From NCBI GenBank assembly GCA_018825665.1, contig JAHJEG010000010.1, forward strand, positions 1 to 41,629: a DNA stretch of 41,629 bases, written 5' to 3'. The notes beneath the pieces are model-generated. The model saw only the letters and a program-made list of their open reading frames with translations. It had not been told where the DNA came from and searched no databases. Source of the stretch: a bacterium. Lineage in GTDB: Bacteria; Campylobacterota; Campylobacteria; Campylobacterales; Sulfurimonadaceae. The first letter of the stretch is position 1, and the number at the start of each line of letters is the position of its first letter. Below are positions 1 through 41,629 of the stretch, one piece after another. A program made the translations under genes and the position numbers.

Positions 1-2
1 AC

Positions 3-1805
3 TTATTTATAAATATTTTTAATAGTTTTTGCATCTTTTTCATTTAAAACAGGAATAATATCATTAATTTGAAGTTTTTTTAATGCCTCAAATGTTCCAA
101 AATGATTAAGCAGCTTTTTTATTTTCGCCTCAGATATTCCACGAAGAGTTAAAAGTCTGCTCTCTTTATCCTGTTTAAGTTTTGTTTTTTTATGGAAGGT
201 TATAGCGCTTCTGTGTGCTTCATCTCTCAAATTCTGTACCCATTGAAGCCTTTTGTCACTGTTTGAGAGTTTGAAACTTTCATTTTTTGTATGAATTATG
301 TCATTTGCTTTGCCTTTTGCTCTATGGGCTTTGGCATCGATTTTCTCTTTAGATATGGCGATGACGTCTATAAATACACCGGAAGAATCCAATATTTCGA
401 GTGCCAGTTTCAAAAGGGTGGTTCCGCCGTCAATAATCCATAGATCAGGGGGTGAGTTTTTTGAAAAGCTCTCAACTCTTCTCGTTAAAGTCTCCCGCAT
501 CTGCGCATATTCGTCCTTGGCTTTTAAATGGTAGGTCCTGTAGCTTTTTTTGTCAAACCCGGAATCTTCATACACTGCCATAGCACCCACCGTAGCCGCT
601 CCGGACATGTGTGAATTATCAAACACTTCTACTCTGAATGGAATTCTCTGGAGTTCAAACAATTCTTTGATATCATTGTGGAGTCTGGAATCATCCTCTT
701 TTTTGTCTTTTCTCAGAAGTTCTTTTGCATTTAAAACAGCCAAATCTATCAGTCTTTTTTTATTACCGCGCTGAGGAACCAGGACAGAAGCATTTTTTTC
801 AAACACTTTGCTCAAATGTGCTTCGATGATGTGCAGGTCCGTAAATTTTTTCATCACAAGAACAGGTGCGATGATAGGAGGTTTCTCATCCTTGTAAAAA
901 TCAAGCAAAACCCTTTGGTAGAGTTCATCCTCGTCATAGCCCTCATTGAGTTGTATAAAGTCATGCGAAGATGAGATGATTTTACCGTTTCTCATAAAGA
1001 GTCTAACCACAACTGCCCTTGATTCGCTGTTGTGTAAAGCAAAAATATCATAGTTCTCACTGCTGGCAAAGTCTATATCACTTTTTATCTCAGATCTTTG
1101 TATCCTCTGTATTCTGTCTCTAAGCTCTCCCGCTTCTTCAAATCTAAGTTCCTCCGCATAAAATTCCATCTTTTCATGAAGCCTCTCCAATAAAAGCGTT
1201 TTATTTTTAATGAGCTCTTGGGCCAGTTGAACTTCTTTGTCATACTCGGCATGTGGAATGTTCAGCTCGCAGGGACCGAGACATTTATTTATCTGATAGT
1301 ACAGACACAGTTTTTTTGAGTTTAAACACCCTTTTTTTTGTATGAGTCTGCATATTTCGTAGACAGAATCCAAAATATCTCTGGCCGCTACAGAATAGGG
1401 ACCAAAATAAGTGATCTCCGGAGTGTTTATTATTTTTCTTGTTATTTCGAATCTTGGAAACTTTTGCGTCTTGTCTATGTAGATATAAGGGTATGTTTTA
1501 TCGTCTCTTAGTAAAATATTGTATTTCGGATTGAGCTGTTTTATAAGAGAATTTTCCAAAATCAAAGCATCGTGTTCAGACTTTACAACGATATAATTTA
1601 AGCTGAAAGTCTGCTGTATCATCTTTGTTATTCTGTTTGAGAGGTTTGGATTGGCTCTTAACTCCGGAGCAAAAGTGAAGTAGCTTTTTACCCTTTTGGT
1701 CAGACTCTTTGCCTTTCCTATGTAAAGCAGACGCCCGTTCTTGTCAAAATACTGATAAATCCCCGCAGAATCAGGAAGATTTTTGATGCTTTCTTTTAAA
1801 GTCAT
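3..1805 (-). CDS. uvrC: UvrABC system protein C (excinuclease subunit)
   Basis: Makes both incisions around a bulky DNA lesion after UvrA/UvrB have loaded, in nucleotide excision repair. The 600-residue length is normal for UvrC. The N-terminal GIY-YIG nuclease has GIY at residues 15-17 and YIG at 28-30. Four cysteines at about 160, 167, 175 and 179 match the iron-sulfur ligands known in UvrC. The UvrB-binding UVR helix pair is around 204-238. The RNase H-like nuclease carries D396 (DNSH), D459 (IDGG) and H531 (DEAHR). Helix-hairpin-helix DNA-binding repeats occupy the last 50 residues. The stop lies at the window edge but the gene is complete. Its ATG overlaps the stop of the upstream DciA-like gene by 4 bases, so the two are probably co-transcribed. 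One copy of the dispersed 10-mer lies inside (1248-1257). Confidence 0.97.
1248..1258 (-). repeat. Dispersed element TTCCACATGCC, copy in uvrC
   Basis: Exact 11-base copy on the minus strand. In the uvrC reading frame it encodes part of Ile-Pro-His-Ala. Confidence 0.7.
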
Positions 1806-2242
1806 TTTCCCGCTTTTATTATGTTTTGGATACTTCTTACCAGCGCACTGAGCTTTTCATCGTGTATATTTATGGAAAAATCACCTCTTGCTCTTTCTGG
1901 ATAGTGAAGTGCTTTTTTTATCTCCGGTTTGGCATTTACTTTGATGGGAGTATGTGTGACAAATGCTTTTATATCAGTAATTACGCTATCTTTGCACTCC
2001 TCAGGGTTGACGAACTTTAAAGCACTTTTAATATTTTGTATATTATTATCGAATTCTTGTTTCCCTGCAGGGTGGCTAAAGACAAAAAACAGGGTGTCAT
2101 TTTTAATATAGGCAAACTTTATCATCTTTTGCACGGGCAGCATAAACATAGACTGTATCTTACCTATACATTTATATTTTAAAAGTTTAGAAAATTGAGG
2201 CTTATTTTGAATAGAATTAATAATTTGACTGGCATTTTTCAT
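1802..2242 (-). CDS. DciA-like / DUF721-family protein
   Basis: A 146-residue protein without signal peptide or membrane segment. The central stretch (residues about 30-75) runs '[14 protein letters not shown]' to an internal helix around '[14 protein letters not shown]'. This resembles the DUF721 fold of DciA, the replicative-helicase operator found in most bacteria lacking DnaC, but the match is from memory of the family pattern only. If correct, it would help load DnaB at the origin. The gene overlaps uvrC by 4 bases. Its 5' end overlaps the divergent lipoprotein gene by about 36 bases, so the promoters of the two genes must lie partly inside each other's coding sequence. The general function stays unproven. 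Confidence 0.6.
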
Positions 2243-2395
2243 CTGGCAATTATAGCAATGTTTTTGTTAAGTTTGAGCGGATGCGGTTATAAAAAAGCAC
2301 CATATTATTTGGAAAATGCACCAGAAGGTGATGAAAATGTGGAGTTTATCATCAAAGAACCAAATGAAAACAACAGTACACGAGAAGGTATATAA
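2207..2395 (+). CDS. Small outer-membrane lipoprotein, LptM/YifL-like
   Basis: About 62 residues. A short signal peptide ends in the lipobox Leu-Ser-Gly-Cys, followed by Gly-Tyr-Lys-Lys-Ala-Pro-Tyr-Tyr. In enterobacterial LptM (YifL) the lipidated cysteine is likewise followed by a short Gly-x-Lys-x-Pro-Leu-Tyr type motif, and LptM assists LptD maturation; function here is inferred from that resemblance only. No ATG fits. The TTG at 2207 is preceded by GAGG at 2197-2200 with 6-base spacing and gives a 20-residue signal with an arginine near the start; TTG 2195 is an alternative. The ATG at 2258 would leave too short a signal. The stop shares one base with the nadB start. Confidence 0.7.
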   Translation: MNRINNLTGIFHLAIIAMFLLSLSGCGYKKAPYYLENAPEGDENVEFIIKEPNENNSTREGI

Positions 2396-3843
2396 TGCAT
2401 TATGATGTGATAATTATCGGTGCCGGGGTAGCAGGACTTTATGCGGCTTTGCATATACCAAAAGAGAAAAAAGTACTTATTATAAATAAAAGAGAGACTT
2501 TTAAATGTAATACATTTTATGCCCAGGGCGGAGTGGCTCTGGCTGTTGATAAAGATGATATCCCCTCGCATATACAAGATACCTTGGATGCAGGTGCAGG
2601 CCTGTGTGATGAACAAGCTGTAAAAGTTTTAAGCGAGAACTCACGAATCGTCATAGATGATCTGATAGCGCGCGGTTTTAAATTTGACACCAATAAAGAG
2701 GGTGAGCTTTTATATACAAAAGAAGCGGCACACTCAAGGGAGAGAATCATCCATGCGGGAGGTGATGCGACCGGCAGGTATCTGCATCTTTTTTTACTCG
2801 AAAACAATCCCCATCCTCTGCTGAGCGATGCCAGAGTTGTAGACCTTTTGATCAAGGACAACAAGTGCTACGGCGTAACCGTACTGGACCATAGAGAATC
2901 AAGAAACATATATGCCGATGATGTGATCATAGCAAGCGGCGGAGTCGGTTCCCTGTTTGAATATCATACAAATGCTCCATGTATCAGTGCAGATATTCAA
3001 GGGTTGTGCATCATGAAGGGGATAGAACTTGAGCGAATGGAGATGATGCAGTTTCATCCTACGGTGTATGTTGACAGCAACAATGCCCAAAAGCTCTTGC
3101 TTACAGAAGCTTTGCGGGGAGAAGGGGCTACGATTGAGGATGAAGAGGGCAGAAGATTTTTGTTTGATTATGATGAACGCGGGGAGCTTGCTTCGAGAGA
3201 TATCGTAAGCAAAGCCATATACGAGCATTCTAAAAAAACAGCTCAGCAGACATACCTCTCCTTTGCAAACTTTGAACATCTGTATTTCACAAAAAGGTTT
3301 CCAAATATCTACAAAAACCTGCAGCTTCTCGGCTTTGACGTGCCAAAGCAAAGAGTACCGATTTCACCGGCATTCCATTATGCGATCGGCGGTATAAAAA
3401 GTGATTTAAACGGCCGTGTTCCGAGTGTAAAAAATCTTTACGCCATCGGAGAAGTGGCCTCCACTGGGGTTCACGGAGCAAACAGACTCGCTTCAAACTC
3501 ATTGCTCGAAGGACTGGTCTTTGCTGTTAAAGCCGTAGAGGATATTTTAAAAACTCCGCATACAAAAGAAAATGTAGAGTTTGCAGTGAGCGATGAGGTG
3601 ATGAGCGAAAAAGATGATAAGGAAAAAAAGAATCTGCTTCGCAAGATTATGTGGGAAAATGTCTCAATTGTCAGAACAAAAAAAGGTTTATCTGAAGCAT
3701 TGGAACAAATTAATGCTCTTTTAAAAGAAAAAATTGGTAAACTGCTTAAATTCCGTTTATTAACCGCAAAAGCAATAGTGGTTTCAGCCCTTGCTAGGGA
3801 TAAATCAATTGGGGTACATACTATACTTGAGGAGAAAAAATGA
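2395..3843 (+). CDS. nadB: L-aspartate oxidase
   Basis: FAD enzyme oxidising L-aspartate to iminoaspartate, the first step of bacterial NAD synthesis; NadA then makes quinolinate. The start carries the FAD-binding GAGVAG (residues 9-14), then QGGVA at 44-48, the HSRER-IIH segment at 113-120, 'MMQFHPT', the EALRGEGA active-site loop, and the C-terminal GVHGANRLASNSLLEG signature of the succinate dehydrogenase/NadB family. At 482 residues it is shorter than the E. coli enzyme, mostly at the C-terminus. The ATG overlaps the lipoprotein stop by one base, and the stop overlaps nhaD by four (ATGA), so translational coupling is likely. Confidence 0.95.
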   Translation: MHYDVIIIGAGVAGLYAALHIPKEKKVLIINKRETFKCNTFYAQGGVALAVDKDDIPSHIQDTLDAGAGLCDEQAVKVLSENSRIVIDDLIARGFKFDTNKEGELLYTKEAAHSRERIIHAGGDATGRYLHLFLLENNPHPLLSDARVVDLLIKDNKCYGVTVLDHRESRNIYADDVIIASGGVGSLFEYHTNAPCISADIQGLCIMKGIELERMEMMQFHPTVYVDSNNAQKLLLTEALRGEGATIEDEEGRRFLFDYDERGELASRDIVSKAIYEHSKKTAQQTYLSFANFEHLYFTKRFPNIYKNLQLLGFDVPKQRVPISPAFHYAIGGIKSDLNGRVPSVKNLYAIGEVASTGVHGANRLASNSLLEGLVFAVKAVEDILKTPHTKENVEFAVSDEVMSEKDDKEKKNLLRKIMWENVSIVRTKKGLSEALEQINALLKEKIGKLLKFRLLTAKAIVVSALARDKSIGVHTILEEKK

Positions 3844-5171
3844 CAGAGTCACATGTAGCGGGTACGCAGGCGGTAGACCTTGCAGTCGAGCCATTTGGAT
3901 GGTTTTTATTAACAATATTCGTGATTGGATATTATTTTATCGCAGCTGAGGAGAAATACCATATCAACAAAGCCAAACCGGCCTTGTTTACGGGTACGTT
4001 TATGTTTATGCTGCTTGGTGCATATTACGCATTCAACGGTTTAAACTTTGCAGCATTTGACACGGAGATAGCACACCTTATTTTGGAAATCGCAGAGATT
4101 TTCTTCTTCTTATTTGTGGCAATGACATTCATTGAGGCACTTATTGAGAGAAATGTTTTTGATGCTCTAAAAGAAAAGCTTATGAAAGCGGGATACAGCT
4201 ACAGACAACTTTTCTGGGTGACCGGTTTTCTTGCATTTTTTATCTCTCCCGTAGCGGATAACTTGACAACGGCCTTGATTCTTTCAACGGTTCTGATTAC
4301 AATAGAGAAAAAGAACAAGGCTTTCTTGGTTCCTGCAGCTATTAATATCGTAGTAGCGGCAAATGCCGGCGGTGCCTGGTCTCCGTTTGGTGATATCACG
4401 ACTCTTATGGCATGGTCGGCGGGTAAGGGGACCTTTGTTGATTTCCTTTTCTTATTTCCTGCGTCTATAATCGGCTGGCTTGTAACAGGGTATCTGCTGA
4501 GTCGTTTTGTTCCGGAGACAACACCGCCGAAAGTTGACACAGGTGAGCCTGTTCATATCCATAGAGGCGGGAAAGTGATTATCTTCCTGGGAATACTGAC
4601 TATTCTTATGGCAGTTTTAGGAAAACAACTGATGCACCTGCCTCCAATGTGGGGAATGCTCTTTGGTCTGTCTCTGCTACAACTCTATGCGTTTACGTTA
4701 AAGAAATATCACGACCATGATATCCAGATTTACAAATCCGTATCAAAAATCGAAAATGATACCCTGCTGTTTTTCTTTGGTATCTTGGCGGCCGTCGGTG
4801 CTCTTCACTTTGCAGGTTTCTTGGCGCATGCCGTAAAACTTTATGAGATATTTGATCCTACCAGCGTGAATATAGGGGTAGGTTTCCTCTCGGCTATAGT
4901 AGATAATGTTCCTGTTATGTCTGCAGTTCTAAAGGCTTCTCCTGACATTGAATTGGCTCAGTGGATGCTCGTTACATTGACAGCCGGTGTCGGCGGTTCT
5001 ATGATAGCCTTCGGCTCAGCGGCGGGTGTCGGTGTTATGGGTAAACTAAAAGGTATCTATACTTTTAACTCGCATATGAAATTTTCCTGGGCAATCCTGA
5101 TTGGATATATCGTCTCCATAGTTGTCTGGTATGTACAATATGAAATCTTAGGCCTTTATATTAAACATTAA
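3840..5171 (+). CDS. nhaD: Na+/H+ antiporter, NhaD family
   Basis: Inner-membrane protein of 443 residues with about a dozen hydrophobic segments. It matches the NhaD branch of the ion-transporter superfamily: the 'SPVADNLTTAL' stretch and the second 'VDNVPVMSAVL' stretch are the paired Asp-Asn re-entrant motifs, and 'GGAWSPFGDITTLM' lies between them. NhaD exports Na+ (and Li+) in exchange for protons, typically at alkaline pH and in marine or halophilic bacteria, where it supports sodium and pH homeostasis. The start overlaps nadB by 4 bases. A hairpin follows the stop at 5183-5209. The family assignment is firm; ion preference is inferred. Confidence 0.9.
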   Translation: MTESHVAGTQAVDLAVEPFGWFLLTIFVIGYYFIAAEEKYHINKAKPALFTGTFMFMLLGAYYAFNGLNFAAFDTEIAHLILEIAEIFFFLFVAMTFIEALIERNVFDALKEKLMKAGYSYRQLFWVTGFLAFFISPVADNLTTALILSTVLITIEKKNKAFLVPAAINIVVAANAGGAWSPFGDITTLMAWSAGKGTFVDFLFLFPASIIGWLVTGYLLSRFVPETTPPKVDTGEPVHIHRGGKVIIFLGILTILMAVLGKQLMHLPPMWGMLFGLSLLQLYAFTLKKYHDHDIQIYKSVSKIENDTLLFFFGILAAVGALHFAGFLAHAVKLYEIFDPTSVNIGVGFLSAIVDNVPVMSAVLKASPDIELAQWMLVTLTAGVGGSMIAFGSAAGVGVMGKLKGIYTFNSHMKFSWAILIGYIVSIVVWYVQYEILGLYIKH

Positions 5172-5182
5172 TATAACTTATT

Positions 5183-5209
5183 GTATCCTTTCAAAACTTG
5201 AAAGGGTAC
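5183..5209 (+). terminator. Hairpin after nhaD, possible terminator
   Basis: Twelve-base arms GTATCCTTTCAA (5183-5194) and TTGAAAGGGTAC (5198-5209), with one T-G wobble and a 3-base loop. It lies 12 bases after the nhaD stop. The T-tract afterwards is poor, so it may be a weak terminator or an RNA-stabilising hairpin. Confidence 0.5.
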
Positions 5210-5267
5210 ATCCACTTCTTTCTCAGCCATCAGGCACTAATAATTACTCTTATTAAAGGCATTTAAA

Positions 5268-6806
5268 ATGACAAATGTTAGCATCATAGTTTTAGATTTC
5301 GGTTCTCAGTATACTCAGCTTATAGCTCGTCGTCTTCGCGAAGATAAAATTTATTGCGAAATTCTCCCTTACCATACATCTTTAGATGAGATAAAAGCCA
5401 AAAATCCCAAGGGAATTATCCTTAGCGGCGGACCCTCTTCAGTGTATAACAAAGACGCTTACGAAGTTGATCAGGGCGTTTACAGTATGGGAATCCCTGT
5501 TCTTGGTATCTGTTACGGTATGCAAAGAATTGCCGTAGATTTTGGCGGGAGCGTTATCCGCTCTGACCATCATGAATATGGCAAGGCTGAACTTAAAATT
5601 GAAAAAGATTCTCCGCTTTTGGCAGATTGTGACGATGACCGCATTGTGTGGATGAGTCACTCTGACAAAGTGGATGTGCTGCCCGAAGGTTTTATCCCAA
5701 TCGCTACCTCGGCAAACTCCCCTTATGCGGCTATTGCCAATGAAGAAAAACGTGTGTATGCTATGCAGTACCATCCGGAAGTTCAGCACTCAGAAGAGGG
5801 CTATCTGATGCTTCGCAACTTTGCAAAAAATATTTGTGGAGTAACTGAAAAATGGAAGATGGAACATTTTCTAAAAGAGCAGATTAAAATCATCCGTGAA
5901 AAAGTGGGAACAGGAAAAGTTCTTTGCGGTCTGAGCGGCGGAGTTGACAGTTCGGTTGTTGCCGCAATGCTTTATGAGGCAATCGGAGACCAGCTTATCC
6001 CTGTATTTGTAGATAACGGACTTTTAAGAAAAGGTGAAAGAGAGCAGGTTGAAGAGGTTTTCAAGATTAACCTGAAAACTCCTTTGGTGACTGTTGATGC
6101 CGTGGATAACTTTTTAGGAAAACTAGCAGGTGTGTCTGACCCTGAAGAAAAACGTAAGATTATCGGACACACTTTTATAGAAGAGTTTGAAAAAGAGGCT
6201 AAAAAACATGACGGAATCAAGTTCTTGGCTCAAGGTACGCTTTACCCTGATGTTATCGAATCAATAAGCGTAAACGGTCCTTCTGAAGTTATCAAATCTC
6301 ACCACAATGTCGGCGGTCTGCCTGACTGGATGGATTTTGAACTTATCGAGCCTTTACGCGAACTTTTTAAAGATGAAGTAAGAAAAATAGGTCTTGAGCT
6401 TGGTCTTCCGGAATCTATGATCAACCGTCATCCATTCCCTGGACCGGGTCTGGCTATTAGAATCATGGGCGATGTGAATGTCCCGGATTTGACTCTTTTA
6501 CGTGAAGCGGATGTTATCTTGCTTGATGAGTTAAAAGCGAGCGGATACTACGCTAAAACATGGCAGGCATTTGCAGTTTTACTGAATGTAAAATCGGTTG
6601 GCGTAATGGGTGATAACCGTACTTATGACAATACCGTATGTGTGAGAGTCGTTGAAGCAGTAGACGGAATGACGGCAACATTTGCGCATCTTCCACATGA
6701 CTTATTGGAAAGAATTTCAAGAAGAATTATCAATGAAGTAGACGGGATCAACCGTGTAGTATATGATATATCTTCAAAACCGCCTGCAACTATCGAGTGG
6801 GAATAA
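5268..6806 (+). CDS. guaA: GMP synthase (glutamine-hydrolysing)
   Basis: Converts XMP to GMP using ATP and glutamine, the last step of GMP synthesis. The 512-residue length is typical. The class-I glutamine amidotransferase domain (1-190) carries GGPSS, nucleophile Cys82 in GICYGMQ, and His169/Glu171 in YHPEV. The ATP-pyrophosphatase domain has the PP-loop SGGVDS at 223-228. The C-terminal dimerisation domain ends in the conserved 'PPATIEWE'. The gene stands apart from nhaD by 96 bases and probably has its own promoter. A near-miss copy of the dispersed 10-mer lies near its 3' end (6691-6700), and an exact inverted pair follows the stop. Confidence 0.97.
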
Positions 6807-6818
6807 CTTTATAAACTC

Positions 6819-6842
6819 CGGCATGTGGAGATCCACATGCCG
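6819..6842 (+). terminator. Hairpin formed by an inverted pair of the dispersed 10-mer, after guaA
   Basis: Arms CGGCATGTGGA (6819-6829) and TCCACATGCCG (6832-6842) around two bases. The stem starts 13 bases after the guaA stop and ends 6 bases before the hemD ribosome-binding site. It could act as a terminator or attenuator between the genes, as paired uptake sequences do in Neisseria and Haemophilus. No T-tract follows. Confidence 0.6.
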
Positions 6843-6858
6843 ACTGCCAGGAAAGATT

Positions 6859-7494
6859 ATGCCAAAACAGATCTATCTCTTTTCCATCTCCTCACACCCG
6901 CAAGCTATCAGTATAAACTCTTTGGATATAAAATTTTTAAAACCCAAGATTGATTTTTCACAGTATGACTATCTGATTATCACGTCCAAGCAGGCAAGCG
7001 AAGCTTTGAAACAATATGACTCTGAGGAATATTTCCACATGCCGGCATTGTGCGTCTCAAGTGCGAGTGCAGCGGCATATGAAGAGATAGGCGGAAAAAT
7101 ACTTGATATCGGCGGAGGATACGGAGATAACCTTGCGCAGAAGATATTCTCGTACGGGAGATCCAAAAGATGGCTCTATCTAAGAGCGGAGATTGTCGCA
7201 TCTGATTTTATTTCCACATGCCAGGAGCAGGGATGCCAAATTGAGGAAATAGTAGTTTACAAAAGCGAGTGCTCCAAAGAGATCCGGCATGTGGAAGTGG
7301 CGGAGGACTCAGTTTTGATTTTTACCTCCCCCTCAAGCGTCAAGTGTTTTTTAAAAGAGCACACAATCAGTCCACATGCCGAGATTATAGTAATCGGCAC
7401 CACTACCGCAGAGGCTCTTCCCAAAGGGATCAGATACACGATTTCAGAAATAACGACCATTGAAAACTGCATGGAGACGGCTTTATCCTTATGA
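6859..7494 (+). CDS. hemD: Uroporphyrinogen-III synthase
   Basis: Cyclises hydroxymethylbilane to uroporphyrinogen III in haem and sirohaem synthesis. The protein (211 residues) shows the loose HemD pattern: 'YDYLIITSKQASEAL' near the N-terminus, 'RAEIVASDF' mid-way, and 'VLIFTSPSSVKCF' with 'IVIGTTTAEAL' in the second half. The start is placed at ATG 6859, which has AGGAAAG at 6849-6855. A longer in-frame extension back into guaA (from 6763) would cross the hairpin and has no family support. The stop overlaps the next gene by 4 bases. Four exact copies of the dispersed 10-mer sit inside, in all three frames relative to the gene, an exceptional density. HemD is poorly conserved in general, so confidence is below that of its neighbours. 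Confidence 0.85.
   Translation: MPKQIYLFSISSHPQAISINSLDIKFLKPKIDFSQYDYLIITSKQASEALKQYDSEEYFHMPALCVSSASAAAYEEIGGKILDIGGGYGDNLAQKIFSYGRSKRWLYLRAEIVASDFISTCQEQGCQIEEIVVYKSECSKEIRHVEVAEDSVLIFTSPSSVKCFLKEHTISPHAEIIVIGTTTAEALPKGIRYTISEITTIENCMETALSL
7033..7380. repeat. Cluster of four dispersed 10-mer copies within hemD
   Basis: Exact copies at 7034-7043 (+), 7213-7222 (+), 7286-7295 (-) and 7371-7380 (+). They encode respectively Phe-His-Met-Pro, Ser-Thr-Cys, Arg-His-Val-Glu and Pro-His-Ala. The changing frame and strand show the constraint acts on DNA, not protein. Confidence 0.75.
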
Positions 7495-10202
7495 AAAAAG
7501 TATTAAAGACAATGCTCTTTATCCAGATTCTCTTTGCCTCTTTTTTGTCTTCAAACGAATTTATTCCAAAAATATTTCAACCGGGCAATACGGTTGTCCC
7601 CAATGACAAAGAGTACTATAAACATAATCAGAACAATACGCAGATACTCTATACCAAAGAGAATCTGCCCTTTGCAAAGCATACGGCGAATATAGAGAAT
7701 TCTCTCAATAGACAGTATGAGCTGTTCTTTAATTGGAAGCTCGATGAAACGCTTTATATAGGTTTGATGTCGGACTGCAACCAGATAGCAAACGGATTTT
7801 CAAGCCAGTGGCCAAATAACAGACAGATACATTATATCGGCGGTACTCAGCTTATAGATTATTTTTCATCGGCTTCCTGGCTGGATAATCTGCTGTATCA
7901 TGAAACTGCCCATAATTATCAGACAAATATAAAAGCAAGTCCCGTCTCAAGAACGCTTCATTCAATTTTTGGCAACGGCTCCGTGGTATTTCCCATACCG
8001 ATGAATGTTCCGAATGTGATGGAGAGTTCGTTTATGCTTGAGGGAAATGCGGTTTTAAACGAATCGTGGCACGGCAACGGAGGCAGATTGTACAGCGGCA
8101 GGTTTAAGGCCGAGACTATTTTACAGGCAAAAGCGGGAAAGATAACTGCCGCAGAGGTTTACAATGCGAAACTTGCTTTTCCTTATGGCGATATCGCCTA
8201 TATCCAGGGTGCGTTTTACAATTTGTATATGGCTGAGAAATACGGGATTGAGGCTTTAAACAGCTATTTTTTTATTCATTCGGAAGATTTTTTCTGGCCG
8301 CAGTTTACCAATGCAAGCATGCTCGCGGCCGTGGGAGTTGATTTTGAGAGTTCGCTTTTGGAGTTTTCCAAAGTGTACGCAAAGATGGGCGAGAGTTTTA
8401 AAGAAGCCCGCGGTGAAAAAATTACGGGTTCGCAGTTTTTTTATCCGCTCTCAAACGACAAGGATGAGATATTTTTTATAATAAATAAAAGCGGAGTCCA
8501 GGATCCGGAACTTATAGTCCTAAGCAAAAAGGACAAATCCCTCAAAAAAGTAACACAGAGCTGGCTGCCCGGCAAGGTGATAAAAAAAGATTCAGAATAT
8601 TACACACAGGCAAGTGCATATATCTCCCCGAGCAAAATAGTTCAGGGGCTTTTTTGCAAGCAGGGATTTATAAAAGATGACACAGCTTCCAAGATGGTTC
8701 AGGGATATCTCAGCAGCGGCGAAGCTGTTTATTTTGATGTGCCGAGTTCATTTTCAGAGGCGCAGTTATATGTAGGCGGGCAGTTTTACGCAAAGGTAAA
8801 TTCCTCGGTGATTATCGATGCCCGGGACAATCTGTATTATTTTGTGCAAAATAAAAAAAGAAGGACGCTGTACAGGAATAAAACTCCCCTCTATTCCTAT
8901 GAAGGTTTTTACGGGATACCCGCTGATGTGGATACTCTCGGCGGAATTTATTTTGTAGCAAATTCAGAGCTTGGAACCACTCTGTATAAATATGAAGATG
9001 CAAAGGTTTACCGCGTCAGCGAGGCGGACAATGTCATAGAAGCACGTCTGCTGGAAGGCAATGGGGTTTTTATAGCCGCTATTGGCGACAAAGAGTATTA
9101 TTATGTAAAAACCAAGCTGATTCACAGAGATGAAACCCCTTATGAGACGAAGCTGTTTTTTGAAGAAAAAGAGTATTACGCCAGAGATACTAGAGCAGAT
9201 ATCCTCCGCGCAGACTCTTTTGTTGATTTGTCGCAGCCCTATTCTTCGGTCTCAAATCTTCATTACAGCGGCACGGATCTTTTTCTTGCAAGCTCAAACA
9301 CAAATACATACGCAACACTCAATATGAACTTTTCAGATCCTCTCTCCCAAAATGCGGCTACCGCTTTTATAAGCAAAGACGCTTCACAGATTGGGTTTGG
9401 GGGATTGGAATATGCAAATTCTCAGTATCTTTTGCAGTACAGGCTGGCGGCATACGGCGTGTTTGATAATAATGACAGAGAAGATATACGCGATTTGGGG
9501 ATAATAGCGGGAGTGAATCTTCCCTATTACAGGGCGGGATACTATCTTGGAAATCTGGAGCTAAACTATTTTCAGGACTATGAGACGGATCTGAGAGAGC
9601 CGTTGAGTGCTGTTGTGAGTTTTTCAAGAAGAGAGCATTATGGGCTGAGTATGTATGAGAATTATTTAAACTTTCTCAAAATATACGCTTCAACGGACAA
9701 GGGTGACTTTATCTACGGGGGACAATATCGATACAAAAAGAGTTTTGAAGAGGAGATATATTTAGGGGCGGATTTTAAATATTCGGACCTAAGTGCAAGG
9801 GGAAGCAGACAAAACAGCGGTGTAAAGATAAGTAATATTGCATACCAGCAGGACATGGACCCTACTACAATCCACATGCCGAGCCTTGATGCAAGCTACT
9901 ATGTAAAAAGTGCAGGCTACGGGGAGATCAGTGTGGCCAAGGTTTTGAACTTTTCAAGCTACTGGTTTACTTTTCCTTTATCGCTTCAAAGAGAATCCCT
10001 GTATACGAAATACAGATATTACGAATTGCAGACATTGGGTGCCAAGAGACTGAATTTTAGTGAGATAACAGCAGGAATCACCCTCTCGAACGTATTTTTA
10101 AATAAATACAGCTTTCCTCTGAATCTCGAATATATCTACAATGATGCTGATTTTATACAGAATGAAAACAATGTCCGATTGACATTTGGGATTAGTTTTT
10201 AA
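7491..10202 (+). CDS. Outer-membrane beta-barrel protein with N-terminal metallopeptidase-like domain
   Basis: A 903-residue protein that I cannot assign to a named gene. A signal peptide (about 1-21) is followed by a domain with zinc-binding HETAH at 137-141. A candidate third ligand, E184, lies in 'MLEGNAV', the usual HExxH ... EG pattern of MA-clan (gluzincin) peptidases. The middle (about 340-590) is rich in short beta-strand repeats such as 'GIYFVANS' and 'LYYFVQN', suggesting a beta-propeller-like module. The last 300 residues alternate aromatic and polar residues and end in 'LTFGISF', a terminal phenylalanine typical of outer-membrane barrels. The start overlaps hemD by 4 bases. Inference: a surface- or periplasm-facing protease anchored by its own barrel. 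Catalysis, substrate and topology are not shown by the sequence. Confidence 0.75.
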   Translation: MKKVLKTMLFIQILFASFLSSNEFIPKIFQPGNTVVPNDKEYYKHNQNNTQILYTKENLPFAKHTANIENSLNRQYELFFNWKLDETLYIGLMSDCNQIANGFSSQWPNNRQIHYIGGTQLIDYFSSASWLDNLLYHETAHNYQTNIKASPVSRTLHSIFGNGSVVFPIPMNVPNVMESSFMLEGNAVLNESWHGNGGRLYSGRFKAETILQAKAGKITAAEVYNAKLAFPYGDIAYIQGAFYNLYMAEKYGIEALNSYFFIHSEDFFWPQFTNASMLAAVGVDFESSLLEFSKVYAKMGESFKEARGEKITGSQFFYPLSNDKDEIFFIINKSGVQDPELIVLSKKDKSLKKVTQSWLPGKVIKKDSEYYTQASAYISPSKIVQGLFCKQGFIKDDTASKMVQGYLSSGEAVYFDVPSSFSEAQLYVGGQFYAKVNSSVIIDARDNLYYFVQNKKRRTLYRNKTPLYSYEGFYGIPADVDTLGGIYFVANSELGTTLYKYEDAKVYRVSEADNVIEARLLEGNGVFIAAIGDKEYYYVKTKLIHRDETPYETKLFFEEKEYYARDTRADILRADSFVDLSQPYSSVSNLHYSGTDLFLASSNTNTYATLNMNFSDPLSQNAATAFISKDASQIGFGGLEYANSQYLLQYRLAAYGVFDNNDREDIRDLGIIAGVNLPYYRAGYYLGNLELNYFQDYETDLREPLSAVVSFSRREHYGLSMYENYLNFLKIYASTDKGDFIYGGQYRYKKSFEEEIYLGADFKYSDLSARGSRQNSGVKISNIAYQQDMDPTTIHMPSLDASYYVKSAGYGEISVAKVLNFSSYWFTFPLSLQRESLYTKYRYYELQTLGAKRLNFSEITAGITLSNVFLNKYSFPLNLEYIYNDADFIQNENNVRLTFGISF
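9871..9880 (+). repeat. Dispersed 10-mer TCCACATGCC, copy in the metallopeptidase/barrel gene
   Basis: Exact copy near the 3' end of the gene. It encodes Ile-His-Met-Pro in this frame. Confidence 0.6.
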
Positions 10203-10206
10203 AATT

Positions 10207-10217
10207 TTCCACATGCC
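10207..10217 (+). repeat. Dispersed element TTCCACATGCC, intergenic copy
   Basis: Exact 11-base copy starting 5 bases after the stop of the barrel gene. It is unpaired, with no inverted partner nearby. Confidence 0.65.
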
Positions 10218-10253
10218 GCCCTGATTCAAAAGAAAAATCAAGTATCAATTTTG

Positions 10254-10259
10254 TATAAT
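10254..10259 (+). promoter_or_regulatory. -10 element of the RNA upstream of purD
   Basis: TATAAT preceded by TTG, in an AT-rich stretch without a clear -35, as is usual for Campylobacterota housekeeping promoters. It predicts a transcription start near 10266, just before the closing stem of the RNA. Confidence 0.6.
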
Positions 10260-10265
10260 TATATC

Positions 10266-10519
10266 AGTAGTCTGAGTAGTACGACACATGCACATATGAG
10301 GGTTCTACATATTCAACTAGCGAACTAGTAGAACTTTAGTGTGTCGGTGCTTTCGTTTGAGGTATGCTAACGCGACCGAGAAAATGCCGCCGTTATAAAG
10401 CTCTCGCTTCGCCCAAATTCGGCTTTTAGAACCAAGCCAATTGCATGACGGCTACCCGGGCTATAAATCACAACAGACTTTGAGTTAGGACATTTCGGTG
10501 TTTTAACTCATTTTTTTTT
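10266..10519 (+). ncRNA. Structured RNA upstream of purD, possible 6S RNA
   Basis: A gene-free stretch of about 335 bases holds a promoter, structured sequence and a strong terminator. AGTCTG (10269-10274) can pair with CAGACT (10474-10479), closing a domain of about 210 bases. Inside it CGACACA (10282-10288) pairs with TGTGTCG (10340-10346), enclosing GTTCTAC / GTAGAAC; further on GCCGTTAT pairs with ATGACGGC with one wobble. My recollection is that the 6S RNA of Helicobacter and Campylobacter lies beside purD, which makes 6S RNA (an RNA polymerase regulator) the leading identity. The branched 5' half is not the classic single long 6S hairpin, however. Since the terminator ends 20 bases before the purD start, a cis-acting attenuator for purD is the alternative. 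It does not match tmRNA, RNase P RNA, 4.5S RNA or the ZTP riboswitch consensus. Confidence 0.6.
10481..10519 (+). terminator. Rho-independent terminator between the RNA and purD
   Basis: A 13-pair stem (TGAGTTAGGACAT with GTGTTTTAACTCA, including G-T wobbles) closes on a TTCG tetraloop and is followed by nine T residues. It lies 20 bases before the purD start codon. Confidence 0.85.
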
Positions 10520-10538
10520 AAACTATATGGAGATGTGA

Positions 10539-11804
10539 ATGAAAATATTAATATTAGGCAACGGTGCTAGAGAGTATTCTATCGGCCGTGCGATAGCAAG
10601 TGAAGGGCAGGAACATGAACTTTTCTACATGCCGGGCAACGGTGCCACAGGCGCTTTGGGAACTAATATAAATATTAAAGACTATAATGAACTTGCCGTA
10701 TGGGCAAAAGAAAACGAGATAGAATTAACGATAGTCGGCCCCGAGGGTCCTTTGGTAGACGGTGTTGTCGATATCTTTAAGTCTCACGGACTTACTATCT
10801 TTGGACCTAGCAAGGCTGCCGCACAGCTTGAAGGCTCAAAAGTATATATGAAAAACTTTTTGGCAAAATACAGTATTCCCACAGCAAGATATATTGAAAC
10901 TTCATCTATAGAAGATGCTTTCAAGTTTACAGATACTCTTAGTGCTCCGATCGTTGTAAAAGCTGACGGTCTTTGCGGCGGCAAGGGCGTGATTATCGCC
11001 ATGAGTCATGATGATGCAAAAGTGGCAATCTCTGAGATGCTAAGCGGCAAGAGTTTCGGTGATGCGGGTAAAAGCGTAATCGTAGAAGAGTTTCTCGACG
11101 GTTACGAGCTTTCGATGTTCGCTGTTTGTGATGGGGATGACTATATCCTTCTTCAGGCGGCACAAGACCACAAAAGACTTCTTGATGGAGACCAGGGACC
11201 AAACACGGGCGGAATGGGTGCCTATGCTCCGACACCTTTGGTGGATGAAGTTTTGTATCAAAAAGTAAGAGACAGAATCATAGCTCCGACACTCGAAGGT
11301 ATGAAAAAAGAGGGCGCTCCGTTTGAGGGCGTGCTTTTTATCGGTATCATGGTTGTAAACGGCGAGCCTATCACTCTGGAGTTTAATGTGCGTTTTGGCG
11401 ACCCTGAGTGTGAAATACTTATGCCTCTAATGACATCAAGTGTAAGCGATATGTTTTTAAAAGCTTCTACAAACAAACTCTCAGAGATAAAAGTGGAGTT
11501 TTCCAAACAATATGCGGTTGGCGTTGTAATGGCAAGCGAGAACTATCCGTACAGCAGCTCAAAACCGGCTGAGATTATACTGGATGAGGTACATCACGAA
11601 GAGATAGAAAAATATACCCATATCTCTTATGCAGGCGTAAGCATGCAAGAGGGGATTCTTTATGCCGATGGAGGCAGGGTTTTGGTCTGCGTAGGATTGG
11701 GAGATACGATCAAACAAGCAAGGGACCGAGCATACATGCGATGCGGACAAGTGCATTTCGCCGGTAAAAAACTTAGAACAGATATCGCTTATCAGGCACT
11801 TTAA
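10539..11804 (+). CDS. purD: Phosphoribosylamine-glycine ligase
   Basis: Joins 5-phosphoribosylamine and glycine with ATP to give GAR, the second step of purine synthesis. The 421-residue protein begins '[16 protein letters not shown]', the PurD N-terminal motif (usually GREHA; here the histidine is tyrosine). The ATP-grasp core follows with '[16 protein letters not shown]', '[13 protein letters not shown]', '[12 protein letters not shown]' and '[13 protein letters not shown]'. Ribosome-binding GGAG lies at 10529-10532, downstream of the strong terminator, so expression needs readthrough or a promoter in the short gap. The RDD gene follows after 3 bases. A one-mismatch copy of the dispersed element lies at 10624-10633. 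Confidence 0.96.
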
Positions 11805-11807
11805 GAG

Positions 11808-12257
11808 ATGAATGAAGAGATAGAAGATTTACTCCACAGTGAAGATATGACTTTGGCAGATACTAAAAAAAGAGCGATGGCTTTTTTGATAGACGAGATG
11901 CTTTTATCTTTTTTACTTATTTTTGCCTTATGGGATTCTTTTGCCGGTGCGGCAACTATGGAAGAGATTATAAATCTGACGAACACCTTTGTTTTAGAAT
12001 ATATGGCTATGAAGATTATTTATCAAGCATTCTTTGTAATGCAGTACGGCGCAACAATCGGCAAGATAATGATGAAAATAAGAGTCATAGAGATCAGAAC
12101 GCTTCAGACACCCAATGTTATAAGCGCATTGAACCGGGCGATATTCAGGATAATCAGCGAAATGCTGTTTTATTTGGGATTCTTATGGGGGATGCTTGAT
12201 CCTGCACGCCAAACATGGCATGATAAAACAGCAAGAACTCTGGTTATAAATGCTTAA
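11808..12257 (+). CDS. RDD family membrane protein
   Basis: A 149-residue inner-membrane protein. The RDD signature appears as 'KKRAMAFLIDEMLLSF', with the conserved Arg and Asp in the first transmembrane helix. Two further hydrophobic segments (about 43-63 and 100-125) and the typical closing 'TWHDKTARTLVI' follow. RDD proteins are widespread and mostly uncharacterised; transport roles have been suggested for some. It sits three bases after purD and overlaps lptD by 8 bases, so it is co-expressed with lipopolysaccharide-export and RNA-turnover genes. That context does not define its substrate. Confidence 0.85.
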   Translation: MNEEIEDLLHSEDMTLADTKKRAMAFLIDEMLLSFLLIFALWDSFAGAATMEEIINLTNTFVLEYMAMKIIYQAFFVMQYGATIGKIMMKIRVIEIRTLQTPNVISALNRAIFRIISEMLFYLGFLWGMLDPARQTWHDKTARTLVINA

Positions 12258-14418
12258 ACTCCTTACGCTTTTCATTTTATTTGTTTCATTTTTAAATGCA
12301 TCGGATAAGGTGGAAATCTATGCAAGCTCCATGGAGTCAGAAGATAATACCGTAAAAGCCTACGGCGGAGTGACCGTAGTGTACAAGGACTATTTTTTAA
12401 GTGCAGAGGAAGCGGTATATGACAAAAACAGCAGCGATTTGGAGCTGTTTAAAAATATCCGTGCGACATACGGCAAAGAGTACAAACTTCTGGGCGATTA
12501 TGCCAAATTAAACCTCGCAAACAAAGAGAGGACTTTCAAACCTTTTTTTATGCTTGAAAAAACTTCAGAAGTATGGATGAGTGCGGATGAAGGGTATGCA
12601 AAGGACACGGATCTCAATATAGATTCTGGCGTAATGAGCGGCTGTAATCCAAACGATCCTCTTTGGAAAATGGAATTTACATCTTCAAACTACAATACAG
12701 ACACAAAGTGGCTTAATCTCTATAATGCCAGAATCTATATCTATGATATACCTGTTATCTATACCCCCTATTTCGGGTATTCACTCGACACCACAAGACG
12801 TACGGGACTTTTGATACCTGCCTTTGGAATATCCGATGCCGAGGGTTTTTACTATGAACAGCCGATTTATATTGCAGAGCAAAACTGGTGGGATCTGCAG
12901 CTAAAACCCCAGGTGAGGACAAATCGCGGATATGGAGGCTACTCTGAGTTCAGGTTTATAGACAGTGCAATCTCAAAAGGCACACTCACCGCCGGCTACT
13001 TCAAAGAAAAAGAAAGTTATTCCCTGGAAAATGAATTGGCGCATGATTCACACTACGGATTTAATTTTGAGTACGACAATAAAGATCTTTTAAATCAGTG
13101 GTTTGGGACGAGCCTTGAGGGGCAGTCAGGTTTATACATCGATATAAACAACATGAACGATGTTGATTATATCAATCTCTCAACAAACGACAGTACGCAA
13201 AATGCCACAGCAACCCAAATACTCTCAAGAGCCAACCTCTTTTACAATACTGATAAAGATTATTTCGGTGCATATTTCAAGCACTACAAAGATTTAACAA
13301 AACAAAGCAATGAAAACACCCTTCAAAAACTGCCTACATTTCAGTACCACAGCTATTTGGATACTTTTTTTAACAACCATCTTTTATACAACGTCGATAT
13401 TCAAAGCAACAATATTTATAGAGAAATAAATAAAAAAGCTATTCAGACAAACCTGGATATACCGGTGACTTTGCAAACTTCTGTTTTTGACGAGTATCTG
13501 AATCTTTCTTACAAGGCACAGCTTTTTGGACAGCATTCCAATTTTCACGGGGATGAAGAAATATACAGCGGAGATTACAGGAGCGGTATTTTTGCCAGAA
13601 ACTATCATGTGCTAAAAGCATCGACACAGCTTACAAAGGCCTATGAAGAGCTAACCCATGTTGTCGGCTTTGGTGCGAGATATACTTCCGAGGGCTCTGA
13701 ATACTCAAGCGGATATTATAAAGACTATAATGATTTTTGTGCGGATACCATAAACAAGAGTACGCCGCAATGTGAGTTTTATAATATTACTTCCGTCAAC
13801 GAGGGTTTGCAGCTTGATTTTACACAGTATATTTATGATGCTTCTGGAAATCAGAAAATCTATCACAGATTGGCACAAAATATTGGCTATAACAGTTCTG
13901 AAAGCGAGATAGGAGAGCTTGAAAACGAGCTTGACTATCAGATAAATCACAGCGTAAATTTTTACAATAATATACTCTATAATTATGACGAACACTCATT
14001 TTCTAAAACTTTCAACAGAATATCGTATATTGCCAATGGGTTTAATATTAGCTTTTCTCATCTTTATAAAGATACTTTTTTGCCTTCAAGCGACACCTAT
14101 TCGCCATTTACAAGCTATATTACATCAAGTGCAAGCTATACTTTCAATGAACATTACTCTTATGGGGCAAAATGGAATCATGATTTGCAGACAAGCTTAA
14201 AAAAGAGTTCAGAAATAGGGTTTATGTATAAAAAAAGATGTTGGGACTTCGGGCTTAGATATGTTGAGAATAACAGACCGGTTCTTACAAATAACAACTC
14301 ATCTTCGGTGTATGACAGATATTTGTATTTTAGTATAGTCCTAAAACCATTAATGAAGCAGGGCGGGGCGGCATCTGATTTTGCAGCCAGACTCCCTGAA
14401 ACTTTGCAAGGTAAATAA
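12250..14418 (+). CDS. lptD: LPS-assembly outer-membrane protein LptD
   Basis: Barrel component of the Lpt machine that inserts lipopolysaccharide into the outer leaflet of the outer membrane, with LptE. Residues 1-17 form a signal peptide. The periplasmic OstA/LptA-like jellyroll (about 18-140) starts 'DKVEIYASSMESEDNTVKA'. The LptD barrel region begins around 'YIYDIPVIYTPYFGYSLD' and 'RRTGLLIPAFG', a stretch well conserved in LptD. At 722 residues it fits the family in this phylum. Cysteines are few (C131, then C493, C503 and C666), so the disulfide pattern differs from E. coli. The gene overlaps RDD by 8 bases and is followed closely by the PRTase gene. Confidence 0.92.
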   Translation: MLKLLTLFILFVSFLNASDKVEIYASSMESEDNTVKAYGGVTVVYKDYFLSAEEAVYDKNSSDLELFKNIRATYGKEYKLLGDYAKLNLANKERTFKPFFMLEKTSEVWMSADEGYAKDTDLNIDSGVMSGCNPNDPLWKMEFTSSNYNTDTKWLNLYNARIYIYDIPVIYTPYFGYSLDTTRRTGLLIPAFGISDAEGFYYEQPIYIAEQNWWDLQLKPQVRTNRGYGGYSEFRFIDSAISKGTLTAGYFKEKESYSLENELAHDSHYGFNFEYDNKDLLNQWFGTSLEGQSGLYIDINNMNDVDYINLSTNDSTQNATATQILSRANLFYNTDKDYFGAYFKHYKDLTKQSNENTLQKLPTFQYHSYLDTFFNNHLLYNVDIQSNNIYREINKKAIQTNLDIPVTLQTSVFDEYLNLSYKAQLFGQHSNFHGDEEIYSGDYRSGIFARNYHVLKASTQLTKAYEELTHVVGFGARYTSEGSEYSSGYYKDYNDFCADTINKSTPQCEFYNITSVNEGLQLDFTQYIYDASGNQKIYHRLAQNIGYNSSESEIGELENELDYQINHSVNFYNNILYNYDEHSFSKTFNRISYIANGFNISFSHLYKDTFLPSSDTYSPFTSYITSSASYTFNEHYSYGAKWNHDLQTSLKKSSEIGFMYKKRCWDFGLRYVENNRPVLTNNNSSSVYDRYLYFSIVLKPLMKQGGAASDFAARLPETLQGK

Positions 14419-14422
14419 TCTT

Positions 14423-15073
14423 ATGAAGAAGTATAAAAGTATTTTAAAAAACCGTCAGGATGCCGCTGAGAAATTAAAAGATGTGATCCCAATGCAAAAA
14501 CTTAAAGAGGAATCATGGAATATCATAGCCGTATCCTCAGGCGGCTTGGAGCTTGGCTCTTTTATAAGGGGTAAACTGCAAAACAGACTGGATTTTTTGT
14601 TTTCAGCAGCGATCAATGCACCGAATAATCACGAATGTGAAGTTGCAAGAGTGAGTGAAACCGAAGAGATCGTGATACATGAAAATCTTGTCAGCTCTTT
14701 TGACATCAAATATGACTATATATACGGAGAAGCCAGAAGAAAGCATGAAGAGAAGATTTTAAGTTATATTTACCAATACAGAAAAGGACGGCATTTTCAG
14801 TCCATGAGAGACGAAGTTGTCTTGTTGGTCGATGAGGGAAGTGAGACCGGTTCAAAATTTATGACGGCTTTAAAAACCATTTTGGCTCAAAAACCAAAAG
14901 CAGTATACATCGCAGTACCGGTTTTACCGGCGGATGTACTGGAGTTGCTGGAGCCGTTTGCGGATGATGTATATACTCTTTATGATATAGAGGATTATGT
15001 GGAAACACCTCTGTATTATGAAGAATTGGATAACATTAGTGAAGAAAGAATCGAAATATTATTAGGAGAATAG
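14423..15073 (+). CDS. Phosphoribosyltransferase-domain protein
   Basis: A 216-residue cytoplasmic protein of the type I PRTase fold. The PRPP-binding loop is 'VVLLVDEGSETGS' at about 132-144, and 'AVSSGGLELGSFI' near 36-48 is a second family element. It resembles the PRTases related to Rv0571/ComF-like groups that sit beside pnp in Campylobacterota; substrate unknown. The start is set at ATG 14423, four bases past the lptD stop. A 14-residue extension overlapping lptD is unlikely. The stop is 6 bases before pnp, so it belongs to the same transcript. Confidence 0.8.
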   Translation: MKKYKSILKNRQDAAEKLKDVIPMQKLKEESWNIIAVSSGGLELGSFIRGKLQNRLDFLFSAAINAPNNHECEVARVSETEEIVIHENLVSSFDIKYDYIYGEARRKHEEKILSYIYQYRKGRHFQSMRDEVVLLVDEGSETGSKFMTALKTILAQKPKAVYIAVPVLPADVLELLEPFADDVYTLYDIEDYVETPLYYEELDNISEERIEILLGE

Positions 15074-15079
15074 GTACAG

Positions 15080-17251
15080 ATGAAGTATGATGTAAAATTA
15101 GAATTAGAGAACAGAGTTGAGGAATACTCATTTGGTGAAGTTGCAAAGCAGGCAAATGGTTCTGCATGGGTAAAATCTGGTGATACTGTCATCTTGGCAA
15201 CTGTTGTGATAGATGAGACGGAGATTGTGAAAGATGATTTTTTACCCCTTACGGTCCAATATATAGAAAAAACATACGCAGCAGGGAAGATCCCTGGAGG
15301 TTTTTTCAAACGTGAGACTAAGCCAAGCGACTTCGAGACTTTGACTTCTCGTATCGTTGACAGGTCTATCCGTCCGCTTTTTCCTAAAGGTTTCGGCTAT
15401 CCGACTCAGGTTACGATTATGGTTTTTAGTGCAGACAGTGAGTCTGATTTACAAGTTTTGGCATTAAACGCCGCTTCAGCTGCATTATATACTTCGGATA
15501 TTGATATCAATATTTCCGTTTCTGCTGTTCGTACAGCCAAGGTGGACGGAGAATTGATCTTAAATCCGACAATGACAGAGCTTAAGAACTCTACCCTGGA
15601 TTTATACCTCTCGGGTACAAAAGATGACCTTCTGATGATTGAGATGCGTTCTTTTGGCTCTGAAGAGACCCAAATTATGATAGATCCTATGATAGATCCA
15701 ACCTTAGGCACACAGGCTGTATCCAATCATGTATCAAATGCTATCGGCGAAGAAGAGCTTATAGAGATTTTTCAAAAGACCGAAGAAGTTTTATTTGCAG
15801 GCAATGCAAAATATGAGACAGAGTTTGAAGCATTCAAAAAAGAAACACAGAAGATAGAATATAAGGCGCATATCATAAATGAAAATATGGTGAGCTATGT
15901 AAGAGAAAACCACATGCCCGATATCAAATCCGCAATGAACAAGATGGCTAAGTCTGAGCGTTCTACCGCTTTAAGAGAACTTAGAAAAAATATCATCTCC
16001 GATAAAACAGAGTGGGCGGACGTGGAACAGGAAGTTGCTCTTAAAGATGCGATAGAGAAGGTTAAAAAAGAAACTGTCCGAGCTCAAATACTAAATGAAA
16101 ACATCCGTGCGGACGGCAGAGCTTTAAATGAAATAAGACCTATCTCAATAAGCACCAATGTTCTTCCAAGTGCGCACTCCTCTTGTCTGTTTACACGTGG
16201 GCAAACACAGGCTTTGGTCGTTTTGACCTTGGGCGGGCCAAAAGATGCGCAGATGTTTGAAAACCTTACAGATGAAGGCACTCAAAATGAAAACTTCATG
16301 GTTCATTATAATTTTCCAGGATTTAGTGTCGGTGAAGCATCTCCTGTTATGGGAACAAAAAGAAGAGAGCTCGGTCACGGGAATTTAGCAAAAAGAGCGC
16401 TGGAGCCAATTGTAGATTTAGACGGTCAGACCGTACGTCTTGTATCTGAGATACTTGAATCAAATGGCTCATCTTCTATGGCTACCGTTTGTGGCGGATA
16501 TATGGCGCTTAAGGCAGCCGACATACAAACAAGCGATGTCATAGCCGGTATAGCTATGGGTATGGTGAGTGAGGGCGACAAGTATGCGATACTTTCAGAT
16601 ATCATGGGTCTTGAAGACCATGATGGCGATATGGACTTTAAAGTAACCGGCTCAAAAGACGGCATAACGGCTATGCAGATGGATATTAAATTAGGCGGGA
16701 TAAGCTTATCCGTACTAAAAGAAGCGCTATATCAGGCTAAAAAAGGCAGAAGTCATATTATCGATATCATGCTTGATGCCCAAGACAACATAGAATTTAA
16801 TGATGGAGTTTTACCAAGTACGGACTTTTTTCATATAGACCCTAGTTTTATAGGTGAGATTATCGGTCAGGCCGGAAAAACAATTCGTGAAATCATAGAA
16901 AAATTTGAAGTGGCTATAGACATCGATAAAAAAGACGGCAAAGTAAAAGTTACGGGTAAAAATAAAACGGGCGTCGCAGGTGCAAGAGAACATATAGAAG
17001 GGATTGTCAATACTCCTAAAGTTGCCAAGATAAAATATGAAGTGGGCGACAAACATGAAGGAACGGTAAAGAAAATAGTTGATTTTGGCGCATTTATAGA
17101 ACTTCCTGACGGTACCGACGGACTTCTGCATATATCAAAAATCTCAAATGACAGAGTAGAAAAAGTATCGGATGTTTTAAGTGAAGGTGATAAAATCACT
17201 GTTGAAATATTAGAGTTCAAAGGGAATAAAATTTCTTTGGGACGTGCATAA
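15080..17251 (+). CDS. pnp: Polyribonucleotide nucleotidyltransferase (PNPase)
   Basis: 3'-5' phosphorolytic exoribonuclease of RNA turnover. The 723-residue protein has two RNase PH-like domains (about 1-210 and 310-540), each with family motifs: 'SGDTVILATVV' and 'YIEKTYAAGKIPGGFFKRE' in the first, and 'RGQTQALVVLTLGG' and 'LVSEILESNGSSSMATVCGG' in the second. The KH domain has 'IGEIIGQAGKTIREI' (about 592-606). The C-terminal S1 domain starts at 'GDKHEGTVKKIVDFGAFIEL'. It lies at the end of the purD-RDD-lptD-PRTase run, and an imperfect copy of the dispersed element (CCACATGCC) falls inside at 15909-15917. Confidence 0.98.
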   Translation: MKYDVKLELENRVEEYSFGEVAKQANGSAWVKSGDTVILATVVIDETEIVKDDFLPLTVQYIEKTYAAGKIPGGFFKRETKPSDFETLTSRIVDRSIRPLFPKGFGYPTQVTIMVFSADSESDLQVLALNAASAALYTSDIDINISVSAVRTAKVDGELILNPTMTELKNSTLDLYLSGTKDDLLMIEMRSFGSEETQIMIDPMIDPTLGTQAVSNHVSNAIGEEELIEIFQKTEEVLFAGNAKYETEFEAFKKETQKIEYKAHIINENMVSYVRENHMPDIKSAMNKMAKSERSTALRELRKNIISDKTEWADVEQEVALKDAIEKVKKETVRAQILNENIRADGRALNEIRPISISTNVLPSAHSSCLFTRGQTQALVVLTLGGPKDAQMFENLTDEGTQNENFMVHYNFPGFSVGEASPVMGTKRRELGHGNLAKRALEPIVDLDGQTVRLVSEILESNGSSSMATVCGGYMALKAADIQTSDVIAGIAMGMVSEGDKYAILSDIMGLEDHDGDMDFKVTGSKDGITAMQMDIKLGGISLSVLKEALYQAKKGRSHIIDIMLDAQDNIEFNDGVLPSTDFFHIDPSFIGEIIGQAGKTIREIIEKFEVAIDIDKKDGKVKVTGKNKTGVAGAREHIEGIVNTPKVAKIKYEVGDKHEGTVKKIVDFGAFIELPDGTDGLLHISKISNDRVEKVSDVLSEGDKITVEILEFKGNKISLGRA

Positions 17252-17338
17252 TAGTTAAAACTGCACTGAAATTGTAATTTTGCTTATTTCGGATACAATC
17301 CGGAGTCTGCTTTAAACTGTAATTTATTACAAATTTAG

Positions 17339-17344
17339 TATAAT
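17339..17344 (+). promoter_or_regulatory. Probable -10 element of the atpE promoter
   Basis: TATAAT in a 205-base gene-free gap with runs of A/T. It is placed about 113 bases before the atpE start and implies an untranslated leader of about 105 bases. A second TACAAT-like box lies at 17293-17298. Confidence 0.5.
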
Positions 17345-17456
17345 CCGCAATCAATTTTTAAGTAGGGAAATAGTTGCATTTATGTTTCTATTGCTATTCG
17401 CAAGAATGGTTACGCTATCCGAACAAATTTTGTAATAATTATATTTGGAGAAACTT

Positions 17457-17771
17457 ATGAAAAAAGTTCTATTTTTAATGCTAGCTCTTGCTACTGCTGC
17501 ATTCGCATCTGACGGTGATGTTGCTAACCAAACTCTTAAAGCATACTCAATGATCGCTGCTGGTCTTGGTCTTGGTCTTGCTGCTCTTGGTGGAGCTATC
17601 GGTATGGGTCATACTGCTGCTGCAACTATCGCTGGTACAGCTCGTAACCCAGGTTTAGGTGCTAAACTTATGACTACAATGTTCATCGCTCTTGCAATGA
17701 TTGAAGCACAAGTTATCTACGCACTAGTAATTGCTCTTATCGCACTTTACGCAAACCCATACTTAGGTTAA
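17457..17771 (+). CDS. atpE: ATP synthase F0 subunit c
   Basis: Forms the rotating ring of the F1F0 ATP synthase in the inner membrane. The protein has 104 residues: an N-terminal hydrophobic leader (about 1-18, ending 'AAFAS') as in other Campylobacterota, then two transmembrane helices. The first contains the glycine-rich 'GLGLGLAALGGAIGMG', the loop has the conserved RNP (63-65), and the second carries ion-binding E83 in 'AMIEAQVIY'. The Ser/Thr that usually follows the glutamate in Na+-type rings is alanine here, pointing to a proton ring. Start ATG 17457 has GGAG at 17448-17451. Synonymous codons are strongly biased, a sign of very high expression. The gene stands alone, away from the other atp genes. 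Confidence 0.96.
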   Translation: MKKVLFLMLALATAAFASDGDVANQTLKAYSMIAAGLGLGLAALGGAIGMGHTAAATIAGTARNPGLGAKLMTTMFIALAMIEAQVIYALVIALIALYANPYLG

Positions 17772-17787
17772 TCAACCAAAGTAGCTC

Positions 17788-17812
17788 TTGCTAATCCTTT
17801 TTGGATTGGCAA
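17788..17812 (+). terminator. Terminator hairpin after atpE
   Basis: Ten-base arms TTGCTAATCC and GGATTGGCAA (one T-G wobble) around a TTTTT loop, 16 bases past the atpE stop. A pyrimidine-rich tail follows, just before tRNA-Leu. Confidence 0.6.
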
Positions 17813-17826
17813 ACTTTCTCTATAAT

Positions 17827-17911
17827 GCGACCGTGGTGGAACGGTAGACACGCTACCTTGAGGTGGTAGTGCCCTTCGGGTGTGGGAGTTCAAATCTCCC
17901 CGGTCGCACCA
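17827..17911 (+). tRNA. tRNA-Leu (anticodon GAG)
   Basis: An 85-base class II tRNA with encoded CCA. The acceptor GCGACCG pairs fully with CGGTCGC. The anticodon stem CTACC / GGTAG holds loop TTGAGGT, giving anticodon GAG, which reads CUC/CUU leucine codons. The long variable arm (around GCCCTTCGGGTG) and T-arm GGGAG-TTCAAAT-CTCCC are intact. Its 3' part is repeated at 19540-19586, so it appears to be an integration site. Confidence 0.97.
17865..17911 (+). repeat. Direct repeat 1 (attachment-like) = 3' end of tRNA-Leu
   Basis: 47 bases from the variable arm to CCA. The first 37 (17865-17901) are identical to 19540-19576; the next ten differ at three positions. Confidence 0.75.
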
Positions 17912-18253
17912 TCTATAAAATCTCTTTCAATCAGTATACTTTATCAATTTTCATTCAAATAGTAAGCTTGTTACTATAACAGTTATTCATGATTATTTGT
18001 CAATATTAGTAATTGAACCAACACTTTCTAAAAATTAATTTTTTCTTCTTCTGTAGCATTATTGGCAACAAGTTGATACATTTTAAACATAGATTTTGTT
18101 AAATCTTTTTTATAATAATTCAGAAGACATCTTTAACAGGATGATTGGAGATAACTGAAATAATGAACTTGCATAATTAAAGGTCAAATGATATTCTTCA
18201 ATACTTTACAAAGATAATACATAGCTAATAAAAAGGTTCACGTAAAATAATCA
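17912..18253. other. Gene-free AT-rich stretch inside the island
   Basis: No credible gene. The only protein-like trace is a 34-codon minus-strand open frame without a start codon (18028-18132, ending Glu-Glu-Glu-Lys-Ile-Asn-Phe-stop), possibly the decayed 3' end of a lost gene. Confidence 0.4.
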
Positions 18254-18282
18254 TTGACATATAGGCGAATATCGCCTATAAT
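18254..18282 (+). promoter_or_regulatory. Consensus sigma-70 promoter with palindromic operator for the TA-like pair
   Basis: TTGACA (18254-18259) and TATAAT (18277-18282) are both perfect, separated by exactly 17 bases. Between and overlapping them lies a perfect 9-base inverted repeat, TATAGGCGA (18260-18268) and TCGCCTATA (18272-18280), with a 3-base centre. A dimeric repressor bound there would block polymerase; the HTH protein encoded just downstream is the obvious candidate (inference). Confidence 0.8.
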
Positions 18283-18307
18283 ATACTAAAGATTATGAGG
18301 TGTAAGA

Positions 18308-18757
18308 ATGACACAACAACAAATCAGTAAATTACTCGATGTCCCGGATAGAACCTTGCGAGATTGGAAAAAGAGCAGACAGCGGTTGTATACCTTGTTA
18401 GAGTCGTTAGACTACGATGAAGCGAAAGAGAAAATAAACGCGGTTGATGTTGATGATGTAGTGATATTTGACCCTAAAAGCTATTCTAATAATCTTTTTT
18501 GGCAGACAAATGAGGCTAGTGAGCAAAAAGTGTATGCAATCATTTCAAACTATCTCTCAACCATGAATGATTATGATATAAAAACACTGTGCAGTCAGTT
18601 TGGTAAAAATTTAGTAAAAAATGTACTAAAAGACAGGTATAAAAAAATGTATGCCCAAGGTTATATATCCACAAGTGGAATGGATATACCTCTAACTGGA
18701 ACATATGACCAAAGTCAAATGTATAAACAACTGCTAGGCGTGATTAATGACTGCTAA
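18308..18757 (+). CDS. Putative HTH antitoxin / autorepressor
   Basis: A 149-residue cytoplasmic protein that I do not recognise by name. Residues about 3-20 form a helix-turn-helix of the 'QQISKLLDVPDRTLRDWKK' type, as in MerR-like and transposase N-terminal HTHs. The remainder has no evident known domain and is unlike the longer winged-helix AbiEi antitoxins. ATG 18308 is preceded by GAGG at 18297-18300 with 7-base spacing. It overlaps the nucleotidyltransferase-like gene by 11 bases, the usual antitoxin-first arrangement. The palindrome in its promoter suggests autoregulation. Function is inferred from the partner gene and layout. Confidence 0.7.
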   Translation: MTQQQISKLLDVPDRTLRDWKKSRQRLYTLLESLDYDEAKEKINAVDVDDVVIFDPKSYSNNLFWQTNEASEQKVYAIISNYLSTMNDYDIKTLCSQFGKNLVKNVLKDRYKKMYAQGYISTSGMDIPLTGTYDQSQMYKQLLGVINDC

Positions 18758-19427
18758 TGTAAAACAAGTCCTAGACAAAATAAGTGATAACGAAATATTT
18801 GATGATGAGCTGTACTTCGTAGGAGGTACAGCTCTTAGCTTTTATTTAAACCATCGGATATCAGAAGATATTGATATAGTCTCTTTTAAAGCTTTACAAC
18901 ACCAACAAATCATTCCTAACATAACAATACTTGGAGCTGTCAAGCTACAAGATGAAAGTGTAACTGCTCTAAGAATGGCTGGATTGTTTCCTGATGAGTA
19001 TATGATTAAGTTTGTACTTGATAATGTAAAACTAGAATTTTTTCAAGCTAGTCGACCGATTCAAAAAGAGATATTGTCGTTGGCATCGTTTAGCAATCTT
19101 GAAAATTCAAAGTTAAAAATCCTTGATGTGAAATCAGTTGCAAAATTAAAAATAGTTGCATTAATAATGAGAAATAAATCACGAGATTTGTTCGATTTTG
19201 GAGCTATGCTAGAGCATAATGTACTTTCTATGGACGAGATAATAGATTTGTTTTCAAAGGTAGGTAGCAAACTTGTATCAGCAAATGATATTATCCATTT
19301 TATCAAATCAAAAAAAGTACCTAAGGATGATGAGGCAGTCTATCTTAGCGAAAAAGTTAGAATTCATTTAACGTTTGATGAAATAAAAAATCATGTGATA
19401 AAAATCTTGAAGAGTTCAGTTGCATAA
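18747..19427 (+). CDS. AbiEii/AbiGii-family nucleotidyltransferase, probable toxin
   Basis: A 226-residue protein of the AbiEii (DUF1814) nucleotidyltransferase-like family. The signature 'FVGGTALSFYLNHRISEDIDI' is present in two adjoining parts: GGTAL (26-30) and HRISEDIDI (36-44), with metal-binding Asp41 and Asp43. A later 'SVAKLKIVALIMRNKSRDLFDF' stretch (about 129-150) matches the family's Lys/Arg-rich helix and Asp. Family members are toxins of type IV-like or MenAT-like systems that can give phage abortive infection; MenT toxins block tRNA acceptor ends. Here it is coupled by an 11-base overlap to the HTH gene. Whether it is active against tRNA or another target cannot be seen. Confidence 0.85.
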   Translation: MTANVKQVLDKISDNEIFDDELYFVGGTALSFYLNHRISEDIDIVSFKALQHQQIIPNITILGAVKLQDESVTALRMAGLFPDEYMIKFVLDNVKLEFFQASRPIQKEILSLASFSNLENSKLKILDVKSVAKLKIVALIMRNKSRDLFDFGAMLEHNVLSMDEIIDLFSKVGSKLVSANDIIHFIKSKKVPKDDEAVYLSEKVRIHLTFDEIKNHVIKILKSSVA

Positions 19428-19460
19428 AAATGAATTTATTTGAAATCTTCAACAAAAACA

Positions 19461-19479
19461 TACCACTACAAAAGTGGTA
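19461..19479. terminator. Small hairpin after the TA-like pair
   Basis: TACCACT and AGTGGTA around ACAAA, 34 bases after the toxin stop. It may be a weak terminator. The same stretch includes an 18-codon ATG frame (19430-19486), too short to call a gene. Confidence 0.35.
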
Positions 19480-19539
19480 CAGTTAAAAGTTTTAGTTTTC
19501 TTTCATAGGGTTTGATGGACTTTTTCCCACCATTGATGG

Positions 19540-19586
19540 GGTAGTGCCCTTCGGGTGTGGGAGTTCAAATCTCCCCTGCTGCACCA
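19540..19586 (+). repeat. Direct repeat 2: partial tRNA-Leu 3' copy
   Basis: Repeats the tRNA-Leu variable arm, T-arm and CCA. Weaker similarity continues upstream into the anticodon arm (19531-19539). Its acceptor strand (TGCTGC) has no 5' partner nearby, so this is not a working tRNA. Confidence 0.75.
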
Positions 19587-19630
19587 TTTTATAATCCTCA
19601 TATTATTTATTTTATAACAATCAAAAAATA

Positions 19631-20344
19631 CTAAAAATGAAATGTAAAAGATAAGTTAAGTAAATCTCCATCTTTTGTTGTTTGATACATTGAACTCAAA
19701 GAAGTGCTGATAGCTTTGAAATACAAGTCAAATCCAAATTGAGTAGTGGTCAAAAACTCGATATCTGATGTCTCAGATGTTGCTGTTGTTTCCATCGTCG
19801 TAGTTCCTCCAATATATGAAGCAAAAAACCAAGGGGTAAAACTTCCAAACGGAAGAGCCATTTTATACTGCAAACCGCCAGTTGCACCATATATAAGAGT
19901 GTTTATGTACAAAGTGTCTTGAAATACCGTGCCATTGATTACCGTAACGGTATCCATTGTCAGGGATGTGAGAGTCAGTGTCGGACCGGCATAAATAATA
20001 GCTTCAGGTATACCGAGTTCAGCTCCAAAAAGAAGGTTGCCCCCAAACATAGCCCCCGCTATATCAGTACCGCCTGTATCACCATAAAGCCCTGTGAATG
20101 AAGCAGAAGCATCAAGTACAAAGCCTTCCCCATTTCTGTCTCTTGTGCCTAAAATTACATTCGCACCATTGAGTTCGAATTCATCAGAGGTATAGCTCAT
20201 ATAACCCAAGGTGAATCTGTTTTGTGAACCAGAACCTATTATTGAGTCGTCTGAAACCGGAGCCGGAGCAATAATAACATCCTCCGCATTAAGTAATGAG
20301 ATGCTAAAAAATAACAGATTAAAAACTATGACAGACAATTTCAT
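19631..20344 (-). CDS. Outer-membrane beta-barrel protein of unknown function
   Basis: A 237-residue protein with a clear signal peptide (about 1-20, ending 'SLLNAED'). A proline/acidic linker is followed by alternating hydrophobic and polar strands rich in Gly, Thr and aromatic residues ('QNRFTLGYMSYTS', 'GFVLDASASFTGLYG', 'FTPWFFASYIGG'). The last strand is 'LNLSFTFHF', ending in the terminal Phe of outer-membrane barrels. Its size suggests 8-10 strands, like an OmpW/OmpA-type porin or an adhesin-like small barrel, but no family is recognised. A strong ribosome-binding site (AAGGAGG) lies six bases before the ATG. It is transcribed towards the island and divergently from the P-type ATPase gene. 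Confidence 0.8.
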   Translation of the reverse strand: MKLSVIVFNLLFFSISLLNAEDVIIAPAPVSDDSIIGSGSQNRFTLGYMSYTSDEFELNGANVILGTRDRNGEGFVLDASASFTGLYGDTGGTDIAGAMFGGNLLFGAELGIPEAIIYAGPTLTLTSLTMDTVTVINGTVFQDTLYINTLIYGATGGLQYKMALPFGSFTPWFFASYIGGTTTMETTATSETSDIEFLTTTQFGFDLYFKAISTSLSSMYQTTKDGDLLNLSFTFHF

Positions 20345-20533
20345 ATTGCCTCCTTATCCTTATATAACAGACAATATACTGCTGAAATTATTAAAAAATA
20401 ATTAAGTATGTAATAAAAGATTGTATTTTCTCTAGAGGCTTCTCACGCTGAGAGCATATATTTTATTTTTAATATAGGTCAAAATATGTAAGATGTTTAG
20501 AAGTGAAGATTTTATAAATTTCAAGAGAAGGGT

Positions 20534-23059
20534 ATGATGAAACTTCCTGAATATGCGCACGCACTAAAAAAAGATGAGATTTTAGAAATACTGCAGACAA
20601 GTCTTGAGGGACTAAATGCAAATGAAGTTATAGAACGTCAGAATGAATTTGGAAAAAATGTTCTCCAGGAGCAGACAGTAAGTAAGCTGTCTATTTTGCT
20701 TGGACAGTTTAAATCACCTCTTGTTCTTATCCTTTTAGTCGCAGTATTGATATCATTTTTAATCGGCAGTTTTGGCGATGGCTTACTGATCGCCCTGATA
20801 GTGTTGCTTAACACACTTCTTGGATTTTATCAGGAGTTAAAAGCGCATACCTCTATAGAAGCACTTAAAAAGATGACTCAAAGCAGGGTCGTCGTGATAC
20901 GTGAGGGCGTAGAGGTGTCTGTAGTCTCTTCTGAGATCGTTCCGGGTGATATTGTATATTTGCAGGAGGGAGATATAGTGCCGGCGGACCTTCGGCTGGT
21001 TCAAGCACAGGGTCTAAGCATTGATGAATCTATACTCACGGGCGAATCCGTTCCAGTCGTTAAAGAAGCGACTATCACTCTGCCTCATCAAACTTTGCCG
21101 TATGAGCTTGATAATATGGCACTCTCAGGAACCATTGTCGTAAAAGGAGCCGCAACAGCTGTTGCAGTGTACACGGCACAAAACAGTTATCTTGCCTCTA
21201 TAGCACAAAAGGCTCAAGAAAAATCTCCGGAGAGTCCTTTAAGTAAAGCGCTTGGAGTTTACACAAGAAAACATCTTATACTTATACTTATAATTATTGT
21301 GGTGCTTGGTATTATAGCCCTGTATCAAGGGCGTGAGATGATAGATATCACCATGCTTCTTATCGCGGAGATAGTATCTGCAATTCCCGAAGGTCTGCCT
21401 GTCGTCGTTACACTTGTACTCACCGTAGGGGCAATGGCTCTTAGCCGCAAAAATATTTTTGTCCGGTATCTTCCAACGGTAGAGACTCTGGGGAGCACTA
21501 CGGTCATAGCGTCTGATAAGACAGGAACAATCACTCAGGGAAAACTTATAGTCAAGGACAGTTTTGCAATAAATGAAACATTTACAAAAATAGCAGCCGC
21601 TCTGGCGAATGAATCAAAACAGGGGAAGGGTGATCCTATAGATACGGCACTTGCCCAATGGCTTGGCGGAAATTATGAGGAGATCAGGGAGCGTTTTCGT
21701 CGTACAAGTTTTTACCCTTTTGATACAAAATACAGACTAATGGCAAGTGCCAATATCATACACGAAGAGCACAAAATAGTTTTAAAAGGTGCTTATGAAT
21801 CCTTAAAAGAATTTGCACAAAACAGCCAGGACTTTGAAAAACTTGATAAAGCGCACAACGAATTTGCCAAAAACGGATTAAGGGTTTTGGCAATGGGTGT
21901 GGGTGATTATGAAAGTGATGACATTGAGACATGGAAGATAGATATTGTAGGTTTGGTCGGTTTTCTTGATCCTCCAAAAGAGGATGTAAAAGAGGCCGTT
22001 GAGACAGCAAAGAAATCTGGTATCAGTATCATCATGATTACGGGGGACAATGCTTTGACTGCTACGGCAATTGCCCAGGAAGTTGGAATATATGCTGAGG
22101 GCAATGAAGTCATTAGCGGTCCGGAGCTCTCGGAGATGGATGATGAAACACTTTTAAAAAGACTCTCAAACACAACTGTTTGGGCACGTATGCTTCCCGA
22201 ACATAAATTTAGAATTGTAAAATTATTGCAGCAAAAAGGGGAGATCGTTGCCGTAACCGGGGATGGAGCCAATGATATTCCGGCAATAAAAACCGCTGAT
22301 TTGGGTATTGCAATGGGCAGCGGATCAGAAGCGACAAAGGCTACGGCCAAGATGATTCTTCTAAACAATGACCTATCTGTTATTATTGAAGCGATACGTC
22401 AAGGACGCGTCATCGCGGACAATATAAGAAAGTCAATATATTTTCTGGTCTCAACAAGCATGGATGAAATAATCCTGATTTCAGGTGCCATATTAATGGG
22501 CTATCCTCTGCCTTTGTACCCTCTGCAGATTCTTTGGATCAACCTGGTAGCTGACAGTGCCCTTGACAAAACCTTCCCTTTTATTAAGGAAGAGGGAGAT
22601 GTTATGAGCCGCAAACCCAAAAAAATAGAGAAGCAGTTTTTCGATAAAATCCAAATCGCCAGGACAATGTACGCTTCTTTTATCATAGGTCTTCTTGGCT
22701 TGTGGCTGTATCATGAGAGTATTTCGGCATACGGGCATGCAGTGGCCGTCTCTACTGTTTTTACGGCGATGATTGTAGCAATTTGGGTCAACGGACTTCA
22801 GTCACTAAAAGAACATGAGCCATTTTTGAAAAATATCGGCAGCAGTTTTACCATCAATCCTTATCTGTGGATAGGTATCTCTTTGGGCATTGTTTTTCAG
22901 GGTGCTATACTCGTCTTTGCGGGGGAGATGTTTCATGCTTCATTGCCGGATATGCAAGCCGCCGGCTACATCGCAGGGATGGCTCTGAGCGTTTTTCTTC
23001 TTGTAGAATTAAGAAAATGGGTAGAATTCTTGTTTTTTAGAAAAGAGAGTCATATATAA
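20534..23059 (+). CDS. P-type (P2-like) cation-transporting ATPase
   Basis: An 841-residue inner-membrane pump. In order: actuator TGES (169-172), transmembrane M4 motif PEGLP (285-289), phosphorylation site DKTGT with Asp328, and hinge 'GDGANDIPAIKTADLGIAMG'. Six C-terminal helices include 'NLVADSALDKTFPF' (M6). PEGLP plus an acidic residue in M5 ('STSMDEIIL') and M6 are as in P-IIA/P-IIB Ca2+ pumps and related bacterial enzymes, and unlike the CPC motif of heavy-metal pumps. Calcium, manganese or another divalent cation is therefore likelier than copper; the ion is not proven. Two adjacent ATGs are possible (20534, 20537); AGAAGG favours the second. It stands alone with a 189-base divergent upstream gap. 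Confidence 0.9.
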   Translation: MMKLPEYAHALKKDEILEILQTSLEGLNANEVIERQNEFGKNVLQEQTVSKLSILLGQFKSPLVLILLVAVLISFLIGSFGDGLLIALIVLLNTLLGFYQELKAHTSIEALKKMTQSRVVVIREGVEVSVVSSEIVPGDIVYLQEGDIVPADLRLVQAQGLSIDESILTGESVPVVKEATITLPHQTLPYELDNMALSGTIVVKGAATAVAVYTAQNSYLASIAQKAQEKSPESPLSKALGVYTRKHLILILIIIVVLGIIALYQGREMIDITMLLIAEIVSAIPEGLPVVVTLVLTVGAMALSRKNIFVRYLPTVETLGSTTVIASDKTGTITQGKLIVKDSFAINETFTKIAAALANESKQGKGDPIDTALAQWLGGNYEEIRERFRRTSFYPFDTKYRLMASANIIHEEHKIVLKGAYESLKEFAQNSQDFEKLDKAHNEFAKNGLRVLAMGVGDYESDDIETWKIDIVGLVGFLDPPKEDVKEAVETAKKSGISIIMITGDNALTATAIAQEVGIYAEGNEVISGPELSEMDDETLLKRLSNTTVWARMLPEHKFRIVKLLQQKGEIVAVTGDGANDIPAIKTADLGIAMGSGSEATKATAKMILLNNDLSVIIEAIRQGRVIADNIRKSIYFLVSTSMDEIILISGAILMGYPLPLYPLQILWINLVADSALDKTFPFIKEEGDVMSRKPKKIEKQFFDKIQIARTMYASFIIGLLGLWLYHESISAYGHAVAVSTVFTAMIVAIWVNGLQSLKEHEPFLKNIGSSFTINPYLWIGISLGIVFQGAILVFAGEMFHASLPDMQAAGYIAGMALSVFLLVELRKWVEFLFFRKESHI

Positions 23060-23217
23060 GAGAGTGCATATTCAGTATGTATTATCTACCCAATTTCTCA
23101 TTCATACTCTCTAAAATTAACAATTTAGACCATAAAATTACTTAATATATCCTTTTCTCTGATACAATAATATATTTTATTAATATTCAACATTATAACT
23201 TCAAAGGTAATCATTGA

Positions 23218-25101
23218 ATGAACCTCAGTGTTAAAAACAGAACATTATTATTTGTCTCAGTAGTGCTGTTTATATTTTCGGTTGTCCTGCTTTTTATAAT
23301 CTATTTTCAACATCTGCAAAGACTAAATAAAACAGAACAGCAATATTTTGAAAATACAAAGCTTTTATACTCGAAAATAAGTAAAAAGTATGAAAGTTTT
23401 TATGCAAATAAAATAATGGATATTATAAATACCAGGGGAATAAAAGAGTCTCTTGCCGATAAAAATAAAGATAAACTTTATGAAGAGGCACTTGAAAAAT
23501 GGAATAGTTTGAGAAATGAGAATTTTGATCTTACGGAAATGCACTTCCACATGCCAGATGGAAGTTCATTCCTGCGTATGAGTAACCCTGAGAGTTCCGG
23601 TGAGAGTATTTTAAAACACAGAGGAATGGTCCAAGAGATACACACAAATAAAAAAGCTGTTTATGGCTTTGAATCTTGCAGGAATCAGCTTGCATACAGG
23701 ATATTAGAACCCATTTTTTTCAATGGCAAATATATAGGAGCCTTGGAACTTTCCCTAAAATCAGACTATATTTTGAATGAGATGAAATATTATCATAATC
23801 TAGAAGGGGCTTTGTTTGTAGAGGAAAGCAAATCTCTGCCCAAAATAGATAAAAAAAGCAGAATAAAAATAAAAAATTATGTCTTGGAATATGAGCCTTT
23901 AAGCCATAAAAGTATAGTGAATAATTTACCTGCAAATTACAATTTTGAAACCTTTTTAGATTTAAAAACACCAGATGGAAGCAGCTACTCTATCTATTCT
24001 TTTGATTTGAAAAATTTTCATGGAGAAAGTATCTCGAAGGTGTTGTTTTTTAAGGATATCACGAAAGATATAGAAGATTTTAAAAGCAGTATGTTCAATT
24101 TCATCTTTCTTTTGATTGTATCGATAATCATAACACTTCTGATTATAAATTTTTCATTCAACAAAAGTATCAAAAGCCTGGAAAGCAGTCATGCGGATAT
24201 AACAAGATATAAAAATATGATAAATGAAAATCTCATTACCTCTTCTTCTGATTTAAAAGGTTATATAACGGATGTAAGTGATGCATTTTGTAAGATAAGC
24301 GGATACCCAAGATCTGAATTAATTGGAAATCCTTATTCTATCGTCAGGCACCCCGATATCTCTTCGGAGTTTTTTGAAAAACTTTGGGAGAGTCTGAAAT
24401 ATAAAAAAACCTGGAACGGTGAGATTAAGAATCTCAATAAATATGGGGAAGTATATTGGGTCCACATGAATATATATCCAAAGTTCAAAGATAATGTTTT
24501 GATCGGCTATGATTCCATAATGCATGATATCACAGATAAAAAAATCAGTGAAGAGCTTATGATAACAGACGGATTGACACATATATACAACAGAAGACAT
24601 TTCAATGATATCTTTCCAAGAATGATACAAAGTATTAAAAGAGAGGGGGGATATCTTAGCTTTTTGATATTGGATATCGATCATTTCAAGCAGTATAACG
24701 ATACTTACGGACACCAAGCAGGAGACAACGCTTTAATAAAAGTGGCAAAGATTTTAGAGGAAACTCTACATCGCGGAGATGATTACTGTTTTAGACTTGG
24801 GGGCGAAGAGTTTGGTGTTTTATATAAAAGTGCCAATGAGCACGATGCCTATTTATTTGCACAAAAGTTCAGAAAAATGATAATGTCATTAAATATCAAG
24901 CATATTCATAATGGCCCTGATGGAGTGATTACCGCTTCATTTGGGCTTGTCTCACTTAAAAATGATGAGATATTAAGCGATGATGCAATGTACAAAATGG
25001 CTGATGAATGTTTGTATAGAGCAAAAAACGAGGGGAGAAACAGAGTCGTCTCTAAAACAGTCACACTTGCCAATTCTCAGCTTGAACAGAATATGTTTTG
25101 A
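23218..25101 (+). CDS. Membrane-bound sensor diguanylate cyclase (Cache-PAS-GGDEF)
   Basis: A 627-residue signalling protein predicted to make cyclic di-GMP. Transmembrane helix 1 is at about 9-29 and helix 2 at about 293-313, with a periplasmic region between them of the double-Cache type ('FHMPDGSSFLRM', 'RILEPIFFNGKYIGALEL'). A cytoplasmic PAS domain follows (about 340-440, 'VSDAFCKISGYPRSELIGNPYSIVRHPD', similar to Aer-type PAS), then the GGDEF domain. The active site is GGEEF at 528-532 and the inhibitory I-site RGDD (RxxD) lies five residues before it, so the enzyme should be active and product-inhibited. No EAL domain. The ligand is unknown. One copy of the dispersed element lies in the Cache domain. 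Confidence 0.92.
   Translation: MNLSVKNRTLLFVSVVLFIFSVVLLFIIYFQHLQRLNKTEQQYFENTKLLYSKISKKYESFYANKIMDIINTRGIKESLADKNKDKLYEEALEKWNSLRNENFDLTEMHFHMPDGSSFLRMSNPESSGESILKHRGMVQEIHTNKKAVYGFESCRNQLAYRILEPIFFNGKYIGALELSLKSDYILNEMKYYHNLEGALFVEESKSLPKIDKKSRIKIKNYVLEYEPLSHKSIVNNLPANYNFETFLDLKTPDGSSYSIYSFDLKNFHGESISKVLFFKDITKDIEDFKSSMFNFIFLLIVSIIITLLIINFSFNKSIKSLESSHADITRYKNMINENLITSSSDLKGYITDVSDAFCKISGYPRSELIGNPYSIVRHPDISSEFFEKLWESLKYKKTWNGEIKNLNKYGEVYWVHMNIYPKFKDNVLIGYDSIMHDITDKKISEELMITDGLTHIYNRRHFNDIFPRMIQSIKREGGYLSFLILDIDHFKQYNDTYGHQAGDNALIKVAKILEETLHRGDDYCFRLGGEEFGVLYKSANEHDAYLFAQKFRKMIMSLNIKHIHNGPDGVITASFGLVSLKNDEILSDDAMYKMADECLYRAKNEGRNRVVSKTVTLANSQLEQNMF
23545..23555 (+). repeat. Dispersed element TTCCACATGCC, copy in the diguanylate cyclase gene
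   Basis: Exact 11-base copy encoding Phe-His-Met-Pro of the Cache domain. The following AGATG is shared with the copy at 34470. Confidence 0.65.
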
Positions 25102-25162
25102 ACGGCTTAAGAAGAATCTATAAATCCAGAGTGTAAAATCAATGCTAAAATAAGGGATATTT

Positions 25163-26089
25163 ATGAAAATAGCTAAAAATATTACAGAACTTATAGGCAA
25201 TACGCCGCTTGTGCGATTAAACACACCTTCAAAATTGTCAGGTGCGGTAATCCTGGGTAAGTGTGAATTTATGAATCCGACGAGTTCGGTAAAAGACAGA
25301 ATAGGCTTTAATATGATACGAAGAGCTATGGAAGCGGGGAAGATAAAAGAGGGGACCACAATCATTGAACCTACAAGCGGCAACACCGGTATCGCCCTTG
25401 CCGCTAATTGTGCCGCACTGAATCTAAAACTGGTCTTGACCATGCCAGAATCTATGAGTATCGAAAGACGAAATCTACTGAAGGCTTTGGGTGCAGAGCT
25501 TGTTTTAACCCCTGCTGCCAAAGGGATGAACGGAGCTATATCTAAAGCGGTAGAGTTACAAAAAGAGACCCAAAACAGTATAATCTTGCAACAATTCGAG
25601 AATCCTGCAAATCCTGAAATCCATATGTTGACAACGGCACAGGAGATATTGCGAGATACGGAGGGGGAATTGGATGCATTCGTAGCAGCGGTCGGAACGG
25701 GCGGAACTCTTACGGGAACTTCAACAATTCTCAAGCAAAAAATAAAGAATATAGCAGTCTTCGCAGTTGAACCGGAAGCTTCCGCCATTTTATCGGGAGA
25801 AGATGCGGGACCTCATATGATTCAGGGTATCGGAGCAGGGTTCGTTCCTGATATATTAGATACGAGTATATACGGTGAAGTTATAAAAGTAAGTAATGAG
25901 GACGCAATTCAGACAGCGAAGATGCTAGCCCGTGAAGAAGGTTTGCTTGTTGGTATTTCTGCCGGTGCAAACGTCTATGCAACGATGCAGGTCGCTTCAC
26001 GTAAAGAGTTTCAGGGCAAGACCCTGGTGACGGTATTATGCGACACGGGAGAGAGATATCTGAGCACAGCCTTATTTAGTGAAGAATGA
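25163..26089 (+). CDS. cysK: Cysteine synthase A (O-acetylserine sulfhydrylase)
   Basis: PLP enzyme forming cysteine from O-acetylserine and sulfide. The 308-residue protein starts with 'ITELIGNTPLVRLN'. The PLP lysine is K44 in 'NPTSSVKDR', the substrate/phosphate loop is 'EPTSGNTGIALA' (about 71-82), and the glycine-rich cofactor loop is 'GTGGTLTGTS'. The length and these motifs fit CysK rather than the sulfonate-using CysM branch, though the two are hard to separate by eye. Its stop lies inside the next gene (11-base overlap), giving a two-gene unit. The minus strand carries a long shadow open frame (24973-25788) that has no support as a gene. Confidence 0.94.
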   Translation: MKIAKNITELIGNTPLVRLNTPSKLSGAVILGKCEFMNPTSSVKDRIGFNMIRRAMEAGKIKEGTTIIEPTSGNTGIALAANCAALNLKLVLTMPESMSIERRNLLKALGAELVLTPAAKGMNGAISKAVELQKETQNSIILQQFENPANPEIHMLTTAQEILRDTEGELDAFVAAVGTGGTLTGTSTILKQKIKNIAVFAVEPEASAILSGEDAGPHMIQGIGAGFVPDILDTSIYGEVIKVSNEDAIQTAKMLAREEGLLVGISAGANVYATMQVASRKEFQGKTLVTVLCDTGERYLSTALFSEE

Positions 26090-26660
26090 GTTTTTAGAGA
26101 CCATCAAAGCGTCTGATGGCAAGGTTTTTTATATGCCCTATCATCAGGCACGCTATGAGAGTGTACTGCGTTCTTTGGGCGAAAGAAAGATGAAGAACCT
26201 GAGTGATTATATCAATCCTCCGCCCAGAGGCCTTTTTAGATGCCGTTTGGTTTATACGTCTGCTGATATTTCCATCACCTACCATGAATACAAAAAGAGA
26301 GCGATAAACTCTCTTAAACTCATATATGACGATACGATAGAGTATTCGCTGAAATCCACGAACAGATCGGCGCTGGACAAGCTGTTTGCCCTAAAGCAAG
26401 ATGCCGATGATATTTTAATTATAAAAAACTCACTTGTAACAGATACAAGTATCGCAAACATTGCTTTTTATGATGGAAGTAAGTGGATCACCCCAAAGAG
26501 GCCTCTTTTACACGGGACGACAAGAACCAGACTTTTGGATGAAGGAAAAATCTTTGAGGCAGATATTAGCGTAGATGAATTGAAAGGTTTTTCAAAAGTA
26601 GCACTTTTAAATGCCATGATTCATTTTGATGTTATGGATAGATGTGACTTTTTGATATAA
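26079..26660 (+). CDS. Class-IV aminotransferase-like protein (possible ADC lyase, PabC-like)
   Basis: A 193-residue protein, shorter than typical class-IV PLP enzymes (about 270). Family elements seen: a Lys in 'YSLKSTNRSAL' at the position of the PLP lysine, 'ILIIKNSLVTDTSIANI' (the usual E-x-S/T-x-x-N box), and 'GTTRTRLLDEGK' near the C-terminus. Aminodeoxychorismate lyase of folate synthesis is a plausible role, and in Campylobacterota a short version of this kind takes the PabC place. A GTG at 26079 gives a start 11 bases inside cysK; no ATG in frame near it fits. The ribosome-binding site is poor, so translation may depend on coupling with cysK. Confidence 0.7.
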   Translation: MKNEFLETIKASDGKVFYMPYHQARYESVLRSLGERKMKNLSDYINPPPRGLFRCRLVYTSADISITYHEYKKRAINSLKLIYDDTIEYSLKSTNRSALDKLFALKQDADDILIIKNSLVTDTSIANIAFYDGSKWITPKRPLLHGTTRTRLLDEGKIFEADISVDELKGFSKVALLNAMIHFDVMDRCDFLI

Positions 26661-26707
26661 TTAGATTATATTATTAGGTGCACACTGAGTGTGGAAAAGG
26701 ATGATCA

Positions 26708-27166
26708 GTGCTAGAACATGTAACGGAGAATAAAAATTTTGCTGCTTTAATGAAAAGCAATATAGAAAAATTAATTATTCACTTTTTTCAGACGGAACAG
26801 AACTTCGGTATTTTATGCAGGGTTGCCGAGGTTTCGTTTGACCCTCCATTGCCTGAGAGTATCAATTCGGAATTCCGTCCGTTTACACTTTTCTTTTTGG
26901 CGGGGTATACATTTGAGACTGCCGAGATACAGGGTGATTACCTGGTCTTTGAAGCCGGCTTCGGGGCTGATAATTTTGGAAGTTTGGTGAGTGTGCCGCT
27001 TTTAAGTATTATGCAGATTATCATAGATGAGACGCCGGTCCTCATCAATCTGGCAACATACAAAAAAGAAAAAAAAGAGCCCAAGAAAAAAGATGAGAAC
27101 GGAATGGAAAATTCGATGAAGTCTTTTTTATCTAATCCGGAAAATTCAAAATTTATAAAAAAATAG
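26708..27166 (+). CDS. Conserved-looking hypothetical protein, possibly SspB-like
   Basis: A 152-residue cytoplasmic protein that I do not recognise with certainty. It has a folded-looking part (1-118) and a charged, lysine-rich tail (about 119-152: 'KKEKKEPKKKDEN'). The stretch 'FEAGFGADNFGSLVSVPLLSIMQIIID' recalls the end of SspB-type ClpXP adaptors ('RFGG...VPLxAVxAIYA'), followed in both by a flexible tail. That is suggestive only. The start is GTG 26708, chosen because AAAGGA lies at 26696-26701. The perfect hairpin at 27172-27198 ends its transcript opposite the converging LysR gene. Confidence 0.55.
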   Translation: MLEHVTENKNFAALMKSNIEKLIIHFFQTEQNFGILCRVAEVSFDPPLPESINSEFRPFTLFFLAGYTFETAEIQGDYLVFEAGFGADNFGSLVSVPLLSIMQIIIDETPVLINLATYKKEKKEPKKKDENGMENSMKSFLSNPENSKFIKK

Positions 27167-27171
27167 TTTAG

Positions 27172-27198
27172 ATTCAATCCTGAAAATCAGGATTGAAT
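27172..27198. terminator. Bidirectional terminator hairpin between convergent genes
   Basis: Perfect 12-base arms ATTCAATCCTGA (27172-27183) and TCAGGATTGAAT (27187-27198) with loop AAA. It lies five bases after the hypothetical gene and directly abuts the LysR stop, serving both strands. Confidence 0.75.
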
Positions 27199-28101
27199 TT
27201 AGATTTTATTGAGTGAGAGCAGGTAGTTTACAACATTGTCGACAAATGCGTCGTGCTTTTTCTCTTTTAGATAAGCGATGTAAAATTTTCTTTCTATTTT
27301 ACAGTTTTTAAGTCTTCCCTCAAAAAGTTTCCCCTCTGAGAGTTCCCCCTGGATTACATGGCGGGACATAACAGAAACAAGAGGTCTCTCAGAGTTTCTA
27401 TCAGAATGAAGGATAGATTCTTTAATAGAAGTCGGGCTTGTGAGGACACCGATCACATTAAAGTTATTACAGTTTACTCCCATCTCTTCAAAAGCTTCGG
27501 ATGTTAATTTTCTTGTGTGTGAAGCTTCATCACGGCAAATCCAGTCAAACTCCATCAAATCTTCGGCTTTGAGATGTTTAGGGATTTGCTGGTTTGAAAA
27601 TACAACTAATTCGTCCTCTACCCATTCTCTATAGACTATGCCGTCTCGAAAAATCGGAGATTCTATGAGAGCGATATCTATTTTTTTATCTTCAAGCTCA
27701 TCTATGATTTCAGAGGAGAGACCAACATGCATATAGACTTCGTTGGCGATTCTTTTTTTAATCTCACCAAGGTAATTGGGTAAGACATAATTACCGATTG
27801 CCAGGGAGGAGCCCATAACAAAAGTGAATTCTTTATTGATGATTTTTAAAAGTTCTTTTTCACTGTTTGTTATCGCTTTTTCAAGTCTTGTAGCAATTCT
27901 AAAGAGATCTTCACCCTCTTTTGTAAGTACAATGCCGTTCTTTTTTCTCTCAACAATCTTCGTATCAAGGTAGTCTTCTATAAATTTTATTTGCTGTGTC
28001 ACGGCCGGCTGGGATATCCCCAGTTTTGCAGATGCTTTGGAAAAACTTTTTTCTTTTATAACCATAAGAAAAGTTTGTAGTTTCGCAAAATCTTTTAACA
28101 T
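27199..28101 (-). CDS. LysR-family transcriptional regulator
   Basis: A 300-residue DNA-binding regulator. The N-terminal winged helix-turn-helix is typical ('FLMVIKEKSFSKASAKLGISQPAVTQQIKFIE', residues about 12-43, in which 'SFSKASAKLGISQPAV' is the core). A coiled linker helix and a two-lobed effector domain with 'VMGSSLAIGNYVLP' follow. The effector and targets cannot be told. It is divergent from uvrD across 118 AT-rich bases that hold several TTATAA-type imperfect dyads, where LysR autoregulation would be expected; it converges with an unrelated hypothetical gene. It is not next to a transport or catabolic gene that would name its role. Confidence 0.9.
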   Translation of the reverse strand: MLKDFAKLQTFLMVIKEKSFSKASAKLGISQPAVTQQIKFIEDYLDTKIVERKKNGIVLTKEGEDLFRIATRLEKAITNSEKELLKIINKEFTFVMGSSLAIGNYVLPNYLGEIKKRIANEVYMHVGLSSEIIDELEDKKIDIALIESPIFRDGIVYREWVEDELVVFSNQQIPKHLKAEDLMEFDWICRDEASHTRKLTSEAFEEMGVNCNNFNVIGVLTSPTSIKESILHSDRNSERPLVSVMSRHVIQGELSEGKLFEGRLKNCKIERKFYIAYLKEKKHDAFVDNVVNYLLSLNKI

Positions 28102-28228
28102 TATATATCCTATAAGTAATATTGATATAAAAATTATAACTCAAAATTATAATTATTGCAATAGCTCTATAATAATTTAATTCTATTTTGCTATAATAAA
28201 ATAAATTTGATAAACAGTAGTGGTTGTA

Positions 28229-30277
28229 ATGGAAAAAATATTTGAAAAACTAAATGAATCGCAGGCTGATGCCGTTAGACAAACGGAGGGTCCTGTACTT
28301 ATTTTGGCAGGTGCCGGAAGCGGAAAAACCACCACAATAGTTTCAAGATTAGCTTATTTAATAGAAGAGATGGGGATACCTGCTTCAAATACATTGACTC
28401 TTACTTTTACGAACAAAGCTGCAAAAGAGATGCGGGAACGTGCGTTGAATATGATTACCAAAAGCGCTTACCCTCCGCTTTTATGTACATTTCACAAGTT
28501 CGGACTCCTCTTTTTAAAGTTTAATATTCATCTTTTAAACAGGGAAAATAATTTTGTCGTAATTGATACGGATGATAAAAAGAGAATAATAAAAAAGATT
28601 AACTCTGAACTTCCCACCCCTCTCATAGCAAGTGAGATCTCCAGGTATAAAAACTCCCTGATGACTCCTGATGATGCTTATAAACAGGCTGAGCTTTTCA
28701 ACTATCAGCAAATAGCCAAGATTTACGAGGAGTATGAGAACTATTTACATGAAAATAATCTTGTGGATTTTGATGACCTTATCGCGCTAACCTTTAAGCT
28801 TTTGGATGAAAACCCTGAGCTGGCACAAAAGACATCCCAAAAATATCAGTATATAATGATTGATGAGTATCAAGATACAAATGAATTACAGCTAAAGCTT
28901 TTGCAAAAGTTATGCGTTTGCCATCCCAACCTCTGCGTGGTTGGGGATGATGATCAGAGTATTTACGGATGGCGCGGAGCGCATATACGAAATATCATGG
29001 AGTTTGATCAGGATTTTATCGGTGCTTCGGTTTTTAAACTTGAAGAAAACTACCGTTCCCGTGAACCTATTTTAAAAGTTGCAAATGCCCTAATCGAGCA
29101 TAACCGCTCCAGACTTGGCAAAAAACTCATAGCAACACGCGGTACAGGGGAAGATGTAGCGATACTCAATTCCAATGACGAAAACGAAGAAGCCAGAAAG
29201 ATCGCACAAAAGATTAATAAGCTTTTAGACTCAGGCGTATCTGCGAAAGATATAGCAGTCTTGTACCGCGTCAATGTTTTAAGCCGCTCCATAGAAGAGG
29301 GACTCAATCGTGCAGGAATTGCATATAAACTTGTCGGCGGGCTCAGGTTTTACGATAGAGCCGAGATAAAAGACTTGATAAGCTATCTTCGAGTTATTAC
29401 AAACTTTCATGATGATTTTTCTTTTAAACGCATCGTCAATAAGCCAAAGAGAGGTTTAGGCAAGGCAAGTCTTGACAAGATAGAATTGGCAGCCCATGCG
29501 AATACAACATCAATATACGAGTATATAAAAGAAGTTCCCTTGCCTGAGCTCGAAGCATTGGTCAGAAAGAAAAATGCAACAACTTTAAAAGAGTTTATAC
29601 TCAATATAGAAAATATCTCTAAAATCGCTTCAGAGTCTACCTATAACTTTATCGATGTGCTTGAAGAGACGTTTCATCTCAAAGATATTTATTCAGGGAT
29701 GCAGGATGAATCTGAGAGAATATTAAATATGGATGAGTTTTACGGACTTTTCCGTGATTTTGTGAAAAATTCTCCAGAGGCATTATTGGATGAGTTTTTA
29801 AATGAACTAACATTGCAGAGTGAGCAGGACCAGGTCGAGGGTGAGAGTATCTATATGATGAGCATTCATGCTTCCAAAGGGCTGGAGTTTGAGCATGTCT
29901 TCATCATAGGACTGGAAGAGGGATTTTTGCCACTTGTGGGAGACGGGAGTGATTTGGAAGAGGAAAGAAGACTCGGTTATGTTTCTTTTACCCGAGCCAA
30001 GGACACCCTGACGCTCTCACATGCCTCAAGCAGATTCTATAAAGGCAGAAGAAGTGATTTGCAAAAAAGCAGATTTTTTAATGAAGCGGGACTATGTGAA
30101 GGCTCCTTGATCGTTGAAAAAAATACAGCCTTTAAAAAAGGTGATTTGGTCAGACATAAAGTATTTGGCACCGGCAGAGTCATAGGCGTAAGCAAGTCCG
30201 GAAGAGAGTTCAAGCTAAACATTAATTTTGCCGGTACAAAAAGAGAGATACTTGCGTCTTTCGTAGAGAGACTATGA
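28229..30277 (+). CDS. uvrD: UvrD/PcrA/Rep-type 3'-5' DNA helicase
   Basis: Superfamily 1A helicase of 682 residues, acting in repair and in clearing replication blocks. Motifs: Q-motif 'LNESQADAV' (8-16), Walker A 'GAGSGKT' (28-34), Walker B 'MIDEYQDTNELQ', motif III 'VGDDDQSIYGWRGA', motif IV-V region 'LEENYRS' and 'MSIHASKGLEF', motif VI 'EERRLGYVSFTRAKD'. The C-terminal 'GDLVRHKVFGTGRV' tail is typical of PcrA/UvrD. The ORF opens at GTG 28220, but ATG 28229 matches the usual UvrD start. The stop overlaps truB by 4 bases, tying it to the long downstream run. Confidence 0.94.
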   Translation: MEKIFEKLNESQADAVRQTEGPVLILAGAGSGKTTTIVSRLAYLIEEMGIPASNTLTLTFTNKAAKEMRERALNMITKSAYPPLLCTFHKFGLLFLKFNIHLLNRENNFVVIDTDDKKRIIKKINSELPTPLIASEISRYKNSLMTPDDAYKQAELFNYQQIAKIYEEYENYLHENNLVDFDDLIALTFKLLDENPELAQKTSQKYQYIMIDEYQDTNELQLKLLQKLCVCHPNLCVVGDDDQSIYGWRGAHIRNIMEFDQDFIGASVFKLEENYRSREPILKVANALIEHNRSRLGKKLIATRGTGEDVAILNSNDENEEARKIAQKINKLLDSGVSAKDIAVLYRVNVLSRSIEEGLNRAGIAYKLVGGLRFYDRAEIKDLISYLRVITNFHDDFSFKRIVNKPKRGLGKASLDKIELAAHANTTSIYEYIKEVPLPELEALVRKKNATTLKEFILNIENISKIASESTYNFIDVLEETFHLKDIYSGMQDESERILNMDEFYGLFRDFVKNSPEALLDEFLNELTLQSEQDQVEGESIYMMSIHASKGLEFEHVFIIGLEEGFLPLVGDGSDLEEERRLGYVSFTRAKDTLTLSHASSRFYKGRRSDLQKSRFFNEAGLCEGSLIVEKNTAFKKGDLVRHKVFGTGRVIGVSKSGREFKLNINFAGTKREILASFVERL

Positions 30278-31098
30278 ACCGACTTTTTGTAGCATATAAG
30301 CCCTCAGGAATAGGCTCAAATCTTTTTTTGTCCAAATTAAAAAGAAAGTATCAAACAAAAAAAGCGGGTTTTTCAGGAACCCTTGACCCTTTTGCAAAAG
30401 GGGTGCTTCTGATTGGTATGGGCTCACATACAAAGCTCTTTCGTTTTTTGGATAAAACACCCAAGACGTATAGAGCCACCTTATGGCTGGGTGCAAAAAG
30501 TGAGAGTTTGGATACTGAGATGATAGAAAAGGTGGAGATATTACAAGAGCTTGGGCATGTGGAAATTGAAAATGCCGTTAACTCTTTGATGGGTGAACTC
30601 GAGTACGAACCGCCTATTTTCAGTGCCAAACGGATTAACGGACAAAGAGCGTATGACCTGGCGCGTGCCGGCAAAGAGTTTACATTGAACAAGATAAACT
30701 CAACAGTATATGAAACAAAGCTGATTCATTATTCTCATCCCTTTGTGACCTTTGAGGCTACTGTCTCCGAGGGAACCTATATCCGTTCATTAGGCTTGAT
30801 ACTTGCTAGAAGGCTTGGCGTGGAGTACGGCAGTCTCAGCTCTTTGGAGAGATTAAGAGAAGGGCAGTTTGGATATAATAACGAACAGGTTTTGGATATC
30901 AAAAAATCTCTTAATATACCTCAGAATTTTTATGCAGGGGATAGTGATAATCTGAAATATGGAAGAGTTCTTGCTATAGAAGATTTACAAAAGCAAGAAG
31001 ATGGGTATTATTGGCTGGATAACGGCGATACTATTTCTATTATCAACATACAAAATAATGAAGTAAAATATGAACTAGGTAGGATATACACATGTTAG
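30274..31098 (+). CDS. truB: tRNA pseudouridine-55 synthase
   Basis: Converts U55 in the T-loop of tRNAs to pseudouridine. The 274-residue protein has 'FVAYKPSGIGS' at the N-terminus, the catalytic motif 'GFSGTLDPFAKGVLLIG' with Asp38, 'KTYRATLWLGAKSESLDTEM', and the 'EGTYIRSLG' loop of TruB. Coupled to uvrD by ATGA and to csrA by a 7-base overlap. One exact copy of the dispersed element lies at 30554-30564. Confidence 0.96.
   Translation: MNRLFVAYKPSGIGSNLFLSKLKRKYQTKKAGFSGTLDPFAKGVLLIGMGSHTKLFRFLDKTPKTYRATLWLGAKSESLDTEMIEKVEILQELGHVEIENAVNSLMGELEYEPPIFSAKRINGQRAYDLARAGKEFTLNKINSTVYETKLIHYSHPFVTFEATVSEGTYIRSLGLILARRLGVEYGSLSSLERLREGQFGYNNEQVLDIKKSLNIPQNFYAGDSDNLKYGRVLAIEDLQKQEDGYYWLDNGDTISIINIQNNEVKYELGRIYTC
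30554..30564 (-). repeat. Dispersed element TTCCACATGCC, copy in truB
   Basis: Exact 11-base copy, read on the minus strand. In the gene it encodes Gly-His-Val-Glu. Confidence 0.65.
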
Positions 31099-31322
31099 TA
31101 CTAGCTCGAAAACAGGATGAATCAATAGTAATTGGGGAAGATATAATTATAAAAGTTATATCTATTGACAAGGGCGTAGTAAAACTCGGCATTGAAGCTC
31201 CTTCTAGCGTGTCTATAATCAGAAATGAGTTATTAGAAGATATTAAAGACTCAAATATAGCCGCTTCAAAAGAAGTTGAGCCGGAGAATGTAAATTTACT
31301 CAGCAAGATATTAAGAAAATAA
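31092..31322 (+). CDS. csrA: Carbon storage regulator CsrA
   Basis: A 76-residue RNA-binding dimer that blocks or stabilises target mRNAs at GGA motifs. In Campylobacterota it controls flagellin and is held by FliW. The conserved start 'MLVLARKQDESIVIGEDI' and the 'VKLGIEAPSSVSIIRNEL' strand-helix segment are complete; the C-terminal tail beyond residue 55 is a little longer than in E. coli (61 residues). The start overlaps truB by 7 bases and ispE follows after 8 bases, matching the truB-csrA-ispE-smpB order of Helicobacter and Campylobacter. Confidence 0.97.
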   Translation: MLVLARKQDESIVIGEDIIIKVISIDKGVVKLGIEAPSSVSIIRNELLEDIKDSNIAASKEVEPENVNLLSKILRK

Positions 31323-31330
31323 GAGATACT

Positions 31331-32113
31331 ATGAAAATTTACAAAGCTTTCGCTAAAGTAAATGTCTTTTTAAAGATTACCGGAAAAAGAGATGCCTATC
31401 ATGAAATAGTGTCAAGATTCATGAAGGTCGATGACTTGTACGACGAACTTTCTTTTGTCCCAAAAGAGGCGGCTTCTTTTGAAATATTGGGTAATTTTTC
31501 ATGCAAGACAAATCAAAATACGATATATAAAGCCTATTTTGCCCTTAAAGAATATACGAAATCAGAATCTTTAGAAAAGCTCATGCGCACACATGCCGTA
31601 AATGTCAAAAAAAACATTCCTGCTTTTGCAGGGCTTGGAGGGGGGAGCAGCGATGCTGCCACATACCTTAAAATGTGTAATGAAGTTTTGCATTTGGGAC
31701 TGAGTTTAAATGAACTGGCTCAAATTGGACTCAAAGTCGGTGCGGATGTGCCGTTTTTTATATACGGATACGATAGTGCAAATGTAGGCGGTATAGGCGA
31801 GGTTGTCGAAGAGTTTAAAGAAGAGTTGCTGAAGTTTGACGTGATTACGCCCGATGTCCAAATAAGCACGCCGAAAGTCTATCAGATCTACAGAGAAAAT
31901 TTTTACGCACCAATTGACGGATTCGAGGCAGATAAGCTGAAAAAAACAACATCGCTGGATATTTTAAAACATATGGATGCAGATGAAGCAAACGATCTGT
32001 TCAAACCTGCCTTGCAAGAGTATAAGGAATTGAAAAAACATTATAAACACGGATGGCATTTCAGCGGCAGCGGGAGCAGTTTTTTTCGTTTAAAGGAGAC
32101 AAAAGATGGGTGA
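31331..32113 (+). CDS. ispE: 4-diphosphocytidyl-2-C-methyl-D-erythritol kinase
   Basis: Kinase of the non-mevalonate isoprenoid pathway, phosphorylating CDP-methylerythritol. It is a GHMP-family protein of 260 residues: '[21 protein letters not shown]' (motif 1), '[18 protein letters not shown]' (ATP loop), '[10 protein letters not shown]', and the C-terminal '[12 protein letters not shown]'. It overlaps smpB by 8 bases in an otherwise unbroken run of housekeeping genes. Confidence 0.95.
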
Positions 32114-32558
32114 AACGATTGCTAAAAATAAAAAAGCATATTTTGATTATTTTTTAGAAGAAAAGTTTGAGGCAGGTCTTGTTCTTAGCGGAAGTGAAGT
32201 AAAAGGGATAAGAGCAAAACGTGTCAATTTAAAGGACAGTTTTATACGCTTTATCAGAGATGAGGCATTTTTGTTTAATGCACATATCGGAAGACTTGAA
32301 ACAACGCATCATTACTATTCGCATGAGGAGCGGGGCAGCAGAAAACTTTTACTGCATAAAAAAGAACTGCTAAAGATGAAAAAAGCAGTCGAGAGAGACG
32401 GATATACGATTGTGGCATTACAGCTTTATTTCAATGTCCGAAATATTGTCAAAATACAGATTGCAATAGCAAAGGGCAAGCAACTGCATGACAAGCGTAA
32501 CGATCTAAAAGAAAAAGACCAAAAAAGAGATATGGCAAGAGCGATGAAGGAATACTAG
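32106..32558 (+). CDS. smpB: SsrA-binding protein SmpB
   Basis: Partner of tmRNA in rescuing stalled ribosomes. The 150-residue protein has '[34 protein letters not shown]' spanning the OB-fold start, with '[19 protein letters not shown]' as the diagnostic core, and the C-terminal positively charged tail '[21 protein letters not shown]' that occupies the mRNA channel. Its stop shares a base with the GTG start of the next gene. Confidence 0.97.
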
Positions 32559-33424
32559 TGAAGTATATTTTCACATTATTATTTATGATATCCACACTTT
32601 CTTCTTTTGCCGTAGATATCCATGAGACGAGCATTGGAAACGGAAAAACGGCATTTGTGGAATTTACAAAAGAGAAAAATTTAAAGTACGAAAAAATTCT
32701 TATAGGCAAAAAAACGTATAAGGTTTTCGGGCACCCTTTGGATGATGAAAAAATGTATGCTTTAATTCCCATCAGTTATTATGAAAAGCCGCGTGAACAG
32801 AAGATGAGCCTTTTGTATGAAGAAAACGGACTTGCAAAAGAAAAAAGTTTTTCCCTTCTTATCAAAGATTCCAAGTATAAAAAAGAGAGATTGAAGGTAA
32901 GCAGTTCAAAAGTAAACTTGAGCAAAGAGGATACAAAAAGAGTTCAAAAAGAGTATCATGAAGCAATGAAGATATACAATACTTCCAATAAAGATATCTA
33001 TGTCTCATCAAAATTCATAGCCCCTCTTGAGTCAAAAATTACAAGTGAATTCGGCAAAGCCAGAGTTTACAATGACACCTTAAAAGGCTATCATAGCGGC
33101 ACCGATTTTCGTGCAAAAACAGGTGAACCGATAAAAGCTTCCAATGAGGGGATAGTTGTTTTGGCAAAAGAGAGATTCTATTCCGGCGGCTCTATCATTT
33201 TGGATCATGGGCATGGAATATATACATGTTATTTTCATATGAGTAAATTTGATGTAAAAGAGGGGCAAAAGGTAAAAAAAGCCCAGATTATAGGCTTGTC
33301 AGGAGAGAGTGGAAGAGTCACGGGTCCGCATCTGCATTTTAGTGCACGTGTGGCAGGTGTGCAGGTTGACCCTCTGCAGCTCATTTCCGTTATGAATAAA
33401 AATTTATTAAAAGGTGTACAATGA
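32558..33424 (+). CDS. M23-family zinc metallopeptidase (cell-wall endopeptidase)
   Basis: A 288-residue exported protein: signal peptide (about 1-18, ending 'SSFAVD'), a beta-rich N-terminal region with a partly charged linker, then a C-terminal lytic (LysM-less) peptidase domain. Zinc ligands H179 and D183 are in 'HSGTD', the catalytic H258 and ligand H260 in 'GPHLHFSARV'. Such enzymes cleave D-Ala-DAP peptide cross-links, and Csd-type members set helical cell shape in Helicobacter and Campylobacter; which member this is remains open. A GTG start (32558) overlaps the smpB stop by one base. It overlaps the TPR gene by 4 bases. Confidence 0.9.
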   Translation: MKYIFTLLFMISTLSSFAVDIHETSIGNGKTAFVEFTKEKNLKYEKILIGKKTYKVFGHPLDDEKMYALIPISYYEKPREQKMSLLYEENGLAKEKSFSLLIKDSKYKKERLKVSSSKVNLSKEDTKRVQKEYHEAMKIYNTSNKDIYVSSKFIAPLESKITSEFGKARVYNDTLKGYHSGTDFRAKTGEPIKASNEGIVVLAKERFYSGGSIILDHGHGIYTCYFHMSKFDVKEGQKVKKAQIIGLSGESGRVTGPHLHFSARVAGVQVDPLQLISVMNKNLLKGVQ

Positions 33425-34026
33425 CAGTATTTCAGTTGTTAATGCTAGGCGCTTCGGCTTTTTTTGCATATAAAATATATCAGCACGTTCAAACTCTTCA
33501 GGACCCTGAACCAAAAGCTGATAATCAAGACGGCGAGGGGCACAGAAGTGCAGAAGCTTTTTCTATGTTTGACCCTGAGTCTTTGATTCAAAAAGCAGAC
33601 ATAGCTTTTGAGGAAAAAGATTTTGAAAAAGCTTTGGCACTTTTAAATGAGGCTAATGCAAAACAAAACAACAACAATTCGGACACGCTTTTTAAGATAG
33701 CGTATATCCTGCAGCAGGCCGGTGATAATGATGAAGCTCTAAAATATTACAAAGAAGCTCTTGAGCTCGACAAAGACAATGAGTTCATCCACAATGCCAT
33801 GGCATCCATTTACAGAAGCAACGGAGAGTTTATCTCTGCGAAGATGCATCTAACCGCTTCTTTGGAGATAGATGATAGCAATCCTGTTACGTATTATAAT
33901 TATGGAAATCTTTTAGTCGATATGCAAAAAAATGATGAGGCCATCGAGATGTATGAAAAAGCATTATTGATCGATCCTGAATTCAGTGAAGCCAAAGAAG
34001 AAATCGAAAAACTAAAAGAGGCATAA
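33421..34026 (+). CDS. Membrane-anchored TPR protein
   Basis: A 201-residue protein with an N-terminal transmembrane helix (about 3-20), an acidic linker ('DPEPKADNQDGEGHRSAE'), then about four tetratricopeptide repeats from residue 58 ('AFEEKDFEKALALLNEANAK', 'IAYILQQAGDNDEALKYYKEALEL', 'MASIYRSNGEFISAKMHL', 'YGNLLVDMQKNDEAIEMYEKALLIDP'; each shows the W/L-G-Y-A-P pattern). TPRs bind partner proteins. Its position directly after the cell-wall peptidase, coupled by ATGA, suggests a scaffold in the same process, though the partner is unknown. Confidence 0.85.
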   Translation: MTVFQLLMLGASAFFAYKIYQHVQTLQDPEPKADNQDGEGHRSAEAFSMFDPESLIQKADIAFEEKDFEKALALLNEANAKQNNNNSDTLFKIAYILQQAGDNDEALKYYKEALELDKDNEFIHNAMASIYRSNGEFISAKMHLTASLEIDDSNPVTYYNYGNLLVDMQKNDEAIEMYEKALLIDPEFSEAKEEIEKLKEA

Positions 34027-34030
34027 ATAT

Positions 34031-34753
34031 ATGAAAATTTTAGAAATATATAAGTTTTTGGATGAACTCTCACCTTTTGAGCTTCAAGAGTCGTGGGATA
34101 ATTCCGGATTGCTCATCGGAGATTTTTCTCATGATGTAGAGACGGTGGTATTAAGTATCGATGTTGATGAGGCTCTGATTGACTCACTAGAGAACAATAC
34201 ACTTTTGATTACGCATCATCCTATTATTTTTGGAGGACTCAAGCAGCTGGAATTTAGCAAGTATCCCGCAAACTTGATTCAAAAGATGATTCGTAAGAAT
34301 ATATCAAATATTGCTATGCATACAAACTTTGACCAAACACATCTCAATGAATATGTCGCAACGGAAGTTCTCGGATACAATATAGCAAATAAGGATGGTT
34401 TTGTCGCTTATTTGGATGTAAATGAAAATTTTGATGAATTTTCAAAAAAAGTTTCAAAAGCTTTTGGACTTCCACATGCCAGATGTGTCAAATGTAGTGA
34501 TAAAGTAAAAAGAGTGGCCCTTGTAACCGGCTCAGGCTGTTCTTTGATGCGTTCTATTGAAGCAGACTGCTTTTTAACGGGCGATGTAAAATATCATGAT
34601 GCAATGGAAGCAAAAAGTATAAATTTATCATTAATCGATATAGGACACTATGAAAGTGAGCGCTTTTTTGCACAAATTTTGCAAACACATTTGAAAAATT
34701 TAGGTTTAGAAGTTATAATTTCATCATCAGAAAATCCATTTACCTATATTTAG
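34031..34753 (+). CDS. Nif3-like dinuclear metal-centre protein
   Basis: A 240-residue cytoplasmic protein of the Nif3/YbgI (DUF34) family. The two-metal site is visible as 'LLITHHPIIFGGLKQL' (His63-His64 region), 'AMHTNFDQTHLNE' and the C-terminal 'IDIGHYESERF'. The family is universal and its reaction debated (GTP cyclohydrolase I-like or phosphatase roles have been proposed). In Helicobacter the homologue (HP0959) sits next to HP0958 (FlgZ), the same order as here. A copy of the dispersed element is at 34470-34480. Confidence 0.9.
   Translation: MKILEIYKFLDELSPFELQESWDNSGLLIGDFSHDVETVVLSIDVDEALIDSLENNTLLITHHPIIFGGLKQLEFSKYPANLIQKMIRKNISNIAMHTNFDQTHLNEYVATEVLGYNIANKDGFVAYLDVNENFDEFSKKVSKAFGLPHARCVKCSDKVKRVALVTGSGCSLMRSIEADCFLTGDVKYHDAMEAKSINLSLIDIGHYESERFFAQILQTHLKNLGLEVIISSSENPFTYI
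34470..34480 (+). repeat. Dispersed element TTCCACATGCC, copy in the Nif3-like gene
   Basis: Exact 11-base copy encoding Leu-Pro-His-Ala, in a different frame from the copies reading Phe-His-Met-Pro. Confidence 0.65.
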
Positions 34754-34802
34754 TGATTTTTATAGCAGAAATGGCAAAACAAGTAATCCAAAAAGGAGTT
34801 CG

Positions 34803-35516
34803 ATGAACAAGCACCTTAAGCAACTAATAGACCTTTCGCAAGTAGATAAAGAGATAGATGCATTTGAACCGCAGATTGAAGAAGCAAACTACAAGTTTGA
34901 AGCTGCTCAGGCAAAAAAACAAAGCATTAGTTCAGATATTGAAAATCTAACGAATGAGATCAAAGAAGAAGAAGTTAAAAAAAGTAAGAACGAGCTTCAT
35001 CTTGCAGAGCTTTCAACAAAATTGGAAGAGAACTCTAAAAAAAGTTCTGAAATAAAAACAGAACGAGAGATGAAATCTTTGCAGCTTGAAGAAGAGATTG
35101 CAAAAGAGCAGGTTACTTTTGCAAATGAAGAGATTGCAAGACTTGAAAAAATTATTGAATCTAAAAAAGAGCAGGCTGAAGCTGCAAAAGCTTCACTTGT
35201 TGAATTGGAAGCAAATTTAGAGGCGGTAAAAGCAGAAGTTGACAAAAAGCTTGAAGTTATCAATGCAGCCAGACAAGAAGTGTTTATAAAAAAAGAAAAA
35301 CTTTTAGGTACGATGAACCAGAAGGGACTGACTTTTTATCAAAAAATCCGTCGCTGGGCCAAAAACTCCACTGTAGTTACAGTTGAAGATCAGGCTTGTA
35401 TGGGTTGTCATATGGTTATCAACGATAAGATTTATGCCGATGTTATCAAGGCTGAAGAGATTACAACATGTCCGCACTGTGGTCGTATTCTCCATGTGGA
35501 AGCTACTCAAGAGTAG
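34803..35516 (+). CDS. flgZ: Zinc-ribbon protein FlgZ (HP0958-type flagellar regulator)
   Basis: A 237-residue protein: an extended coiled coil (about 10-175, Glu/Lys/Ala-rich heptads) and a C-terminal C4 zinc ribbon with C199/C202 (CMGC) and C223/C226 (CPHC). It fits the HP0958 structure known from H. pylori, where the protein binds sigma-54 (RpoN) and flagellar mRNA and is needed for motility. The neighbours Nif3-like, waaA and RluA-family have the same order as HP0959-HP0956, supporting orthology. Ribosome-binding AAGGAG lies before ATG 34803. The gene symbol rests on that synteny. Confidence 0.85.
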   Translation: MNKHLKQLIDLSQVDKEIDAFEPQIEEANYKFEAAQAKKQSISSDIENLTNEIKEEEVKKSKNELHLAELSTKLEENSKKSSEIKTEREMKSLQLEEEIAKEQVTFANEEIARLEKIIESKKEQAEAAKASLVELEANLEAVKAEVDKKLEVINAARQEVFIKKEKLLGTMNQKGLTFYQKIRRWAKNSTVVTVEDQACMGCHMVINDKIYADVIKAEEITTCPHCGRILHVEATQE

Positions 35517-35519
35517 GCT

Positions 35520-36686
35520 TTGTCGCCCTTTACTTTAGTTTACTATGTTTTAAGTGTTGTGCTATATCTTATAGCACTTCCACTTCTCGTATATCTTTCT
35601 TTTAAGCAAAAATACAAACAGTCTATTCCGTCCCGTTTTTTCCTTTTTAATAATCCAAGATTTGAAAAAGAGAATGCCCTATGGTTTCATGTGTGTTCAC
35701 TTGGTGAAGCAAGAGCTTTAAAACCGATTCTTGATCTAATGAAAGGCAGTGATATCGCTATCACGACAATTACCCAAACAGGGCACAATGAAGCAAAGAA
35801 GTATGCTGCGGATGTAAGATATCTGCCTTATGAGATGTTCCTTCCGTTTTGGATAAAAAAACAAAAAGTTTTGATTGTACTCGAAGCGGAATTCTGGTAC
35901 ATGCTTTTTTTGGTTGCACGTCTAAGAGGAACAAAAATCATTCTTTTAAATGCACGTATATCAGAAAAAAGTGCTAAAAAGTATCTTCAGTTTGCCTGGT
36001 TTTATAAAAAGATGTTAGAACAGGTACAAATCATATATGCACAAAGCGAAGCCGATAAAAATCGTTTTTTAGCTCTGGGTGCAAAAAATATAGAGGTAGT
36101 GGGAAATATAAAGCTAGCGGGCGAGATAGTAAAAACAAAAGAGTATGAAAAGCCAAAGAAAGAGACAATTGTAGCGGGAAGTACGCACGATGGAGAAGAA
36201 GAAAGTATCCTGAAGGCTTTTGCAGAGTATAAGAAAAAAAATGATGCGCAGCTGATTGTGGTCCCGAGACATCCCGAGAGATTTGAGAGTGTATACGAAC
36301 TTATGAAGAATTATGCTCAGAAGTATTCTCTGACACTCTCAAGATTTTCTCAAAATGCAGCAATAGAGTCAGATATGATTTTAATCGATGCAATGGGTGA
36401 ACTCAACAACATCTACGCAATCAGTGATATTGCAATATTAGGCGGGGCATTCAGAGATGATGTCGGCGGGCATAATCCTCTTGAACCTGCGAATTTTGGA
36501 TGCAAGATAATTACGGGTAAACACTTTTTTCACCAAAAAGAGCTATTCAAATATGTGCATCATGTCCAGTATGTGGATGCAGAGGAGATACATAAAGCGC
36601 TTATGGCATGTGCAAAGTTACCGAATTCGATAGTTGAAGAGAAGATAAATCTTCAGCCAATTATAAATAAAATATTAGGAGCCTGA
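35520..36686 (+). CDS. waaA: 3-deoxy-D-manno-octulosonic acid (Kdo) transferase
   Basis: Transfers Kdo from CMP-Kdo to lipid A precursor, an essential step of lipopolysaccharide core synthesis. The 388-residue protein has an N-terminal membrane anchor (about 5-25), then the glycosyltransferase-30 pattern: 'WFHVCSLGEARALKPIL', 'ITTITQTGHNEAKKYA', 'EAEFWYMLF', 'INARISEKSAKKY'-type segment, and in the C-terminal half 'VAGSTHDGEEESIL', 'VPRHPERFESV' and 'GGAFRDDVGGHNPLEPA'. TTG 35520 is the only start near the FlgZ stop; a further ATG would remove the membrane anchor. It is shorter than the E. coli enzyme (about 425). Confidence 0.93.
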   Translation: MSPFTLVYYVLSVVLYLIALPLLVYLSFKQKYKQSIPSRFFLFNNPRFEKENALWFHVCSLGEARALKPILDLMKGSDIAITTITQTGHNEAKKYAADVRYLPYEMFLPFWIKKQKVLIVLEAEFWYMLFLVARLRGTKIILLNARISEKSAKKYLQFAWFYKKMLEQVQIIYAQSEADKNRFLALGAKNIEVVGNIKLAGEIVKTKEYEKPKKETIVAGSTHDGEEESILKAFAEYKKKNDAQLIVVPRHPERFESVYELMKNYAQKYSLTLSRFSQNAAIESDMILIDAMGELNNIYAISDIAILGGAFRDDVGGHNPLEPANFGCKIITGKHFFHQKELFKYVHHVQYVDAEEIHKALMACAKLPNSIVEEKINLQPIINKILGA

Positions 36687-36691
36687 ACAAA

Positions 36692-37426
36692 ATGGCAACA
36701 GAAAAAGCGTATAAAATACTCTCAGAACAAGAGGGGATCTCCAATTCTCAAGCGAAGTCTATGATAGACAGAGGTTTGGTTTATGTGGGAAATAAAAAAG
36801 TTATGATAGCCCGAGGCGAACTTGATGCTAAGACAATATTCAGAATAGAAAAGGTCGAAAAGATAAAACCTATCTTTGAAAATGATGACCTGATAGTTGT
36901 GGATAAACCCGCATTCGTCAATTCTGATGAAATCGAAAGACAGTTTAAAGATGCGCAGCTTCTGCATAGACTAGACCGTGAAACAAGCGGAGTTTTAATG
37001 CTGGTAAAAAACGAAGAGTTTCGTCAAAAAGCTATTCAGGAATTTAAAAAAGACAATGTATACAAAGAGTATATTGCATGGGTTGAGGGAATTTTATCCG
37101 AGCCGGTCGATATAGACAAGCCGATACTGACTCAAAAGAAAAATAACCGGGCTTATTCCAATGTATCCGGAAAAGGAAAGCCGGCAAGAACAGAAGTGTT
37201 TCCTGATATAGTGAGTGCAAAAAAGACGAAAGTAAAATGTATCATCCATCACGGCAGAACACATCAGATAAGAACGCATCTTCGTTATATTGACCATCCT
37301 ATTGTGGGTGATGAACAATATGGAGGCAGACGAGCAAAGAGAGTTATGCTGCATGCATACAAGGTTAGACTTCTTGGTATGGAGTTTGTAGCACCTGAGC
37401 CTAAGACATTTGTCAATTTCGAATAA
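36692..37426 (+). CDS. RluA-family RNA pseudouridine synthase
   Basis: A 244-residue protein with an N-terminal S4 RNA-binding domain (about 5-52, 'EGISNSQAKSMIDRGLVYVG') and an RluA catalytic domain. The catalytic motif is HRLDRETSG with Asp95 (92-100), and 'GRTHQIRTHLRYIDHPIVGD' is the second family signature. It resembles the rRNA enzymes of the RluC/D branch, but which uridines it modifies cannot be told. The ATG lies 5 bases after the waaA stop; it closes the flgZ-waaA-RluA run, as in Helicobacter (HP0956). Confidence 0.9.
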   Translation: MATEKAYKILSEQEGISNSQAKSMIDRGLVYVGNKKVMIARGELDAKTIFRIEKVEKIKPIFENDDLIVVDKPAFVNSDEIERQFKDAQLLHRLDRETSGVLMLVKNEEFRQKAIQEFKKDNVYKEYIAWVEGILSEPVDIDKPILTQKKNNRAYSNVSGKGKPARTEVFPDIVSAKKTKVKCIIHHGRTHQIRTHLRYIDHPIVGDEQYGGRRAKRVMLHAYKVRLLGMEFVAPEPKTFVNFE

Positions 37427-37504
37427 TAAAAGAAAACTTAAAGCAAGTTTTAGATAAAATTCGCAACTTTTTACACCTATAAATATATTTAAAAGGGGAG
37501 CTTT

Positions 37505-38851
37505 ATGTTTGATACTTTAACTGATTCGTTTACAACAGCGATTAAAAAAATTCGTTTCCATGATGATGAAAAAGCTCTTATAAAAGCTCTGGGTGAGTTA
37601 AAAAAATCTCTTTTAAAAGCGGATGTAAACCATAAAGTCGTTAAAGAGCTGATAGATAAAGTTCAGATTGAAACTAAGCTTAAAGGAATTGGCAAAGACC
37701 AGTTTTTGGAGGCTCTTAGAAAAAATCTTTATGAACTGCTAGAAGTCGGCGGAAAAAAAGGTTTTATTTTTGCTCCAAACCCTCCGACCGTTATTTTGAT
37801 GACAGGACTTCAGGGTTCGGGAAAAACAACTACAACAGGGAAACTTGCAAACTATCTAAAAAACAAGCACAAAAAAGTCCTGGTAGTAGCGGCAGACCTG
37901 CAACGTTTGGCGGCGGTAGAGCAGCTTCGTCAGATAACGACACAAATTGATGTAGAGCTCTACGAAGACGAAAGTACAAAAAATCCTGTCGAAGTGGTCA
38001 CTTCTGCTCTTAAAAAAGCTAAAAATTCTTTATATGATGTTGTTTTGATAGATACGGCCGGACGTTTGGCTATTGATGATGAACTTATGCAAGAGTTGGA
38101 AAATGTAAAAAAAGCAGCGAATCCAAGCGAAATTTTTTATGTAGCTGATTCACTTACAGGGCAGGATGCTGTTAAAACTGCAGAAAGCTTTAAAGAAAAG
38201 ATAGGGATAGACGGGGTAATTCTTAGTAAATATGACGGTGACTCCAAAGGCGGTGTGGCTTTGGGATTATCAAGCCAGGTGCAGGTGCCTCTTCGCTTTA
38301 TCGGTAGCGGTGAAAAAATGGAAGACTTAGAAGTCTTCTTGCCTGAGCGTGTTGTAAACCGTCTTATGGGCTTTGGAGATATTGAAGGTCTTGCTGAAAA
38401 GACAGCTTCTGCCATAGATGAAAAAACTGCTAAAAAACTTACTAAAAAGATTCAAAAAGGTCAATTCAACTATAATGACTTTTTAGAGCAGATGGAAAGT
38501 ATGAAAAAGATGGGAAGTATGAAATCTCTCATCGGAATGATTCCGGGAATGGGCAATATGTCAAAAGCGATAAAAGACTTTGACTTTGAAAACTCAAGTG
38601 AACTTAAGAATATTAAGGCTATGGTGTCATCCATGACCTTAAAAGAAAGAGAAAATCCGGATCTTTTAAACAATTCACGCAAACAAAGAATTGCAGCGGG
38701 TTGTGGACTTACTCAGGCTGAAATCAATAGAATGATCAAGCAGTTTAAAAATGCAGGAAAAATGGCTAAAAAGTTCTCCGGCAAAAACGGAATGAAAGAT
38801 CTTCAGGCTATGATGGGTCAAATGGGTGGAGCGGGCGCAATACCAAGATGA
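37505..38851 (+). CDS. ffh: Signal recognition particle protein Ffh
   Basis: GTPase that binds signal sequences of nascent inner-membrane proteins and, with 4.5S RNA and FtsY, delivers them to the translocon. The 448-residue protein has N domain (1-90), G domain with P-loop 'GLQGSGKTT' (101-109), 'DTAGR' and 'SKYDGDSKGG', and a methionine-rich M domain (about 325-440: 'MESMKKMGSMKSLIGMIPGMG', 'MGQMGGAG'). A 78-base gap upstream includes the probable promoter. The hairpin built of the dispersed element starts 7 bases after the stop. Confidence 0.97.
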   Translation: MFDTLTDSFTTAIKKIRFHDDEKALIKALGELKKSLLKADVNHKVVKELIDKVQIETKLKGIGKDQFLEALRKNLYELLEVGGKKGFIFAPNPPTVILMTGLQGSGKTTTTGKLANYLKNKHKKVLVVAADLQRLAAVEQLRQITTQIDVELYEDESTKNPVEVVTSALKKAKNSLYDVVLIDTAGRLAIDDELMQELENVKKAANPSEIFYVADSLTGQDAVKTAESFKEKIGIDGVILSKYDGDSKGGVALGLSSQVQVPLRFIGSGEKMEDLEVFLPERVVNRLMGFGDIEGLAEKTASAIDEKTAKKLTKKIQKGQFNYNDFLEQMESMKKMGSMKSLIGMIPGMGNMSKAIKDFDFENSSELKNIKAMVSSMTLKERENPDLLNNSRKQRIAAGCGLTQAEINRMIKQFKNAGKMAKKFSGKNGMKDLQAMMGQMGGAGAIPR

Positions 38852-38857
38852 TTCTTC

Positions 38858-38901
38858 GGCATGTGGAAATCGCCGTGATTTTATAGCGATTTCCACATGC
38901 C
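38858..38901 (+). terminator. Long hairpin of an inverted dispersed-element pair after ffh
   Basis: Perfect 16-base arms GGCATGTGGAAATCGC (38858-38873) and GCGATTTCCACATGCC (38886-38901) around 12 bases. It is the longest perfect stem in the window and begins 7 bases after ffh. No T-tract follows, so it may be an imperfect terminator or mRNA 3' end protector. Confidence 0.7.
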
Positions 38902-38925
38902 AAGAAGTGCAGACGCGAATCTAAA

Positions 38926-39021
38926 TACATATACTTTTAGAAGTCTATATATTTGCATTCACATGCAAAATTTAACATATACAGTAAGTTGAAATATGAC
39001 TTACGCAGAGAAGGACAAAAC
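38926..39021 (+). promoter_or_regulatory. Leader region of the rpsP operon with two hairpins
   Basis: TATACT around 38928-38933 is a possible -10. Downstream TTTGCAT (38952-38958) pairs with ATGCAAA (38963-38969), and GTAAGT (38984-38989) with ACTTAC (38999-39004). Such a leader could be a site for autoregulation of the ribosomal-protein operon (inference). The ribosome-binding GAAGGA is at 39010-39015. Confidence 0.45.
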
Positions 39022-39252
39022 ATGGCAACAGTAATTCGCCTAACTAGAATGGGAAGAAAAAAACAACCTTTTTACCGTATCGCGGTAACAGATTCACGTA
39101 AACGTAGAGATGGTGGCTGGATAGAGCTTATTGGTTACCATAATCCTATGGTAGCTGAAAAAACTACAGTAGTAGATAATGAAAGACTAGATTACTGGTT
39201 AAGCGTTGGTGCTAAGATGAGTGACCGCGTTAAAAAGATAACTGGCCGCTAG
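39022..39252 (+). CDS. rpsP: 30S ribosomal protein S16
   Basis: A 76-residue component of the small subunit with the S16 opening '[26 protein letters not shown]' and '[12 protein letters not shown]' following. The ATG at 39022, nine bases or fewer after GAAGGA, gives the family start. The 23-residue upstream extension in frame is not in S16. First gene of the conserved rpsP-khpA-rimM-trmD-rplS operon; the next gene starts one base after its stop. Confidence 0.96.
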
Positions 39253-39253
39253 T

Positions 39254-39490
39254 ATGATATCTGACTTTGTCGCACAATTTGCAAGACTGATAGCTTCCTA
39301 CCCAGAAGATATAAAGGTCGAGATTAAAGAGGGCGACGAAATGACTGAGATAGTTCTTTATGCAAATCAGGCCGACGTCGGCAAGTTGATTGGCAAAGAG
39401 GGCAAGATGATTGGAGCTATTAAAACACTTATATCCGGCTGTAAAGCTAAAGATGGTGTGAGTTATAGAATCAATGTTGAACCAGTCTAG
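39254..39490 (+). CDS. khpA: KH-domain RNA-binding protein KhpA
   Basis: A 78-residue single-KH protein, with the KH loop 'GKLIGKEGKMIGAIK' (GxxG) and 'YRINVEPV' at the end. KhpA, with KhpB/Jag in other bacteria, binds many RNAs and helps control cell division; in this phylum the role is unstudied. Its place between rpsP and rimM is the usual one. It overlaps rimM by 17 bases. Confidence 0.93.
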   Translation: MISDFVAQFARLIASYPEDIKVEIKEGDEMTEIVLYANQADVGKLIGKEGKMIGAIKTLISGCKAKDGVSYRINVEPV

Positions 39491-40019
39491 AGATAATCAA
39501 CTACTTCATATCGCTACAATCGGCAAAGTGGTCGGTTTAAAAGGCGATATGAAATTTCACATTAAAAGTGATTTCCCTGAACAGTTTGTAAAGGGTGCTA
39601 CATTCTTCATAAACAAAAAAGACACTATTACTCTTGGTGATGTCAATCACGAACGGGGACTTATAAAAATTTCTGGACATACAGATCCGGAAAGTCTGAA
39701 AAAATTCATAAATGCCAAACTGTACACAACGTACGAAGCGACTAAAGAAAATTGCCATTTAGAAGAGGGTGAGTATTTTTGGTTTGATATACTGGGTTGT
39801 GAAATTTATGAAAATGGAAAAATACTCGGTAAGGTTCAAGAGGTCGAAAGAATATCGATACATGATTATCTGAGTATTGTAACAAGTGATGATTTAGTCT
39901 CTGATGGTTTTGCAAAAACATTTTTAATACCTTATCATAAGCCGTTTATAATCAATACAGATATTGATAATAAAATTATTAAAGTGCAAGGTGCTTTAGA
40001 TATTTTAGAAGCTTCATAA
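39474..40019 (+). CDS. rimM: 16S rRNA processing/maturation protein RimM
   Basis: Assists maturation of the 30S head by binding S19. The 181-residue protein has the RimM start 'HIATIGKVVGLKGDMKFHIKSDFP', then the PRC-barrel half with 'EYFWFDILGCEIYENGKILGKVQEV' (the 'FWFDILGCEI' part is the family signature) and the C-terminal 'FLIPYHKPFI'. The ATG at 39474 lies inside khpA; TTG at 39477 is also possible. The stop shares one base with the trmD start. Confidence 0.94.
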   Translation: MLNQSRDNQLLHIATIGKVVGLKGDMKFHIKSDFPEQFVKGATFFINKKDTITLGDVNHERGLIKISGHTDPESLKKFINAKLYTTYEATKENCHLEEGEYFWFDILGCEIYENGKILGKVQEVERISIHDYLSIVTSDDLVSDGFAKTFLIPYHKPFIINTDIDNKIIKVQGALDILEAS

Positions 40020-40723
40020 TGACGTATACTTTTGTCACCTTGTTCAAAAACCTAGTAGAAGGGTATTTCCAGGATTCAATTCTTAAAAGAGCTATAGATG
40101 GAGCTCTTTTAGATATTCAGTATTTAAATCCGAGAGATTTCAGTGAATCAAAACACAGCAAGGTAGATGATACTGCAGTTGGCGGTGGAGCAGGTATGGT
40201 AATGAATCCACAACCTCTTTACGATGCATTGAGTGAACTAAAAAAAAATGATGAAGACGTACATATAGTTTTTGTAACTCCGGTCGCAAAAGCTTTTAAT
40301 CAAAATGATGCAAAAAGATTGGCAAAGAAATCTCATATAGCTTTTGTGAGTGGAAGATATGAAGGGATAGACGAAAGAGTCATTGAAACTTTTGCCGATG
40401 AAGTGTTTAGTATTGGTGATTATATATTAACGGGAGGAGAACTGGCTTCTTTGGTTATATGTGATGCAGTTTCAAGAAATATTGGCGGAGTTCTCGGTAA
40501 TAGTGAGTCTCTAAGCATAGAAAGTTTTGAAACGCCACTTTTAGAAGCACCATCTTTTTCTAAACCACAAATATATAAAAAAAGTAGTGTTCCATCAGAA
40601 TACTTAAAGGGTAATCATAGTAAAATTCGCTCACTTAAATTAGCCTTGTCTGAAAATAAGACTAAATATTTCAGACCAGAGCAGCTTTTAAAGCATAGAA
40701 CAAGGATATCTTATGAGAAATAA
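40019..40723 (+). CDS. trmD: tRNA (guanine-37-N1)-methyltransferase
   Basis: Methylates G37 next to the anticodon using SAM, preventing +1 frameshifts; essential in most bacteria. The 234-residue protein has '[19 protein letters not shown]', '[22 protein letters not shown]', the trefoil-knot SAM site '[12 protein letters not shown]' and '[24 protein letters not shown]', '[11 protein letters not shown]' and the C-terminal 'YLKGNHSKI' (usually SGNHAEI). It overlaps rplS by 11 bases. Confidence 0.97.
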
Positions 40724-41072
40724 GTACATCGAAAATTTCGAAAAAGCACAAATGAACGAGAAAACTTTTCCAGAATTTCGTGCTGGTGACACTGTTCGTT
40801 TGGCAGTAACAATTAAAGAAGGTGACAAAACTCGTGTTCAAAATTACGAGGGTGTTTGTATTGCAAAAAGAGGTCAAGGTACTGGTCAAACAATTACTGT
40901 ACGTAAAATTGGTGCAAATAGTATTGGTATTGAAAGAATCTTCCCAATTTACAGTGACTCAATTAACGAGATAACAGTTATTCGTCGCGGTCGTGTTCGT
41001 CGTGCAAAACTATTTTATCTTCGTGATCTTGCTGGTAAAAAAGCACGTATTAAAGAACTTAGAAGAAAATAA
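40713..41072 (+). CDS. rplS: 50S ribosomal protein L19
   Basis: A 119-residue large-subunit protein at the 30S interface. The L19 pattern is complete: '[33 protein letters not shown]' (with '[12 protein letters not shown]' as core), '[11 protein letters not shown]' and the basic tail '[25 protein letters not shown]'. AAGGA lies ten bases before its ATG inside trmD. Last gene of the operon; a gene-poor stretch follows. Confidence 0.97.
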
Positions 41073-41518
41073 TCTTCTAAGTCCTCCTTTATTAAATTCC
41101 TCTCAATTCATTTTTAATTCATTTTAATTTTACAACTCCCTAATAATATTGCACCAATTCTAATATCCAGTGTAATTCTCACTTAAAATTCAAGAACTGA
41201 CTTTTTACCCATTTCACATAAAAAGCTTTATCCGGAGTTTTGTATTGGTAGAGCTCACCACATGTATTGTCTTTGCATACTATACATAACTTAAGAGACA
41301 CAGGTGTCAATTTAAAATCGTAATCTTTTATAATTACAGCCTTAAAACGTAGCAGATTGAAGCAGGAGTTGTTTTAATCTGAAAAAGTAAAAACGCTATA
41401 CTATATAATGTAAATTTGTAATCTTAAGGCAGCTAGCTAAATATTATTATAATTACTTATGAAAAAAAGCATAAAATTAACAAAAAGAAAACTTTTTCAA
41501 AATTCATCAAAAAAACAC
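41073..41518. other. Gene-poor AT-rich stretch after rplS
   Basis: No recognised gene. It holds a protein-like minus-strand open frame without ATG (41179-41373, listed separately), a TATAAT at 41404-41409 and several A/T runs. A CAGATT ... AATCTG dyad (41353-41381) is present. No convincing terminator directly follows rplS. Confidence 0.5.
41179..41373 (-). pseudogene. Cysteine-containing small open frame, possible gene remnant
   Basis: 64 sense codons without an ATG. The later part reads like protein: 'KLCIVCKDNTCGELYQY', with three cysteines in C-x2-C-x4-C spacing, then 'FYVKWVKSQF' to the stop. Possible starts are TTG or GTG near the middle, giving 40-43 residues, but neither has a visible ribosome-binding site. 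Either a decayed gene or a small unannotated protein. Confidence 0.3.
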
Positions 41519-41547
41519 TTGACATTGAGAACTGATTTGTCTATAAT
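41519..41547 (+). promoter_or_regulatory. Consensus promoter, probably of an rRNA operon
   Basis: TTGACA (41519-41524) and TATAAT (41542-41547), both perfect with 17-base spacing, preceded by A/T tracts like an UP element. Transcription would start near 41554. The transcript then has CCTTAA-G-TTAAGG (41569-41581) and CTTC-GAGA-GAAG (41593-41604) hairpins, and 'GAGATCATTG' runs to the window edge, a motif I associate with pre-16S leaders in this phylum. The 16S gene itself is outside the window, so the identity is inferred. Confidence 0.6.
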
Positions 41548-41629
41548 TCCCGTCCACAAACAGAGACACCTTAAGTTAAGGAGTCAGGGAAGCTTCGAGA
41601 GAAGTGAAACGGGTTGTTTGAGATCATTG

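Follow-up and report, generated by a model that had tools for sequence, protein, structure and literature searches.

Proteins in which a soluble, TolB-like propeller is followed, in a single chain, by a C-terminal outer-membrane barrel have been described by Heinz and Lithgow as the WD40-Omp85 subfamily (PMC4104836). In PlpD, a patatin-like Omp85 protein, it is an enzyme domain that lies N-terminal to the C-terminal barrel; this domain was once thought to be exported but is periplasmic, and a periplasm-facing topology has been proposed for the protein (PMC11116518). A third arrangement is that of AaaA (PA0328), an M28 aminopeptidase autotransporter, in which a metallopeptidase is covalently joined to a barrel of its own that anchors it in the outer membrane (PMC3426542).

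The window -- the whole 41,629-nucleotide stretch of Campylobacterales DNA analysed here, from contig JAHJEG010000010.1 of assembly GCA_018825665.1 -- encodes a protein that can be compared with each of these. One chain appears to hold a zinc-protease-like domain, a propeller and an outer-membrane barrel, in that order. The succession of propeller and barrel is that of the WD40-Omp85 proteins, but an HExxH domain stands before the propeller, and PF01103 finds no match in the barrel. Where PlpD has a patatin-type lipase and POTRA, the window protein has the HExxH domain and the propeller; a separate patatin-barrel protein is encoded in the same genome. AaaA differs in its M28 two-zinc fold, its surface location and its autotransporter barrel, and no propeller has been reported for it (PMC3426542). 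The exact trio is reported for none of the three, and a literature search did not find an HExxH domain, a propeller and a barrel together in one protein. The lack of any precedent claimed in the first-pass annotation was too strong a statement, though, because propeller-barrel proteins (PMC4104836), enzyme-barrel proteins (PMC11116518) and a barrel-tethered metallopeptidase (PMC3426542) are all known.

Architecture of the encoded protein

The gene, read earlier as encoding a single polypeptide, is present as one frame of 903 codons with its stop codon at 10200-10202, and the order then given for its parts (peptidase-like domain, strand-rich middle, barrel) has proved largely right (Table 1). 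The homologues have a comparable Lys/hydrophobic N-terminus in the alignment. Searches of Pfam, NCBIfam and the PDB sequences, with the single sequence and with a profile, gave nothing significant for the protein; weak matches to CusS, Dda and Peptidase_M60 (0.03, in one member) have been taken as chance.

Table 1. Positions in the window of the gene, its upstream neighbour and the parts of the encoded protein.
Feature	Position	Strand	Basis
hemD, upstream neighbour, with a 4-base ATGA overlap	6763..7494	+	HEM4, E 9.7e-24
Whole gene, 903-aa exported three-part protein	7491..10202	+	ORF; full length kept in homologues
Sec signal peptide, residues ~1-21, MKKVLKTMLFIQILFASFLSS, without lipobox Cys	7491..7553	+	sequence reading
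Peptidase-like domain, residues ~31-310	7581..8420	+	alignments; highest conservation in the protein
HETAH (HExxH), residues 137-141	7899..7913	+	H137, E138, H141 invariant, 82/82
Glu184, candidate third zinc ligand, in MLEGNAV	8040..8042	+	invariant, 82/82
Glu191, with GGRLYSG after it (R199 also invariant); candidate residues of the active site	8061..8063	+	invariant, 82/82
TolB/S9-type beta-propeller, residues ~310-546, probably six blades	8418..9128	+	Foldseek, VIA, 38-residue repeat
Outer-membrane barrel (predicted), residues ~584-903, ~14-16 strands, terminal Phe	9240..10199	+	strand pattern, covariation

Homologues have been drawn from the family to which the window belongs, from the order and from two further, related families, and aligned in successive sets of 29, then 51 more diverse, 63 and 82 sequences; H137, E138, H141 and E184 are invariant throughout. 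There are no exceptions at these positions, or at Q144, E191 and R199, among the 82 distinct homologues, in which Y42, W130, P174-N175, G185, G198, Y237, G240 and P270 of the peptidase-like domain are also fully conserved; the best-conserved stretch of the whole protein runs from about residue 100 to 250. Because it is kept in all 82, the combination of HExxH and Glu has been selected and is no chance match. HETAH and the Glu of MLEGNAV both lie where they were first placed, and conservation of H137, H141 and E184 in homologues, which had been put forward as a check, is borne out. Both of the low-confidence models predict a helix that contains HETAH, and Glu184 lies in a second predicted helix.

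An HExxH with a downstream Glu is the pattern of active gluzincin peptidases. The window protein resembles this group, Peptidase_MA_2 (PF13485) included, in that its HExxH lies within a predicted helix and is followed, 43 residues beyond H141, by a Glu that never varies (Glu184), but it differs in matching neither PF13485 nor any other peptidase family; PF13485 was unmatched in the members searched (29 and 17), in the protein's own genome and in 249 genomes of the phylum. On the strength of its conserved motif, the domain is most likely a metallopeptidase. AlphaFold with a four-row alignment (about three independent sequences) gave no confident peptidase-domain fold for residues 31-312 (pLDDT 37); the whole protein, modelled with an alignment of the same depth, reached pLDDT 33, with no confident barrel.

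The sole usable part of that whole-protein model is the propeller, in which residues ~420-520 reach pLDDT 60-85. Foldseek of the model against the PDB places TolB propellers at the top (E 1.5e-5, probability 1.00, ~268 columns) and those of S9 peptidases after them, while a second aligner, VIA, gives Z scores of 10-12.5 over residues 310-546 with S9-peptidase and TolB propellers (about 10 for TolB). Independently of the model, a profile self-comparison detects a 38-residue repeat (0.29, where the null reaches a maximum of -0.04+-0.08) that pairs residues 440-469 with 478-507. Residues ~310-546 form a TolB/S9-type propeller, the fold search and the repeat agreeing on the strand-rich middle for which a propeller had been expected. 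The likeness is one of fold: identity is ~10-16%, and neither TolB nor PD40 was matched by this domain in Pfam searches of family members. The window propeller also differs from those of TolB and the S9 peptidases in sharing its chain with a barrel and a metallopeptidase-like domain; TolB is a soluble Tol-Pal protein, whereas the window propeller is a single domain within a chain of 903 residues.

In the last 320 residues the family-average hydrophobicity alternates with a power of 91 at period 2.0, against 39 at period 3.6, an alternation that is absent from the peptidase and propeller domains. Strand calling finds thirteen amphipathic strands in the C-terminal third, against 6.8+-1.9 in shuffles, an excess similar to that of BamA barrels under the same treatment (2.9 SD above shuffles); in the peptidase and propeller domains the count is at chance. 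Covariation, computed from 82 sequences (71 effective), points the same way, with antiparallel hairpins making up 7 of the top 15 mean-field couplings in the C-terminal third against a background of 11% (P ~7e-4, an approximate value, since the background used as the null counts ladders that overlap); among the 15 strongest couplings of the peptidase domain there is a single one (P 0.88). The formal hairpin test covers this 82-sequence version; in the 63-sequence covariation antiparallel ladders were not clearly in excess over parallel ones. The last residue is F or Y in 48 of the 56 full-length homologues, the window protein ending in ...VRLTFGISF. Read by hand, the strand and coupling data yield as many as 16 strands, both termini, N and C, sharing the periplasmic side. 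By this indirect evidence the last 320 residues resemble an outer-membrane barrel with some 14-16 strands, and the alternation, the hairpin covariation and the F/Y ends fit the barrel-like C-terminus ending in Phe that had been noticed at the outset.

Distribution and genomic context

In the searches made, the family is found only in the order Campylobacterales. Its distribution is patchy in the window's taxonomic family, with matches in 60 of 228 genomes, and near-universal in two other Campylobacterales families (18/22 and 13/15 genomes); 43 of the 299 genomes in an order-wide sample were matched, and the matches from a phylum sample came solely from Campylobacterales. The relatives that carry a name are MAGs with the labels Sulfurimonas, Campylobacterales and Helicobacteraceae. 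A single-sequence search of one genome collection that covers other phyla returned close relatives only; plasmid and phage collections, likewise searched with a single sequence, gave no relative, and neither did the viral one. Two adjacent full-length copies are seen in one genus (L195 and L196; G055:C65, G049:C72), another genome of which, G043, holds several pieces of the gene; together these suggest a lineage-specific expansion. Broken or remnant copies, with in-frame stops or as short pieces, occur at G249:C1:1109657-1112314 (L054), G061:C81, G629:C57 and G119:C8, and indicate that the gene is under loss in some lineages.

The gene lies after hemD in seven genomes of the genus, the window's included, and in the window purD is found downstream of it. 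In eight other genomes of the genus guaA, hemD and purD follow one another and the site is without a copy; two of these eight have the gene elsewhere. Members of another family have it overlapping or abutting a Na/Ca exchanger gene, with ybeY before, in three genera, and in a third family it overlaps an HhH-GPD DNA-repair gene. Overlap or near contact with unrelated upstream genes is recurrent among the loci (L084:5049-8653, L082:557-4119, L086:5350-8605). The gene tends to be the tail of unrelated transcription units and, since its neighbours vary by lineage, works without a dedicated operon partner. The coupling to hemD to which attention had been drawn is real as an ATGA overlap but carries no meaning as a link: it is seen in one lineage only, eight relatives have the site empty, and no partner gene is common to the families, so hemD is uninformative on function and a functional connection with it has been rejected.

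Some further features of the window and its relatives may be recorded here. At 12250-14418 the window encodes a 722-aa LptD (NCBIfam LptD, E 6.4e-29; unmatched in Pfam at E up to 1), strongly diverged and sitting in the conserved order purD-RDD-lptD. A two-gene AbiE-type pair lies at 18308-19427, its second member a 226-aa AbiEii-like nucleotidyltransferase (PF08843, E 2.7e-17; PADLOC AbiEii). The ORF that precedes and overlaps it (149 aa) matches no family and is possibly the antitoxin. Genomes of the window's family also encode short Omp85 proteins (PF01103) of ~430-450 aa without an N-terminal domain (L118-L120 and others), several per genome in some species.

Membrane side and alternative readings

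The reading that we favour, with a probability of roughly 0.55, is that of a zinc metallopeptidase anchored in the outer membrane and turned toward the periplasm. Where a C-terminal barrel begins with a strand that is joined to a soluble N-terminal part, that part normally lies in the periplasm. We infer the side from the position of the soluble part ahead of the barrel and from PlpD, the closest tested analogue, which keeps its enzyme domain in the periplasm. Zinc, proteolysis, a gating role and the substrates are likewise inferred, as follows. The protein would be exported by Sec and its C-terminal barrel inserted in the outer membrane, leaving the propeller and the N-terminal HExxH...E domain on the periplasmic side, by analogy with PlpD. 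Zinc would be bound by H137, H141 and E184, and water activated by E138. The propeller, standing between the active site and the membrane, may serve as a docking or gating module, as in TolB and the S9 peptidases. The protein would act on polypeptides on the inner side of the outer membrane, for example envelope proteins that are being matured or have misassembled, or on peptides that have come in through porins.

A surface role had been suggested initially. For the protein to be a surface protease, the barrel or some other translocator would have to export the peptidase domain and propeller, which would remain tethered and process nutrients in the manner of AaaA; AaaA itself is a precedent for a surface-tethered metallopeptidase with its own barrel (PMC3426542), and such a role would suit an environmental organism. 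The Pfam autotransporter beta-domain, however, is unmatched in every member at E up to 10, the soluble part consists of a helical domain and a propeller in place of a beta-helix passenger, and ~14-16 strands exceed the 12 of classical autotransporters. PlpD, moreover, was formerly considered an exporter of its enzyme domain and in fact retains it in the periplasm (PMC11116518). We regard a surface protease as unlikely and the surface role as unsupported, a periplasm-facing enzyme being likelier. Very improbable, in our estimate, is that the domain is no protease, the metal at HExxH serving another reaction or a structural purpose in a protein that is mainly a channel or adhesin. The peptidase families are unmatched, it is true, and the invariant polar residues Q144, E191 and R199 could mean other chemistry; but the HExxH and its downstream Glu are fixed as in active gluzincin peptidases, and a purely structural site would have no need of E138.

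The barrel may be a divergent Omp85. One possibility built on this is a diverged WD40-Omp85 protein, with an Omp85-type barrel for assembly or translocation, a BamB-like docking propeller and the peptidase as a quality-control arm of OMP assembly. The propeller-barrel order is the same, TolB is the closest propeller there too (PMC4104836), the strand count is near 16, and a long variable segment at ~764-813, in which RG[VI]K is conserved among close relatives, could correspond to loop 6 of Omp85. On the other hand, PF01103 is unmatched in the 29 and 17 members searched, and the protein is missing from the Omp85 matches of its own genome, among which are BamA-type, shorter POTRA-type and patatin-type proteins; no sign of POTRA is seen in it. 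Aligned by hhalign with BamA barrels of Campylobacterota, the barrel shows weak similarity (E 0.036, 47 columns aligned), and E is 0.15-0.47 for other barrels; none of the matches, to BamA, other Omp85 proteins, PlpD or LptD, was convincing. We consider this WD40-Omp85 reading quite unlikely. Some propeller-Omp85 proteins of other phyla start with a Peptidase-MA-like domain; the present family may be a divergent branch of them. An unnamed class of outer-membrane protease that arose within Campylobacterales and is near-universal in two of their families, self-contained in one chain that combines a gluzincin domain with a gating propeller and a barrel outside Omp85, is put forward tentatively and must be called doubtful.

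If the protein is indeed a periplasm-facing metallopeptidase anchored by its own barrel, it would add a further case to the little-studied enzyme-barrel fusions, whose membrane topology is rarely measured, and, the gene being solitary, one that can be deleted and assayed. It would also represent an envelope protease family unrecognised by Pfam, NCBIfam and the PDB, and kept in several families of the Campylobacterales.
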